A stretch of 64,000 nucleotides of DNA. Origin: Vitis vinifera. Its lineage: Eukaryota > Streptophyta > Magnoliopsida > Vitales > Vitaceae. The stretch spans positions 8,350,501 to 8,414,500 of the forward strand of contig NC_081822.1 in assembly GCF_030704535.1 (NCBI RefSeq), read 5' to 3'. Under the pieces are notes generated by a model that was not told where the DNA came from, did not search any database, and saw nothing but the letters and a program-made list of their open reading frames with translations. Positions 1-64,000 of the stretch are shown piece by piece. Every line of letters starts with the position of its first letter. Position 1 is the first letter of the stretch. Both the position numbers and the translations under genes were made by a program.

Positions 1-198
1 TCCTTCATGTAATTTAGCTAGCACATACTGGGCCTCTGAATGCCCAAGACAGCGAAGATAAGGCCCTGTGAAAGATCGCTTGTACAGGTGCCCCCCGATC
101 AGGGTGAAGCGGGCAGCCTGCACCCGGATTTTGTGCGCTTGTTTAAGATCTTTGGGTAAAGTGCCTGTCCGGAGATATTCTGCAATATCATGCGTCCA
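1..198 (-). pseudogene. Retrotransposon pol, start of integrase (partial, after in-frame stop)
   Basis: The 66 codons from 198 down to 1 stay open in the same frame as pol and follow directly after a TAA at 199-201. They encode the linker and start of a gypsy integrase, with a GGHLYKR segment and an LHEG at the window edge. LHEG is normally where the first histidine of the HHCC zinc-binding domain lies. The integrase core would lie outside the window. Because the frame is unbroken apart from the single stop, I read this as one polyprotein interrupted by a nonsense mutation rather than a separate gene. Confidence 0.75.
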
Positions 199-2226
199 TT
201 ATTGATTATCCGTTTGGGTTGCCTCAATGGTGTTGCAAGTGGAATTTTCTGCGACAGAGGGATTGGCTTGCACATGTATGGGCAATAAAATGGCTTCTTT
301 GATAGGTAGAGAGGCAGCTATGCCGGCCAAAGCGTCAGCGTGCCTATTGTCAGCTCGCTTAATTTTTTCGATTGTCCACTCGGTGAATTGCTGTAAGGTG
401 CTTCTTACTTTGGCCAAGTATCGCGCCATGCGTGAGTCCTTAGCCTCATATTCTTTCTGGACGTGCCTTACCACTAGTTGCGAGTCGCTGTAGATCCGGA
501 GTTTGGAGACGGATAGAGCAAGGGCGAGGTCCAATCCGGACAGGATGGCCTCGTATTCTGCTTCATTGTTAGACGCGGAGAATCCCAGCCGGATGGCTTG
601 CTCCAGATGTTCCCCAGTTGGGGACTGTAGTAAGAGCCCAACTCCAGAGCTTGATGAGCGTGAGGCTCCGTCAACTCGTAGTGTCCACCACTCTTGTTCA
701 CTTGATTCGTGGTGTTGGTTGGGTCTTCGTGAATATTCGAGCACAAAGTCGGCCATTACTTGGCCTTTTTTGGATAATCTGGGTTGGAATTCGATTCCAA
801 ATTCGCTCAATTCGATGGCCCATTGTAGCATTCGCCTGGTTAAATCTGGTTTGTGCAGAATGCTACGAAGGGGTTGGTCGGTCAATACAATCACTGGGTT
901 GGCTTGAAAATAGGGGCGAAGATTTTGGGCAGCACTTCGAAGAGCTAAGGCTGTTAGCTCCATTTTTGAATACCTGGTTTCTACATCTGCCAATGCCCTG
1001 CTGACATAGTAGACAGGTTTCTGCTCCTTTGGTGAAGGGCAGCGGAATAGAACGGCGCTGATTGCCCATTTTGAGACAGCTAGATACATGTATAGCTTCT
1101 CCTTTGGGATGGGGCTGCTCAAGATGGGTGGATGCATAAGACAATGTTTAATTCTTTCCAACGCGTTTTGGCAATTGTCCGTCCACTCCTGCGTTCCAGC
1201 TTTTCGTATTGCCAAGAAGAAGGGTCGCAACTCATCAGTGAAGCGGGCTATGAAACGTCCTAACGCAACGAGCTTGCCTGTGAGGCGTTGTAACTCCTTT
1301 TTGTTCCTAGGAGGAGGCGTCTCCATGACTGCTTTGACCTGATCTGGGCTGACTTCTATGCCTTTTTGGCTGACCATAAATCCCAGAAATTTGCCAGCAC
1401 TCACGCCAAAGGCACATTTGGAAGGATTTAGCTTCATGCCATACTTTCGCAAGAGATAAAAAACTTCTTGCAAATGGAGGATATGCTGCTCTCGAGTTTT
1501 GCTTTTAACCACGATATCGTCAATGTATACCTCGACCGAGCGGCCTATCAGAGGTTTGAAGATTTTAGTCATCAATCTTTGATACGTGGCGCCAGCGTTT
1601 TTGAGTCCAAATGGCATGACTTTGTAGCAATAGAGGCCGTGTGGCGTTATGAATGCTGTTTTTTCTTCGTCATCCGGAGACATGGGAATTTGGTGATATC
1701 CGGAAAAGGCATCCAAGAAAGAGAGCATCCCTTGCCCGGAAGTAGAATCCACAATTTGATCTATCCGTGGTAAGGGAAAACTGTCTTTTGGACATGCATT
1801 ATTGAGATTGGTGTAATCAACACAGACTCGCCATTTGCCCTCTTTCTTTGGTACCACTACTACATTTGCCAACCACTCTGGATAAGATACTTCTCTGATG
1901 AATCCGACTTCCAACAATTTGTTAATTTCATCTTGGATAACTCTTTGTCTATCCGGATGAAAGCGTCTAATCTTCTGTTGAACGGGTCTGGCTGCTGGAA
2001 AGACGTTAAGCTTGTGAGAGGCAATAGAGGGATGAATTCCCTTCATATCCGAATGTGTCCATGCGAAGATGTCATGGTTGCTTCGAAGGATATTTTGTAT
2101 GCTCTGAATTTCTTCTTGCGTCATGAGGGAACTGATATTCGTGAGGTGATCATTCTCTTCTGAGATTTGGATTGTTTGTAAGGGATCTGCTGTCGGGGGA
2201 TCCTTGTCTGCCGGACCCAATAATTG
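199..2226 (-). CDS. Retrotransposon pol: reverse transcriptase, RNase H and second RNase H
   Basis: This frame opens right after the gag-protease TAG and runs to a TAA at 199-201, about 675 codons. It has no ATG near its start, which fits expression as a fusion with gag rather than by its own start. Visible RT motifs are KWRVCVDYTNLN, MPFGLKNAGATYQ and the catalytic YIDD. An RT-linked RNase H follows, with YYVSRAL and TDQPL in its later part. A second RNase H begins near residue 510 and keeps its acidic residues: D in VDGAS, E in NEAEYEA, D in YSDSQ and D in HADALA. It copies the element's RNA into DNA in cytoplasmic particles. The stop at its end separates it from integrase, so this copy is probably not autonomous. 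Confidence 0.92.
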   Translation of the reverse strand, partial: QLLGPADKDPPTADPLQTIQISEENDHLTNISSLMTQEEIQSIQNILRSNHDIFAWTHSDMKGIHPSIASHKLNVFPAARPVQQKIRRFHPDRQRVIQDEINKLLEVGFIREVSYPEWLANVVVVPKKEGKWRVCVDYTNLNNACPKDSFPLPRIDQIVDSTSGQGMLSFLDAFSGYHQIPMSPDDEEKTAFITPHGLYCYKVMPFGLKNAGATYQRLMTKIFKPLIGRSVEVYIDDIVVKSKTREQHILHLQEVFYLLRKYGMKLNPSKCAFGVSAGKFLGFMVSQKGIEVSPDQVKAVMETPPPRNKKELQRLTGKLVALGRFIARFTDELRPFFLAIRKAGTQEWTDNCQNALERIKHCLMHPPILSSPIPKEKLYMYLAVSKWAISAVLFRCPSPKEQKPVYYVSRALADVETRYSKMELTALALRSAAQNLRPYFQANPVIVLTDQPLRSILHKPDLTRRMLQWAIELSEFGIEFQPRLSKKGQVMADFVLEYSRRPNQHHESSEQEWWTLRVDGASRSSSSGVGLLLQSPTGEHLEQAIRLGFSASNNEAEYEAILSGLDLALALSVSKLRIYSDSQLVVRHVQKEYEAKDSRMARYLAKVRSTLQQFTEWTIEKIKRADNRHADALAGIAASLPIKEAILLPIHVQANPSVAENSTCNTIEATQTDNQ

Positions 2227-2232
2227 CTATTG
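2218..2232 (-). promoter_or_regulatory. Possible leaky stop (CAA TAG CAA TTA) between gag-pro and pol
   Basis: Read on the minus strand from 2232, the codons are CAA TAG CAA TTA TTG, with gag-pro before and pol after in one frame. CAA UAG CAA UUA is the known readthrough context of tobacco mosaic virus replicase, and CARYYA after UAG is its functional core. The match is exact. A leaky stop would give a gag excess over pol. A chance CAG to TAG change in a glutamine run is the alternative. Confidence 0.5.
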
Positions 2233-4512
2233 GTCATGCGTATGGCTGGGTTCAGGGGGAGATGCATCCTCCTGGTTAGCGACTGCCTCACGTGCTATTT
2301 GATAGCACTGGCGAGCGGCTAATTGGCTGCCATACAAGTCAGTTTGCCCTTCGTTGGTGAGGAAACTCACCATTTGATGATATGTGGAAGGGATGGCTTT
2401 CATGTAGTGAAGCCATGTGCGTCCCAAGATGACATTGAAGGGTGATAACTCTTGTACCACCGAGAATTGTACGTTGAGAGTGACTGGACCAGCTTGGACC
2501 GGCAGTATAATGTCTCCTATGGATGTGGTTGATGACCCATTGAATCCGGATAAGATTCGTCCGGGGTTTTCGAGACCCGCGAGACTATGTCCCATATGGC
2601 CAACGACTGATGCTTGCACCAGATCAGCTGAACTGCCTGGGTCGACCAAGATACGTCTTACATCGAAATCTCCTATTTCTAGGGAGAGGATGAGGGCATC
2701 GCGATGTGGCTGTAGCGTCCGGGTGGGATCTACTGGTGGGAAAATGATTGTCCCATCTATGGGGCGAGGGCCCTCTCCAGTAAGACCCGGCCGGATGGAA
2801 TTAATGCGTTCGCGTATTGACGCGGCCCACAGCAATTTCTGCCTTTTCCGCCTGGAATCGTATTCCTCGTCAGATGGGCCCCCGTTGATATAGTTTATGA
2901 CAGCCTTGGGGGCGACTGGGGCCCTCGGGGCCCCAGAGTTATGATGTTGAGATACATCCCTTCCTCCAGTATCTGAGCGGATGTACTGTTTTAAATGTCC
3001 TGCTTTGATGAGCCTTTCAACTAGATACTGGAGGGACCGACATGTCTCTGTTGTATGACCATGGTCTTTGTGGAAGGCGCATTTCTTGCTGCGGTCTCTC
3101 ATGGATGGGTCCGTTTCGAGGGGTCTAGGCCACCTGAAGTCGGACAACCCTTGGATCATTGGGAGAAGTTTTTCATATGATACGGATAGGGGTGTGATGG
3201 GCGGCCTATCCGGACGACTCGGCCCGTCCTGCCTTCGGTCAACTGGTTTTGGCCGGTCCGGAGGTTTGGCATTTCTGTCCGCGCTATCTCTAGAAGCCTG
3301 TCTGGCAACCAAAACTTGTTGAGTGGCTGCACGCACATCATCTTCGAGCATTGAATATTTGTTGGCACGTCTGAACAAATCGTTCATCGTTGTAGGAGGC
3401 TTTTTGGCCAGCGATTCGAAAAATGGAGTGCTTGGACAAATACTTCTCTTGAAGATCTGTAGGACAGCATCCATGCTGCAAACCTCTATTTGAAGTACGG
3501 CTTGGCCAAATCGTTTCACAAATTCCCTCAAGGATTCGTTGTCTCTCATTTTTATATTCTGGAAGGTGCTAATATTCTGCTTGTGTCGAGCAGAGCACAA
3601 GTACTGTCCCACGAATGCTTCAGAGAGGTCCCTGAAATTGTCAACAGAGTTAGGAGGTAGGCGATGAAACCATGAGAGGGCCTGCCCTTGAAGGCTGGCG
3701 GGGAATACTTTGCATAATAATGCATCGTTGCCAATATCGAGCGTCATAAGCTGTCGATAGTGCATGATGTGATCGAAGGGATCGTTGGTCCCATCGTATG
3801 TGGAAAACTTTGGTACGAGGAATCCCCTTGGGGGCTCGTAATGGGTGATATGGGAGCAAAAGGGCGTGGAGAGCATGTCATCCAGCCTTTTGCTGATGGA
3901 GCCAATGGGTGGCTCGTTTGGGAGGTTTCTCCCAGCTGGTCGTTCCGCTAGGTGTGAGTGAACGTTCCGCATCGCTGGGGTGACCATGGGGTCACGATGC
4001 GGAGGTACGTTCTGCACCATGGGAGCGATCATAGGATCGGGGCGCGGCGCCCGGGTTGTGGCTACTGGTGGCCTTGATCTCCCAGGCTCTTGTGGGCCTA
4101 GTCTTGCGCGCATAGAACTTGACAACTGTGATTTTCTATCACGTTGTCTTTTTGCTGAAAAATGAGTGGAATCTGAGCTTTCCTCACGGGGAGCTCGAGG
4201 CATGGGTGTGCGTGGCTCATGGGGCCTTACATTGTATGCTCCTGGGACAGCTCCTGTTGACCCAGGATATATTGATTCTGGCTCTGGCCTAGAGTTTGCC
4301 ACCTGGCCTTTTGAGCGCTGACGACGAGGAGGACCTGACGTAGAGGCTTGAATGCGTAACACAGCGTTTTCTTCCCTTAACCTCTCCGTCTCCTGGAGGA
4401 GAGCTCTTAGCTGTTTTTCGCTCGCCAACTGTCTTTTTTCGATGGCTTGACGCCATTCGTGATTATCTTCCTCCTTTCTACCAGATGATCGACTTTGGGA
4501 AGGTGTGGCCAT
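2227..4512 (-). CDS. Retrotransposon gag-protease polyprotein
   Basis: A 761-residue protein from the ATG at 4512-4510. An N-terminal charged stretch (about residues 15-55, rich in E, R, L and Q) looks like a coiled coil. A long Pro/Arg-rich linker follows, then the retrotransposon gag core near residues 235-345 (PKFSTYDGTNDP, then ALSWFHRLPPNS). A short Cys/His element CAFHKDHGHTTETC stands where a zinc knuckle usually is. An aspartic protease lies near residue 620, with DPGSSADLV in place of the usual DTG/DSG-SSADIL. Gag builds the particle and the protease cuts the polyprotein. The frame ends in TAG at 2229-2227, directly followed in frame by pol. DPG instead of D[TS]G at the protease active site is odd and may reduce activity. 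Confidence 0.9.
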   Translation of the reverse strand: MATPSQSRSSGRKEEDNHEWRQAIEKRQLASEKQLRALLQETERLREENAVLRIQASTSGPPRRQRSKGQVANSRPEPESIYPGSTGAVPGAYNVRPHEPRTPMPRAPREESSDSTHFSAKRQRDRKSQLSSSMRARLGPQEPGRSRPPVATTRAPRPDPMIAPMVQNVPPHRDPMVTPAMRNVHSHLAERPAGRNLPNEPPIGSISKRLDDMLSTPFCSHITHYEPPRGFLVPKFSTYDGTNDPFDHIMHYRQLMTLDIGNDALLCKVFPASLQGQALSWFHRLPPNSVDNFRDLSEAFVGQYLCSARHKQNISTFQNIKMRDNESLREFVKRFGQAVLQIEVCSMDAVLQIFKRSICPSTPFFESLAKKPPTTMNDLFRRANKYSMLEDDVRAATQQVLVARQASRDSADRNAKPPDRPKPVDRRQDGPSRPDRPPITPLSVSYEKLLPMIQGLSDFRWPRPLETDPSMRDRSKKCAFHKDHGHTTETCRSLQYLVERLIKAGHLKQYIRSDTGGRDVSQHHNSGAPRAPVAPKAVINYINGGPSDEEYDSRRKRQKLLWAASIRERINSIRPGLTGEGPRPIDGTIIFPPVDPTRTLQPHRDALILSLEIGDFDVRRILVDPGSSADLVQASVVGHMGHSLAGLENPGRILSGFNGSSTTSIGDIILPVQAGPVTLNVQFSVVQELSPFNVILGRTWLHYMKAIPSTYHQMVSFLTNEGQTDLYGSQLAARQCYQIAREAVANQEDASPPEPSHTHDQ

Positions 4513-4549
4513 CTTTGCTAGTGACTGAATCAGAATAAAAAGTAAAAGA

Positions 4550-4567
4550 TTCCCACAGACGGCGCCA
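4550..4567 (-). other. Retrotransposon primer-binding site
   Basis: On the minus strand this reads TGGCGCCGTCTGTGGGAA and begins four bases after the end of the LTR. TGGCGCCG is the usual start of the primer-binding site in many plant gypsy elements, where a host tRNA 3' end primes minus-strand DNA synthesis. Its position next to the LTR end supports both calls. I cannot assign the exact tRNA. Confidence 0.75.
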
Positions 4568-4571
4568 ATGT

Positions 4572-5376
4572 TGTAACCTCGCGTATCCAGTGGTCCACGT
4601 TGCTGCTAGATGGATGGGCACGTGAATCTCAACACACAAGGGGTTCTTGATTCAGCGGTTGCACCTGCAAAAGGACATCCGAACAGGGTGTCCGGACACA
4701 CCCTTCGATGGTTTTGTTAGCCATGGTCAGAGAAAGATATATAAATCAGTTGGCCTTTTACTAGGTATCAAGAGGTTACCAGGGGATCATCCTCTCCTTC
4801 TTCGTGTGAAGGCATATATATATAGCTTCAGGGGTACTGCTCCTTTCATTAATGGTGAGGAGATATTTTATGTTGTGATGATGATAATAGGTGTCAGTAG
4901 GAGCACTATTATCCTACGAATGGCTGTCAGAGACCATGGTAGGTGATGTGGCTGTCAGAGATCGTGGAAAGTGATTATGTAGAATGATCGTGGGAAGTGA
5001 CTTGCTGTCACTTCCTCTTGTCTTCTCATTCTGCAGGTGATGGGATGTGGGCCATGGCCGCTTGTTGTGATTGCGTGTAAGACTCGCTTTACTTTAATTG
5101 ATCATCCAGACGATTTATATCCGGATGGCTCATGCTGATTATCCGGATGTGTTGTAGAGACCATCCGGATGTCTACGTTCTGCCAGCGTCGTTTGCTCTT
5201 CCTTGGATAGGAGAAGCTGAAGCGTCGTTTGCCTTTCCTTGAGGTGGTCCGGATAGGATAACTGCACCATGCATATCTTTGGGGGAATCCGGATGATGAT
5301 GGTCCGGCTGATAATACGTGCCACGCGTCACCATGAGCCGCGTGCCACGTGTTTCCTAAGAGGAGGGGTCCCTACA
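4572..5376 (-). repeat. 5' LTR of the Tat-like retrotransposon (805 bp)
   Basis: On the minus strand it starts TGTAGGGACCCCTCC at 5376 and ends GTTACA at 4572, so it has the usual TG...CA ends. Its start, TATA region and end match the solo LTR at 27152-27867, including the stretch from the TATA box through an ACCATGGCT block to the end. It holds six TCCGGA palindromes (4691, 5120, 5142, 5164, 5248, 5288) and short direct repeats of GGCTGTCAGAGA around 4921-4970. Confidence 0.9.
4814..4824 (-). promoter_or_regulatory. TATA box of the 5' LTR
   Basis: An alternating TATATATATA run inside the LTR, placed about 240 bp before the LTR's inner end, as expected for the U3 promoter. The solo LTR has the same feature at 27644-27655. 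Confidence 0.55.
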
Positions 5377-8300
5377 AGCAGCACATGCAATTCCCATATC
5401 ACTGGTAAGTTCGAAGGTGTATTCTTTAGTGTGGGTATGGGAGATGGGGCCACCACGCCTTCACTTGTTGCTTTTATTTTCATGAAATTGCATTACCCTT
5501 CGCCATTCCCTGCAGACAATGGACCCACTTTTGGTTCATCAGAGGAGCTGGAGCCCAGGGCTAAGCGCATGGGCCGGTGCGATTTCTTGTCTTCTGTATT
5601 GCGTGTGCAGGCCAGATGTTGCGATGCTGCCAAATGGGTGGATTCACGTGAGCCTTCCCATTATTTCTTCCTCAACCACTTTTTCTACGAAGGATATCAG
5701 TAAAACGCTTCAACAACTCATTCTACCATCATTCGAGTAATACGACATTTTAATAAAAGATGAACAGAGTATGACATTCATTACATTTCAAAGATTCTAC
5801 TTCCTGTCCATACACTAGACTCTGAAAAAGCTATGATTCGATCCATTCCAAAATGCAATATATTTTGCTGTATTTGAAGTAATCATGGAAACGTTTTCAA
5901 AAACAAATTTGGTAAAATATGATATCCTTAAATCACCCAATCAATTTCTACGAAAGTTTTCCTCCATGTGAAGGTTTCAAAATTTTGCATGCCCTTAAAT
6001 AGTGGGTGGACAAAATGTGTGGGGCTAATTTGGAGTTTAGGGGTTAGGCAATAGTCAATACTAACAAACATGCTTCACGAATCACGCCTTTCATGCTTGT
6101 TATAGACGTTAAAAGTACGCCTTATCATCTTTTTCCAGCTTCTGAATTCTCTATTGACTTTGTTTTTGAATCATAGATTTTATTTTTTGTGTAATATCAA
6201 ACGTTTATCGTATTCTTGTGGGACTGCCGACTGCCGACTGCCCAGTCATTTTAGAATAGAAGAAATGAGGTTGTACGACGTTTTTTAATGTTAAATATTG
6301 ACCTGTTCTCCGCATGTTTTCAACCTTAGATATGATTTCTTTTCCTGTCAAATTTTTTTAATTCCCCCACGATTTTCAGACCATTACAACTGTACGAGTG
6401 TCCACGTTTATTTGCGTACCACCTTCATACAAAATTTGTGGTTAATGTCTGACGCTAAAATACAATGAATTTTATTGACTTTCACAATCGCCTGTCAAGT
6501 ATTTGTTTCCTGATTCGTAATGATAAAATGCTGTGCAAGTTGGATCGGCCCAGTTTCATGATGATTAGGCTAGTCCAACCGCATTATGATTGGGCCCACC
6601 CAGTCAGAGTCATTCAGACCCATTCCAAGAGAGTCAGGCCCACTCTGAAGGATGCCCAACTTTCTTATTTTAATTTTATTTTGCGATCCATTCGAACTGG
6701 ACAGGAATACCATGTATGCAAGTCATTTAAATTTTGGAGCAGTACGTTTATTTCCTAATTAAATAAAAATAAATACAATGAGGAAATGAGAATCCTCTAT
6801 GATTGTAAAAATCAAGAATCATTTTTTATTATCTAAGGATCAAGAGAATAAATCAAGAGCCTCTTTTTCTAGATCTTCTTTTAATTACACACTTTCCGTG
6901 ATTAAAAATTGAAAAAAAAAAATTAAAAAACTACATGGAATAATTCTCAAGACAATATATTAATACCGAAAACAAATCACCCAAGATTAGAAAATGTGAG
7001 TCTTGGCACCTAAGAATCATTTTCAAGTTAAATCAAACAAAAGATGATTTTAAAATAAGATCACTTGATTTGATTGCAGTATGCGATTACTTTTCAAAAG
7101 TTATTTTTGTAAAAATATTCTTATTTGCTTGTTATAATGCTTTTAAATATATGAGATTCTTGTATTGAGTACTGATCGGGCCTTACGCTTGTAGATTTAT
7201 GTACATACGATACGGAGCATGCCCAAGTTGTCCGAGTAATTGAATCCAAAACTGTCATGGCCCAATAAGGGCCCAATTAATTGTGCTGGCAATAAAGCCC
7301 AATTTTAATGGGCTTGTTTAGTTCTTTAGTTTGATGAGCATATTATGCTTCGTTCTATTTTTTCTGATAAAAAAAATTCAAAATTAGAATAGCCCATCCC
7401 GCCAAGAATAGGTAAAGGATCTTATGAGTTGTGATTATGTTTGATGATTGTTATCTAGAATGTATATAAAGGCATGTTTGATTATTAATGATTTTTAAAA
7501 TAGTTTTTGATAATCATTAATAAATATTTGAAAAAATGGAAAACACTTTGAAAACATTTTTTAAGTTTTTAAATAGATCTATGTATTTTATTAAAAATTA
7601 TAATAATAGAATTGTTTTTTAAAAACTATGTTTGAGAAATATTTTTAAAAATAAAAATTAACTCAAAATATTTTCAAAAAAAATTATAAATAATTTTAAA
7701 AAAAAACTGTTTTTGAAAAAGTTATTAAATAGATTCTATAATTCTAAAAAAAACAAAAAAAAAAAGAAAATGAGAGAGATTTTTTTTAATTAATTAAAAA
7801 TGATTTATTTGATTTAAATTGCAGTTTGGGATTTTGAGCAACAAATCTCAACGCCAAGAAACCACGAAGGAAAACAGTTGAACAAAGAAAGAAGAGAGGA
7901 TGGGAGGAGCCAAACCCACCATTCAAGGGATTCCAGACAAGGAAATCTCTAAAGTCAACAAATAAAGGGCAGGAAATCAGTGATTATAATTGCGTACACC
8001 GCTTCATAAGTCATAAGTTGAAAGAATGTCATTCCTATTATCAATTTAAAATTTTCTTTAAAATAATAATATCATGATGGGCGCATTCTCCAATATCGTA
8101 TACGGACAAGCGATACCAATTTTAAGATGCCGGCTTGGCTGTATAAAGCATCAGCCCCCACAATTGTGTATATTAAATTCTTCATCATTTGACTACTAAA
8201 TTTGCCCATCAAGTCTCCATTTTCCAAATATATTACAAAATTACAGTCAGTCCCCATTGTGCAAAATCCAACAAGACCCAAAACATACAGAATGGGGGTG

Positions 8301-8780
8301 CATCACGAGGCTCAGGGATTCAGTTTTAAAAGTAGGTTTGAGGCTTGGGAGAGAAGAAAACCATATCATGGATGAAAGAATCCCATGTGACTTGTGGAGT
8401 TGGTGCTTTGACGCTGCGGCATCGGATATTTGGTAAAAGAGGAGCCTCTGGGGCCCCACATTCGCCTCCTCCTCCCAGAATCCCAGGGTTTACCCTTCCT
8501 GCTCTTTCGTTGATTTTTTTCTTTTTGTCTTTTTCAACGCGGTTAAAGTCCTCTCCTTCCTTTTCTTTTCCCCGTCTTTTACTTTTTGTTTAAGTTTTAC
8601 CTTTTCATAATTACATAAAAACCAAAGAAAAAAAAAAGAGGAAAAGAAAGTCTAAAGTTGGGTTTCCTGTCATTTTCTTAAATGTTGTTAATTAAGTGAT
8701 AACGAGTGGGTAAGAGATTGGAGCGTTAACTTTTTTGTTTTGTGGTTACTTTATTAGATAGAGATTTTGGAGGGATTGAA
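5377..8780. other. Intergenic region, AT-rich, no gene seen
   Basis: Reading frames here are short and show no protein family I recognise. From about 7460 to 7745 there is an AT-rich stretch with inverted and direct A/T runs, opening with GGCATGTTTGATTATTAATGA, which resembles the ends of decayed MITEs elsewhere in the window. GGCCCA/TGGGCC motifs cluster at 6546-6640 and 7257-7316. Confidence 0.6.
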
Positions 8781-8789
8781 TGGTGTTAA

Positions 8790-9076
8790 GGTCAACTCTA
8801 CCTCACTGGATACAACTAAACACTTGCGACTTTAGAGGGTCTTGAATCCAACGGGCATTTGAAGAAGCTTTTGACCTTATCTCGCCCCCCCATTATTTCA
8901 CACGGTCTCCAACGGGTTCCTCTCAATAACGGGCCCGACATTAAAGAGGGCAGGTCAAAGGGCAGCATAATTGGCCACGTGGAAGGATGTCATTCGATAT
9001 TGGGTTTGACGGCAGACGGACAGCAGCGACAGGTCAGTCATCCGATGCCTTGCGTTGCTAGGGCATCACTTTGACT
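8790..9076 (+). promoter_or_regulatory. W-box cluster and G-box upstream of the WRKY gene
   Basis: W-box cores TTGACC/T, on either strand, occur at 8790-8795, 8871-8876, 8953-8958 and 9071-9076. A CCACGTGG palindrome (G-box core CACGTG) lies at 8975-8982. W-boxes are the known binding sites of WRKY proteins and often occur in WRKY promoters, so auto- or cross-regulation is plausible. The binding itself is inferred. Confidence 0.5.
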
Positions 9077-9222
9077 CCAAACCCTTTTTATCTTCTTGAG
9101 CTTCTTTTCAACATTTGCTTTTCCCTCATCAATCATCTTCTCCTTCTTTGTCTTCTGCAACATCTGTCTAATCTCTTCTATAATAGCGGGATCCGGGGTT
9201 GGGGTCTTGTGCCCGTTCAGAC

Positions 9223-10508
9223 ATGGCAGTGGAGCTGATGATGGGGTACGCCAACGATAGTTTTGCAGCAAAAATGGAAGATAATGCTCTCCAGGAAGCT
9301 GCGTCTGCTGGGATCCAGAGCGTTGAGAAGCTTGTAAAGTTGCTATCTCAATGCCAGCAACAGAAGCAGACCACAACCTCTCTGGAAATTGATATTGATT
9401 GCACGGCTGTTGCGGACATGGCCGTCACCAAGTTCAAGAGGGTTATTTCGTTGCTGGATCGAACAAGAACTGGTCACGCTCGCTTCAGAAGGGCTCCTTT
9501 GGTGCCTCCTCAACAGCCGCCCCAAGATACCGACACCCCAGTTCCTGTTAGCCATCACCAGCCGGCTGAGGATAAACAAACCTCTGTTTCTAAGATTTAT
9601 TGTCCAACTCCTGTTCATCGTCTCCCTCCTCTCCCTCATAACCACCAACCTCACCACCATCACCATCACCATAGCCCCAATCTAATGTTGCCCAAGAAGG
9701 TAGCCATAGAGAAGAAGGAATCTATGACTACAATCAATTTCACAACTTCTCATTCAGTCTCTGCTCCCAACTCTTTCGTATCATCGTTAACGGGAGACAC
9801 CGAAAGCGTCCAACCGTCTTTATCGTCTGGGTTTCATATTTCGAATCTATCACAGGTTTCATCTGCGGGTCGGCCTCCTCTTTCCTCGTCTTCATTGAAG
9901 AGAAAGTGCAGTTCAATGGACGACGCAGGTGCCAAGTGCGGATCATCTTTTGGGCGGTGTCATTGTTCTAAGAAAAGGTTGGTCCTCATCGTCAACACTC
10001 TTTAAGTTTGCATATTTTCGTTTAAGCGGTGACGGAATTGATTTTAATTGGATTATGTTGTTGATTGAACAGGAAATTGAGAGTGAAGAGAGTGGTCAGA
10101 GTTCCTGCAATAAGCACCAAGATGGCTGATATTCCACCGGATGATTTTTCTTGGAGAAAGTATGGTCAGAAACCTATCAAAGGTTCTCCGCATCCAAGGT
10201 ATGTGTTGTTTGGACTGCACACCCTCAATCACAGCCTCTTTTCCTATTTTGTATGGTTTCTTCACCCGGTTTTTGACTCGTTTACTAACCCGGTCAAATT
10301 GTATGCTGAGTCTGAACATATTTTTTTGGGAATTCGTGTAAGCAGGGGATATTACAAGTGCAGTAGCGTGAGAGGGTGCCCCGCACGCAAACACGTGGAA
10401 CGGGCTCTCGACGATCCGACGGTGCTGACTGTCACCTATGAAGGCGATCACAACCACTCTCAATCAATTACGGACGCTACTGCAGCTCTCGTTCTCGAAT
10501 CATCCTAA
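9223..10508 (+). CDS. WRKY transcription factor, group IId (WRKY7/11/15-like)
   Basis: Three exons, 9223-9977, 10073-10198 and 10346-10508, joined by GT-AG introns with consistent phase, give 347 residues. The start MAVELMMGY matches the group IId N-terminus. In order I see the conserved C-motif [16 protein letters not shown] (about 64-80; known in this group to bind calmodulin), the RTGHARFRR motif (about 80-88), a His run, a basic zinc-cluster region ending SKKRKLRVKR, WRKYGQK (about 279-285) and a C-x5-C...HNH zinc finger. The second intron splits the WRKY domain after the PR codon, the usual place for this group. It binds W-box DNA in the nucleus, and group IId members act in defence and senescence. 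The exact orthologue (7, 11, 15 or 17) cannot be fixed from this sequence. Confidence 0.95.
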
Positions 10509-13500
10509 TCCCTAGTGGCTATCACCCAATGGTGAATATCGTCCAGTGAAGAGACAAGAAACAGAGGATCAAGAAGCAGTGATGCTCAATAGTCAAAATA
10601 TCCAAAGAGGATGAGTGTCTATGTTAGCCACCTATACAGTACATAAATTCCTTATCTTTTTTTTTTTTTTTTCTTGAAAATCTTTTAGTTGTGTTTACGA
10701 AAAAAAGAATAGAAATAGAAAAGAGAGAAGATTGTGGATTTGGTGGGGGTTTGAATCATAAAAGTAGTGCGTGACCTCTTTTCTCTTTTCTCATATTCCA
10801 TATATATATATTTTTAATTAGAAATTGATTCAATTCATTGTGGTGACCGTCCTTGCCAGGATGCCCACTTTAACTTGTTCCAATTCCCACTGAAGCTGTT
10901 GTTTATAGGAAAGAAAATGTAGATATAGGGGAGCAGTCAATGGGTGGTGGGAATCTGTGTAATTGTTTAATGAGGAGGTGTCGTGTATGGGACGGTTGAC
11001 TAATGACTCATGAGCGCTGGAGAGAGGGTTGGACTTTAGGGTAAGGTTGGTTGTCACTTGTCAGCTTGTGTTCAATTCATATCTCATTCAGTTGTCCACA
11101 CTGGATGCAAGTTGTGATCATGGTTCGATTCGAATCTGGGGATGTTGGTTTGAGACACTCGTGAAGCCCATCACCAACTCATGCGGGTTGAGGTATGAGG
11201 AATACAAAGCAAAGTCAAAATGGGTGGTGGTGGTGATGATTATTTTAAGTGATGCCCACTTGCTTGATTTAGGATTTTGTTTTGAAAAAAAGGAAGAGGT
11301 GCCAACGCTTGCACTCCACCTTTTCTGGGGTCATGCATCACATCTTATTACCAAAGTTAAGCATGCGCCGGTAAGTGGAAAATAAATGGGCTTTGTTTAG
11401 TCAAATGCGCTCATTATTCTATTTTAAAATTATGGATTCTTTGCTTCCCATCACCCTTGCCTTCCACAGTTATCGTATTCCCATCGTTTCATACTTGATT
11501 GACCTGTCAATCCTTATGTCATTTTTGTCCCTCTGCCGTTCCTATTACTCCAACCTATGCGCCAGTTTAAATTGCCTTTGAAGCAATCTATTACCTTTAC
11601 GGTTTACCTTTCCCAATTGCATTCCCTTTTCCGCACTGCAATCTTGGTCGTAGCTGTGAACAGAAAATTATTGTAAAACCCTTCTGAGACCATTGAGCTT
11701 TGACATTTTTCAGGGACAGAGACCCACGCTTTGATTGAACGTGTGCGTCATTTTCAAGTAGGCTGTCCATTTGACATCCTGGTTGGCGTCCATCTCAATC
11801 AGTTGGGTTATATTTGCGTCTTCCCTTGAAATGTGGTTATGAATTGTGAATCCGTTAGGTTGCGTTTGTCACACAAAAGGTTGATTTGAAATGCCAATTT
11901 TGTCAACTTCAAAAACTTACCGATTTTACACTGGGGAATGTGGTTACACGTTTAAGATGCATATTACTTGGTTGACGGGATATCTAGAATCACAACTAAA
12001 ATGTGGTGCGTCTTTGTACTTGGAGGCATGAAATAACCATCTTACCCTTAAAAATGGGCATTAAGACATGACGACACTGGTTTCATTTGTCCTTTGTTCT
12101 CTCTATCATCAATTTTAACACCCCATCTTCTATCCTCCTTGGCAAATAGGGACAATGTGAGGGAGGATGCATAAACTTTAGGGTTGTTGTATTCATGTGA
12201 CGCCACCACTCCTTTATTTTATTTTATTTTTCTTTTCTTAAGATTCCTAACTTAAAAGAGTATAGGATTAGGGTATAAGAAATAGAATAAAATTAAAATT
12301 CTTCTATTTTTTTAAAAAATTAATTCAACCAAAAAAAAAATTAGAGAAAAAGAAAATTTTATAGCATCCTTTTTGTTTGGTATCATTAAATTAATTATTT
12401 TTTTTTAATGCTCAAAGTGATTTTTGCTATGGAAATTTGAATATCTTACCCAGTGTTCCATATATTCAACTTGTGGGGCTGGCTTGATCCAATCTCACGT
12501 TTAGAAAGTTTGGATAATAATTTTAATTCAAATTCATTTGAGCTTGAATTCAAGTTAAATTTTGAATAATTGGAGTGTAAATCCAAATTTAATAATTTTA
12601 TAATTTATATTATTTTATTTTATTCTTTAAATTTGTAAAAAATATATGTATTATTTTAATTATATCATATACTATTTTATGCTTTCTAGAAATGTATAAT
12701 AGGTTTTTTCTTATTATCTTAAAATATTATCCCATTTATGGTTTAAATTTTGGTATAAGAATATAGAAAAAAATTTCAAAAACCTAATATGAGTTTGTTC
12801 AACCAAATTCAAACCTTATAATTTGATCAATCTCGATCAATTTAAGTCTAATCTACACCCAACTCGAGTTTGAAAAAATGAGATTGGGTTGACTTAAGTT
12901 CGGTTGAATTAAATATTTTTTAATTGAATTTAAAATTAGTAATCAACCAAATCTAACCTCTCCAAGTTGTAGGCTGAATTTTATTGGATCTAGTAAAGCA
13001 AATCCAATCAATTGCTGTCCTAGTCCCAAACTCCCACTGAGTTGCATGGACTTAAGCTCGGCCTATAATTTAGGCCCATCTTGAGTTTACGTTGGGCTTC
13101 GCTTTAGGTCTCCAAAAACTTGGCCTGGTTTTAGATTCAAATCAATGACACATACCGTAAAAAAGTATTAAAAATGTTGGGCTTTTAAGTTTTGCTCTAA
13201 AAATGCGTTTGATAAAACAAATTTAAGAAAAATTTTGAAAAAAAAAATTGTTGAAAACATTTGGACTTGTTTGATCTTGTTCTTGGCATCTTGCAAAATA
13301 ATTGTCTCCAAAATATGTTTTTGAAAATAAATAAATAAATAAATTTAAGCTTTTTTTTTGTTCTAAAATACATACAACGATTATAATAAAATAGAAAATT
13401 AGAAAATTTGAAATAATTTAAAATATAAAATTTTTTAGACTATTTTCCAAAATAATTTCAATTTTTTTACACTTTTGTTAATTTTTAATTGGTTGAGTTG

Positions 13501-15064
13501 TATAATTGGAAGCATATATTCATGTAGGAGGAGGTGTACAATAAAATTTCCAAAACAATTCCTTTTTTTAGAAGGCATGTTTGGATAATTTGTCTTCCTC
13601 TTAGACTATAATTAAGTTCAAGGAGTTGTTTTCATGTGATAATTTTTATTTTATTACATATTTTATAGAATATAACAATTATTTATTTGTTTATTAGTAA
13701 ACACCCTTTATTACTTGTAATAATTAATAATTTTTTTATCCATCATTAAAATAAAACATAATTTATCTTTGAAGTGACAGAAAATGGGTAATTTTAAATT
13801 TCCACGATGAGTGGATGAGGTAACAAATAAAATGGATAAGATGTGAGAGCAAAAGAGGAAACAAAGATAGAGTTGTGGGGCTTCAACTTATCCTTGGTGG
13901 GGAGAATTCCATTATGCTTGGTTCCTAAAAGCGAAAAGCATGGAGGAAAATATAAAAAGTTAGAAAAAAAATAATTTTTACATGTTTGATTTGTTTATAA
14001 AAGAAAATCAAATATAATTTAAATTAATTAAAAAATTATAATTTTTATAATTTTTAGTTACATACTAAATATTTTTTATTTTGAACTCAAAGAAGCTCTT
14101 ATGGGACTCAATAAAATATATGCATAAGATTAAAAATAGATTATATTTATATAATGTTATAAAGATACAACGTATTCGTTGTATCTCATGGGATTGTGAG
14201 CCTAAATCGATAAACACTTTTCACGAAGTCAAACAAACTTTCACACCATGATTGAGAATTGATTCTAATGTCATTTATAACGACTTGCATTCAATTATGT
14301 AAATATTATTCAATTTAAATCCAAATGGAAGTCTCTAAAGTTGAGAGAAACTTATATTTATATATTACTAGAAATTTTCTCTCTTATTTAATATGAGAAA
14401 TTATAATACAAACACCACATCCTCGTTTTATCATATATGATTGCCTCTCACATGATCAAACAAATCTCGTATGAGGAATGAAGAATGAAAATTGACTTTG
14501 ATATAATTTATAATGATTTATACCAAATTGTGTAAATATTATCTATTTTAAACTCAAAATAACCCTTGCTATTTTAAAATATATTTATAATATTAAAGAG
14601 GAACTCATATTTATATAGTATTAGAAACTTTTTATCCCAATTATTTCTTTAATTTTTTTCCTCCATTTTTTTAAACATATTTTCCCTTTAAATTTTTGAG
14701 AAACCAAATATGAATTATGACCCTCATCTCATCTTTTGTAAAGCTGGGATTTTGAATGTGGATGATAGTCCAAATAAGAAAAAGCACGATCTTGAAGTGA
14801 TACTAATTGTTTGTGATGGAAAAGAAAGTAAATTATTAATATTTTCCCACAAATAAAAAAAGTAGTGGCAATAAGAATATAACTGACTTGCCGCATTAGA
14901 TAAAAAAATGATTGAATAATCGAATTCGATTTGAGACACAGGGTTTTGTAATCATTTAGTCTAAAAATTCATCAAGCAAAACAAGTTATCAATTCATTTT
15001 GCGATTAGGTAAAGCGTTGGCATCAGAAAAGAAAAAAGAAAAAGGAGGTGACCAGAAGCCAGAA
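10509..15064. other. WRKY 3' flank and AT-rich intergenic DNA
   Basis: The first few hundred bases hold the probable WRKY 3' UTR, including a T-rich tract at about 10659-10673. From about 12200 the sequence becomes strongly AT-rich, with many short direct and inverted A/T repeats. No frame matches a known protein. Confidence 0.55.
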
Positions 15065-17181
15065 ACAGTTATTCCACTCATCCCCAGGAGATGGACAAGT
15101 CCAAATAAGAAAAATGAAAAAGAGACCCCTCTATAGAATAAGAAAAGGGATTGTGACTGAAAAAGAAAGAAAAGTATTGAAAGGACAGAGGCAGGTTTTG
15201 TGTGGGACAGTGTAGTAAATAAGGATGGCAATGGCACAGGTTTTTTTGGGCAAATTACTCCAGCATGCATGACAGTATTATGTAGCTTTTACTGTTCATG
15301 GTGAGATTTCGAAAACTTGAAAAAGAAAGGCTTAGGATTTTTTTTACAAAAATATGATAGTTTTAAAAAATAATTCTTAAATTATGATAGTAGTAAAAAT
15401 AATTTTAAATCTACCTTAAGTTTTACTAAAAATAATTTCAAATCTACCTTAATTTTTATCAAATAGAAAAGAAAAAAATAAAAATTATTATTTCCTCTTA
15501 AAATCATCTTTTCAAAAGAGAATTTCTAAAATTCCTTTAAAAAAATTTTATAAGCTAAAATTGTTTATTGAAGATATGATTTCTAGGGAAAAAAAAAGGA
15601 GAAAAATCGTCTCTTAATTTCTCTATTAAAAAAAAATATATAGAAATCATTTCTTGAAAAGACGGTTTCTTAAGGAAAAAAAAAATCGTCTTTTTAAAAG
15701 AAATTTTTTAAAAAGAATAATAAATAAAAAAATAAGAAAAATGCGATTTATTAAAAAAAAAAAAGAAGAAAGAAATAGTCTCTTAAAGAGATGAAGAAGA
15801 ATAAAAAAAAGAAAATAAAAGGTAAAAAGGGAAGGAAATGGTCTCTTCACTTCCCATTTCTATTTTTTAATAATGTTATTATTAGATATAATTATTATAA
15901 ATATATGTAATATAAAATCAATTAATTTTTTTTTACTAAATTCAATATATAAAAATAATTATAATTATCAACAATAATATTTATAAAAATATAAATTAGA
16001 TATTAATTTAAAAAATATTTTGATATTTATCTCTAATTTTATCTTTAAATTATTTTAATTAATTATAACTATAAATAAAAGTTAATTTAATTTTATTTAT
16101 AAGATAAATAATATTTTATCTTTTACTTTTTGTTTCTTTTACTTTCGAATTAAAGAAAAAAGTTATTATCAATTTTAAGTGAAAATTGAGTTTATAAAAA
16201 ATAAATTTATTATTAATTTATTAAATAATTATTTACAAACTAAATAATTTTTTTGTTTTAATTTTAAAGTTAAATTTATTAGATAAGCCTTAAAATTAAT
16301 TTAAATAAATTAAAAATTAATTGAATTAATTTAAAAAAAATTAGAGATAAATACTAAAATATTTTTTAAATCAATATCTAATTTATATTTTTATAAACAT
16401 TATTATTGATAATTATAATAATTTTTATATATTAAATTTAATAAATAAAATTAACTAATTTTATAATACATATATTTATAATAATTATATTTAATAATAA
16501 TATTATTAAAAAATAGAAATAGAAAGTATATTGAAGAGACAATTTTTTTTTTTTTAATATATGGGCTCTTTCTTTTTTATTTTTCTTTTAAGAAATCATC
16601 TTTTAAAGACACAATTTCTTCATAATTTTTTTTATAAAGAAATCATATCTTGAAAAGATAATTTCTTCCTTAATTAATTTTTTTTTTTTAAGAAATCATA
16701 TCACGATTTTAGCCTATAAATTTTTCTTAGAAGAATTTTAGAAATCGATGGTTTTAAAGGAAAATAACGAATTTTATTTTTCTCTTTCTTACTTAGTAAA
16801 AAATACGGTAGATTTGAAATTGTTTTTTTTATTATACTAATTTAAGAATTGTTTGTTCAAAATAGCGTAGTCTTGTCAAAAATCCGAAAGGCAGGTGAGT
16901 GCATGAGTGACAAACACCCAGGTCAAAAGAGGAGACACAGGGACATAAGATCGAAATTTCGCAATGACTTAAGCATTTATCCTAATGTCGTCAGGGCTCA
17001 ATTATTTGGTCCTCTCTCCCAGGACACAATTGATTAAGAATGACTGATGAATGAAGGTCTATAAAGCTTTCGCATTTCCTAAATTATTTGAGATATAATA
17101 ATAATACATGATAGTGACATTGGCGGGTTGGACTCTACGATAGTGGTGAAAGCTAAATCAATGTCATCCAGCTTTGCAAAC
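15065..17181. repeat. Tandem duplication, copy A (split by a 1.55-kb insertion)
   Basis: 15065-15331 and 16886-17181 together match 17273-17801 almost end to end. Landmarks include CCCCAGGAGATGGACAAG, ATTACTCCAGCATGCATGACAG and AGGCAGGTGAG. Copy A is interrupted exactly between GAAAGGC at 15325-15331 and GAAAGGC at 16886-16892. The duplicated sequence contains no gene I recognise. Confidence 0.85.
15332..16885. mobile_element. Large AT-rich foldback transposable element (about 1.55 kb)
   Basis: The insert into copy A is flanked by GAAAGGC on both sides, present once in the uninterrupted copy B, so it is a true insertion with a target duplication of 7 bp (8 bp with one mismatch). Its two halves are inverted copies of each other for most of their length. 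Left landmarks GGATTTTT, AATTCTTAAATTA, AAATCTACC and AAGATATGATTTCT reappear in the same order in the reverse complement of the right end. It has no coding capacity, so it must depend on another element's transposase. The target size suggests a hAT or Mutator relative, but this is not proven. Confidence 0.75.
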
Positions 17182-17272
17182 TTTTATTTTATTAAATATT
17201 ATAAAATAATTTTCAAAAACTGATTTTCACAAAAATAAATTAAAAATTTTAGAACAAAATTATTTAGGATTA

Positions 17273-17801
17273 TTCTTCCCCAGGAGATGGACAAGGGCAG
17301 AGACCCACCGTAGAATAAGAAAAGGGATTGTGACTGAAAAACAAAGAAAGTATTAAAAGGATAGAGTCAGGGTTTGTGTGGGACAGTGTAGCAAAGGCAA
17401 ACATTGAACTTGAAATCAGTAAATTACTCCAGCATGCATGACAGTATTCTGTAGCTTTTACTGTTCATGATGAGAATCGCTCGATTCGTTGGAAAAGTTG
17501 AAAAAGAAAGGCAGGTGAGGGCATGAGTGACACACACCCAGATCAAAAGAGGAGACACAGTGACATAAGATGGAAATTTCGCAATGACTTAAGCATCCAC
17601 ATTAGCCTAATGTCGTCAGGGCTCAATTATTCGGTCCTCTCTCCCAGGACAGAAATTGATTAAGAATGACTGATGAATGAAGGTCTATAAAGCTTTCACA
17701 TTTCCTAAATTATTTGGGATATAATAATATATGATAGTGACATTGGCGGGTTGAAATCTAGAATAGTGGTGAAAGCTAAATCAATGTCATCCAGCTTTGC
17801 A
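17273..17801. repeat. Tandem duplication, copy B (uninterrupted)
   Basis: This copy preserves the empty target: it reads GAAAAAGAAAGGCAGGTGAG around 17500-17520, where copy A carries the foldback element. Scattered substitutions and small indels separate the copies (for example around 17400-17425 against 15215-15255), so the duplication is not recent. Confidence 0.85.
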
Positions 17802-19200
17802 AGAGTTAGGCATTTTTAAGGAGTCGGAATATTCCTGGAATGATGATGAAACCAATTAATCTGAGGACATCACCTTGTCACAATTTCACAACAGTTCGAG
17901 CACAGATGGAAGAATTGTGTTCCAGAGATGGGCAGTTTTTTAACCAAAGAAACCTTCGAGTCACTCCTTGGACTCTGCGCCCACTAAGAATAGTCATAGC
18001 TCTTTCCTTTTTCCTTTCCTCCTTCTCTCCCTCGTAAGCATTATTGTTTAAGGCATAATTAAAAAGCAAAAGCCAAAATCATAGGCATTCGTCATGACTA
18101 AAAATGAAATGTGGCATTCCACCATGGGCTTTGATTAACGAATATTACTGTTCAAAGGACAAGCTGTAAAGTCGTCCATATTTATGGGCAAAGTAAAGAA
18201 TAAAGATAAAGAACATCCACAGTATTATCAAAGATATTACAATTCTTGAACTATCAATTCCAAAGCCCCGATCACATTAAAAAAGAAAAGAGTTACTTTT
18301 ATTTTTATTTTTTATATTTTTCCTTATCAATTATAAAAAGTACCTATTTCTAGAATAAAATATTTTATTAAAATATTTCTTTTACAATGAAAGAAAAAAA
18401 ATGCTTAAAAAGAGAACCGAAGAGACTTGATGACAATCTCAATCATGACACAAATTTCCAAAATTCAAATAAACTTAAAATTTCTTTTGTCACTTAGCTT
18501 TTATGCCTTTAAGAGGTCTTCAAATATAACAAGAACAAATTCAGTAGTCACCAAAGGTCATATGACCATCTCAATCATGACACCGGAGTTGTTCTTTTTT
18601 ACTAAATTGCTCTTTCTTGCTACTAAGGATTAGACTCATCAAAGATCACATTTTTACTAATAAAAAATTTGGAATATTATAAATATGAACACCATAACTT
18701 ATAATTTTTTTTTTTTATATAATCTACGTATACCTTACCTTTGGTTTCAACTTATAATAAAACAATGATAAATGAATGTTTTATAAATTAATAAACTTGT
18801 TAAACACCGTTTGTATGTTTATATATAAAAGCATAACTTTTTGAAGTTTCTAAGCATTAATTTTTTATCATATTTATTATTTTTAGATTTATAAGTGATT
18901 TATGAATTAGTACTATATGATAGAGACACAATTTTTTTTTTATAAATAAGAAATATTCATTTATTGATAAATTAATAACCTTGTTAAGGTAATAATTTAT
19001 TTATTTATTTATTTGTTTCAACAATATTATTTTATAATGTTTCATTGTATCTTCATTCACATTAGTATGAACAAAAAAACAAAAACATTCTTAAATTTGT
19101 ATTATTGGCAAAGGAACCGGATCTTACCTTTTAAAAAGTCCTTTAACTAATAGAAATCAAAAAATATATTTTCACAAAATAACAAATTAAATTGACTATT
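17802..19200. other. AT-rich intergenic DNA, nothing recognised
   Basis: Short frames only. A block around CATCTCAATCATGACAC occurs near 18430 and again near 18565. I see no gene or clear element boundary. Confidence 0.5.
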
Positions 19201-20950
19201 ACAACTTAAAATTCTTTTAACAATCCTACATTTGAAAGCATACATCATACTTTTTCTAATAAGGTTCTATTCATTTGTTCTAGAATACTATTATATTTTG
19301 GAGTATGCTTAATGTGTGGCATCTCACAATGCCTTGGCTCTTACAAAAATAATTGTAATATTTCCTATGGAATTTCTTGTCATTGTTGGATTTGAAACGT
19401 GTAATTTGTTTCTTGTTTACTTTTAAATTATAGTTTTCTATTATTCAAACTTCCCAAAGACATTATTTTTATGTTTGAAGATATATACTTAAAACTTTTT
19501 TAGAACAACCATCAATGAAGGTCAACATATATCCCCTAACACCATGTGATACTAATTAAGAAGGACCTTAAGATCTTAATGGATGTAATCAAAATTACCT
19601 TTAGTCTTGTGAATGGTTGTACTAAATTTAACCATGCATAATTTTCCAAATACATAAAAATCCAACTCCCATTTTTTTGTCCATCAAGCAAACCTCGTTT
19701 GCTCAAAAGTGGTATCCTTCTCTTGATCATATGCCCAAATTGCATATGTAACAAATGCACACGTACTTTGCAATACATAAAAATAATTAATTTTTTTGTC
19801 ATTTCATCACAACAAGAACACCACTTGAGATTCTCATAACTCCACATTTGGCTTTATATGTGCATCCATTGGAGTCAAGTGTACCCAAAGAAATCATTTT
19901 TTTAAACGTTATAACATGTTTTATATTAATTAATGTCCTTAAGTATCGTCATGCATCTTAATTTGAATTGTATCTATCTATCTTAATAATTGTACAAACT
20001 ACTTTGTTTTCTATACGAACCTACTCAACATCTATAACTTAGAAGGTGCTAAATTAGTTCCTATTGTGAGACATATGATAGGAGCATTCTAAGTCAAGAC
20101 ATATGATAGGAGCATTCTAAGTCAAGAATTCATACATTGCCTAAATTACCAATAATGATGGCATAGATATTTGGACTATCCAATCAAAGGATATATGCAC
20201 TATAAGTAAAAACTTTTTCCTTTTCTTTTAATTTTTAAACAATTGTCCACATAATGTCCTTATTGTAATTGATACACTTGTTTCTATTGAAATTCAATTT
20301 AAATAGATTGACCTTTTTTACCATTATTTTTCTTTTGTGTTCTTCCTTTAGTCAACAAACCTTGACCTAAGTTTTCTTCTCTACTCTTTCATACACTCAT
20401 TTCTTTTACTTCTTTTAGTTTAGGGCTACCCTATCATTATTTAGGGTGAGAGTATATTTACCATATATCATGGTGTCTACAAAATGCTCATAAGAATTTG
20501 ACAGGGAATAAATCAAAATCATAACATAGCATTCATTATTAATTCTAACATCAATCTTTTCTCAAATTCGTAATGGTTTTATTGACCTTATGATGATCGT
20601 CCTGAATGAAGGTACGTTTTTGCATCTTGAGAGTGAATGGCCACTTCTTCAAATATATGTGATTTGCAAAAGATATCATCATATACAAACTTTCCAACTT
20701 CAATCATAATTTAACAATTGTATCTTTTATCTCACAAAATATCTCATTCTCTTAATGCAATACAATAACATTATATGTTTTCCTTGTAAGTTAATTCCTT
20801 TTTTTTTTTTTTTTAAATAGATATTATTGTTGGTAAAGACTTGCTACCTCCCAATGCTTTGAACAACTCTTGTAAACCAAAAAAGGAGTGCATCTTAACA
20901 CATAAATTGAAATTGTTTCTTCCATCAAAATTCTTGGCCTAAATTTTTAT
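19200..20950 (-). pseudogene. Decayed Ty1/copia retrotransposon fragment
   Basis: On the minus strand, in separate and broken frames, I see three copia signatures in the right order. A protease-like LECSYHMSHNRN lies near 20060-20140, a GAG-pre-integrase stretch with FGHMIKRRIPLLSKRGLLDG at about 19690-19760, and an integrase-like piece ending EQMNRTLLEK at about 19250-19307. These recall the usual SYHM, LGHMSxxGLxxLSKxGLL and GVAERMNRTL motifs. Many frameshifts and stops make it long dead, and no LTRs could be delimited. A 28-bp unit is tandemly repeated inside it at 20069-20124. Confidence 0.7.
20069..20124. repeat. Two tandem copies of a 28-bp unit
   Basis: The unit beginning AGACATATGATAGGAGCATT occurs at 20069-20096 and 20097-20124, apparently identical. 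It lies in the decayed copia protease region and shifts that frame by one base. Confidence 0.9.
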
Positions 20951-21486
20951 CATCATTCCAAGATTAATAACCTTAGTTTTGATATCAATTTCTTGGGAAA
21001 AACCTTTACAAAGAATGAAAAAAGGGAGAAGAAAATAAGAGAATAAAAAAAAAAAAAAAAAGCACACAAAGACTTGTGCACTTCGGTCTAAATTTTGCAC
21101 ACAAAAACTCACGTGGCTCTCCTAAAAAAACTCACTATTATTTAACTAGTATTTTTCCTAATCACATTGGGATATTCTATATAAGAAACTAATCCTCATA
21201 ATAATTTTTATTTTTTTATTTTTATAGTAGTAGGAAAATTGTTTATATAAGAATGTATTCTAACAAGAAAAAAATTCAAAGATTTATAAATGGACTCAAA
21301 AAGAATCTAAGAAATTTTCTTATATTTCCATTTTTTTTTTTCCTATGCTGCCTCTTTGGTAAAGCCAAAGGGCACTACCCTTATCAACTCCAAACCTCTG
21401 GTACTTTGTTAAGGTCCACCAGTAACCTTTTTTTATTCTAAACTAGGGACCTTCTGCATGGGTTACTGATACAGGGCCGTTGCATG

Positions 21487-21600
21487 CTTTAAAAACTTGT
21501 AAGCTGTTGGGATACTTTTGGTTTACTCATTAACATCCAAAGCATAGGCCAATTACTTTAAAAACTTGTAAGCTGTTGGAATGCTTTTGGTTTACTCATT
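21487..21600. repeat. 45-bp direct repeat, 69-bp period
   Basis: A unit starting CTTTAAAAACTTGTAAGCTG and ending GGTTTACTCATT occurs at 21487-21531 and 21556-21600, with two differences. Confidence 0.9.
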
Positions 21601-22176
21601 GCTATGTTGTCTGTCTAGTGTGCCAAGCATTTGATGTGGAAATTCAGAAAAAGGGGAGAGGATTTGCCATGGCAACTTCTACAATTCCCACACACACTTC
21701 GACAGGGAAGTTCCGTTTTCCTTTGTGAGGGCAGCAATATGCCATGGTGAGTAAAGTTGATCAACTCATCAGAATGCACATGGGGCATCTACTTGTTTTT
21801 CTTTATGTCGTGGATCCTCATTATTTGTCACCATCCATCTCAATTTATCTTTTTCCCTTTAATTATAATTAGCGAAAAAGGGATTTGGGCTATAAAACAA
21901 TGCTTCATTCAACATTCAAATTTCAAGTTCTTTTAGTACTAAAGGGTGTTTTTCCCTTTAGTACCATTCAACATGCAGCATGAGGACCCATGCAAAAATT
22001 TCAGCACCATTCAACATTCAACATTGTTTTTTTTATAGATGATCAGCCAAGTAGGTAATCAATGTCAATATTGCACCAAAAAGACGAGAAAAAAAAATAC
22101 AAAATGGATATATAAATGAATGAATGAGTTGGATCACTTTCTAGCTATGAAATGTTGCTTGGTTTGATGACTTTGA

Positions 22177-22198
22177 CCCCCCCCCCCCCCCCCCCCCC
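22177..22198. repeat. Homopolymer of 22 C
   Basis: An uninterrupted run of 22 C bases, followed by a C/T-rich stretch. Its exact length is likely to vary between alleles and between sequence reads. Confidence 0.9.
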
Positions 22199-23085
22199 TC
22201 TTTTCCTTTTTCTCAGGAGGGAAAGGGGATGGTGCTAGAGGCTATAACGCAGTGATCTTGAAGCAGCCAGAAGTTGTAGCTAAAGTTACACATCAAAATC
22301 CCCAAAAACAGAGACACAGTTATTTTCCTGTTTGGCTTTTCGTCTTAAGATGACAGGTCTGTTATGAAATTGACGTGTAGCAACATTTTCCTTGGTTACA
22401 AACTGACCTATTTTGCTCTGCGTCATAGTGATGGATACATGCCTCTGAAACACTTAACTAATAACGGTGTCCCAGCATTTTGGAGTACTACTAAGGCAGA
22501 TTGCAGACCCTGCATATTGGTTTCTCTGTTTCTGTACCACAGCGTCAAGAACCCCGAATTATCCGAATAATTATAACTACTTTTTTTTTTTCTTAATAAT
22601 TTTGGCAAAAGAGCAAGCACAGCTGTCCAGATGTGTGATGATAGTGTGGTGTGGGCCGGTAGTGGCCGCGAGGATTTCTGATATGAGCAACTCCGAAGAA
22701 GCTTTGCTTGGGAACACCTTTATTCCCAGAGCCACATCCTCGACTTAATTATCTGATAGTGTGTTTGATTGATGATTGGTTGCTTTATATGACTTTTTAC
22801 TTTATCCAAAGTAATATGCTTTGCTTTAGCAATGTGCTTTGCTGAAAAGGAGCATACCCAGAAACTATTGCCTTCAATTATTAATTCCATCAGGGAAAAT
22901 AATGAACCCTAAAGATATTCCCATGAAAATAAATAAGGGTTGTAGCTTTGTTATCTAGTATGGCGCATGTTCCACGTTGTGCATATGAAACTCTAATTGT
23001 AAGTTGGCAAGAATTAGTCCTAAATGTACAATCAACAAAGCATGAATTCTAGGAAAAAGACGAATGCCCTGTTTCGTCCCTAATG

Positions 23086-23094
23086 CTATAAGTA
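23086..23094 (+). promoter_or_regulatory. TATA box of the first LRR gene
   Basis: CTATAAGTA lies about 80 bp before the ATG at 23173. That leaves room for a short 5' UTR, as expected for an intronless secreted-protein gene. Confidence 0.5.
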
Positions 23095-23172
23095 GCCATC
23101 TCATCCTCCAGTTAGCTCTTACCTTCCTCCTAAAAGCCTCTTCTACAGAAGCAAAGAAAGTGAGGCGCAGCC

Positions 23173-24486
23173 ATGTCTAGTTCATTTTTCATTGTTGTGA
23201 TAACCTTGTTCATCTTGGGATGCCAAGGACAAAATCCAAAACGTGGCCTCCCTCCCCCTCAAGGACAATATCCAACACGTCCCCCCCCTCCCCCTCGTCT
23301 TCCTCCGCGTCCACGATTTCCAAGCTTGGGAGGTCCACTTCTCCCACGTCAACCAGCCAATAGGCCCGGACCCCTCAGTAACAGAAACCTTGTTCTGTTC
23401 ATAACCCAAGAGCTCAAGAGGAACATTACATCTGACCCCCAAAACTATACAGGCTCCTGGGTTGGCAGGAACTACTGCCTCTTCAAGGGGTTCTACTGTG
23501 ATACTGTGCCCGACAAGAACATTACTGGGCTTGCCGGCATTGATTTCAACGGCGCCAGGTTTGGCGGTAACTTAAACTTTTATCGCTTCATCCGCTTTCT
23601 TCCTGACATTGCCATCTTTCATGCAAATTCCAATAACTTCAGCGGCGTCATTCGTCCAAATATCAACAAATTGAGATATTTCTACGAGATTGATCTGAGC
23701 AATAATGGATTCCAGGGAGGGTTCCCCGTTTCCGTTATTGGTGCACTTCAATTGACCTTCGTGGACGTTCGTTTCAACACCTACAATGGCCCAGTTCCTC
23801 CTCGGGTATTCAGTATCCAAACTGATGTTCTCTTCATCAACAATAATAATTTCGCCCAAAGAATTCCTAGCGCATTCGGCAACACCACTGCGCGCTATAT
23901 TACCCTTGCCAACAACGGATTCATCGGTTCCATCCCTCAGAGCATTGGCCGAACTTGGCAAACCCTAACTGAGGTTCTCTTCTTGAAAAACCGCCTCTCC
24001 GGTTGCCTCCCATATGAAATTGGGTTCTTGCAAATGGCCACCGTTTTTGATGCAGGGTTCAACACGTTGACGGGTCCTATACCGCAATCTTTTGCTTGCT
24101 TGAAGAAGCTGCAGCTGCTGAGCTTGGCGCACAACCAGTTCTACGGCAGAATTCCAGACTCATTATGTCGGCTACCCAACGCATACAATTTTACTTTGTC
24201 ATATAATTACTTCAACTCCATAGGTCCATACTGCAAGAGGTTGGTGAACATTGGGAGGCTCGATGTGAGGAGGAACTGCATTACGGGTTTGCCGAATCAA
24301 AGATCTGCAGCGGAGTGTACGGCCTTCTACTCCGTATCTAGGACATGTCCGCGCCCGGGTTCCTTCAACGTAATTACTTGTTCGAACCCAGCTGCTTCAT
24401 TAAGCAGCGCCCAAGTTGCTTCACTACAAGCAATGGCTCCGGCTCCCTCACCCGTCACCTACAAAGCCCTTGAGCCTCCCCGATGA
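23173..24486 (+). CDS. Secreted leucine-rich repeat protein, LRX/At4g06744-like
   Basis: Single exon, 437 residues. A signal peptide (about 1-19, ending LGCQG) is followed by a Pro-rich stretch (about 25-65, with PPPPPRLPPRPR), then a cysteine-paired N-cap (NYCLFKGFYCDTV) and about eight plant-type LRRs ([37 protein letters not shown]). It ends with a Cys cap (AECTAFYSVSRTC) and a short Ala/Pro tail. No transmembrane segment or kinase follows, so it is probably extracellular, in the cell wall. The LRR part is the same type as in leucine-rich repeat extensins, but the long Ser-Pro4 extensin tail is missing. Related plant genes are known only as uncharacterised At4g06744-like. A broken paralogue lies about 4 kb downstream. 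Confidence 0.9.
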   Translation: MSSSFFIVVITLFILGCQGQNPKRGLPPPQGQYPTRPPPPPRLPPRPRFPSLGGPLLPRQPANRPGPLSNRNLVLFITQELKRNITSDPQNYTGSWVGRNYCLFKGFYCDTVPDKNITGLAGIDFNGARFGGNLNFYRFIRFLPDIAIFHANSNNFSGVIRPNINKLRYFYEIDLSNNGFQGGFPVSVIGALQLTFVDVRFNTYNGPVPPRVFSIQTDVLFINNNNFAQRIPSAFGNTTARYITLANNGFIGSIPQSIGRTWQTLTEVLFLKNRLSGCLPYEIGFLQMATVFDAGFNTLTGPIPQSFACLKKLQLLSLAHNQFYGRIPDSLCRLPNAYNFTLSYNYFNSIGPYCKRLVNIGRLDVRRNCITGLPNQRSAAECTAFYSVSRTCPRPGSFNVITCSNPAASLSSAQVASLQAMAPAPSPVTYKALEPPR

Positions 24487-25332
24487 TCCACTGGCTTACG
24501 AGTCGAACTATGTTGGTGAGCTCATGCTAGAATAAGGTCTTATCTACCTGTACGTGTTTGCTTCTCTTAATTTACTCCGCTCCTTGTTTGGCCAATCCAC
24601 TTTTTTTTTTCATTTTTTTTTCTTTTTCTTTCTTTGGGTTCATATCTGTATGAATTGGTGCCATCGTTATTCCTATGCAAAGGTTTTCTTCCAGTGTCGG
24701 TCAGCTCCTGTATTTTGCTTTTAAATGAATTGGTATTTCTCCGTAAGAGAATCAATCAAGGTGTTTGTGTCCAAAAGTAACGACATAGCAATGTTGCATT
24801 TTTTGTTGTGCGGATTATACAAGCGGGGTCACATATTGGATGGCCCTGCACCCACCAATTTCTCTTTCTCCCTGCCCAATCCGATTATTAATGGGCTCAT
24901 CATCCATGCTTGACCAGATTAAGTATTCCTAGCATTTTTATTTTATTATCATTCAATAATCAAGCCTGTTTTGAAATTGTTCTTCAAAATAGGTTTTTGT
25001 TTTTCATAATAATAAATAGTTTTTTAACTTAAAAAAAATTCATGTTTGGCATTTTTTTTACTGAGATTAATCTTTTTGAGAATTTATTTTTTAAAAGAAC
25101 AAATTGAAGATGTTATCAAACATTTTTTTAGAGTATTTTGAGAAACAATTAAAATATGAATAATATTTTAAAAACTTTTATATTATACATAAATAAGAGA
25201 AAATGAGTTAAGAAAAGTGTTTTTGATGTTAGGATTTTCAAATCTAATTTCATTTTAAAAAAAATATTTTTAAAACAATTTTTAAAAATTATTATTTTAA
25301 GAACTATTTTTTAAAAATCATTTAATAAAATT

Positions 25333-25725
25333 TAAGGACATGTTTGATAACTATTTTCAAAAATAGTTTTCTCTTCTTTAGAATAAAGAAATAAGAAAAT
25401 ATGTATAATGAAAAAAACAACTGTTTTTTGTTTTTTGTTTTTAAGAGTAAAAAATATAGTATTTTTAGATAATATTTTTTAATTATTTTATATTATTTTC
25501 ACTTGTTGAATCATTTTAAAATATTAAAAATAAAACATTTTAAATATTATTAAAAAACTAATATAAAAGTTAATTTTAAAACATATTTAAAATATATTAA
25601 AAATATTTTGAATTTCTAATAAGACTTTTGTTTTACAAAATATTATAAAACAATTTTAAATATTGTTTTAAAAAATTGTTCTTAGATATTGTTTTTAAGA
25701 AATGTTTTCGAAAACAAGTCCTAAG
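25333..25725. repeat. Possible decayed MITE (about 390 bp)
   Basis: The ends form an imperfect inverted repeat. The left end reads AAGGACATGTTTGATAACTA; the reverse complement of the right end reads CTTAGGACTTGTTTTCGAAA. The interior is A/T-rich with no coding capacity. The boundaries are approximate. Confidence 0.4.
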
Positions 25726-26724
25726 ATTCCATTTTCAATGGAAGATATCATAATTTTAAAGAATTTAATTAGATTAAATAAATAATGGGACAAACTAAAT
25801 TATAATTTAGCCGAGATTCCTCAATAAGAAATATATGACGAGATTTAGCTTGACAAGGGCATAAGTGTATAAAACTAGACACAAATAAATAAAATTAAAA
25901 TAAAAAAAGGCTATAAAATAATGAAAAGTAATATAATTATAAAGTAATGAAATTAAATTATATTTGAGGTGATGATTGATCTCAATTTTCATGAATATCA
26001 ATTCAATGCTACAAGGAAATTTATTATTATTATCTTTTTTTTTATAAAAAAAAAATTATGAGACTTTCGTTTTCCTCCCATGAGCTGATCTTTGGTAGGC
26101 AGATGCCTGAGCGCTCGTTAGGAGGAGAAAAAGAAAAGAGAGGGTGAGTAATGACTGACAACTTAGTTATTCATCTTCCATTAAAAAGGGGCCATTAGAC
26201 ATTGCGGGGCAGTACCAAGTGGCCGACTAAAGTAATAGCATTACTTTCAACCTCTTGGGTGAGAGCCAGAGCAGCATATCAATCAAGAAGCCAAGAAAAG
26301 AAAGACTGGAATAGGATCACTGGACTCTGCAGCTTTCTTTGGTTTTTTCCAATCTTCAATGGAAAAGAAGGCCACAAGGCCCCACCACAAGATTTTTCTG
26401 AATTTTCTTTTCCGTTTCCCGAGGAGATAATGCCACAGCTTTTTATTTTATATTCTTTTTTTTTTCATATAAAATTTTAAATGGGATTTTTTATTATATT
26501 ATTTATGACTTTGAAAAAGCAGAGTCATGATAAGACCTTGTTTTATATTTAAATATCTGAAAAGAATTAAAGTTCAGCGACGTCAGAGCATCTTAAATGA
26601 ATTAAGTTGAGAAAATTTAGTACATAAATTAGCAATAATTAATTAAATAACTAATATTATGAACAAATTTTTTTACGAAAGCCTTTCTCCCCCAAAAACT
26701 CCACACAGACCCTTTAAGTCGGCA

Positions 26725-26940
26725 TCATGGGCTTTTACCCCTAAGGAACTGAGAGATTATTAGGTAGAACTCTATCAATGCCAACCGTTTAAGCTTCTTG
26801 GACCTAGGCTTCTTCTCCAAATCATGCCAGCGTGAGAGTTCCTTTGCCTTTTGTTCCTTGTAAGCTGCGTAAATCCTCTTGTCAAACCAACATGGAGGGT
26901 AAGACCATCCAAAGTACCGCAGATGGGCTTCCTTACACAA
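26725..26940 (-). other. Unidentified open frame, possible exon or gene fragment
   Basis: A 71-codon frame with an unusually protein-like composition for this region. It has aromatic clusters (RYFGWSYPPCWF) followed by a Lys/Glu/Arg-rich stretch (YKEQKAKELSRWHDLEKKPR). Base composition is more GC-rich than its surroundings. I do not recognise the family, and there is no clear start, partner exon or promoter. It could be a captured exon or chance. Confidence 0.25.
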
Positions 26941-27151
26941 AACTCATATGGGGAATTTACTTGATGGCTGTTACTGCCGACAAAAATTAATTCCACGCGC
27001 ATGGTGGTTGTTTCGTTTTTTAAGTAATATTTATTGGTATATGGTGGGTAATTATAAATTTTATAATTAATTTTGGAATCTGTGGTTGAAAGTGCTTGGG
27101 AATGTCGGTTGCTTGAGTGGTGTCGGTGGCAAGAATTTGAGAAGCGGAGGG

Positions 27152-27867
27152 TGTAGGGACCCTCCCCACACGTGGCACACATCTCCTAAATGACACGTAG
27201 CATATATTCTCATCCGAATCAGCCTCATCCGGATTTCTCCAAGAGTACACGTGGCGCGCTTCTCCTATCCGGACTCCCTCAAGAGAGGCACACGACACTC
27301 ACAAACATAACATCCGGACGACTGTCACAGCGCATCCGGACGACCGACATACACTATCCGGGTATGTTTGTCCGGATCATTGACTGAAGTAAGCAAGTCT
27401 TACACGTTATCACGACAGCCTGCCATGGCCCACGTTCCGCCACCTGCAGGGTGAAAGGACAAGAATGAAGTGACAGCAAGTCACTTCCTGCGATCACTTC
27501 CCACGATTTCTGACAGTCGCAGCAACTACCACGATCTCTGTCAGTCGCCCGTAGGGTTATGATGACCCTGCCACCACCTAGTGTCATTATGACAATACAA
27601 AATATCTCTCTACCATTAAAGAGGGAAACAAAGCTTCTGATACTATATATATAAACCTTCACACAAAGAGGAAGGTAAACTTGATATACTTGGTAAAAGG
27701 TCAATTGATTTATCTTTATCTCTCTAACCATGGCTGACAAAACCATCGGAGGGTGTCCGGACGCCTTTTGCAGGTATTACGATTGAATCAAGAATCTATA
27801 TTGGTTGAGATCGTGCGTCCATCCATTTAGCAACTACGTGGATTACCAGGGACACGAGACCTCAATA
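27152..27867 (+). mobile_element. Solo LTR of the Tat-like family (716 bp)
   Basis: It starts TGTAGGGACCC like the LTR at 4572-5376 and matches it through the TATA box, the ACCATGGCTGACAAAACCATCG block and the end. It is flanked on both sides by GAGGG (27147-27151 and 27868-27872), a 5-bp target duplication as gypsy integrases make. No internal retrotransposon sequence adjoins it. It therefore arose by recombination between two LTRs that removed the body. The last two bases read TA instead of CA, consistent with a C to T change after insertion. It lies in the opposite orientation to the left element. Confidence 0.9.
27644..27655 (+). promoter_or_regulatory. TATA box in the solo LTR
   Basis: TATATATATAAA in the same place as in the other LTR. 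It points towards the second LRR gene, whose start lies about 940 bp downstream, so a stray promoter effect is possible but not shown. Confidence 0.5.
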
Positions 27868-27872
27868 GAGGG

Positions 27873-28594
27873 CAGTGTAAAAGATGTCTGGGTCCTCCTC
27901 TCTTCTCTCTTATCATTCAGTAGCCATAAATCACATGTGTGTGTGTTTCTCAACTATTTGACATCTGTTGCGTTTGGAATATTTGTATCTAAAGATCCTT
28001 CTCCTGTTAAGATTGGAATTCATTGCAATGAAAATATTTAATCTAACTTTCAATAAAAAAAATCCTATAAAGAAGTTGAATAGCTTTCTTGGAATTATCC
28101 ATCACTGATTAAGGATTAATGTGAAGTTCAAATAAATTTTCCTAACTGAACTGCCAGATCCTTCTTTTAGTAAGACTGAATTAGTTTTAATTTTTTGGAT
28201 GAATGAGTAAACAGTGTAGAACTGACGCTAGAGGAACAAGAAAAGTCTGACAAATGGCTCTGGTGTGCTCAAACTATTCAGAGAACTTGCAGTGAATGGA
28301 AGTGTACTATGAGCCTCTTCATCTTTTAATATTCATCCGTTTCATATCAGTAATTTAACGCAAGACCGACAGATTAATTTAGTTAAATAAATTTTGAGAA
28401 TGCACTTTCATTTTCTGGAAACTATCCTTTCTATCCGAACATTAATTATTCATTTTAGGCGGGAGAAATTGGAGCAGTTGCTTCCTCCACCAAGATCCAT
28501 TTATTGTTTTTGCTTGGCCATTCTTTGGCTAGCTAGTTATGTTTTTGCTTGTCAAATATCTCTTGATTAATTTCAGAATAGAAGAAAAGAGACA
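27873..28594. other. Upstream region of the second LRR gene
   Basis: AT-rich, with no gene. No convincing TATA box near the start. TTTCAG at 28571-28576, just before the ATG, could be an acceptor of a 5' UTR intron, but no donor was identified. Confidence 0.4.
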
Positions 28595-29976
28595 ATGAGC
28601 GGCCTTTTCTCCATCAGTACTAAATTTTCAACCTTGTGCATATGCCTCATATTTCTTGCCATCAATACTGAAGGAGAGAGTAGCAACAGAGAAATTTTGG
28701 AGCTCACTATTGGTGGCGGCAGTGGCGACAGAGGCGGTGGTGGAGGTGGAAACAGAACACAAAAGGTGAAACTTTGGAATCCATTTTGTTCACTTCCTCC
28801 CCACTTTGCATTGCAATTTCCACCACTACCATACGGTATACCACCACCACCACCTCCCGTCGGACCAGAAGTTTTGGTCTTTGACGACCAAAGGCGCGCT
28901 GTGGTTTACCCTGTCATCCAAAAATTCAAGGCCATAATCACCTCAGTCCCTCTAGGCATCGCCAAATCCTGGCAAGGTTTGGACATATGCAGCTGCAAAG
29001 GATTCTACTGTGACAATCCACCAGACAACAAAACCGCCATTGCTCTCGCCTCCATTGACTTCAACGGATTCCAGCTTGGCGCCCCCACCCTCGATGGCTT
29101 CATCAACCAACTTACAGACATTGCTCTCTTTCATGCAAATTCCAACAACTTTGCCGGCACCAACCCTCCGGATATTGCCAAGCTACCTTGTCTCTACGAG
29201 CTAGACATAAGTAACAATAAATTGTCAGGCTCATTTCCAAGGGCAATTTTGGGAATTAAAAGCCTAACCTTCTTGGATATTCGGTTCAATCTCTTTACTG
29301 GGTCCGTACCATCTCAATTATTTTCACAGAATCTTGATGTCCTCTTCATCAAAGATAACAATTTCAGGCAGACGCTGCCTGATAACCTGGGCAACACTCA
29401 CGTTCTTTGTCTTATATTTTAGCCAACAACAGATTCATGGGTCCTATCCCACGAAGCATTAACAAAACTTTGTCCACTCTAACTGAAGTTCTCTTCCTAA
29501 ACAATATGCTAACTGGTTGTCTGCCCCTCGAGATAGGATTTTTAAAGGAGGCCAGGGTGTTCGATGTAGGAAACAATCGGCTTACAGGTCCAATACCATT
29601 CTCCTTGGGTTGCCTGGAGAAGGTGGAGGAGCTCAACTTTGCCGGTAAACTCTTCTATGGAATGGTGCCAGAGGTGCTTTGTCAACTCCCAAATTTGTTG
29701 AATTTGTCTTTGTATGATAATTATTTTATGCAAGTAGGGCTAGCATGTAGGAGCTTGATTTGGAAGGGGCTCTTGGATATTAGAAAGAACTGCATTCCTG
29801 ATCTGCCATTTCAAAGATCCGTAGCTGAATGCGCAGATTTATTTCAGTACCCAAGGTTCTGTCCTTACATGAACTCACATTCCTTGCAAGCCTCGGCATC
29901 TTGGTTCTCCGGGTTCTTTGATTCCCTAAAATGGCTGCTTAGCCTTGTCATTCTCTTTTCATGCAAACCACTTTGA
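28595..29976 (+). pseudogene. Second LRR secreted protein, frameshifted paralogue
   Basis: The frame opens at ATG 28595 with a signal peptide (to about ...INTEGES), a Gly-rich stretch ([13 protein letters not shown]) and a Pro-rich segment. A Cys N-cap and LRRs follow that align motif by motif with the gene at 23173 ([27 protein letters not shown]). At about 29400 the frame breaks after LGNT and closes with TAG at 29420-29422. The alignment resumes in another frame from [11 protein letters not shown] and continues through LRRs to the Cys cap ([13 protein letters not shown]), ending at 29976. The intact paralogue shows the break is a net one-base shift, not an intron. The C-terminal tail is hydrophobic and unlike the paralogue's. 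It is either a recent pseudogene or, less likely, a sequencing error. Confidence 0.85.
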
Positions 29977-32900
29977 ATTATTCTGAACATGTATGCAGGG
30001 TCATTCTTTCACTTCTTCAATGGAATGAGCTGAAATCAAGAAATAATCAATCATCTGGTAGTCAATTTTGATACGCTCTTCACAAAATTCCATACCTTAG
30101 ACATGATATTTGAGTACCCCCGCTACATGTCATCGGAGAGAAACTGTTATGTGGTTCAGTAACACGATTGCTATTAGAAACCTTGCAGGTTTGGTATGGG
30201 AAAAAATACAGTCTGTTTGCACCCTATGAAATGTTCCATGAAAGAAACTGGCTCTCATTGCCCAGCCCAGCGTTGACATTGAACTGCAAAACTGAAAGGA
30301 CGTACTTTATCATGTGAGAACCTTTTGCCTCACACCCTCTATTGAATTCCAGAAGGCAGGAAGGTTATGAGTAAATTATGCCATGTAGAGTGAGATTCAA
30401 ATGTAATTTGACATGTACACATAGTACAAGGTTTCTCCCAGGGGTAAACAGGACCAAAATTTAAGGTTTTAATGCTCCTGCATTTACCAACAATGCTCAG
30501 TTATAGTTCCTTACTGTGTATCACTGCAATTAAAGGATAGACAGCCCAATATAACAGTAGATCGAAAAATGCCAAAAGAAAAGGTTATATTCCAAAGGAT
30601 ATTGAAGAGACCATTGGAAAATTCGTGTTGTTGGTAATACGATTTGCAAGAGTATACAAGCATTGCAAGAGGATAACTTCACTCCTCTTAGTCCTGGCAT
30701 CCACTGAGAACCATTTTCTCCAACCCTCTACCTCTCCCCTATTCCAGTTGTTGATATATAGGACAGAATTAAAGAAAAATCATTCCAATCCTATCTTCTG
30801 CTGCAACCATGCGGTCCAGCTCAGGAAGAACCGTTTAATGAATAAATTATCATTCAACATGTGATCTTTATTGCAGAGCATTGTCACTGGTCACTGCTCT
30901 TGATATTATATCTTTTTATTGTTAGTGGTGAGCATCCGATACCTAGTGGAAGTTTCAAGTTTCCAATGTTTTATAATCAGAATTAAGAAAATAACCCTTT
31001 GGAGTTATCCTGCAGTACTGCTTTCTTTTCCGCGCCAATAAGTTGCCATATGTTTAATTTGAGGGTGTAAGTTCACAAACGAGATCAGATTCGTCTGGAT
31101 GGGTCATGGCTTCCTTGCAGTTAACCCTTGGTGGCCCTTGATCATATCTTTGGTTTAATCATCGGAGTAAGCATTTCAAAAATGTGAATGAATAGACTGC
31201 ATATGGTGCCACGGCAGAAATTCTAGTTGGCCTATTAATGCATGCTTTAGTGAAACTACTTAAGCGGATGAATAGTAGTCTTAGTTCTTAAGCCTAAAAT
31301 TCCGTCCTTTTTTTTTTTTTATTGAAAAAAAAAATTACCACTCTTTTTTACAAGTTTATCTTACAAATGAAAGCAAGAGGGTGGGAAAATATTTGAACTC
31401 CCAACAGGGTAACAAAACTTTTGTAAGCCCTGGTGGTTTGGTGCTCACTCTTTGTGCCATGAAGTCATGCCATCAAATCCCAGATTCCAACAAGCTCAAC
31501 TTTTCAACTCTATTAAATAGCCCGTCCGGAGGCCCAACGGGCCAAAAGGGAGAACCGAGTCAGGATTCTCAAAACATTGATGCTAACAATATGGATCAAT
31601 CCAAACCTGTAACATTTTTTTTGCTGTTTCATCACTTAGCTGCTGATTTGGAATTGCAACAAACAATATAGAAAGCTCATCATATGGGCAAAACCAAAAT
31701 GGGCCAGAAATAGCTTCTTGTTCACAACACTGAAATCTACTATCTCAATTCCAAGTCTAGGACGATGCAGTTACTTCTGGTGCAATTCTTGTCCATACTC
31801 AGGTAGACAAAGTCCTAAAACGCATAAGCGCAATCTTTTTTTAAAGTTAACCACGCATAGTTTAAGTTAAAGAAGTGGTAACTGACTCTAATGAAGATTT
31901 TAAGTGGATATGAAAATAACCAATAATCAACATTATTATATTAATTAAGGTGCTTCTACTTTTGTTTCTAATTTTGCCCTGTTCAAATATATATAGAAAG
32001 AGACGAAGGTTCAGCTCATAGGCAAGGCGACAGTTGCACCCACATGTCTTTGCTTCTCGAGGGCATAACCACTTGGGCAACAGAAACTCGTGGGAGGAAG
32101 AGATTTCTTGTATTGTACCCTGCTGCTAGATTTTTTCTCCATGATTATATGTTTAACTAGCATGAATTGAAATAGAGAGGAAGCACACCATGTGGTGTGG
32201 TGGAGGGCTGGGAATGCATACTTAGCCTTCAAAATGTTAACCCAACCACACACATTCAGAAATAAAAAAGCTGAAGAGATTTTAACGTGCTTTAACTATC
32301 AATAGAGTCTCCATGTTTATGAAGCACATCAACACTCAAAAATATACTAATCTAATATAGTACCCGAGCTCAATGAAGAGCTCGACCTTTGAAATTTCCT
32401 GCCTAGCTAGTGCAATAAAGGCTGATTCAAACTTCTGAATCTAACATAAAAACTATACCTTCAATTGCATGATCACGCTTGATGGCCATTCTCCATGCTG
32501 ATGGAAGTCCAGTGCAAGCTGCGTCAATTTTGGAATCCTGCAGGCAAGGTACTATGATGCCAAAAGACGAACAAGTGGCCATCAAATTTGATGGGTCTTT
32601 CTTTTGTCTACATCCACATGCCCCCCTAAATTTGCTACGAAAATAATTGAGCCCACTGTTTCGATCATTCTACCAAATAATTTGGGAAAAGAAAGCACAC
32701 AATTCCACAATCTGTACTGTGCCTTTTTCCACGCCCACCTCATGGAACATGTCTCCAATCTCCAGCCTAGAAGGTGAAGGAAACAGGAGCAAACTAATTA
32801 TATCTAAAATTGACTTTATCCATTTGCAGTTGGATATTAGCAATACAACTCCACAAAATTGTCTTTTTCCAACTTCTCGTGAGTTGAATGACTGATTTCT

Positions 32901-33128
32901 TGGAGAACTTACCAACTGTGTAAGGAAATTACCCAAAACTTGTCCCCCACTTAACTTGGGTACTGGATTTGTATCTAACTATGCTGACTCAGAATGCCTT
33001 ATGGAGGACATTTCTTTTGGTTGATGCATAGCTTTTACCTTACGTTTGTCTAGTATCATTAGCTGTCTTCCTATATCCTCTTTCTAACACTATTAAATTT
33101 CTTTGCAAGTACTCTTCAAGGAATCGAA

Positions 33129-33163
33129 ATATGTATATACATATATATATATACATGTACACA
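33129..33163. repeat. AT-rich microsatellite
   Basis: A run of alternating AT with GTAC interruptions (ATATATATATATACATGTAC). Likely polymorphic. Confidence 0.6.
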
Positions 33164-34349
33164 CTTGCACAACTTGGAGGGTTTGTGTTGACAAACCCAA
33201 CCCAAGTTTCAATGGCTATTCAATGACTTAGAAGAAAGTTCCCCAACCATCCAGCTGTTGTTGCTATGAATTTTTCTGACATTATATAAAACCTAAGCTT
33301 AATTAGTAAATGTGTTTATGGTAATTTTGATCTAACCTGCAGGAACAACAAATGTACTCCTGTACGCTGACAATTATATTTTGCATGTTTTCTAAACCAA
33401 TTCACTGGTTATATTGGGCAAATTAACTTGTCTTAAGGTGTGTTTGTTAGTTGATCAGTGTGAAATTAACACACCAGAAAAAGTTATACAAAATGGATTA
33501 TAAAAGGTCTAGGTTTATTTTAGTCCAACTCAGACCAGGAAGAAGCTAACCTCACATGGCATAACCTATCCCAATCCATGATTTAATCAGAGACCTAGAT
33601 GCTGTTGGCTGAGGGAGCGGTCAGCGTATTCATCATTTGGCCCTCAACTCAGACAGACATTGAACCCTCATAAACTAATATATGCTTGAAGCTCACAACA
33701 TATATTTGTCAGTGGACAGGCAGTCAAACCCCTAATCACATGTCAACAGATGAGACAAGGATCTTGATTATAAATAGTAGGAAATCTTAATATTAGTGGC
33801 GAAATGCAAAGAAATATATAGCTTGAAACTTTGGGCAGTCTCAAAGATGGTTGTATGTGGTAAATTGGAAGGAGCCAAATTCCCATTATACATGTGCACA
33901 TAATAGAAGTGAATAGCATTACTTTTATCATTCGGTTTAAACTAAATTAAATGAAAACTCCATCCGGCAGAATTTCTATTAATTAAAAACAATAAAGTTA
34001 ATAAGTGGTGGAAAGTGACCTGACGAGGTCAGCCAGAAAGGAATAGGGAATTGGACAACATCATATATGGTGCATGAAAAGCATTAATCAAAATTTGTCA
34101 TTTTATCTGGCTAGATCGATGGATGGACCCGTAAATGTTGAGGGTACCTGTGTACGTGAATCCTGCTATATCCTCACGGACAATGGCTTCGGGGTTTTTT
34201 ACAATCGTACGGTAAATTTAAAATTAATTTTTATAATATATTACATTAAAAAATATTTACAAATCTTAAAGATACACGTTAAAAAAAAAAAGAAAATTTA
34301 CTATCCATTACATGGGTTAAAAAAATTTGAATTTACATTAAAATTATAT

Positions 34350-34850
34350 CACCAAAAGACACTTTTTACAATTTTATAAAATAGAATTTATATTAAAAGT
34401 CTTTTAAAAATATCGTTTTTCATAATTTTCATATCAATTGTATAATAAAAAATTTAAATTTATGCTAAAAATATCTCTGTAAAAACACTTTTTATAATTT
34501 TATAAAATTAAATTTATATTAAAAGTGTCCTAATAAAAAAACACTTTCAATAATTTTGATATTAGTTATCTATTGAAATTATTAAATTTATATTAAAGGT
34601 ATCACTTTAAAAGATACTTTTCATAATTTTATAAAATTAAATTTATATTAAAAAATTTTATTTCAAAAAATATTTTTAATATAAATTTAATTTTTTTGAT
34701 AATTGATTAATATAAAAATAGTAGAAAGTATTTATTTAAAAGATATATTTAGTATAAATTTAATAATTTTTTTAATATATATGACTGATAAAAAAAATTA
34801 TGAAAAAGTGTGTATTGAAGTGACATCTTTAGTATAAGTTTTAAGTTTTA
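34350..34850. repeat. Degenerate direct and inverted repeats of an AAATTTATATTAAAA motif
   Basis: Five direct copies of (A/G)AATTTATATTAAAA lie near 34385, 34451, 34508, 34584 and 34638, spaced about 55-75 bp. Inverted forms (ATATAAATTTAA) lie near 34677, 34749 and 34831. The block looks like a decayed foldback or tandem satellite of unknown family. Confidence 0.6.
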
Positions 34851-35205
34851 AGTTTTTATTCAACGTATATCGTTAACATAAAAAATGTGGAAGACGTATC
34901 TTTAAGAAATAGTTTTCGAAGTGAAAAAGTAATTATAACTATTTTAAGAATTTTTTTCCAAACTAAAGAAGTTAAAAAAGCCCATGGCTGCAGTCTCCAG
35001 ATCATGAAATACCTTTCTTCAATCAACTATAAAGGACGGAGGGAAATAAAAAATAACAGGGAAAGAAAGAAATTTGTTTCTTTTAAGGAGAAAACGCGGG
35101 GTAAAGTTGAATTTGATTCGCCAAATCATTTGGACAAGGGATCAAATCGGGTTAAGAATAAAAACAAGGGCGGGTGAAGAGGGGGTAGGGCGGTTAAATA
35201 AGACT

Positions 35206-35215
35206 CCATAAAAGG
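35206..35215 (+). promoter_or_regulatory. CArG-like box / AT-rich promoter motif
   Basis: CCATAAAAGG fits CC(A/T)6GG, the MADS-domain binding consensus, and lies about 390 bp upstream of the receptor-kinase-like ATG. It could equally serve as a TATA-like element. Weak evidence. Confidence 0.25.
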
Positions 35216-35596
35216 TTAAAACTTAAAAAGAGAATGGCCTAGTGAAGCAGCTGTTAAAATTTTGGTGTAAGAAGAGAAGCCGTACAGATAACATTTTAAA
35301 TTTTTTAACACAATGGGATCAGACAGACTTTCCTCTGCTCGCCTCTTTTTTTTACTTGCCCACCTTCACGTGATTCTGAGCTTGCAGTCCGACAGCTGCT
35401 CTGTCACGTTCTGCACCCTGCTCACTTCCCTTCTCCCCTCTAGTGTCGTACCTTCTTCTATCCCCATTCCCTCTTCACTCTCCCAAGCCTAAACCCTAAC
35501 AGGGAACGAAATGCATGATCAGAGTAGATGCTGCTGAAGTTGTAGAGAGACAGGGCTCAGCTGGCATTATTGGCTTCTCTTTCTGATTCACTAAAA

Positions 35597-38500
35597 ATGC
35601 TCAATACTACACAGTCTCTTGCTCCGTGCTTGTTTATTCTCTCGGTCGCTTTTTTGACTGCTTCTTCCACTGCTGCCACTCATCCACCGCATGCTGTTTC
35701 GCCCTCGCCCTCGCCCACGCTACCACCATCTGATGCCATTGCCCTTGTCATGTTCAAATCCAAAGCCGACTTGGGTAACAAGCTTCGCTTCACTGCAAGC
35801 ACCAGTCTCAATTACTGCTATTGGCAAGGAGTCACATGCCTCCGAGGGAAAGTGGTGCGCCTAGTTCTGGAAGGGCTCGATCTCGGTGGGGTTTTTGGTC
35901 CTGACACATTGAGTCGTCTTGACCAACTTAGAGTCCTCAGTTTGCAGAACAACTCGCTCGTTGGACCCATTCCAGATCTCTCCAAATTCTTCAATCTCAA
36001 GGCTCTGTTTCTTGATCACAACTCGTTCACGGGCTCTTTTCCACCTTCAATCTCGTCGCTTCATCGGCTTCGAACCCTTGATTTCTCTTACAATAATCTG
36101 ACCGGCCCTTTACCTATTTGGTTAACAAAACTAGATCGGCTATACTACCTGCGACTTGAGTCGAACCGGTTCAACGGAACGATTCCTCCACTCAACCAGT
36201 CCACTCTCCAAACGTTTAATGTTTCGCGTAATAACCTCTTCGGTGCCATACCCGTGACACCTACTTTGTTGCACTTTGAAGCGTCTGCGTTCGCATTGAA
36301 CCCTGGTCTCTGCGGTGAGATTCTTCACAAGGAGTGCCACCCGAGTCAACCCTTTTTTAGTCCATCAGCGCCGGTCGCCACGCCACCACCGCCAGTGGGT
36401 CTTGGGCAAAACGAGCAGGTGCACGGTGTTGAGTTGGCTCAACCGTGTCCGAAGAATCATAAGAGAACCGTGGTGATCCTGGGCTTCTCATCTGGGGTGT
36501 TCGTTCTGATTAGTTCACTTCTTTGTTTTGTGATAGCAATGAAGAGACAGCGAAACCAGAGGAACACAGCGCCGACGATGGCTTCTGACTCTGCAGCAAC
36601 AGCCCAGGCTGCGGCCGTGATGAGAATAGAAGAAGAGAACGAGTTGGAGGAGAAGGTGAAGAAGGTACAGGGAATGCAAGTGGCGAAGAGTGGGAGTTTA
36701 GTATTTTGTGCAGGGGAGGCGCAGCTGTATACTCTGGAACAGCTGATGAGGGCTTCAGCTGAGTTGCTGGGGAGAGGAAGCATAGGGACCACTTACAAAG
36801 CGGTGTTGGATAACCGTCTGATCGTCAGCGTGAAGAGACTCGACGCCGGTAAAACAGCGATCACAGATAAAGAGACGTACGAGCGTCACATGGAATCAGT
36901 TGGTGGACTTCGCCACCCAAATCTGGTTCCGCTCAGAGCCTATTTCCAGGCCCAGGAAGAGAGACTCCTCATCTACGATTACCAGCCCAACGGCAGTCTC
37001 TTCTCCCTCATTCACGGTAACGTCATACCCTCTACTCACTGGGTCACTACCTGTCCAGCCTCTTGGACTCGGTTGGACTCAGTGATTCCACATTTTCGAT
37101 TCCAGTTTTTGTTTGATTTGAGACTGACTCTGACCATGGATAGCCACGTAAACATGGAAAATTTAATCATATCCTCGTGGATGATTGCGTGGCATATTAG
37201 TATTGAATATTCCTACCAATTTCTTTCCTGGGCTCTTCATCATTACTCACTTTGAAGTTACTTAGATTTGGGAGTATCTCACTTTTCCACCAATACCACC
37301 TAGAACCTCGCCGCTGTCTACGTTGGGAATTGGTCTTGTGATTCAATAGTTGAATAACACGTTGGTTCGCGAGACTTGAGTCAGCTTAGTGAAGTGATTA
37401 AAGTGCCTGATACCACTTTTTTCCAAATCAGATTTCTAGGGGTAGTACTATATTTGATCCATTACTTGATTGCTCAGCCACCGACGGAGGCTACAGTAGG
37501 ACACCTGAATCTTGGCCGTTGATCATCTTTATTTAGAATGCATCAGGCGCGTGGGATACCACCTACCTTCCCTATACTATGTATGGTGTTTAACATAGAC
37601 GCCCTCCGTATTAATGTGCAATATCTTAGCTGTCGGCTGGGATTTGGGAGAATCCCGGTGGATTTTTTCTGGCTTTTCATTTCGGCGGTCCCATCTGCCA
37701 CAGAATTAAAACTAGCGGCATTAGCATTTCGCTACCTTTGACCGTGCAATAATGAACTTAAGCGGAGCAAATGTGTTGCTTCCACTATCAGACAGGATCC
37801 GCTTTGAACACTGTACAAGTAACATATCTGCTCTGGCAATAGAATAACTTCGCCTTAGTTTTTGATTTGATCCATCGTAATTTCGCCACTGTAGGGGAGA
37901 ATCAGTTACGAGCCATTCCAATGAAATTAATTATGGTCCTCCTAAGATAAAATAGACAAAACTTTGAATTTATTCTATTTTAGAATAATGATAAAATATC
38001 GGTATCCTTTTTTGGAAGAATGTTTTTAAATTTGAATTTGCATGTGCACGATCAGGTTCAAAGTCAACGAGGGCAAAGCCTCTTCACTGGACATCGTGTT
38101 TGAAAATAGCAGAGGACGTGGCCCAAGGTCTGTCCTACATACATCAAGCATGGAGACTTGTCCATGGCAATCTCAAGTCCTCCAACGTCCTCCTCGGCCC
38201 TGATTTCGAGGCTTGTCTCACCGACTACTGCCTCGCCGTCCTCGCCTCCCCCTCCGTAGACGACGATCTCGACTCCGCCTCTTATAAAGCTCCCGAAACC
38301 CGAAATCCCAGTGGGCAAGCAACGTCTAAAGCCGACGTGTATGCATTCGGCATTCTCCTGCTGGAGCTTCTAACGGGTAAACCTCCATCGCAGCATCCGG
38401 TTCTAATGCCAGATGATATGATGAACTGGGTTAGATCCACCAGGGACGACGATGATGGGGAAGATAACAGGATGGGGATGCTTCTTGAAGTAGCCATTGC

Positions 38501-38624
38501 CTGTAGTGTGACCTCGCCGGAGCAGAGGCCCACAATGTGGCAAGTCTTGAAAATGATACAGGAGATTAAAGAGAGTGTATTAATGGAGGACAACGAGTTG
38601 GACCCACTCACTGGGTTGTCCTAG
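35597..38624 (+). CDS. Probable inactive LRR receptor-like kinase (LRR-III, At5g67200-like)
   Basis: Two exons, 35597-37016 and 38056-38624, with a 1039-bp GT-AG intron inside the kinase domain, give 662 residues. A signal peptide is followed by a Ser/Pro stretch, an LRR N-cap ([11 protein letters not shown] to YCYWQGVTC), about five LRRs, a second Cys pair, a transmembrane helix (about 290-313) and a kinase-like domain. The Gly loop LGRGSIG (about 388) and the Lys in VSVKR (about 411) are kept. The catalytic HRD is HGN (about 508) and DFG is DYC (about 528), so phosphotransfer is unlikely. LRR-III members are mostly such pseudokinases that act as signalling scaffolds at the plasma membrane. 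I chose the ATG at 35597 because it directly precedes the signal peptide; upstream in-frame codons include no ATG. Confidence 0.93.
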
Positions 38625-39400
38625 CTATTATTGTACCACACTCGTCTGTAATCAGTAATGCAAAGAAAAAAAGGAAAAAGGTGAAAAAGAAGCAAACAAA
38701 GGCCATGCAACTTCCCTTTGCCTTCTTCTCCTCTGCGCGGTCCTACCTTCATCTCTATTACGTGGGTTTCTATATTTGAGTTTCTGTAGGTATCGTGCAG
38801 CGCTGCCCCACGTGATGATTATTGAGAATTATATGGTTTTAGCTGCAGAACGAGTAATCCAAATCCACTGACATCAATTTCTTATTCCTGCCATCGCTTC
38901 AAGGGAATCGATGAATTTCATTCTGTGAAAAGATGTAATGGCGATGTGTATACCAATCTCTGAAAACACTAATGAGACCATTTTTATAGGCAAAAATTAA
39001 GTGCGATGGCAAAGTGATCTATTGCTCATCTACTTACGTATTGTCTTGACTGGAATCTGCATATGGTTAGGTGCAATGAAGATTTTATGTCTGCACCAAA
39101 AAGGTCTTAGCAATCAACAGGGGTCGCTCAGGTTTTGTCATTGGCATCCCAATTCGTACTTCCTTTATCACAGGGCCCGACTGCTATATCTCTTATCAGT
39201 TACGTACTATATTTATTAGAATTTTTTTTTTTCCTTTTAGAAGTAAAAGTAGATTAATCTTTATCTCATTTTAAATCTGTTTAAATTTTAATGGTGTCGG
39301 ATCTCTTTTCAAGAGAGAATTCATAATAAAAAAATCCTAAATTTCATTTTATCTCTTTTTCTTTTTGAATCTATTTTGGATTTCAATATGGTGTCAAAAG
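38625..39400. other. 3' flank of the receptor-kinase-like gene
   Basis: The probable 3' UTR runs to about 38960. No gene follows. AT-rich repeat DNA starts near 39220. Confidence 0.5.
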
Positions 39401-40780
39401 CAAGATTGAATAATAAATTAATTTATTTTTCTATATTTTGTTCATTTTAGTTTAAAATTTAATATTTATAATTTTAAAACTTATCTAATAAAAGTAATTT
39501 AAAAATTAAAACAAAACAAAATTATTTATTTTGTAAATAATTATTTAATAAATTAAAAAAAATAAAATGATAATAAATTTAATTTTTATAAACTCAATTT
39601 TCACATAAAATTGATAATAAATTTTTTTCTTAATTTCAAAGTTTAAAAATTAAAATATTTATTATTTATCTTACAAATAAAAAAAGAATATAAAATTAAA
39701 TTAGTTTCCATTTATTGTTATAATTAACTAAATTAATTTAAATATAAAATTGAAATAAAGACCAAAATATTTTTTAAATTGATATCTAACTTAATAAAAA
39801 ATAGTATTTTTAAATATAAGATGCTAGACATAATTTATACTTTTATAAATATTATTATTGATAAATAATATATCTTAATAATTATAATTATTTTTATATA
39901 TTAATTTAGTAGATAAATTAATTAATTTTATAATACATATATTTATAATAATTATATTATTGTACTTGTTTTCTTATTTTTAGTGAATAACACAATGCTA
40001 TATCATTGTTTATTCAAAAAGTGATTTTCTTAAAATTAAAATTTTATTTATTCTCAATACTTTAGACTGATTGAAAATAATTGTTATTAAAAAAAATATA
40101 TTAAGAAGTAATGTGGAAGTGAAAAAAAATAATAAATAAAATTTTAAAATTAAAATATTTATTGCTTATAGTAGAAATAAAAATGAGTATAAAATTAAAT
40201 TAATTGAAAGATAAAATTAGAGATAAAAACCAAAATATTGTTTTAATCAATATGAGATTTTATAAATATTATAATTTTAAATAATATATCAATAATAATA
40301 AACATAAAATCAATTAATTTTAAAATGCATATATTTATAATAATTTTATTATTAAAATACATTATTTGTTAAAAATTATTAAAAATAAGAAAACATAAAA
40401 AGAAAGTTAATTTTTTGAAATCGTCTTCCTCATGATTGTTTTTTATTTTAAATAAATCGTCTTTTGAAAAGACGATTTCTTCTTTTAATTTTTCTTTATT
40501 TTTTTAAAATTATCTATTCAAAAGACTATTTTAATATATAATTTTTTAAATAAATAAATAAATAGAAATCATATTTTGAATAGACAAGTTTTTCTTTAAA
40601 GAATTTTTAGAAATAGTCTCTTGAAAAGATGATTTTTTGTTATAATTTTTATTTAAATAATAATAAAAATAAATTGTCTCAAAGGATTTTTGTCCATAAT
40701 TTTTACTTTAAATCCAATCTCTCTTTCTTAATTGACAAAAACTAGAATAGATTCGGAAATATTTTTTCCATTACCCTAAC
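39400..40780. mobile_element. Second foldback element of the 15.3-kb family, probably truncated
   Basis: The interior (AAATAATTATTTAATAAATT, TCAATTTTCACATAAAATTG, CCAAAATATTTTTTAAATTG) matches the centre of the 15332-16885 element. The right end, with AGAAATCATATTTTGAATAG, TCTTGAAAAGATGATTTTTT and CTCTCTTTCTTAATTGAC, matches its outer arm. The corresponding left outer arm is not evident, and part of the interior appears twice (near 39600 and 40140). It has no coding capacity. The boundaries are approximate and no target duplication was found. Confidence 0.55.
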
Positions 40781-41186
40781 TCATGGTCGGTCAAGTCTGT
40801 AATCTTAGATAACTTATTATGATTAATTTATTGTTTTGATTGATCTATACTCTGACCTTAAAGCACAACAAAATAAATAATTAAATAAAACTAAAGAAAA
40901 GAAAGAAAAAAAATGAAAAATCAATGAAGTTATTGCCTAAAGGGCTTGGACTTGGGTTGGAATTCCTTTAAGAGGACGGAAGAATTAGGTATATGGGCTT
41001 AAATAACCATAGGACAGATCATAGCCCAAGAAGATACTGGGAAGAGGGCCAACCCAAAACCAAGCTCTGCAAATCCAAAAATCTTCCTTGGTGAGAGACG
41101 AGGAGAAGGGGGTGCGGGGTGAGGGGTCCTGCTGGAAATTGCTGGAAACATCTAGTCGCAACACAAATACTTGCTAATTACCTAGG
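40781..41186. other. Upstream region and 5' UTR of the zinc-motif gene
   Basis: No separate gene. A purine-rich stretch (GAGACGAGGAGAAGGGGG) near 41094-41112 probably belongs to the promoter or 5' UTR. Confidence 0.4.
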
Positions 41187-44170
41187 ATGGAAAGAAGAAG
41201 ACAGAAACAAGGAGAGGAAGAAAAAGGGAAAGAAGAAAAATTTAGACCAGATGCCATGGACAGGGAGGACTCAGAAATGATGGATACAGAAACGGCGGCG
41301 TCGGGAACCAACCAGAACGACGTCGTTAAAGACTTACTCTCGTTGGCTCGCCAACTCATCAATGAAGGGAAGCCCTCTCAGGCCCTCCAAACGGTACTCC
41401 CACCCCACATTCAATTTACCAACTCCTTTTTCTTCCATCTATCTTCTTTTCCTATTTCTTTAATTTCTTCCTTTACTTCTTTCCGTAAATGCTTCCCTAT
41501 GTTTGATGGTTCGATTCTTTTCCTTTCCTCTGAAAGAAGATTTCTTTTTAATGCTTCTGATTTTTAGATGTATTTTGTAATTTTTTGGCTGAATTTCTGG
41601 GGTAATCTTGTATGGCTTGCTGTATTCAGTGTTGCGGAAAGGGTTTTGTTCTTGAGATAATGATGATTACATGTGCCTGGGTTATGGATTTCACAGGAGA
41701 AATGGATGGATGTCCTAACGAGGCATCTGGGTTGGGTGATTGTGGGACTGTAAGGGGCATCTTTGATCGCCTGCTACCGTGATTGGTATGGATTAAAGCC
41801 CACATTGCACCCATCTTTGGCGATGTTAAGAATCAAAATCTTGGTGAGTTACTTGCAATTGATGACCCATCTAATTCTATTCCGAATGGCTTTAACATTA
41901 GAAAGAGCTTCTTGCCATGGGCTGGCAGTGCTATGGGTACAGGTTGAGCAAATAACTTTGACTTTGGAGAGAGCCTTAGAGGACCATGCCAACTAAAATA
42001 AGAAAGAGCTTAGGAAGGATAGCAAATAGAATCACCCAATGAATTTCATGACAGTAAGCGCTAATTCCTGAAGAAAATAAAGTTCTGTAAAAGTTTTGAT
42101 AGCAGGGGAGTGACACGATCACTGTTACAAACATTTTTAGATCAAGAGAGGTGAGGGAACTCTAAAAGGGCAAGAGATGAATAGATTTAAGGGAATTTGA
42201 GACTACCATAAAGTCACTTGTAATCTACCTATCAAATAATCAAATGAATAAATAGTTCACTTGTGATTTGTTGATGGGTCTGAGAGTGCAACTTACATCA
42301 GCCATACGACAGATAAATGGATCCTAAATAGCATGAAATTGATTGGAAAATTTCAGTAAATTGGGTTCTATGGTTACCCAAAACTCTTGGATAACACTCA
42401 AGGTGGAACTATCAGAACCAATTCCATATTCCCCATCAAATTAAAAGTACTAATCAGCCATCTGTCATCCTAAGTCCTTCAAACCAAAGAATTTTTATTT
42501 TTTTTTTATAGGTAAATTTTTGTCCCCATTGGGACTTGAACCTTGAACCTCCCACAAACCCTCCCCATCCCTTTACCACTTGAGCTAGGCCTCAAGGGCT
42601 TCAAACCAAAGAATCTTATGTTAGTGGGAAGCATGTTTAGATCACAAATTAGAAAAATAGTGTTGAGAGAATCTATTTAGATGGTCCTCCTTCATGATGT
42701 ATTCCCTGCTGAACTATTTGATTGAATATTCTAGTACTTTGGACTACCCTCAGACTTGATTGTAGAACAATTTTGTTCCTGAAAATATTCTAGGATATCA
42801 TTTAGGCTCTGATTTTTTTTAATGATTTTCGCACTATCATCCAAACTATTAACTCTCTGACTACACAAGTGACTTCTGTTTGCACTTTATCTTGACAAGC
42901 CAATTCCTTCTTCCTTCAAACCTGTCAACTAATGTTTGCACCCTGCAATAATTTTTTCATGATTTTAGATCTTTCTCAATCACTATTAGTTATTGAGCCC
43001 CCACCTCTCAAAATATCATTGTCAGAATGATGAGAAAACCATATCAACAATGCATGATGGCTTTTTATTTATCCCAACCTACTATATGACAAGGATACAA
43101 AATACAAGCATCATTTGAGACAAATATGCAGCTAATCTAATTATGGGTATAATCTAGTTCTGACACTGCCCATATATGAGGTGCCTGTCATAGGAAAATG
43201 GATAAAAGAGAGGGGGGATGGTAAGGGATACTGCCTGTGACGTAGTCCTTGGAGTTGTCCCTAAAATTGGAGAAGTCAGTGAAATAATGCCTGCATGTTG
43301 CATCCCATTGGTTATGTTTCATTCATTCCGTTTCTTGACTCTTTGCATGCCAATAGGGCCATAGACTGCAAAGCATTTTATTGTGTGGCACATTTCTCTA
43401 CTCACTGTACTTTTGACTACATGAAATTAGAAGAATATGAATATCTTTTAGGCGCTCTTCATCATACTAGATCATGGAGATAGATTGTTTCTATTGTAAT
43501 TCTTTTTATGTTTATGTACTCATTGTGTGTGCGGAAGATTCAAATTTTCCTTCAATGGATTTTCAGTGTGCTTGAAATTCTATAATGGTTTCATAGCCTT
43601 GTATGATTCAAACCCCTTTGGTTGCTTTGTGCATGCATGTATTGCTATTTCTCTATTAAGTTCTTTGCACCATTGATTGACTAAAAAAATGATGGAAACA
43701 TTTTATATATAACTTAAGAGCCAGAAAGCATAAATATATTAAGAATACAAGAAATGGTCCTTTGAACGATTCTATCTTGAGTACTTATGCAGTGTTGGAA
43801 ACAGGTTGTTATGGCAATGAGAACCAGAGGTGGAGATGAGGCTATATTTCAGTCTCTACACCGAGCTCGTGAGCTATATAGAAATAGACTGCAAGCCAAT
43901 GCTGCTGCTGATCAGTTGGCTTGTTTGTTTGCTGAGTGTGCAATTGCAGAAGTCGAGCCTTGCAATGCTGAACCTTCACCACATGATGTGGTTAGTCCAT
44001 CTATTGCACCAGATTCTAATGAAACTTCCATACTGGCTGAAACTGGTAGGAGACAAATTGTGTTGGATGCATTCTCAGATGGTAGCAGTTTCATCTGTTT
44101 ACAATGTGGAGGTCTTGTTAGCAATCATCGCAAAGATGAGCACTATGCATACTGGTGTTGCAAAATCTGA
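41187..44170 (+). CDS. Conserved plant protein of unknown function with C-terminal C2HC-like motif
   Basis: Exon 1 is 41187-41393 and exon 2 is 43805-44170 (or 43793-44170 with a 12-base earlier acceptor), giving 190 or 194 residues. The joined sequence runs QALQT into [13 protein letters not shown] without a phase problem. The N-terminus is highly charged, and a helical segment follows ([20 protein letters not shown], then [13 protein letters not shown]). The C-terminus has C-x2-C-x11-H-x4-C (CLQC...H...C), which could bind zinc. I recognise the general type as conserved in plants but know no function. An in-frame ATG at 41256 in a stronger context (GCCATGG) is an alternative start that would remove 23 residues. 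Confidence 0.8.
42477..42614 (-). mobile_element. tRNA-derived SINE with 16-bp target duplications
   Basis: On the minus strand, 42598-42493 reads like a short SINE: box A TAGCTCAAGTGG (42587-42576), box B GGTTCAAGTCC (42542-42532), and an A-rich tail (T-rich on plus, about 42493-42511). CTTCAAACCAAAGAAT flanks it exactly on both sides (42477-42492 and 42599-42614), the mark of LINE-assisted insertion. At 106 bp it is short for a plant SINE. It lies in the intron of the zinc-motif gene, antisense to it. Pol III boxes and the tail exclude a working tRNA gene. Confidence 0.88.
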
Positions 44171-46738
44171 CTTTGCAGGGTACTTGGTCTTCTTAGCGTA
44201 TGTTTGCGGAACTGCATCGTACTTGTATTTGGTTTGAATGTCTTGTTGCTTTCAGTTCCTGCTTTATTTATTAGCCACACATGCCGGACGTAGTGACCAT
44301 AAACAAGTTGAATGCCTGATTTAGAGGCCATGCATTACCTGAAGTGGAGTGAATTTCTAAGGCACATCCACTTTGTATAATAGTCTAGAGTTTTGTATGT
44401 TCATAGCGAAAAACCTTTGTTGTAGAATTTAGGCAAATAATTGGATGAAGCATTTGGCGGTGTTTTGACATAGTAATATTGTTAGTGTTTGCAACAGTGC
44501 TTTATGTTCTGGTGGTGTCCTATATCATACTCAGCCTACTTGGCAGGATTTGTTGATTGTCTTTGCCTGTGGACTTGGTTGTGATCCTATAGTGTTCTAT
44601 CTATGCTTGTTTTCCTGTTATACCCGGTGGCATTTGCTTTACAAGATCTTGTATCTTATCCAGATTTCAGATATGCATAAGTAGAGAGAGAGAGAGAGAA
44701 TTGGGGGCTCTAATCCTTGTCTTTAGATGATTTTCGGTTTGTAGTGCTTGTCATTATCTGATTTTCAGTTAATTTGAAGTTCTCAGATCGAAAATTTTTA
44801 CAGCCCAACCAAATCAGCTCCTGCACTGCATTCCCCAGAACTGCCATTTCGACTGCAGCAGCAGCCATAGCCATTTTTACTTCTCCACCGCTGACAGACA
44901 CACCACAACCACCTTCTTTACTACACGGCCGTAAATGCTGGCTGCCCACTTACATGTCTACTACTGTTACGTTGCCATTCCCTTGAGGCCTCCATGAGAG
45001 CTCGACTCGTAAGATCAAATTCTGATCTTTTCAACAAATCTGAAAGTCGATTCTCAGGATTCTATTAACGTAAATTGGATTCTGATGCTGAATTGAGTCC
45101 CAAGTGGACAGCTTAGATGGAGAAAATCATGAAACAGTGCTGGAAAGAAAAACAAAAAATGTTAGTCCAAATTCGTCTACATGTGGCTGGGTTAATGTGA
45201 TCATCTGGGGGAGTCCTAACGGGCTGAAAGCGAAAATAGCGACACTTTGACTGTTTTAAATGAGGAAGAAACTCCCCATATCTAACCAGCAAAAAGGTTA
45301 GGTTTGGCGTGAGTCCACTGCTGCCATCTTTCATCCATGCATAATTCATGCCTAAACCTATATTCTTCATCAATTCATTGTTCGCGTCTATCCTATACCT
45401 TATTGTTATTTTATTCCTGTAATGGATGAAGTAAAAAGAAAAAAAGAGACAAAATCCAAAGAAGTACAAAGGAAAAAGAAATTTCACTGCTGCTGTGAAC
45501 TTGTACAGAGTTACAATTTGTTTCAACACAATCAACATTTATGCTTACAAACAGTAAAATCACTGAAATGGATTCCTATAAAAGAATCTCCCTTTGTTGT
45601 AATAGAAATGCTACTGAATTCAATTCTTTCAACAAAATCAGTATTTGTGCTTACACACAAAAACACTACATCAAATTAGCCACAAAATGAAATCAAAAGA
45701 GAAAAATTATATAAAGAGAAGCTTTAATACACATTACTGTGACCTGATGGAAGAATTTCTTCCATTGAGGCAATTGCTATCAAAGAAAATGTATATATAT
45801 CAAAACAGCAGAGATCACCATCTCAGGGCAGATCTCCTTTCATGTATCACCCTTTACACCCTTTTATCCGCAGCATTTTTTCCAATGAGTACTCCATCGG
45901 TAGCACCAAACCTACTTTACAAGATGCTCCGAATGTTGTGACTACAGCTAAGAATTCCAGACTACAAACCTATTTACCCAAATTCAACTTGTTGAAGACA
46001 GCAATTAAAAGCAGAGATCCCCAACAGCAACTTTACAGCACACTGCATCCACGAGAGAGAATATTATGAGGTTCATTGATACATAGGAAGTTCTTTGAGG
46101 CTGAAAAACTTGGCCTTGCCTGCAGCAAGGTCATTTGATCATCTAGAAAGTGCATAAGCTTTCAGAACAATTATTTTACGTTAGTTATGTGCATCTATGT
46201 TTCAATTGACTATTTCATCAAAATGACTCTTCTTTTCCCAGAGAAAACATGACAACACTCAAGCCTGGAATCTCCCATACCATATTTCACTCAAACCAAG
46301 CCATGAGCAGTGGTTAACAAACTGATCTTGAGTCCATAGCTGGCAGCTCTTACTCTCTAAATATGTTCCATTTAAGTATCATTTCTCTTAAAAATAGGGG
46401 TGCAGTTTTTATCATTCTCCTGATCTATTAAGCATTGCATGCAACACCTTAGTATATCTTTCACCAAAAACACATTGTCCTTTATGAATTCATAGTTGTA
46501 GATAATATTCATATCGTTGTTCATTGACAGAACCCCCAAATATGTAAAACTCAATAGAAATTGCAAAGGCAAATTCGGCCAATTCAGTGAAAGATTACCT
46601 GCACTTATTTTATGCTCTTCCCCGTGCCATGTGTTGGAGTCACATGTAGAAGTCAAAGATTAATATCCTGGAAATACAAGTTGGTGACCTGGTGCATCCC
46701 ATTGCATCTGTCAGAACCCGTGGATGGAGCCTTTGCCC
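44171..46738. other. Convergent intergenic region between the zinc-motif gene and the kinesin
   Basis: It holds the 3' UTRs of both converging genes and no gene of its own. An (AG)n microsatellite lies at 44683-44699. A frame at 44774-44986 has an Ala/Thr/Pro-rich composition but no family and is not called. Confidence 0.5.
44683..44699. repeat. (AG)n microsatellite
   Basis: About eight AG units in a row, downstream of the zinc-motif gene. Confidence 0.8.
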
Positions 46739-47018
46739 TCATGATTGTTTCATCACTGTGCCTAACCCATTCCGAGAGTCTCTATGGTTTCTGCCACTTC
46801 CATTTGAACTGTAACAGCCACTGTTGACGACTCCTTTTCCATTTCCATAGCTTCCCAGCTTGTCTGTCAGAACCTGTGTACGGGGCCTTGCCCTCATGAT
46901 TGTTTCATCACTGTGCCTAATCCATTCTGAGAGTCTCCATGGTTTCTGCCACTTCCATTTGAACTGTAATAGCCACTGGTGATGACTCCTTTTCCATCTC
47001 CACAGCTTCCCAGCTTGT
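46708..47018 (-). repeat. 155/156-bp tandem duplication in the last kinesin exon
   Basis: 46864-47018 (155 bp) and 46708-46863 (156 bp) are near-identical tandem copies, differing by one single-base indel and about a dozen substitutions. Both contain CTTCCCAGCTTGT at one end and CTGTCAGAACC at the other. The unit length is not a multiple of three, so the second copy is translated in a different frame. Confidence 0.92.
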
Positions 47019-50000
47019 CCTACTACAGCTAGTTTCTTCATTGACAATGGTCCAACTGGTACCATCTGCACTCATAGAGAATCCCACCTTATAAAGCCTT
47101 ACACAGGAGGGTATAATTCAACAGAAAGAAGGCAACAAGAAGGAAATTAACCTTTCGTGTCTGATCTATAAAAGCTACCCGCTCCCTGACCAAGCCATTA
47201 GCAATTCCAGCTGTATATTTAAGCTGTTTCTGTGCTGGGACAGACATTGGGGACAAGGGACCGCTCATTTCATCAGCAAAGTGTTTCAATGAGCTCTGCG
47301 ACTTCTCCTGAACATTGCCAGCCTGAAAGGTGGAAATAAAAACTAAATACTGAGAAATTCAGGTTTACATCTAGATTAGGCAAACAAGTGAAAACATCCA
47401 TAATGGTTCTGCAAGCCTGTCAAAAGGACCTCAAAACTCATTATGAAGATATCATTTTCCAATTATTTAGAGACTGGGGGCAAACTCAGAACACAGAAGG
47501 TTGCCTTGCACAGAGTCAGACAACAGACCTCATCAAAAATATTTTTTCCATTACTTGGATTTCACATGAATTTCTGTACACCTGCCTTGTAATATTTTTA
47601 ACCTCCGATTGCATTCTCAAATGTGTTCCAATATTTGCTTGTATACTACTACACAAAAATAAAACTCAGACACAAAAGACATGATCTTACAGAAGCTTGT
47701 GTAGCCAGTGCAATGGCAACAGCTTGTTCTCTCAATTTTAGCTCCTTCTCAACTTCCTTTCTTCGTAATTCACTCTGTCGTAGTAGACCTACAAGTTCTT
47801 TCAGTTGGTCTTTCATTTCTTTGATTTCTAATTCCTTCTCCCATAACTGGCACCTGTCCAACACACCAACAGACACTTCAAAGTTTCAACCAGGCATAAC
47901 AAATATTACCAACTGCGGTAGCTAAAAAGAAGAATATTCATACTGCCCCTAAAAATTAATCATTTTGAAAATAGAAAAAATAATTGCAAAAGATGATAAT
48001 TTGACAGGATCAACTAAGCTGGCCAGACGCCACCCAGTCTAAAGAATCTGTGCTTTTAGCATGTCTGGGAGGAAAGATATCTGACTGGCTATACAGAAAG
48101 CCTGAGGATTTATAGTAGGTGGATATTGGATATCAAGAAACTAAAGGTCTTTATCACAAAATAAGAGGGGTCTTAGACATGTTAGAATATCAAACCAAGA
48201 GAAATATGCCCCTTCCTTTTATCTGGTCCTTCTCTACCGAAATCATGAAGACAGGGTACTGTTTCAGTTGTTAAACAGCATCACCTCCAGAATAGGGGCA
48301 AGATAGGTCCCAGATTGGGCTCTCTTAAAACTTGGAGTTTGTCCCTGTTTTTTCTTTTTAAAGTGGAATTTTTATGGCTACTAAGAAATGGCTTGTGCAA
48401 ACAGGCTTCATTAGTTTACACTTCTTTCTCTTACTTTCTCCATATAATAACTCAACCTTTTTCATATTTGCATTTTAATCTCTTTATCAAATTGCATTAT
48501 CAGAGGAGGTTCAGCGGAATACCTTGTGTCTGCAACAGAATTGAACATATATTGAAGCAAGCTTTTAGCATCTCCCATTGATCGCAACTGATTCCAACGT
48601 CCACGGCTAGTGAAAGCACGCTCCCTTTCTTCTGCCTCTGAAAGTTGTGAAGCCATTGCCACAAGTGAATTTGAGGAAATGCTGAGCATGTTCTCAAGAG
48701 AAGATATTCTTGCCATCCTTGCATTTGGTGACATGGAGGACACTCTGAACAAGCATGAAAAAAAGGTTAAGCCCAACTCTATTCTAGATGTGGCATATTG
48801 TGATCTATCATTAAACAAGAGAAAGGGAAAAAAAATGGAATAAATAAAATAAACATTTTTATATAGTCTATACCTAGAAAGTCCATTCTTTCCTCGTGGA
48901 GGACTAAGCCCCTTCAAAGCAAACTCATCCACTTGTTTCAGCACTGCTAACTCTTCTGCCAGTGCAGCTCGTCTGTAGAGGGCAGCATAATTAACAAAAC
49001 TATACCATGATAGTTTGACCAGCAGTTAAATAAGAAAACACATTGCAAAATACGCACACTTGGCTTTGCTTCTCATATTCAAAACGAACTTCATGCACAT
49101 TCACCATGACTTCTAGCTCATGATCAAGCCAGCGTTGTAGAGATTTCTCATTGCTCTAAACATGAAACTTTAGTTAAAATCAATTGAAATAAAAAGAGGT
49201 AGTACTATTACTATGGACATACCATGAAACAAGGAATATAGATTATTACCTGCCCATTTGTTCCATTTCCATTGGTAATACCTGAAAGATGACATACCAT
49301 TAGAAAACTGGAATGCACAAGGAAAGGGCCCATGATGCAAAAAACCCATGTTTTCTATAAGGAGGAGACTGCCTTTTATACAACACATTGAGAAGTACAA
49401 ATAGTCCTACATCAGCTTACATGAAGGAGCATTTTTCCTTTCTGAAGCTTTATTTATTAAAATGAGGGTGTACTTCTTGGTTAAGAGTCCAAATCACCAG
49501 CCTATAAAAGACATAAAATTCAAAGAAAAAACATACCTGAGTTTTCACGTGCTGAAGACTTGCGAGCTTCTAGCAACTCTTTTAGCCTTTTGGTGGCCAT
49601 AGCAGCTTCCTCTGTCTTTCGCTGAAGAACCTGCAAAACAGAAGATTATTCCAACAAAAAGCTGCAATTATTTCTGATATTTGAAACCTCCATATTGTAT
49701 TGACGGTGCTTGTGATGTTTGTTTATTTTATAATAAAGTTGGAGGCATCATTAATAATGCTTCTGATTTTGATTTTATGGTTCATGAGCATAATATTCAT
49801 TTTTAAGAGATTTTGGAATTAACTCAATAAAAATAGATTTCCCTTCTTCAAATAACCAAAGTGGTTACTTACATTCCTCTCCTTAAATTGTAGGCATCAA
49901 CTCCAAAAGAAAAGAGGCATCCCATATTTAAGTGTGGCAATTTTTTTTTCTAACTCTTGGTGAACAATTCAGTTTGGATAGAAGCAGCAGGAAGCATCAA

Positions 50001-53000
50001 ATAATTTACCCAAACAACAATGCTCTGTGGAGGAACAGAAATAGATCTGTTCCAATCTCTGAGACACAAAATCCCTGAACAAGAATCTAGCAGATAGAAC
50101 TATAGACGATCCATATAAACAGATCCTCAAGAAAGTGGCACAACTAAAATGAAATCTGAATATTTTATAAAGAAAGAGCATAGGAAAACCCGGATTCAGC
50201 ATAGTTTCAGAGGCTTATAACAGTCAAAATTTGTTTCCTGCTAAAGATGGTGTTAGTTCTTCTTTAAAATGTCCTTGATGAGCCGGAAGAATAAATAAAT
50301 AATACACAAGCAACAAAGAACTTCTTACCATTTTTTGACGCTGATTTAGGGTCTGCAGTTTATGCCTTTCGTACTCATTCCGCCTCCCCTCCTTCCGTAA
50401 CTGTTTTTGCAAATGCATAATCAACACATGGAAGTATAATACGAATGCTATTCAATTAAAGTGCACAAGTAAATAAAATTTGAAGCATACTTGATGGAAA
50501 CTTGTACCTCTATAAGAGAAAAAATAATATTCAAAAGAAGTTAACAGTATGAGGAAAAGTAACTTGATATTATCTCACACATGCATCAAACAATGACTTC
50601 TCTTATCCCACAAACCTTTTGTTGAGCAGTGTTATACACAAGCTTTTGCTCTAAATGTTTACTAGTTGATGCTCCTCTCCATAATTTAAAACATAATGGC
50701 TATCACTTTCCTATTGATTTGTGAAATAATAAGTGAAGCATTGTTCTTTTCCCATCAACAATTTTACCTTAGAGCCATATCTGGAAAAGCTTCACCATGA
50801 ATAAATTGAAGTATCAAAAAGCAAAAAATTCCATCATAACTTATGAAAATTATAAATTAGGAGAAAAGACATGGACATGTATTAACATATAAAATACAAG
50901 AGGGGAAGAGTAAAGAACTTCCGTCTAAATGAGACCTGACTGGAGAGGGGTTGGGATGGAGATGGGAAAGTTTTAAATTCAATTTTGCATCTAAGAACAA
51001 CTTTATTCCTCTAAGAATTAGATTTAAATGGAGAGAAATTTCTTTTCTTTCAAAAATCCCATTTTATAACAAAATGGATTTGAGTGGTTTTTGAGTCATT
51101 AAACACTTAAATCCCTTTGCCTTTTGTTAGAATGTGTAGCTTGTGAGAGTTGTGTGCCAGAGGATTTCTGGTGCAACATCTAACCTGAATTAATCTGAAT
51201 GATCCATTAGTGACAAAATGCATTCATGGTCTTGGAAATAAGAGATGTATGAAGATATCAATTTGTAGTTCATGGATTCAGGTGGGATGCAACATTCACA
51301 GGTCAACATTTCTTGTACTCTATTATCTAATAGCTTCCAGATGCTTGGTTTCATAGTCCTGTTTTAGATTTTTCAATATAAAACTATCGTGTCTTGTACT
51401 AATCCATTTTCAAAAGTTGATTTCCTGATTGCATATTGATTAATTAAATCTGGGACACATTTATGCTCTTGAATAAACTGATTAATATTTAGGTAATTTA
51501 ATTCCAAAATTAATTTGGAAATTAACTAAACTGTTGAAAATTTAAAATAAACCTAATCACCTTCCCTCTAGGATGGTTCATACTGTTAAGGTTATTTTAG
51601 AACCATATAGATTACAATTCTTCATGGAAAATTGTTAGTTACAAACTTTTATTTTTTTCACTAGTACCATACACCAATTGAAAGGAGACTTAATTTATTA
51701 CTTTGTAAATATTTGACCCTGCAGGCCCCTACTAGCATGTTGACAAATTGACAGACTTAACGATCCTTATCCTGGCCCATCGCAAGCAAGCAGCATGGTA
51801 CCAGTTTTTCACTTCTTTAAAAGCAACATTAATAGAGAGTGGCATAGACCCAATACCACCCCTCAAAGTGACAATCATAAGTAAATTTAAAAATTATAAT
51901 AATAATAACTAATAGAATAAGATTGCAGGAGATTAATCTTAAAAAGTTTAACATTTACATCAAGAAAAGAGGAAAGGCAAGTACCTGCAGCAGTTCCTTC
52001 TCTCGAGAGGCCTTCCACTGTCGAAACTGTTCAGCCTCTTGTTTTATCTTTTGTTGCAATTGAACCTATAACATTAGAAAAAATTAGTGACACATATATG
52101 AAGAATATAAAATAAAGAGAAGATCAAAATGGGATTCAACCTTTTGCGCCTTGATAAATTGTATTTCATCTTGCAAGCGCTTTGCTGCTTCATCACTTTT
52201 TTGTTTTTCCTTCAAAAGTTGAACCTGGCTCTCTTGCTTCTTCTTAAGATCCAGTATCTAATGTGTATAAATCGAAGAAAAGTTTTCACAATTTAAGAAG
52301 GTTATGGATCCCTTTCTAAATTCCAAAACAAATATCATTATATCATTTTGAAAAAAAATGAATATGTATATATAAATGAGAGTCACCTGTGCCTCAAGTG
52401 TTTTTAATTTCTGGGCATGAATATCTTGCAATTTTTGTGCTTGCCCATCAGAATTAGCAGCACGGTTTTCAACTTCAGCCAACAGACGATCTCTCTCTTG
52501 CTGCAGTAATAAAAATGGTGAACAAGTGGAATTCAGTTTTTACAAGGCAGAAACTCCAGAAGTTCAAAAACTCCTATTTACCTGCACTGTTCTTTTCTCC
52601 TCCTCTAGTTCCACTATTTTCTTTCCAAAGTGCTGCTTAAGTGCCACTGTGTCAAGCCCTCCAAAAAGTTTCATCTCCGTCTGCACATAAATAACAAAGT
52701 AAAGACATGCCTGGGAAAGAAGGTATGTGAATTCTGTTTTAACATTTGTGCAGATGCATATATTCAACAATGCTAAAAAAAATATTAAAAAGAAACAAAT
52801 AAAAAAAAATCAATGACATAAAGAATTTCCCAGATGTAGCTGCCTGTAGAATTGTCAATGTTAAAGCTGCACAGGAAGCTTACTTCATAAATACCATAAA
52901 TGTAAATGGAAGATTCACAAACTCAGATCTATATTTTAGCTTATTTGACAACTCATTTTTCTATGATCCCTCCTGTCAAGATATTGAAATGACAAAACAC

Positions 53001-56000
53001 CAAAAACATCAATCCTTTTCTCATAAGTCTTTCATCATAACCAATAAAAGTATATTAACTCTATGAGATTCAGATCAATTCTGATATAATACCATTTCAC
53101 ATTTTTGCCAACTAAGAACTCGGTAATTTCTGTATCACCTTGTATTTTTTATGATTGTAGAACAAGCATGTTTGAGAAATTACAATAAGAACCCAAATGC
53201 AAAACACAATTGGTCTCTAAACAAGTTCTGCAAATAGTTCCTATGGAAATGTATCACAATTAATATGGTAGAAGGACACACTCAAAAAATTCGAAGTCCA
53301 TACCTCCTTTTGCTCTAAACGTTTGTTTAGCTCATTCAACTCTTTGTCCATTGTATTTTGCAGCAGTGTATGTTCCCATTCTTTTGCTGCTTCTTCATCC
53401 ATTTCCCTGGAATCCCCTGCTAAAATTTGCAGTACAACCTCAATGAAATGGACTCAACTAATAAAGCAAACCTGAATTCATATTTAGCAAGAAAGAGAAA
53501 AAAAGAGGGGGGAAGGGATTATTGGGGGAGCCTCTGATAAGAGAAAGTAAAAACTAGTAGAACAAAGACAAAATTCAGCCTTCATGTTCCAGAAGGCCAC
53601 GACCAAAATGAGCTGATGTCATTGATTAAAAAAAATTATTTCCAACCAAGTCCTAAACTGGAAAAAGAGTCATACCCATTATGGTTTCACCCATTTGATA
53701 ATCAGATGAATCCACACTAGACAAGCCCCTTTTAAGCCCATCACTTTTCACTGAACAGGTGTGAACATCCTGAAAGAGGAATTTTCAGATTCAGAGCAAC
53801 AGATAATCCCACTCTTATGATAACACTTTAAACTGAACAAGTCCCTAGTCCCAATTTCTTGGCATTGGCTATGTCATAATAAAAACAAAAGCAATATTTC
53901 ATGGAGTGAGATAAGACGAAAAAGAAAATTATAAGTCATTTTCAAATCTTACAAATGTAAGGAGAAACAGTAAAAATGTTTCAAGATAAAAAAAGAAAGA
54001 AGAACCTATAGAAAAGTATGACAAAAAAATTAGTTCGAGTGCAAAGAAGAAACCAAGGAAAAGAATAGAAGTCGTTTTCTAACCTCAAAAACTAGATCAT
54101 TTTCCAACCTTACAAATGAGAAGCAAAAAAGAAAAAACATAAAATAAAAAATAAAACTGAATCTGTAGATGAGCATCTAACGTTTACTTGGGCATCTGTT
54201 TCACATTGTTCTGTAACATGGCATCTACTGCGGTATTGATGAAGTTCCCGACAGAGGTCCTCATTGGTTGCTTCAAGCCAAGCAATCCTTTCCTTGAGAA
54301 CCTATATAATTGAACTTCAATATAAATTGTCTCCACTAAAGAAAAAGAAAAATGATTTAAGAGTGAACAAGCACTTATTCTAAGAATCAACAGGAAATGG
54401 AAACATTTGAGCAAAGAATCAAAATACCTGTGTTTCATCAGATGAAGCACCTCCTCCACGTGCACACAGTTCTGCCTGCAAATACTCTAGTTGTTGGCGC
54501 ATCTTTAACATCTCATTGGATATTGGATCTCTGTTGACCTGTTTAACATCAACAATAGAAGTAGAAAGCTGCATTAATGGCACCTCCAAGAAAGCGAGGA
54601 ATCTTTATCTTCATGTGTCAAAATGGAAAAGAAAGAAAAATTGAGGCTTATTCTAAAAAACTTACGACGGGCTTATTTTGGATATTGCGAGCACGATTTG
54701 CATACTTTAGGGTGTTCAGAGTTTCTTCAGCATTTATATCAGCAGGACTAATGCAGGCTACAAAAGGAAGAAATTTGGAAATATAAGAAAAATATGAAAA
54801 AGTTTTGCTGCCACAGATTGCAAAAGTAGCATAGAGATAGCATTTCTAATCCTGAAAGAGTGAAAATTATTAGAAAAAACAAGAAACACAAAACACAACA
54901 TACAAATAATATCCCACAGTTATTTTGCTATGATTCCTCATAAAAGTTAATTTACAATCAGATAACTGCCCACCAATATTTTCAGTCAAGCATTTTTAAG
55001 GACAGAGAAACAACAGCGCTAAGAAATGCCAGAATGCAAAAGCTTAAATATTCAGATTAGATGGTTTTTGCCCAATGCCAAATATGTGCTAAGAGTAAAT
55101 GATGGTTCTTTTGCCTCTTCTATTAAGTAAAAAATGAGATGAAACTGTCTGAGAGATACTTTTTAATAGAAAAATAGTGTGCATGAAGGAAAAAGGCCCA
55201 AAGGATTATCAGTTTAGCATCTTGGGGGATTTGAAGAAATAAAGGGTCTATTTGGGAACGTTTTTAAAAACAATATAGTTTTGAAGAATTGTACTTAAAA
55301 ATAATTCTCAATTATTTTTCAGGAACAAAATTCTGTTTGAGAACTCAAATATGAAAAGCAACTCCCTCCACTTGTTCTCTGTGAAGGTACTATGTACTTG
55401 AGTACAACGTAAAAGTTCACAAAGTATTCACCATATTTTCAAGTATTAATTAGAACACACTAGAAAAAAAAAACTCTCAAATTTGCTCTAAAAATAATTT
55501 GTTTTCATATTAAATTCACAAAAACCATTTTCTATCAAAAGTTTGTCAAACGTGTTTTCTGAGTTAGAAAACTATTTTCTTTTTTCTAAACGAGGTCAAA
55601 GTAACTATAGAATGAGGTATACTACTTATCCAGAGGGAAAAGGAGAGAAAACAAGGTATGCTACTTTATACTAAAGCATGATCATGCCGGTCAATAAACC
55701 ATATCCTGGGTTTTTTGTGCCTTGAAGTCCTTCGAGGGATTGTGAACCACATAATGTGTATTATTACATTTTCTTTCTGCCTTAAAGCCTATAGAAATCC
55801 GTTTGATCAGGTGTACCTGCCTTATTCAGAGGGGGCCTCATTAGATCTGTGTAATTGACTCCCTCCTCTTGTTTTCTCTTTCTTTGTTTTCACCAATATA
55901 TGTTTATTTCTCATAACATGTTATTGGGAGTATAAATCTATAGTACAATAGGTTTGACACACATTGCTTCCATGCTAGGCCTGTGTAGAGGTGTACTAAT

Positions 56001-59000
56001 GCAAAATGAAGCTTGGGGGACTTCTATGCAAGACCCATGGTGCTGTTTCATGGCATCTACTTAAGCAGCATATTATGCTGCCTACAAGAATTCTTCATAT
56101 TATAAATAATAAAATTTACCTATCATGACAGTTCTGCTGTTACCACCAAGTGAATCCTGCCAAAATGCATGAACATAGATTTAAAAATATTAAAAATATA
56201 TATGAAATGTAAAAATATTAAAATACATATACAAAAGGAAAAAAAGGGTGGTGATGGGGGAGGGGGGAATACGAAAGCTTCATTGGCACTTAAGACACTT
56301 CATAATAAATGAAATGACACCACCCTCATTACAGGTAGTCATTGGTTGATACCAAAGTCAAATATTAAATCATAATCAAACTTCAAAAACTACATAAAGG
56401 ACACACTGAGCTATAAAACCTGGGAACTGTGAAATATGTTATACAGTCTGGAGCATATTTAAACATTTATTCTATTGGTAATTCACCTTACAATCCTAAT
56501 ATTTACTGACCTTATTAAAATGGAAACTTTATGGTATTTCACCTACATGAAAAAAATTAGAAAAAAAAAAATAGCAAGGAGGCTATCGGATTGATACGCA
56601 ACTATTTCAGTAAAAAAAAATTGTCAAATTGAGCATCTGAATGACTATAAATGCACTGTTTGTCTTTGCTTTCTTAAGTTTATGTACTTTTTATATGAAA
56701 AGAAGTTTTAGGGATTTTGTTGCAAGAAAACTCAGTCACACATTAACTTGGCATAAGCATAAAAAAGAAACTCAACCTAAGCATTTCAAAGAATGTCATT
56801 ATTTGAAATAAAAAATGTCATTATTTTACAGCAAGGAATAAAAATAAACCAAAAATGAGAAACAGAGAGAGAGAGATCAGGCCTTATGGTAGACCCAAAA
56901 ATTCTTTTTCTGTGCCTGTATGTGAGAAAGGAGTAGGCCTATTCTTGGTGTAAACAGAAAGAAATTTTTCGTTATTGAAAGTACATAATCTCAATTAGTC
57001 ACTGCAAACAATGGTTGAAGTCAGAATTATGGGTCATTAAGTGACAAGCCAAAACCATTGAAATTTCATCTAGCTGTGGTAACAATAAACAACCAGTTAA
57101 CCATAAGTATGTCAAACCTGCAAAAGCCGAGTAAGTTTACTGTCCCGATAAGGAACATGAACGCCTTCTTTCCTTTTTTTCTCATCACCAAGTGCACTAA
57201 TGACGTTGCCAAGTGCAAGAAGGCCCTTGTTAATGTGAACCCCTGTTTAAAAGAAAGTGCATCCATATGATCAAATTGCGGCCAAAATGTAGTCAGATGC
57301 AACAAGAAAAGGATAGTTCAATCTACCTTCCTTAAATCGTAGACCATCCGAACCCGTTCTTTTAGCTCGTTCTGATCCAGCAAGGTCTACTAAATGCAAC
57401 TTGGCACATAGATATTCTTCACTCATACTCTCACTAAGACCACTATCACTAGGAAAAGCAGGATTGAGCTTATTCATTTGCTCTAATGTGATGGTGAAGA
57501 TGGCATGCGAGCGACTGTACATTCACATAAACAAGAGATGCAATTGTCATTAAATCCATAAACAACCGCAGATTTAACAGTAAGTATTTGTTTAAATGCA
57601 AAATCTCTGAAACCAGGCCTTTCATTAAAATGGAAACTGGGCCCCACTAGTTAATCCATGCCACATAAATATTAAAGAAAAAAATTCAAAATTTTAGAAA
57701 AGAATATTGTAACTTCTAGTATAGTAAGTAAAATAAACAAAATAAGTTTGGTTTGGATAAGGCTGTGTTGACTTGGCCAGAGAATTATATATAATGAATT
57801 ATATTTAGATATAATTCATTATATATTTAGATAGTTTATAATATTTTACGTATTGCAAAAGCTTGGAGCATCTTTCAGGGGTTTTACAAACAAAACCACT
57901 GGGTCAATTGAGTTTCTTAAACATTCATTAATTCATGAAACTAGCTCAGATTTTTAAACAATAATTTGTTAACAAAATTAGCCTCAAGTACACTTATCTT
58001 CATCTCCATAATCGGCTCATGGTAATAGTGGTATCATTCATGGTAAAACTCTCATCTGTCAATTAGTTTATAACACTTGGCTTTCCTTGGTACACCAAGA
58101 GTGAGAAAGATTACTAAATATTTTCTAATCTCAAGATTCTACGAATTGGATTGAAATTTTGAAAAGACAGGCTTTTTCTTCAAATGCCTAGAAAAAGAAA
58201 ATAATGCCATCACACAACATTTATTTTTCTTTAATCTAGGAAAATAATGTCATCATGCATCACCTATGTTAATAATAATATTAGATGTGAGGTTAACCTT
58301 GATTGATTGTTCATATTTGTACTTCCTGTTGCCCTGCTCAGTGATCCTTGTTCTAGGCAAGCTGCCATTTCTTTTAATGTACGGACACCAATTTCAGTAG
58401 ACCCTGCCAATGTAATAACACCATTTGATGTCTCACGAATTTGTATCGGTGGTTTCCCGGGGACAGGTACTTTTCCTGTGTGCCCATTTGCAGTCTCTGA
58501 TTTGTTCACAGAACTGGGATCCAGCAAGTCTCGTACTTCTTCTTTTAAAATCTTCACATGCCAATCTTATTGTCAAATGCTTGTTATAGTAGGAATGGAA
58601 GAAAGTAAAGGATATCAAACAAATAGCAGAAACTCAATTAGTATCAAATTAACTTTCCAAGCTATGAAAGTGAAACACATATCATAGGTAGGAAAATATG
58701 AATCAGCAAAACTAAGCTTGGAAGTTACATTCAGATACGAGGATATAAACATTAAGGTATAAGTTTCACTGGTTAATATTTTTTCAACTTCAGTTTGAGA
58801 ACTTACAATAAGAATGATATATAAGAGGCAAAAGATTATATAACAAAAAACCTCAAGACCTGACAGATTGAAAAATAACAGCTTGATGAGGAACAAATAT
58901 AGACCTAAGTTCAATAATGTAAAAACCATGCTACCATGGACACTTTTGATTTTACTAGACTACATAGAAGCAAAACAAGGAATAAAAACTGAAAAATATA

Positions 59001-61677
59001 TTCTGTGCCAAATAGTCCAGAAACATGTCAGTTTTGCTACCATTAATGTGGATGTCGCATCATAACCCTTGCTGTAATATACCAGTCCAATCATTTACTC
59101 ACAAAGAAGTATGACATAGACTTGCTAACTATAGATAACTTGTATTGGTGTTGAAACAATCCTTAAAGGAAAAAAATAATAGGTTCGATAAATAAATTAA
59201 GTACACCACATTGTATAACTCTCCAAATGTCAAAAGGAATTTAAAAGATTAAGAGAAGAAACAACAAAATGAACCTCAATGAAGGACACATGCAATTGGA
59301 ACTCAGTTTGATGCTTCAAAGTTTCAATCTTGTTGAACAAAGCATTCATCACTTGAGGGATTAGTCCCATTTGAGAACTGTCTTTGAAGCCAGTGCCCAT
59401 GGTGTATGTTTTCCCAGATCCTGTCTGCAACACCTCAAAATGTCAACAATGACAATTTCCAAAGGAATATGATTTTGCAATGCATAAGTAACTGATTGTT
59501 TCAAATTGAGCAGTTTCCCATGGAGAGAAGGGTTTACCTGACCATAAGCAAGGACGGTAGCATTATATCCTTGGAATAGACCATCAACAAGTGGAGCAAC
59601 ACATTCCTCAAACATGGCAGATGAAGAAGAACCAGTGCTCCCGTAGACATGATCAAACGTAAAGGAATGTGTTCCAATTTGTACCTGCACCATAGCCAGA
59701 AACGACCTCCGTGAAACCCAACAATTAGTTTCACGCTCTGTGAACCAAATAAAACAACTTGAAGTTGGTGGAAATTAAACTAGGTAGTCATCATGCACTC
59801 ACAAAGGTAAGGGCATTCAAAAAGCTTGTATTATTGGTACTTTTGTTTCAACTTACTATCATCACCAAATACATATCTGAATTGTCATGCCAAAGAAAGA
59901 AATATTTTTTCTGCAAACCCAGTTGAACAAATATTATAACTGTATGATGCTGTAGGATGAGATTCATAAACTTTATTATTATTAATAAATTATTTATAAT
60001 TAATAAAAACATGTTGTTCTGTAACTTCTCTTTTGGACAAGAAATTACACTTCATACACACTTCATTAATAGGTATGGATTAAGCTTTAGGAATAAGGGC
60101 AAAAAGAAAGAAACAAACAAATGAACCTCTATGTTGCACACAGCACTTCACACGAAGGAAGTGAATAATACAAGAAAGTATTAATCCAGGACGAGAATGC
60201 ATGTTGGAAAAGCCTACTGAGATTATTAACTAGCATATGATAAAATACTTAAATGTCTGAATTTGGGGAAATATTCATTCCTTAAGTTGCTCGAACAAGA
60301 TTCAGAACTGTACTAAATTTTGGCCACAACAGTAACAGATTTAAAATGAGTTGGGGTAACCAAATTCAATGCAATTCTAAAACTATATATAATTGGTAAT
60401 ATTAAACCTTAGTTACTTCTGCTGGGAGAATTGATCAGTAATTAAAAGTCTATATACTACTTCTGATTATTATTGCAATGCCAACTCAGTTGCATACAAA
60501 ATGTAACAAAACAAGTGTGAGACAACAGAGCTACTTTTTAGTTTCATACTTTTCCTTGCCTGGTTTTTCTTTTTTCCTTTCAATAATGAACTTGCAGCAG
60601 CCTATAGATGGTACTAGAATAAGAAAGAGTCAATTTCTTGCAAAGGTAAATGAGTTGAATAAAAATATTTTATAACAAGAAAAACAATTATTATGTATGG
60701 ACCTAGAAAATGAAGAAAGTACTTCACCGACAGAAAAAAAAATGCAGAAATATAAATAGGAACAAGAAAAATAAGACAAAATGGCAGATGTGGCACTAAT
60801 ATTGTCTAATTTGACTGCTATGCAGAGGATGAGACACCATAGATACACATTGCTGTGCATGATTCCCAAAAGGGCAGGAGCTTTGGCCAGGTCTGAGAAC
60901 ATGCATAGAAACTGATACCACATACTAACAGAAAAACCATCATTGCATATCGGATCCAAATTGAGAATTATTAACCGAAGAAGACAACACAGCCAATAAA
61001 ACAACCTGGCCACAGTCCAGATGCCACCAAGAAACCACATGAGTTCCTTTCTTTTATTTAAGGACCCCATTTACAATATGTTCGAACAGAAAACATGACC
61101 AGTCAAATATAACTCCATGGAAAAATCTGCAAAAGCATGTTCATGGACCTATCTGATTCTTCAAGTCTTTTCCCAGAGAAAAAAGAGATGAATACAATGT
61201 TGGAAAGGACTCCTAAAACTGGAACTTAAAAAGCAATCAACTCCCCATATGAGCAAAAGCACCATTCATAAAGGTGAACCCAACACCATCGGATTCATAT
61301 ATTTTCCTAACCCAATTGTGGATATATCAAGCACTAATAATTTAATTATACTCCAGATTCAGATCACAAGAGCACCACTATATTGAGTCAAACATGAAAA
61401 AGACTACAAGAATTTTTAGGAAAACCAGTAATCCTCAATCCCCACTCGGCATCGCGAGATCTAGATCAGCTGTGCCAAAGAAATGAGCTGAGTCATCCAT
61501 TGATCATCCCTCACATTCACTCCTATACTAGAGTTTTTCACATTCTGAAACTGAGTGTACCTGAGGCTTTCCAGGAATGACAGTGACACAGTCTTTACAC
61601 CCTTGAAGCCTCTCATCACCGATTAGTGGTCGGATGTGAACCGCAACCTTAACGCAGCAATCCTCTCCAGGTTCCAT
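46739..61677 (-). CDS. FRA1: Kinesin-4 motor protein, FRA1/KIN-4A-like
   Basis: 25 exons (minus): 61677-61561, 59684-59538, 59424-59275, 58551-58298, 57514-57327, 57242-57118, 56156-56120, 54757-54666, 54538-54428, 54301-54188, 53769-53676, 53419-53304, 52680-52582, 52500-52387, 52257-52141, 52065-51985, 50400-50329, 49630-49537, 49281-49250, 49155-49058, 48972-48874, 48744-48523, 47853-47691, 47322-47152, 47065-46739. All junctions are GT-AG with matching phase; total 1077 residues. The motor domain comes first: P-loop GQTGSGKT (about 87-94), switch I SSRSHA (about 222), switch II DLAGSE (about 266) and the neck [10 protein letters not shown]. Long coiled coils follow (about 375-950), then the basic C-terminus [15 protein letters not shown]1 is a plus-end motor on cortical microtubules, known to be needed for secondary-wall cellulose order and fibre strength. 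The last 41 residues come from an out-of-frame duplication. Confidence 0.95.
55240..55610. repeat. Possible decayed MITE in kinesin intron 7
   Basis: The left end GGGTCTATTTGGGAACGTTT and the reverse complement of the right end (TTTGACCTCGTTTAGAAAAA) are similar, and the interior has inverted A/T runs. This resembles hAT-type MITEs common in woody eudicots. Target duplications are not clear. Confidence 0.4.
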
Positions 61678-62160
61678 AGCAAGCAGACAAATAAAAAGAT
61701 TGAAGAGAGAAAGAGAGAGAAATTCTTGACCAAATTTTCCTAGAAAATCTTTCTCGTTGTGTGAGAATTCCAGAGAATTCAGGACAAGAAAGTGATGCAG
61801 CAACAGAAGAAGGAAGAGAGATAGAGAGCAGAGAATGTGGATAGAGAAAGGGAGGGTAGTTGGGGGAATAGCGGCGCTGGGGGCATTAGAAGAAGAAAGG
61901 AAGGGTAACTGCAAGGACAACAACCACTATCATTTTCCCTTGCTATTCACTGCACAACCAGCACATATCACCACTGCCACACACTTGTGCCTCTGCTCCC
62001 ACCCCTCCGAAAACCAAGAAAAAAAAATACTTTCACCTCACTCCTTCCCAAAATACCCTCCGCATTCCACAACGGCTCTCTCACCGCCACCCTCCCCTCT
62101 CGGCGTCATTTACAATCCTACCCCCGCCCTCTCCCCGGAATAATATAAGGTATAAAACAG
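61678..62160 (-). promoter_or_regulatory. 5' UTR and proximal promoter of the kinesin gene
   Basis: Directly upstream of the ATG the minus strand is C/T-rich (TTCTCTCTCTTTCTCTC near 61704-61720), typical of plant leader sequences. An AT-rich patch with TTTTATACC and TTATATTAT at about 62137-62157 could be a TATA region. The exact transcription start is unknown. Confidence 0.35.
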
Positions 62161-64000
62161 CACATAAACCACGGACCACGTGACTCCGGAATCGTATACG
62201 GTATACAATCACGGATTAGTTTTCGGCACGAGGGAGGTTTTCTTCAATTCAGGCTTTTTTTCTTCGAATTATGGGACGCCAATTAATTTCTCTAAACAAC
62301 CCACACCCACTCGATAGCGTGTCGTTTAATGTGAATAAAATAAAATGTAGAGGGTTCCAAATGTAGAAAATGATTTAATCGGGATGATGTTTGTTTGGAG
62401 GTAGGAAAGTTAGCGGGGGTGGGGAGAGGTGAGTAAAGGGAGAGGACGGGAGAGGTAGACCCACGTAATAGACATAGCCAGCTGGTGGTCTCCTACCCTC
62501 ACATGGCCTTTTAGTATCTCTAACTTGGCTCTTCCCCACATTCTGTCAGTCAGACCTATATGGTCCCACTTTTTTCATTACCTGTTCGCATTTTCCAACT
62601 TCTCATGGATTTAATCTTTTTTAACAGCTCATTCTGTAAATGCGTCCTCGCTTCAAGTCTGGCTTCATGGATTTCTGCCTTGAATTCATGGGTCTGAATT
62701 GACTTCTAAGCTTCTCGTTTTTGCATTTGTTTTTGTTTTTTTTTTATAAGAGAAAGAAGGCTTTTAAAAGCATGCGCTAAATAATAAGAACAATGCTTTG
62801 CATAATATATATCAGATGTGAGATGCCAAGGGATGGAAGGGCTATTCCGTAATTCAATCTGGCATTGGGGGTATTAGAAGTGAGGTGTGAGAGGTGTCCG
62901 CATGCTTCTTTTGGAACGCTAATCATCAATTTATGTCGGTAATTTTTTAGCATTTATGTAAGAAATCTATAAAAATTAGTAGATAGATGATATTTTGATT
63001 AATACCTATTATTGAAGTATTATTATTAATCAGCTGAATGGTAAACCAGATCTGCATGCTTAGGGGGGAAAAAGAAAAAAAGAAAAAAAGAATAAAATTA
63101 ACCTCCCACCCACTTCAAAGAATGCCTTGATTAAGACAACTTTTGCAGCTGGAACTTAAGTCATGAGATGATGAGGCAAGGCAGAATTAGTTGTTGGGTC
63201 GTTGGATTGTTAAGAGGACCCAAAAAGAAAGTAATCAGAGTGGAAGACTAAGGACCACAAATGACAATGAAACCAGGCATATGCAATTTCCTACGTGGGT
63301 TCAGATCAGTGTATTGCCTCGCAAATGGCAACCATTTCCCATTGAATGTTAGCTTGTACGTATTCAATTGTACAAATCATTTGCCCATCCTAAGCTATAC
63401 ATGCTTGAAAGTTAAAATAAGGTGTTATTTCCCCACTCATAAGTTTGTGATGCTTTCGGATAATGGATTGCACCCAACCCTTAAGGTGGACCATCAACTA
63501 GTGGTATAAAACTTGGACCCCGGATTTTAGACATTTGAGTAGGAAATTGAAACTTTTGTGATCTGTTTCAAACACAACTATTCCATCTGCTTTGATAACT
63601 TTCCTTGGATGTGGTAGACTGCAAGTTAAGCAAACTGCCCCCACCCATCAATTTTTTCTGCAGCTCTCCGACTCCTTCATTCAGAAGGGAGAATTGAGAG
63701 AGAAAGAAAGCTTATTCAAAGTATCCCAATCCCAAGTTTCCTTTTCCCCAACCTAACGCTCTACTCTTGGATTTTTGCATTCCGACCGTTAGCTTGGATG
63801 TAGGCCAAGCACCTATAGGCAGGCCCCACAATTTTTTTTCTTCCTTCTAATTAATTTGCCCTGGCAATGTAATTGCGTTGAATTCTAGTATAGGCGATCT
63901 TACCAACTACAGAAAATGCATAATATATATAATGTGAAAGGCAGCAGATTGAGATCACAAATAGTCTTGTAGCTTTTCATCCTAACTTACCAACCATGAT
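62161..64000. other. Intergenic DNA to the window end, no gene recognised
   Basis: Short frames only, none with a known family. Purine-rich patches (about 62400-62455 and 63061-63092) are simple sequence. No transposon protein or RNA gene signature. Confidence 0.5.

What the first reader, a model, noticed from the sequence alone, without database searches (positions are those of the whole stretch)
2218..2232. Retrotransposon gag-protease and pol separated by an exact TMV-type leaky stop
The two long frames are in the same phase, and the only barrier is CAA TAG CAA TTA. This equals the known readthrough context of tobacco mosaic virus, and UAG-CARYYA also underlies stop suppression reported for the soybean element SIRE1 at its envelope-like frame. 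Pol has no ATG near its start. Most gypsy elements use one frame or a frameshift, so programmed readthrough at gag-pol in a Tat element would be an unusual expression strategy. A chance CAG to TAG change is the alternative.
Basis: partly seen in the sequence, partly recalled or inferred. Interest (0 to 1): 0.75.

Follow-up and report, generated by a model that had tools for sequence, protein, structure and literature searches.

The report
Conserved leaky stop in plant retrotransposon
A jumping element in what looks like the grape genome keeps a stop signal between its shell and copying genes in a sequence context that plant ribosomes are known to read through, and nearly all of the copies examined keep that signal, so it is very probably a deliberate way to make little copying enzyme and much shell protein.

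Summary
On the minus strand a 761-codon gag-protease frame ends in CAA TAG CAA TTA (2232-2221) and pol follows in the same phase. The stop is not a chance mutation of this copy: in 89 copies read at the site it is TAG in 82, TAA in 6 and a sense codon in 1, and the next six bases fit CARYYA in 89 of 89, across subfamilies differing at 19% of nucleotides and about half of synonymous sites. One further copy, found by screening frame lengths, has a sense codon. Both flanking frames, including the first 34 pol codons, are under purifying selection (omega 0.11 and 0.17). The first pol ATG (codon 35) is lost in 15 of 64 copies. No strong conserved RNA structure follows in 14 copies folded. Published plant assays of this context show 6-32% readthrough. 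Best explanation: programmed UAG readthrough sets the Gag-Pro to Gag-Pro-Pol ratio in a Tat (probably Retand) Gypsy element. No expression was measured. Stop-separated gag and pol, and this signal in plant RNA viruses, are known; their use at a plant Gypsy gag-pro/pol border I did not find in ten searches, but three key papers were not held.

The parts
4569..5376 (-). 5' LTR of the element (808 bases, TG...CA)
   Evidence: sequence; a 99% identical 808-base copy in the same orientation at C18:8345379-8346186, the window copy lying at C18:8355069-8355876, so the element spans about 10.5 kb and runs beyond window position 1
4550..4567 (-). putative primer-binding site just after the LTR
   Evidence: Position relative to the LTR end; the name is by position and recall, no tRNA match was tested
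2230..4512 (-). gag-protease open frame, 761 codons from ATG
   Evidence: recurring stop-to-stop frame of 792 aa in 43 of 150 copies scored
3463..3711 (-). Retrotrans_gag domain (PF03732)
   Evidence: E 2.3e-14
2416..2679 (-). aspartic protease region, weak match
   Evidence: PF13650 E 0.00069, below Pfam's cut-off; DPG motif visible
2230..2232 (-). CAA codon before the stop
   Evidence: CAA in 87 of 89 copies
2227..2229 (-). leaky TAG stop codon between gag-pro and pol
   Evidence: TAG 82, TAA 6, TAT 1 of 89 copies
2221..2226 (-). CAATTA, CARYYA-type readthrough hexamer and first two pol codons
   Evidence: CAATTA 82, CAATCA 7 of 89
202..2226 (-). pol open frame of this copy, 675 codons from the base after TAG
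   Evidence: 55 of 150 copies scored have 1087 aa stop to stop
2122..2124 (-). first ATG in the pol frame (codon 35), not conserved
   Evidence: ATG 49, TTG 14, TTA 1 of 64
1375..1854 (-). reverse transcriptase (PF00078)
   Evidence: E 1.6e-37
886..1185 (-). RNase H (PF17919)
   Evidence: E 4.3e-21
325..675 (-). second RNase H-like domain (PF13456), taken as the extra domain of Tat elements
   Evidence: E 5e-19; lineage meaning from PMC6317226 passages
199..201 (-). TAA that closes this copy's pol frame early; outside the mechanism
   Evidence: 55 of 150 copies scored run to 1087 aa

Best explanation
This is a Ty3/Gypsy LTR retrotransposon of the Tat clade (probably the Retand lineage) in a plant genome, with gag-protease and RT-RNase H-second RNase H (and presumably integrase) in two contiguous in-phase frames separated only by a programmed leaky UAG. 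Most ribosomes stop there and release Gag-Pro. A minority decode UAG, most likely with tRNA-Tyr as reported for the same context in planta, because the 3' hexamer CAAUUA (CARYYA) weakens termination, and they go on to make Gag-Pro-Pol. That fixes an excess of structural protein and protease over RT and integrase. Shown here: anatomy, conservation of stop and hexamer, selection on both frames up to the stop, loss of the nearest alternative start in one subfamily, lack of a strong conserved 3' RNA structure in 14 copies. Taken from paper passages: the context works in plant cells. Inferred: that it works in this RNA, its efficiency, the inserted amino acid, and the need for the ratio.
For: Stop in 88 of 89 copies and CARYYA in 89 of 89. 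Subfamilies differ at 18.9% of nucleotides and 0.48-0.54 of synonymous sites, while omega is 0.113 (last 160 gag-pro codons), 0.171 (pol 1-34) and 0.094 (pol 35-260); the same pieces read in shifted frames give omega 1.05-2.61; codon bootstrap. Variants shared by 3 or more copies have N/S 0.55 (gag-pro) and 0.59 (pol 35-260) against 1.86 and 1.99 for singletons, so pol was selected while behind the stop. The 12-base motif has 5 changes on the tree against a mean of 18.2 per codon-aligned window (7 of 418 windows as low, this one counted), and 16.2 expected for matched base and codon position (1.55% of draws as low). Open frames: of 150 pol hits scored 55 are exactly 1087 aa and only one is longer; of 150 gag-pro hits 43 are exactly 792 aa and two run through the site. 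Literature: in the TMV context UAG is read at 32% in a transient plant assay and 6-10% in stable lines, as tyrosine, and UAA is read too at a lower level (PMC2754532 passages); CAR-YYA alone directs readthrough in TMV and other plant viruses (PMC2194720 passages).
Against: No transcript, protein or reporter data. Two known copies have a sense codon at the site (L025, L112). The nucleotide-level conservation of the motif is modest: 1.55% of matched draws are as low, and on inner branches alone 49 of 418 windows have as few changes (2 or fewer) as the motif. Pol codons 1-34 show little contrast between shared and singleton variants (N/S 1.06 against 1.29), and within the two subfamilies the first 17 pol codons have omega 0.44 and 0.45, weaker than the rest. 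Copies were mostly taken from the top of similarity rankings. Only one genome could be searched. The passages seen of one survey say that most plant groups use one frame (PMC6317226).
Confidence: 0.9

Rival explanations
1. The TAG is an ordinary nonsense mutation of this copy or of a recent master copy; pol downstream is dead.
For: The window copy does carry a further stop in pol at 201-199, and two known copies lack the stop at the site.
Against: Stop in 63 of 64 aligned copies at this codon against at most 4 of 64 at any other of 421 codons; kept across subfamilies with about half of synonymous sites changed; pol after the stop under purifying selection.
Confidence: 0.02
2. Pol starts on its own by internal initiation or reinitiation at a downstream ATG (codon 35 or 61).
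For: ATG at codon 61 in 62 of 64 copies, among them all 15 of the older subfamily; ATG at codon 35 in 49 of 64.
Against: Codon 35 is TTG or TTA in all 15 copies of the older subfamily; codons 3-34 and 35-60, which such starts would leave untranslated, have omega 0.16 and 0.24 with no bootstrap resample at or above 1; the frames are contiguous and in phase.
Confidence: 0.04
3. An alternatively spliced intron removes the stop, as described for Ogre elements at the same gag-pro/pol border.
For: Ogre, another Tat lineage, does this in pea and Medicago, its two frames lying on average 274 bp apart (PMC6317226 passages).
Against: Here there is no gap between the frames; codon-level selection runs up to the stop on both sides (last 40 gag-pro codons omega 0.16, pol 3-34 0.16). 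No splice-site prediction was run and no RNA data were used.
Confidence: 0.03
4. Copies with the stop make only Gag-Pro and depend on rare copies with a sense codon for Pol.
For: Two copies with an uninterrupted border are known.
Against: Pol behind the stop shows selection in shared variants (N/S 0.59 against 1.99 for singletons), and the sense codon of L025 sits on a tip of the tree.
Confidence: 0.01

Closest known systems
Type I (UAG-CARYYA) readthrough of tobamoviruses and other plant RNA viruses
   Same: UAG with flanking CAA codons and the CAA UYA consensus (PMC2754532 passages); CAR-YYA alone directs readthrough (PMC2194720 passages). That TMV reads exactly CAA UAG CAA UUA is recalled
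   Different: Here in an LTR retrotransposon between gag-pro and pol, not in a viral replicase; no measured efficiency
SIRE1 (soybean Ty1/copia Sirevirus) stop codon suppression
   Same: A plant LTR retroelement with two coding regions separated only by a stop (PMC2829016 passage)
   Different: SIRE1 is a Sirevirus (Ty1/copia) and the stop lies between pol and the envelope-like frame; its hexamer was not seen here
Murine leukaemia virus gag-pol UAG readthrough
   Same: UAG between gag and downstream enzymes, about 5% readthrough (PMC2194720 passages)
   Different: MuLV needs a 3' pseudoknot and has protease after the stop (recalled); here protease lies before the stop and no strong conserved structure was found in 14 copies
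Tca2 of Candida albicans and VdLTRE5 of Verticillium
   Same: gag and pol separated by an in-frame stop (PMC2194720, PMC3441728 passages)
   Different: UGA stop, Ty1/copia, fungi, no CARYYA; [quoted passage not shown]
Ogre elements (Tat clade)
   Same: Same border, gag-pro against RT-RH-INT, under control of expression (PMC6317226 passages)
   Different: Ogre uses an intron spliced from a subset of transcripts; here a contiguous leaky stop
Gret1 (grape Retand-lineage element)
   Same: Listed as Retand (PMC11963269 passage); 10,422 bp (PMC2576258 passage) against about 10.5 kb here

Membership tests
Ty3/Gypsy LTR retrotransposon | Two LTRs flanking the element | tested here: met
   808-base LTRs, 99% identical, at C18:8345379-8346186 and 8355069-8355876
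Ty3/Gypsy LTR retrotransposon | Domain order gag, protease, RT, RNase H, integrase | tested here: inconclusive
   gag, weak protease, RT and RNase H found in order; the integrase would lie mostly outside the window and the 66 aa inside gave no Pfam match
Tat clade | Additional RNase H-like (aRH) domain | tested here: met
   PF13456 after the ordinary RNase H; criterion from PMC6317226 passages
Retand lineage of Tat | aRH between RH and integrase; PBS type, target-site duplication and extra frame as for Retand; RT placed with Retand | not tested
   aRH follows RH, but integrase position was not confirmed, no reference RTs were available, and the 3' part lies outside the window
Type I UAG readthrough site | UAG followed by CARYYA | tested here: met
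   82 of 89 UAG (6 UAA, 1 sense), 89 of 89 CARYYA
Type I UAG readthrough site | Conserved coding frame on both sides of the stop | tested here: met
   omega well below 1 on both sides between subfamilies; shifted frames above 1
Type I UAG readthrough site | Measured readthrough product | not testable with these tools
   Needs a reporter, mass spectrometry or ribosome profiling
MuLV-type readthrough | Conserved 3' pseudoknot or stem-loop | tested here: inconclusive
   14 copies: -5.5 kcal/mol consensus over 126 columns, 14 scattered pairs, 2 with double changes, so no strong stem-loop; pseudoknots were not tested
Ogre-type intron control | Separated frames with an intron between | tested here: not met
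   Frames contiguous and in phase; no RNA data

The most novel reading that the evidence does not exclude
UAG-CARYYA readthrough at the gag-pro/pol border is the standing expression strategy of the Retand branch of angiosperm Gypsy elements, so that related Tat lineages regulate the same border by two different means: a leaky stop here and an optional intron in Ogre. The signal used is that of plant RNA viruses, by convergence or exchange.
Probability: 0.35. Interest if true: 0.72.

Novelty: new variant of a known kind. Interest (0 to 1): 0.6.

Why it matters
Retroelements need more Gag than Pol, and how plant Gypsy elements with contiguous frames achieve this is, as far as I could see, little tested. 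A conserved UAG-CARYYA site in a high-copy family gives a specific, cheap reporter test, natural variants (TAG, TAA, CAATTA, CAATCA) to compare, and a caution that annotation which scores this stop as a disabling mutation will misclassify otherwise intact copies. It also extends the plant-virus readthrough signal to the gag-pro/pol border of a Gypsy retrotransposon.

Tried and rejected
Relatives outside this genome: viral contigs was scanned with a pol piece and with an alignment of seven RT pieces and gave no relative; genome contigs gave none with the pol piece and one with the alignment, a 4.7-kb contig in a Streptomyces assembly (L111) that is a plant-type element open in one frame from protease to RNase H, with no in-frame stop upstream of its RT; I take it for contamination. 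Other Tat-like families of the same genome: of 20 loci L051-L070, 17 had an N-terminal pol match; 0 of 17 have TAGCARYYA in the pol frame and 5 of 17 have no in-frame stop upstream of RT in the stretch held, so the leaky stop marks this family, not all Tat elements here. One other family (L051, L052; about 20 matches, most with inner stops) is too decayed to read.

RNA structure: single folds of 14 of 64 copies and a consensus fold of 14 gave nothing convincing. Chance mutation, internal start, splicing and help in trans were considered and ranked as rivals. A first attempt to count changes on the tree stopped before counting and was redone.

Literature: ten searches found no statement of a TMV-type stop at gag-pol in a plant Gypsy element. 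The survey of recoding between gag and pol (Gao 2003), the SIRE1 paper and the hexanucleotide survey were not held, and supplements could not be read, so absence from print is not shown. The 14 papers opened were seen only as passages; the others only as listings.

Full report
What is there. The window is C18:8350501-8414500 of a 495.6-Mb genome in 21 contigs. From size and contig number it looks like grape; that is recalled, not shown. The minus strand of 1-5376 holds the 5' part of an LTR retrotransposon: an 808-base LTR at 5376-4569, a 761-codon gag-protease frame at 4512-2230, then TAG at 2229-2227 and a pol frame in the same phase. A 99% identical LTR lies at C18:8345379-8346186, so the element spans about 10.5 kb and continues outside the window; the near-identity of the LTRs points to a young insertion. 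Pfam finds gag in the first frame and RT, RNase H and a second RNase H-like domain in the second; a protease match at the end of the first frame is weak, and the 66 residues of pol before window position 1 gave no integrase match. The extra RNase H domain is the mark of the Tat clade according to passages of PMC6317226.

The site across copies. A 601-base piece around the stop found 522 first-look candidates, 40 scored, 30 fetched. A search with the second RNase H-like domain gave 150 scored of 1,590 candidates; 20 further members of the family were fetched from it, 5 of which also stood in the list. In these 50 copies the codon is TAG in 48, TAA in 1, TAT in 1; the 20 alone are TAG in 20. A search with the most divergent of them (L039; 40 scored of 465) gave an older subfamily, 15 loci, one of them the query itself and dropped. 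The 64 distinct copies differ by 7.1% and 8.5% within and 18.9% between subfamilies; the motif is CAA TAG CAATTA in 52, CAA TAG CAATCA in 6, CAA TAA CAATTA in 4, CAA TAT CAATTA in 1, TAA TAG CAATTA in 1. A search with a third, intermediate copy (L032) gave site windows for 20 of its 39 other hits, and 5 of the 25 unfetched hits were added: CAA TAG CAATTA 21, CAA TAA CAATTA 2, CAA TAG CAATCA 1, CGA TAG CAATTA 1. In sum TAG 82, TAA 6, TAT 1 of 89; CARYYA 89 of 89. The copies came from the top of similarity lists and are not a random sample.

A wider check that needs no letters. A search with the first 200 pol residues scored 150 of 4,510 candidates and reports each copy's stop-to-stop frame: 55 of 150 are exactly 1087 aa and one is longer (1756). 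The same with the last 200 gag-pro residues, 150 of 1,707: 43 exactly 792 aa and two of 850 or more. The two exceptions are a C1 copy (L025) and a C9 copy whose frame of 851 aa appears in both lists; reading 45 bases of the C9 copy shows CAA TAT CAATTA. Frames shorter than full length cannot be judged this way. The C9 copy was picked because its frame ran through and is kept out of the 89.

Selection. Between the subfamilies pS, pN and omega are 0.513, 0.092, 0.113 for the last 160 gag-pro codons; 0.478, 0.119, 0.171 for pol codons 1-34; 0.541, 0.085, 0.094 for pol 35-260. The same pieces read in the two other frames give omega 1.05-2.61. Codon bootstraps, with L032 left out: pol 3-34 omega 0.161 (0.045-0.397), last 40 gag-pro codons 0.164 (0.047-0.378), pol 61-260 0.075 (0.047-0.111). 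Within the two subfamilies the first 17 pol codons have omega 0.44 and 0.45, weaker than other stretches. Variants shared by at least three copies have N/S 0.55 in gag-pro and 0.59 in pol 35-260, singletons 1.86 and 1.99, as expected if active lineages are selected and dead copies drift; in pol 1-34 this contrast is weak (1.06 against 1.29). Of 64 copies 40 have no other in-frame stop and no gap in the 160 codons before and 260 after the site.

The motif itself. On a maximum-likelihood tree made without the motif the motif types need 4 changes; CAATCA is one group, TAA one group of three plus one tip, TAT a tip. The 12 bases show 2 inner and 3 tip changes against means of 6.6 and 11.6 per codon-aligned 12-base window; 7 of 418 windows, this one counted, have a total as low, but on inner branches alone 49 of 418 do. 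Matched for base and codon position the expectation is 7.0 and 9.2, and 1.55% of draws are as low in total. The third base of the hexamer's TTA does not change, while it changes in 7 of 7 other TTA codons of the piece; for CAA codons 5 of 17 others keep the third base. The inner changes seen keep a stop and keep CARYYA. So the strongest evidence is the retained stop between two selected frames; base-level conservation of the hexamer adds moderate support.

How it most likely works. The 3' context is the one that makes the TMV replicase stop leaky. Passages of PMC2754532 report, in plant cells, 32% readthrough in a transient assay and 6-10% in stable lines, tyrosine inserted at UAG and UAA, reduced but present readthrough with UAA, and loss when the base after the stop is changed from C to G. 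PMC2194720 passages state that CAR-YYA alone directs readthrough in TMV and other plant viruses. No strong conserved structure follows the stop in 14 copies. So most ribosomes should release Gag-Pro and a minority make Gag-Pro-Pol. Protease is on the abundant product and RT, RNase H and presumably integrase on the rare one. The efficiency in this RNA, the inserted residue and the need for the ratio are inferred.

Rivals. An ordinary nonsense mutation is excluded by the copies. A separate pol start is disfavoured because codon 35 is ATG in 49 of 64 and in none of the 15 of the older subfamily, and because codons before 35 and before 61 are selected as protein; codon 61 itself is ATG in 62 of 64. 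An Ogre-like intron is disfavoured because the frames are contiguous and selected up to the stop; splice sites were not predicted. Dependence on copies with a sense codon is disfavoured by selection on pol in stop-bearing lineages.

Known or new. Stop-separated gag and pol, stop suppression in a plant retroelement (SIRE1, pol-envelope) and the hexamer in plant viruses are all known. PMC6317226 passages say most plant groups use one frame, some two, and that Ogre has an intron at this border; whether Retand's usual layout is two frames is in material not readable here. Of 17 readable loci of other Tat-like families in this genome none has the motif in the pol frame. I file it as a new variant of a known kind: a known recoding signal at a border and in an element clade where I did not find it described in the searches listed. 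Confidence in programmed readthrough is high from comparative evidence alone, but there is no direct measurement.

Noticed in passing
window 199-201 (-): This copy's pol frame is closed by a TAA at codon 676, without a CARYYA context, while 55 of 150 copies scored run to 1087 aa: apparently an ordinary decayed stop beside the conserved leaky one.
   Followed up: partly
L025 and L112 (C1 and C9 of the genome): The two copies whose gag-pro and pol frames run together both have a tyrosine codon at the site, the residue reported for UAG in this context in plants. Two cases only; may be chance.
   Followed up: partly
L111 (BMWJ01000029.1, 4661 bases): A contig of a Streptomyces clavifer assembly encodes a plant-type Tat retroelement, probably contamination of the assembly.
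   Followed up: partly
L057, L059, L064, L069, L070: Other Tat-like elements of the same genome are open in one frame from protease to the second RNase H in the stretch held, and stop-to-stop frames of about 2358 aa recur, in contrast to the split frames here.
   Followed up: partly
window 23173-24483, 28595-29419, 29407-29973, 35570-37252, 38100-38621 (+): Leucine-rich-repeat and protein-kinase matches, suggesting LRR receptor kinase genes or gene fragments on the plus strand.
   Followed up: no
window 9199-10002 (+): Frame with a Plant_zn_clust match (PF10533, E 3.3e-05), the zinc-cluster domain known from some WRKY proteins (recalled).
   Followed up: no
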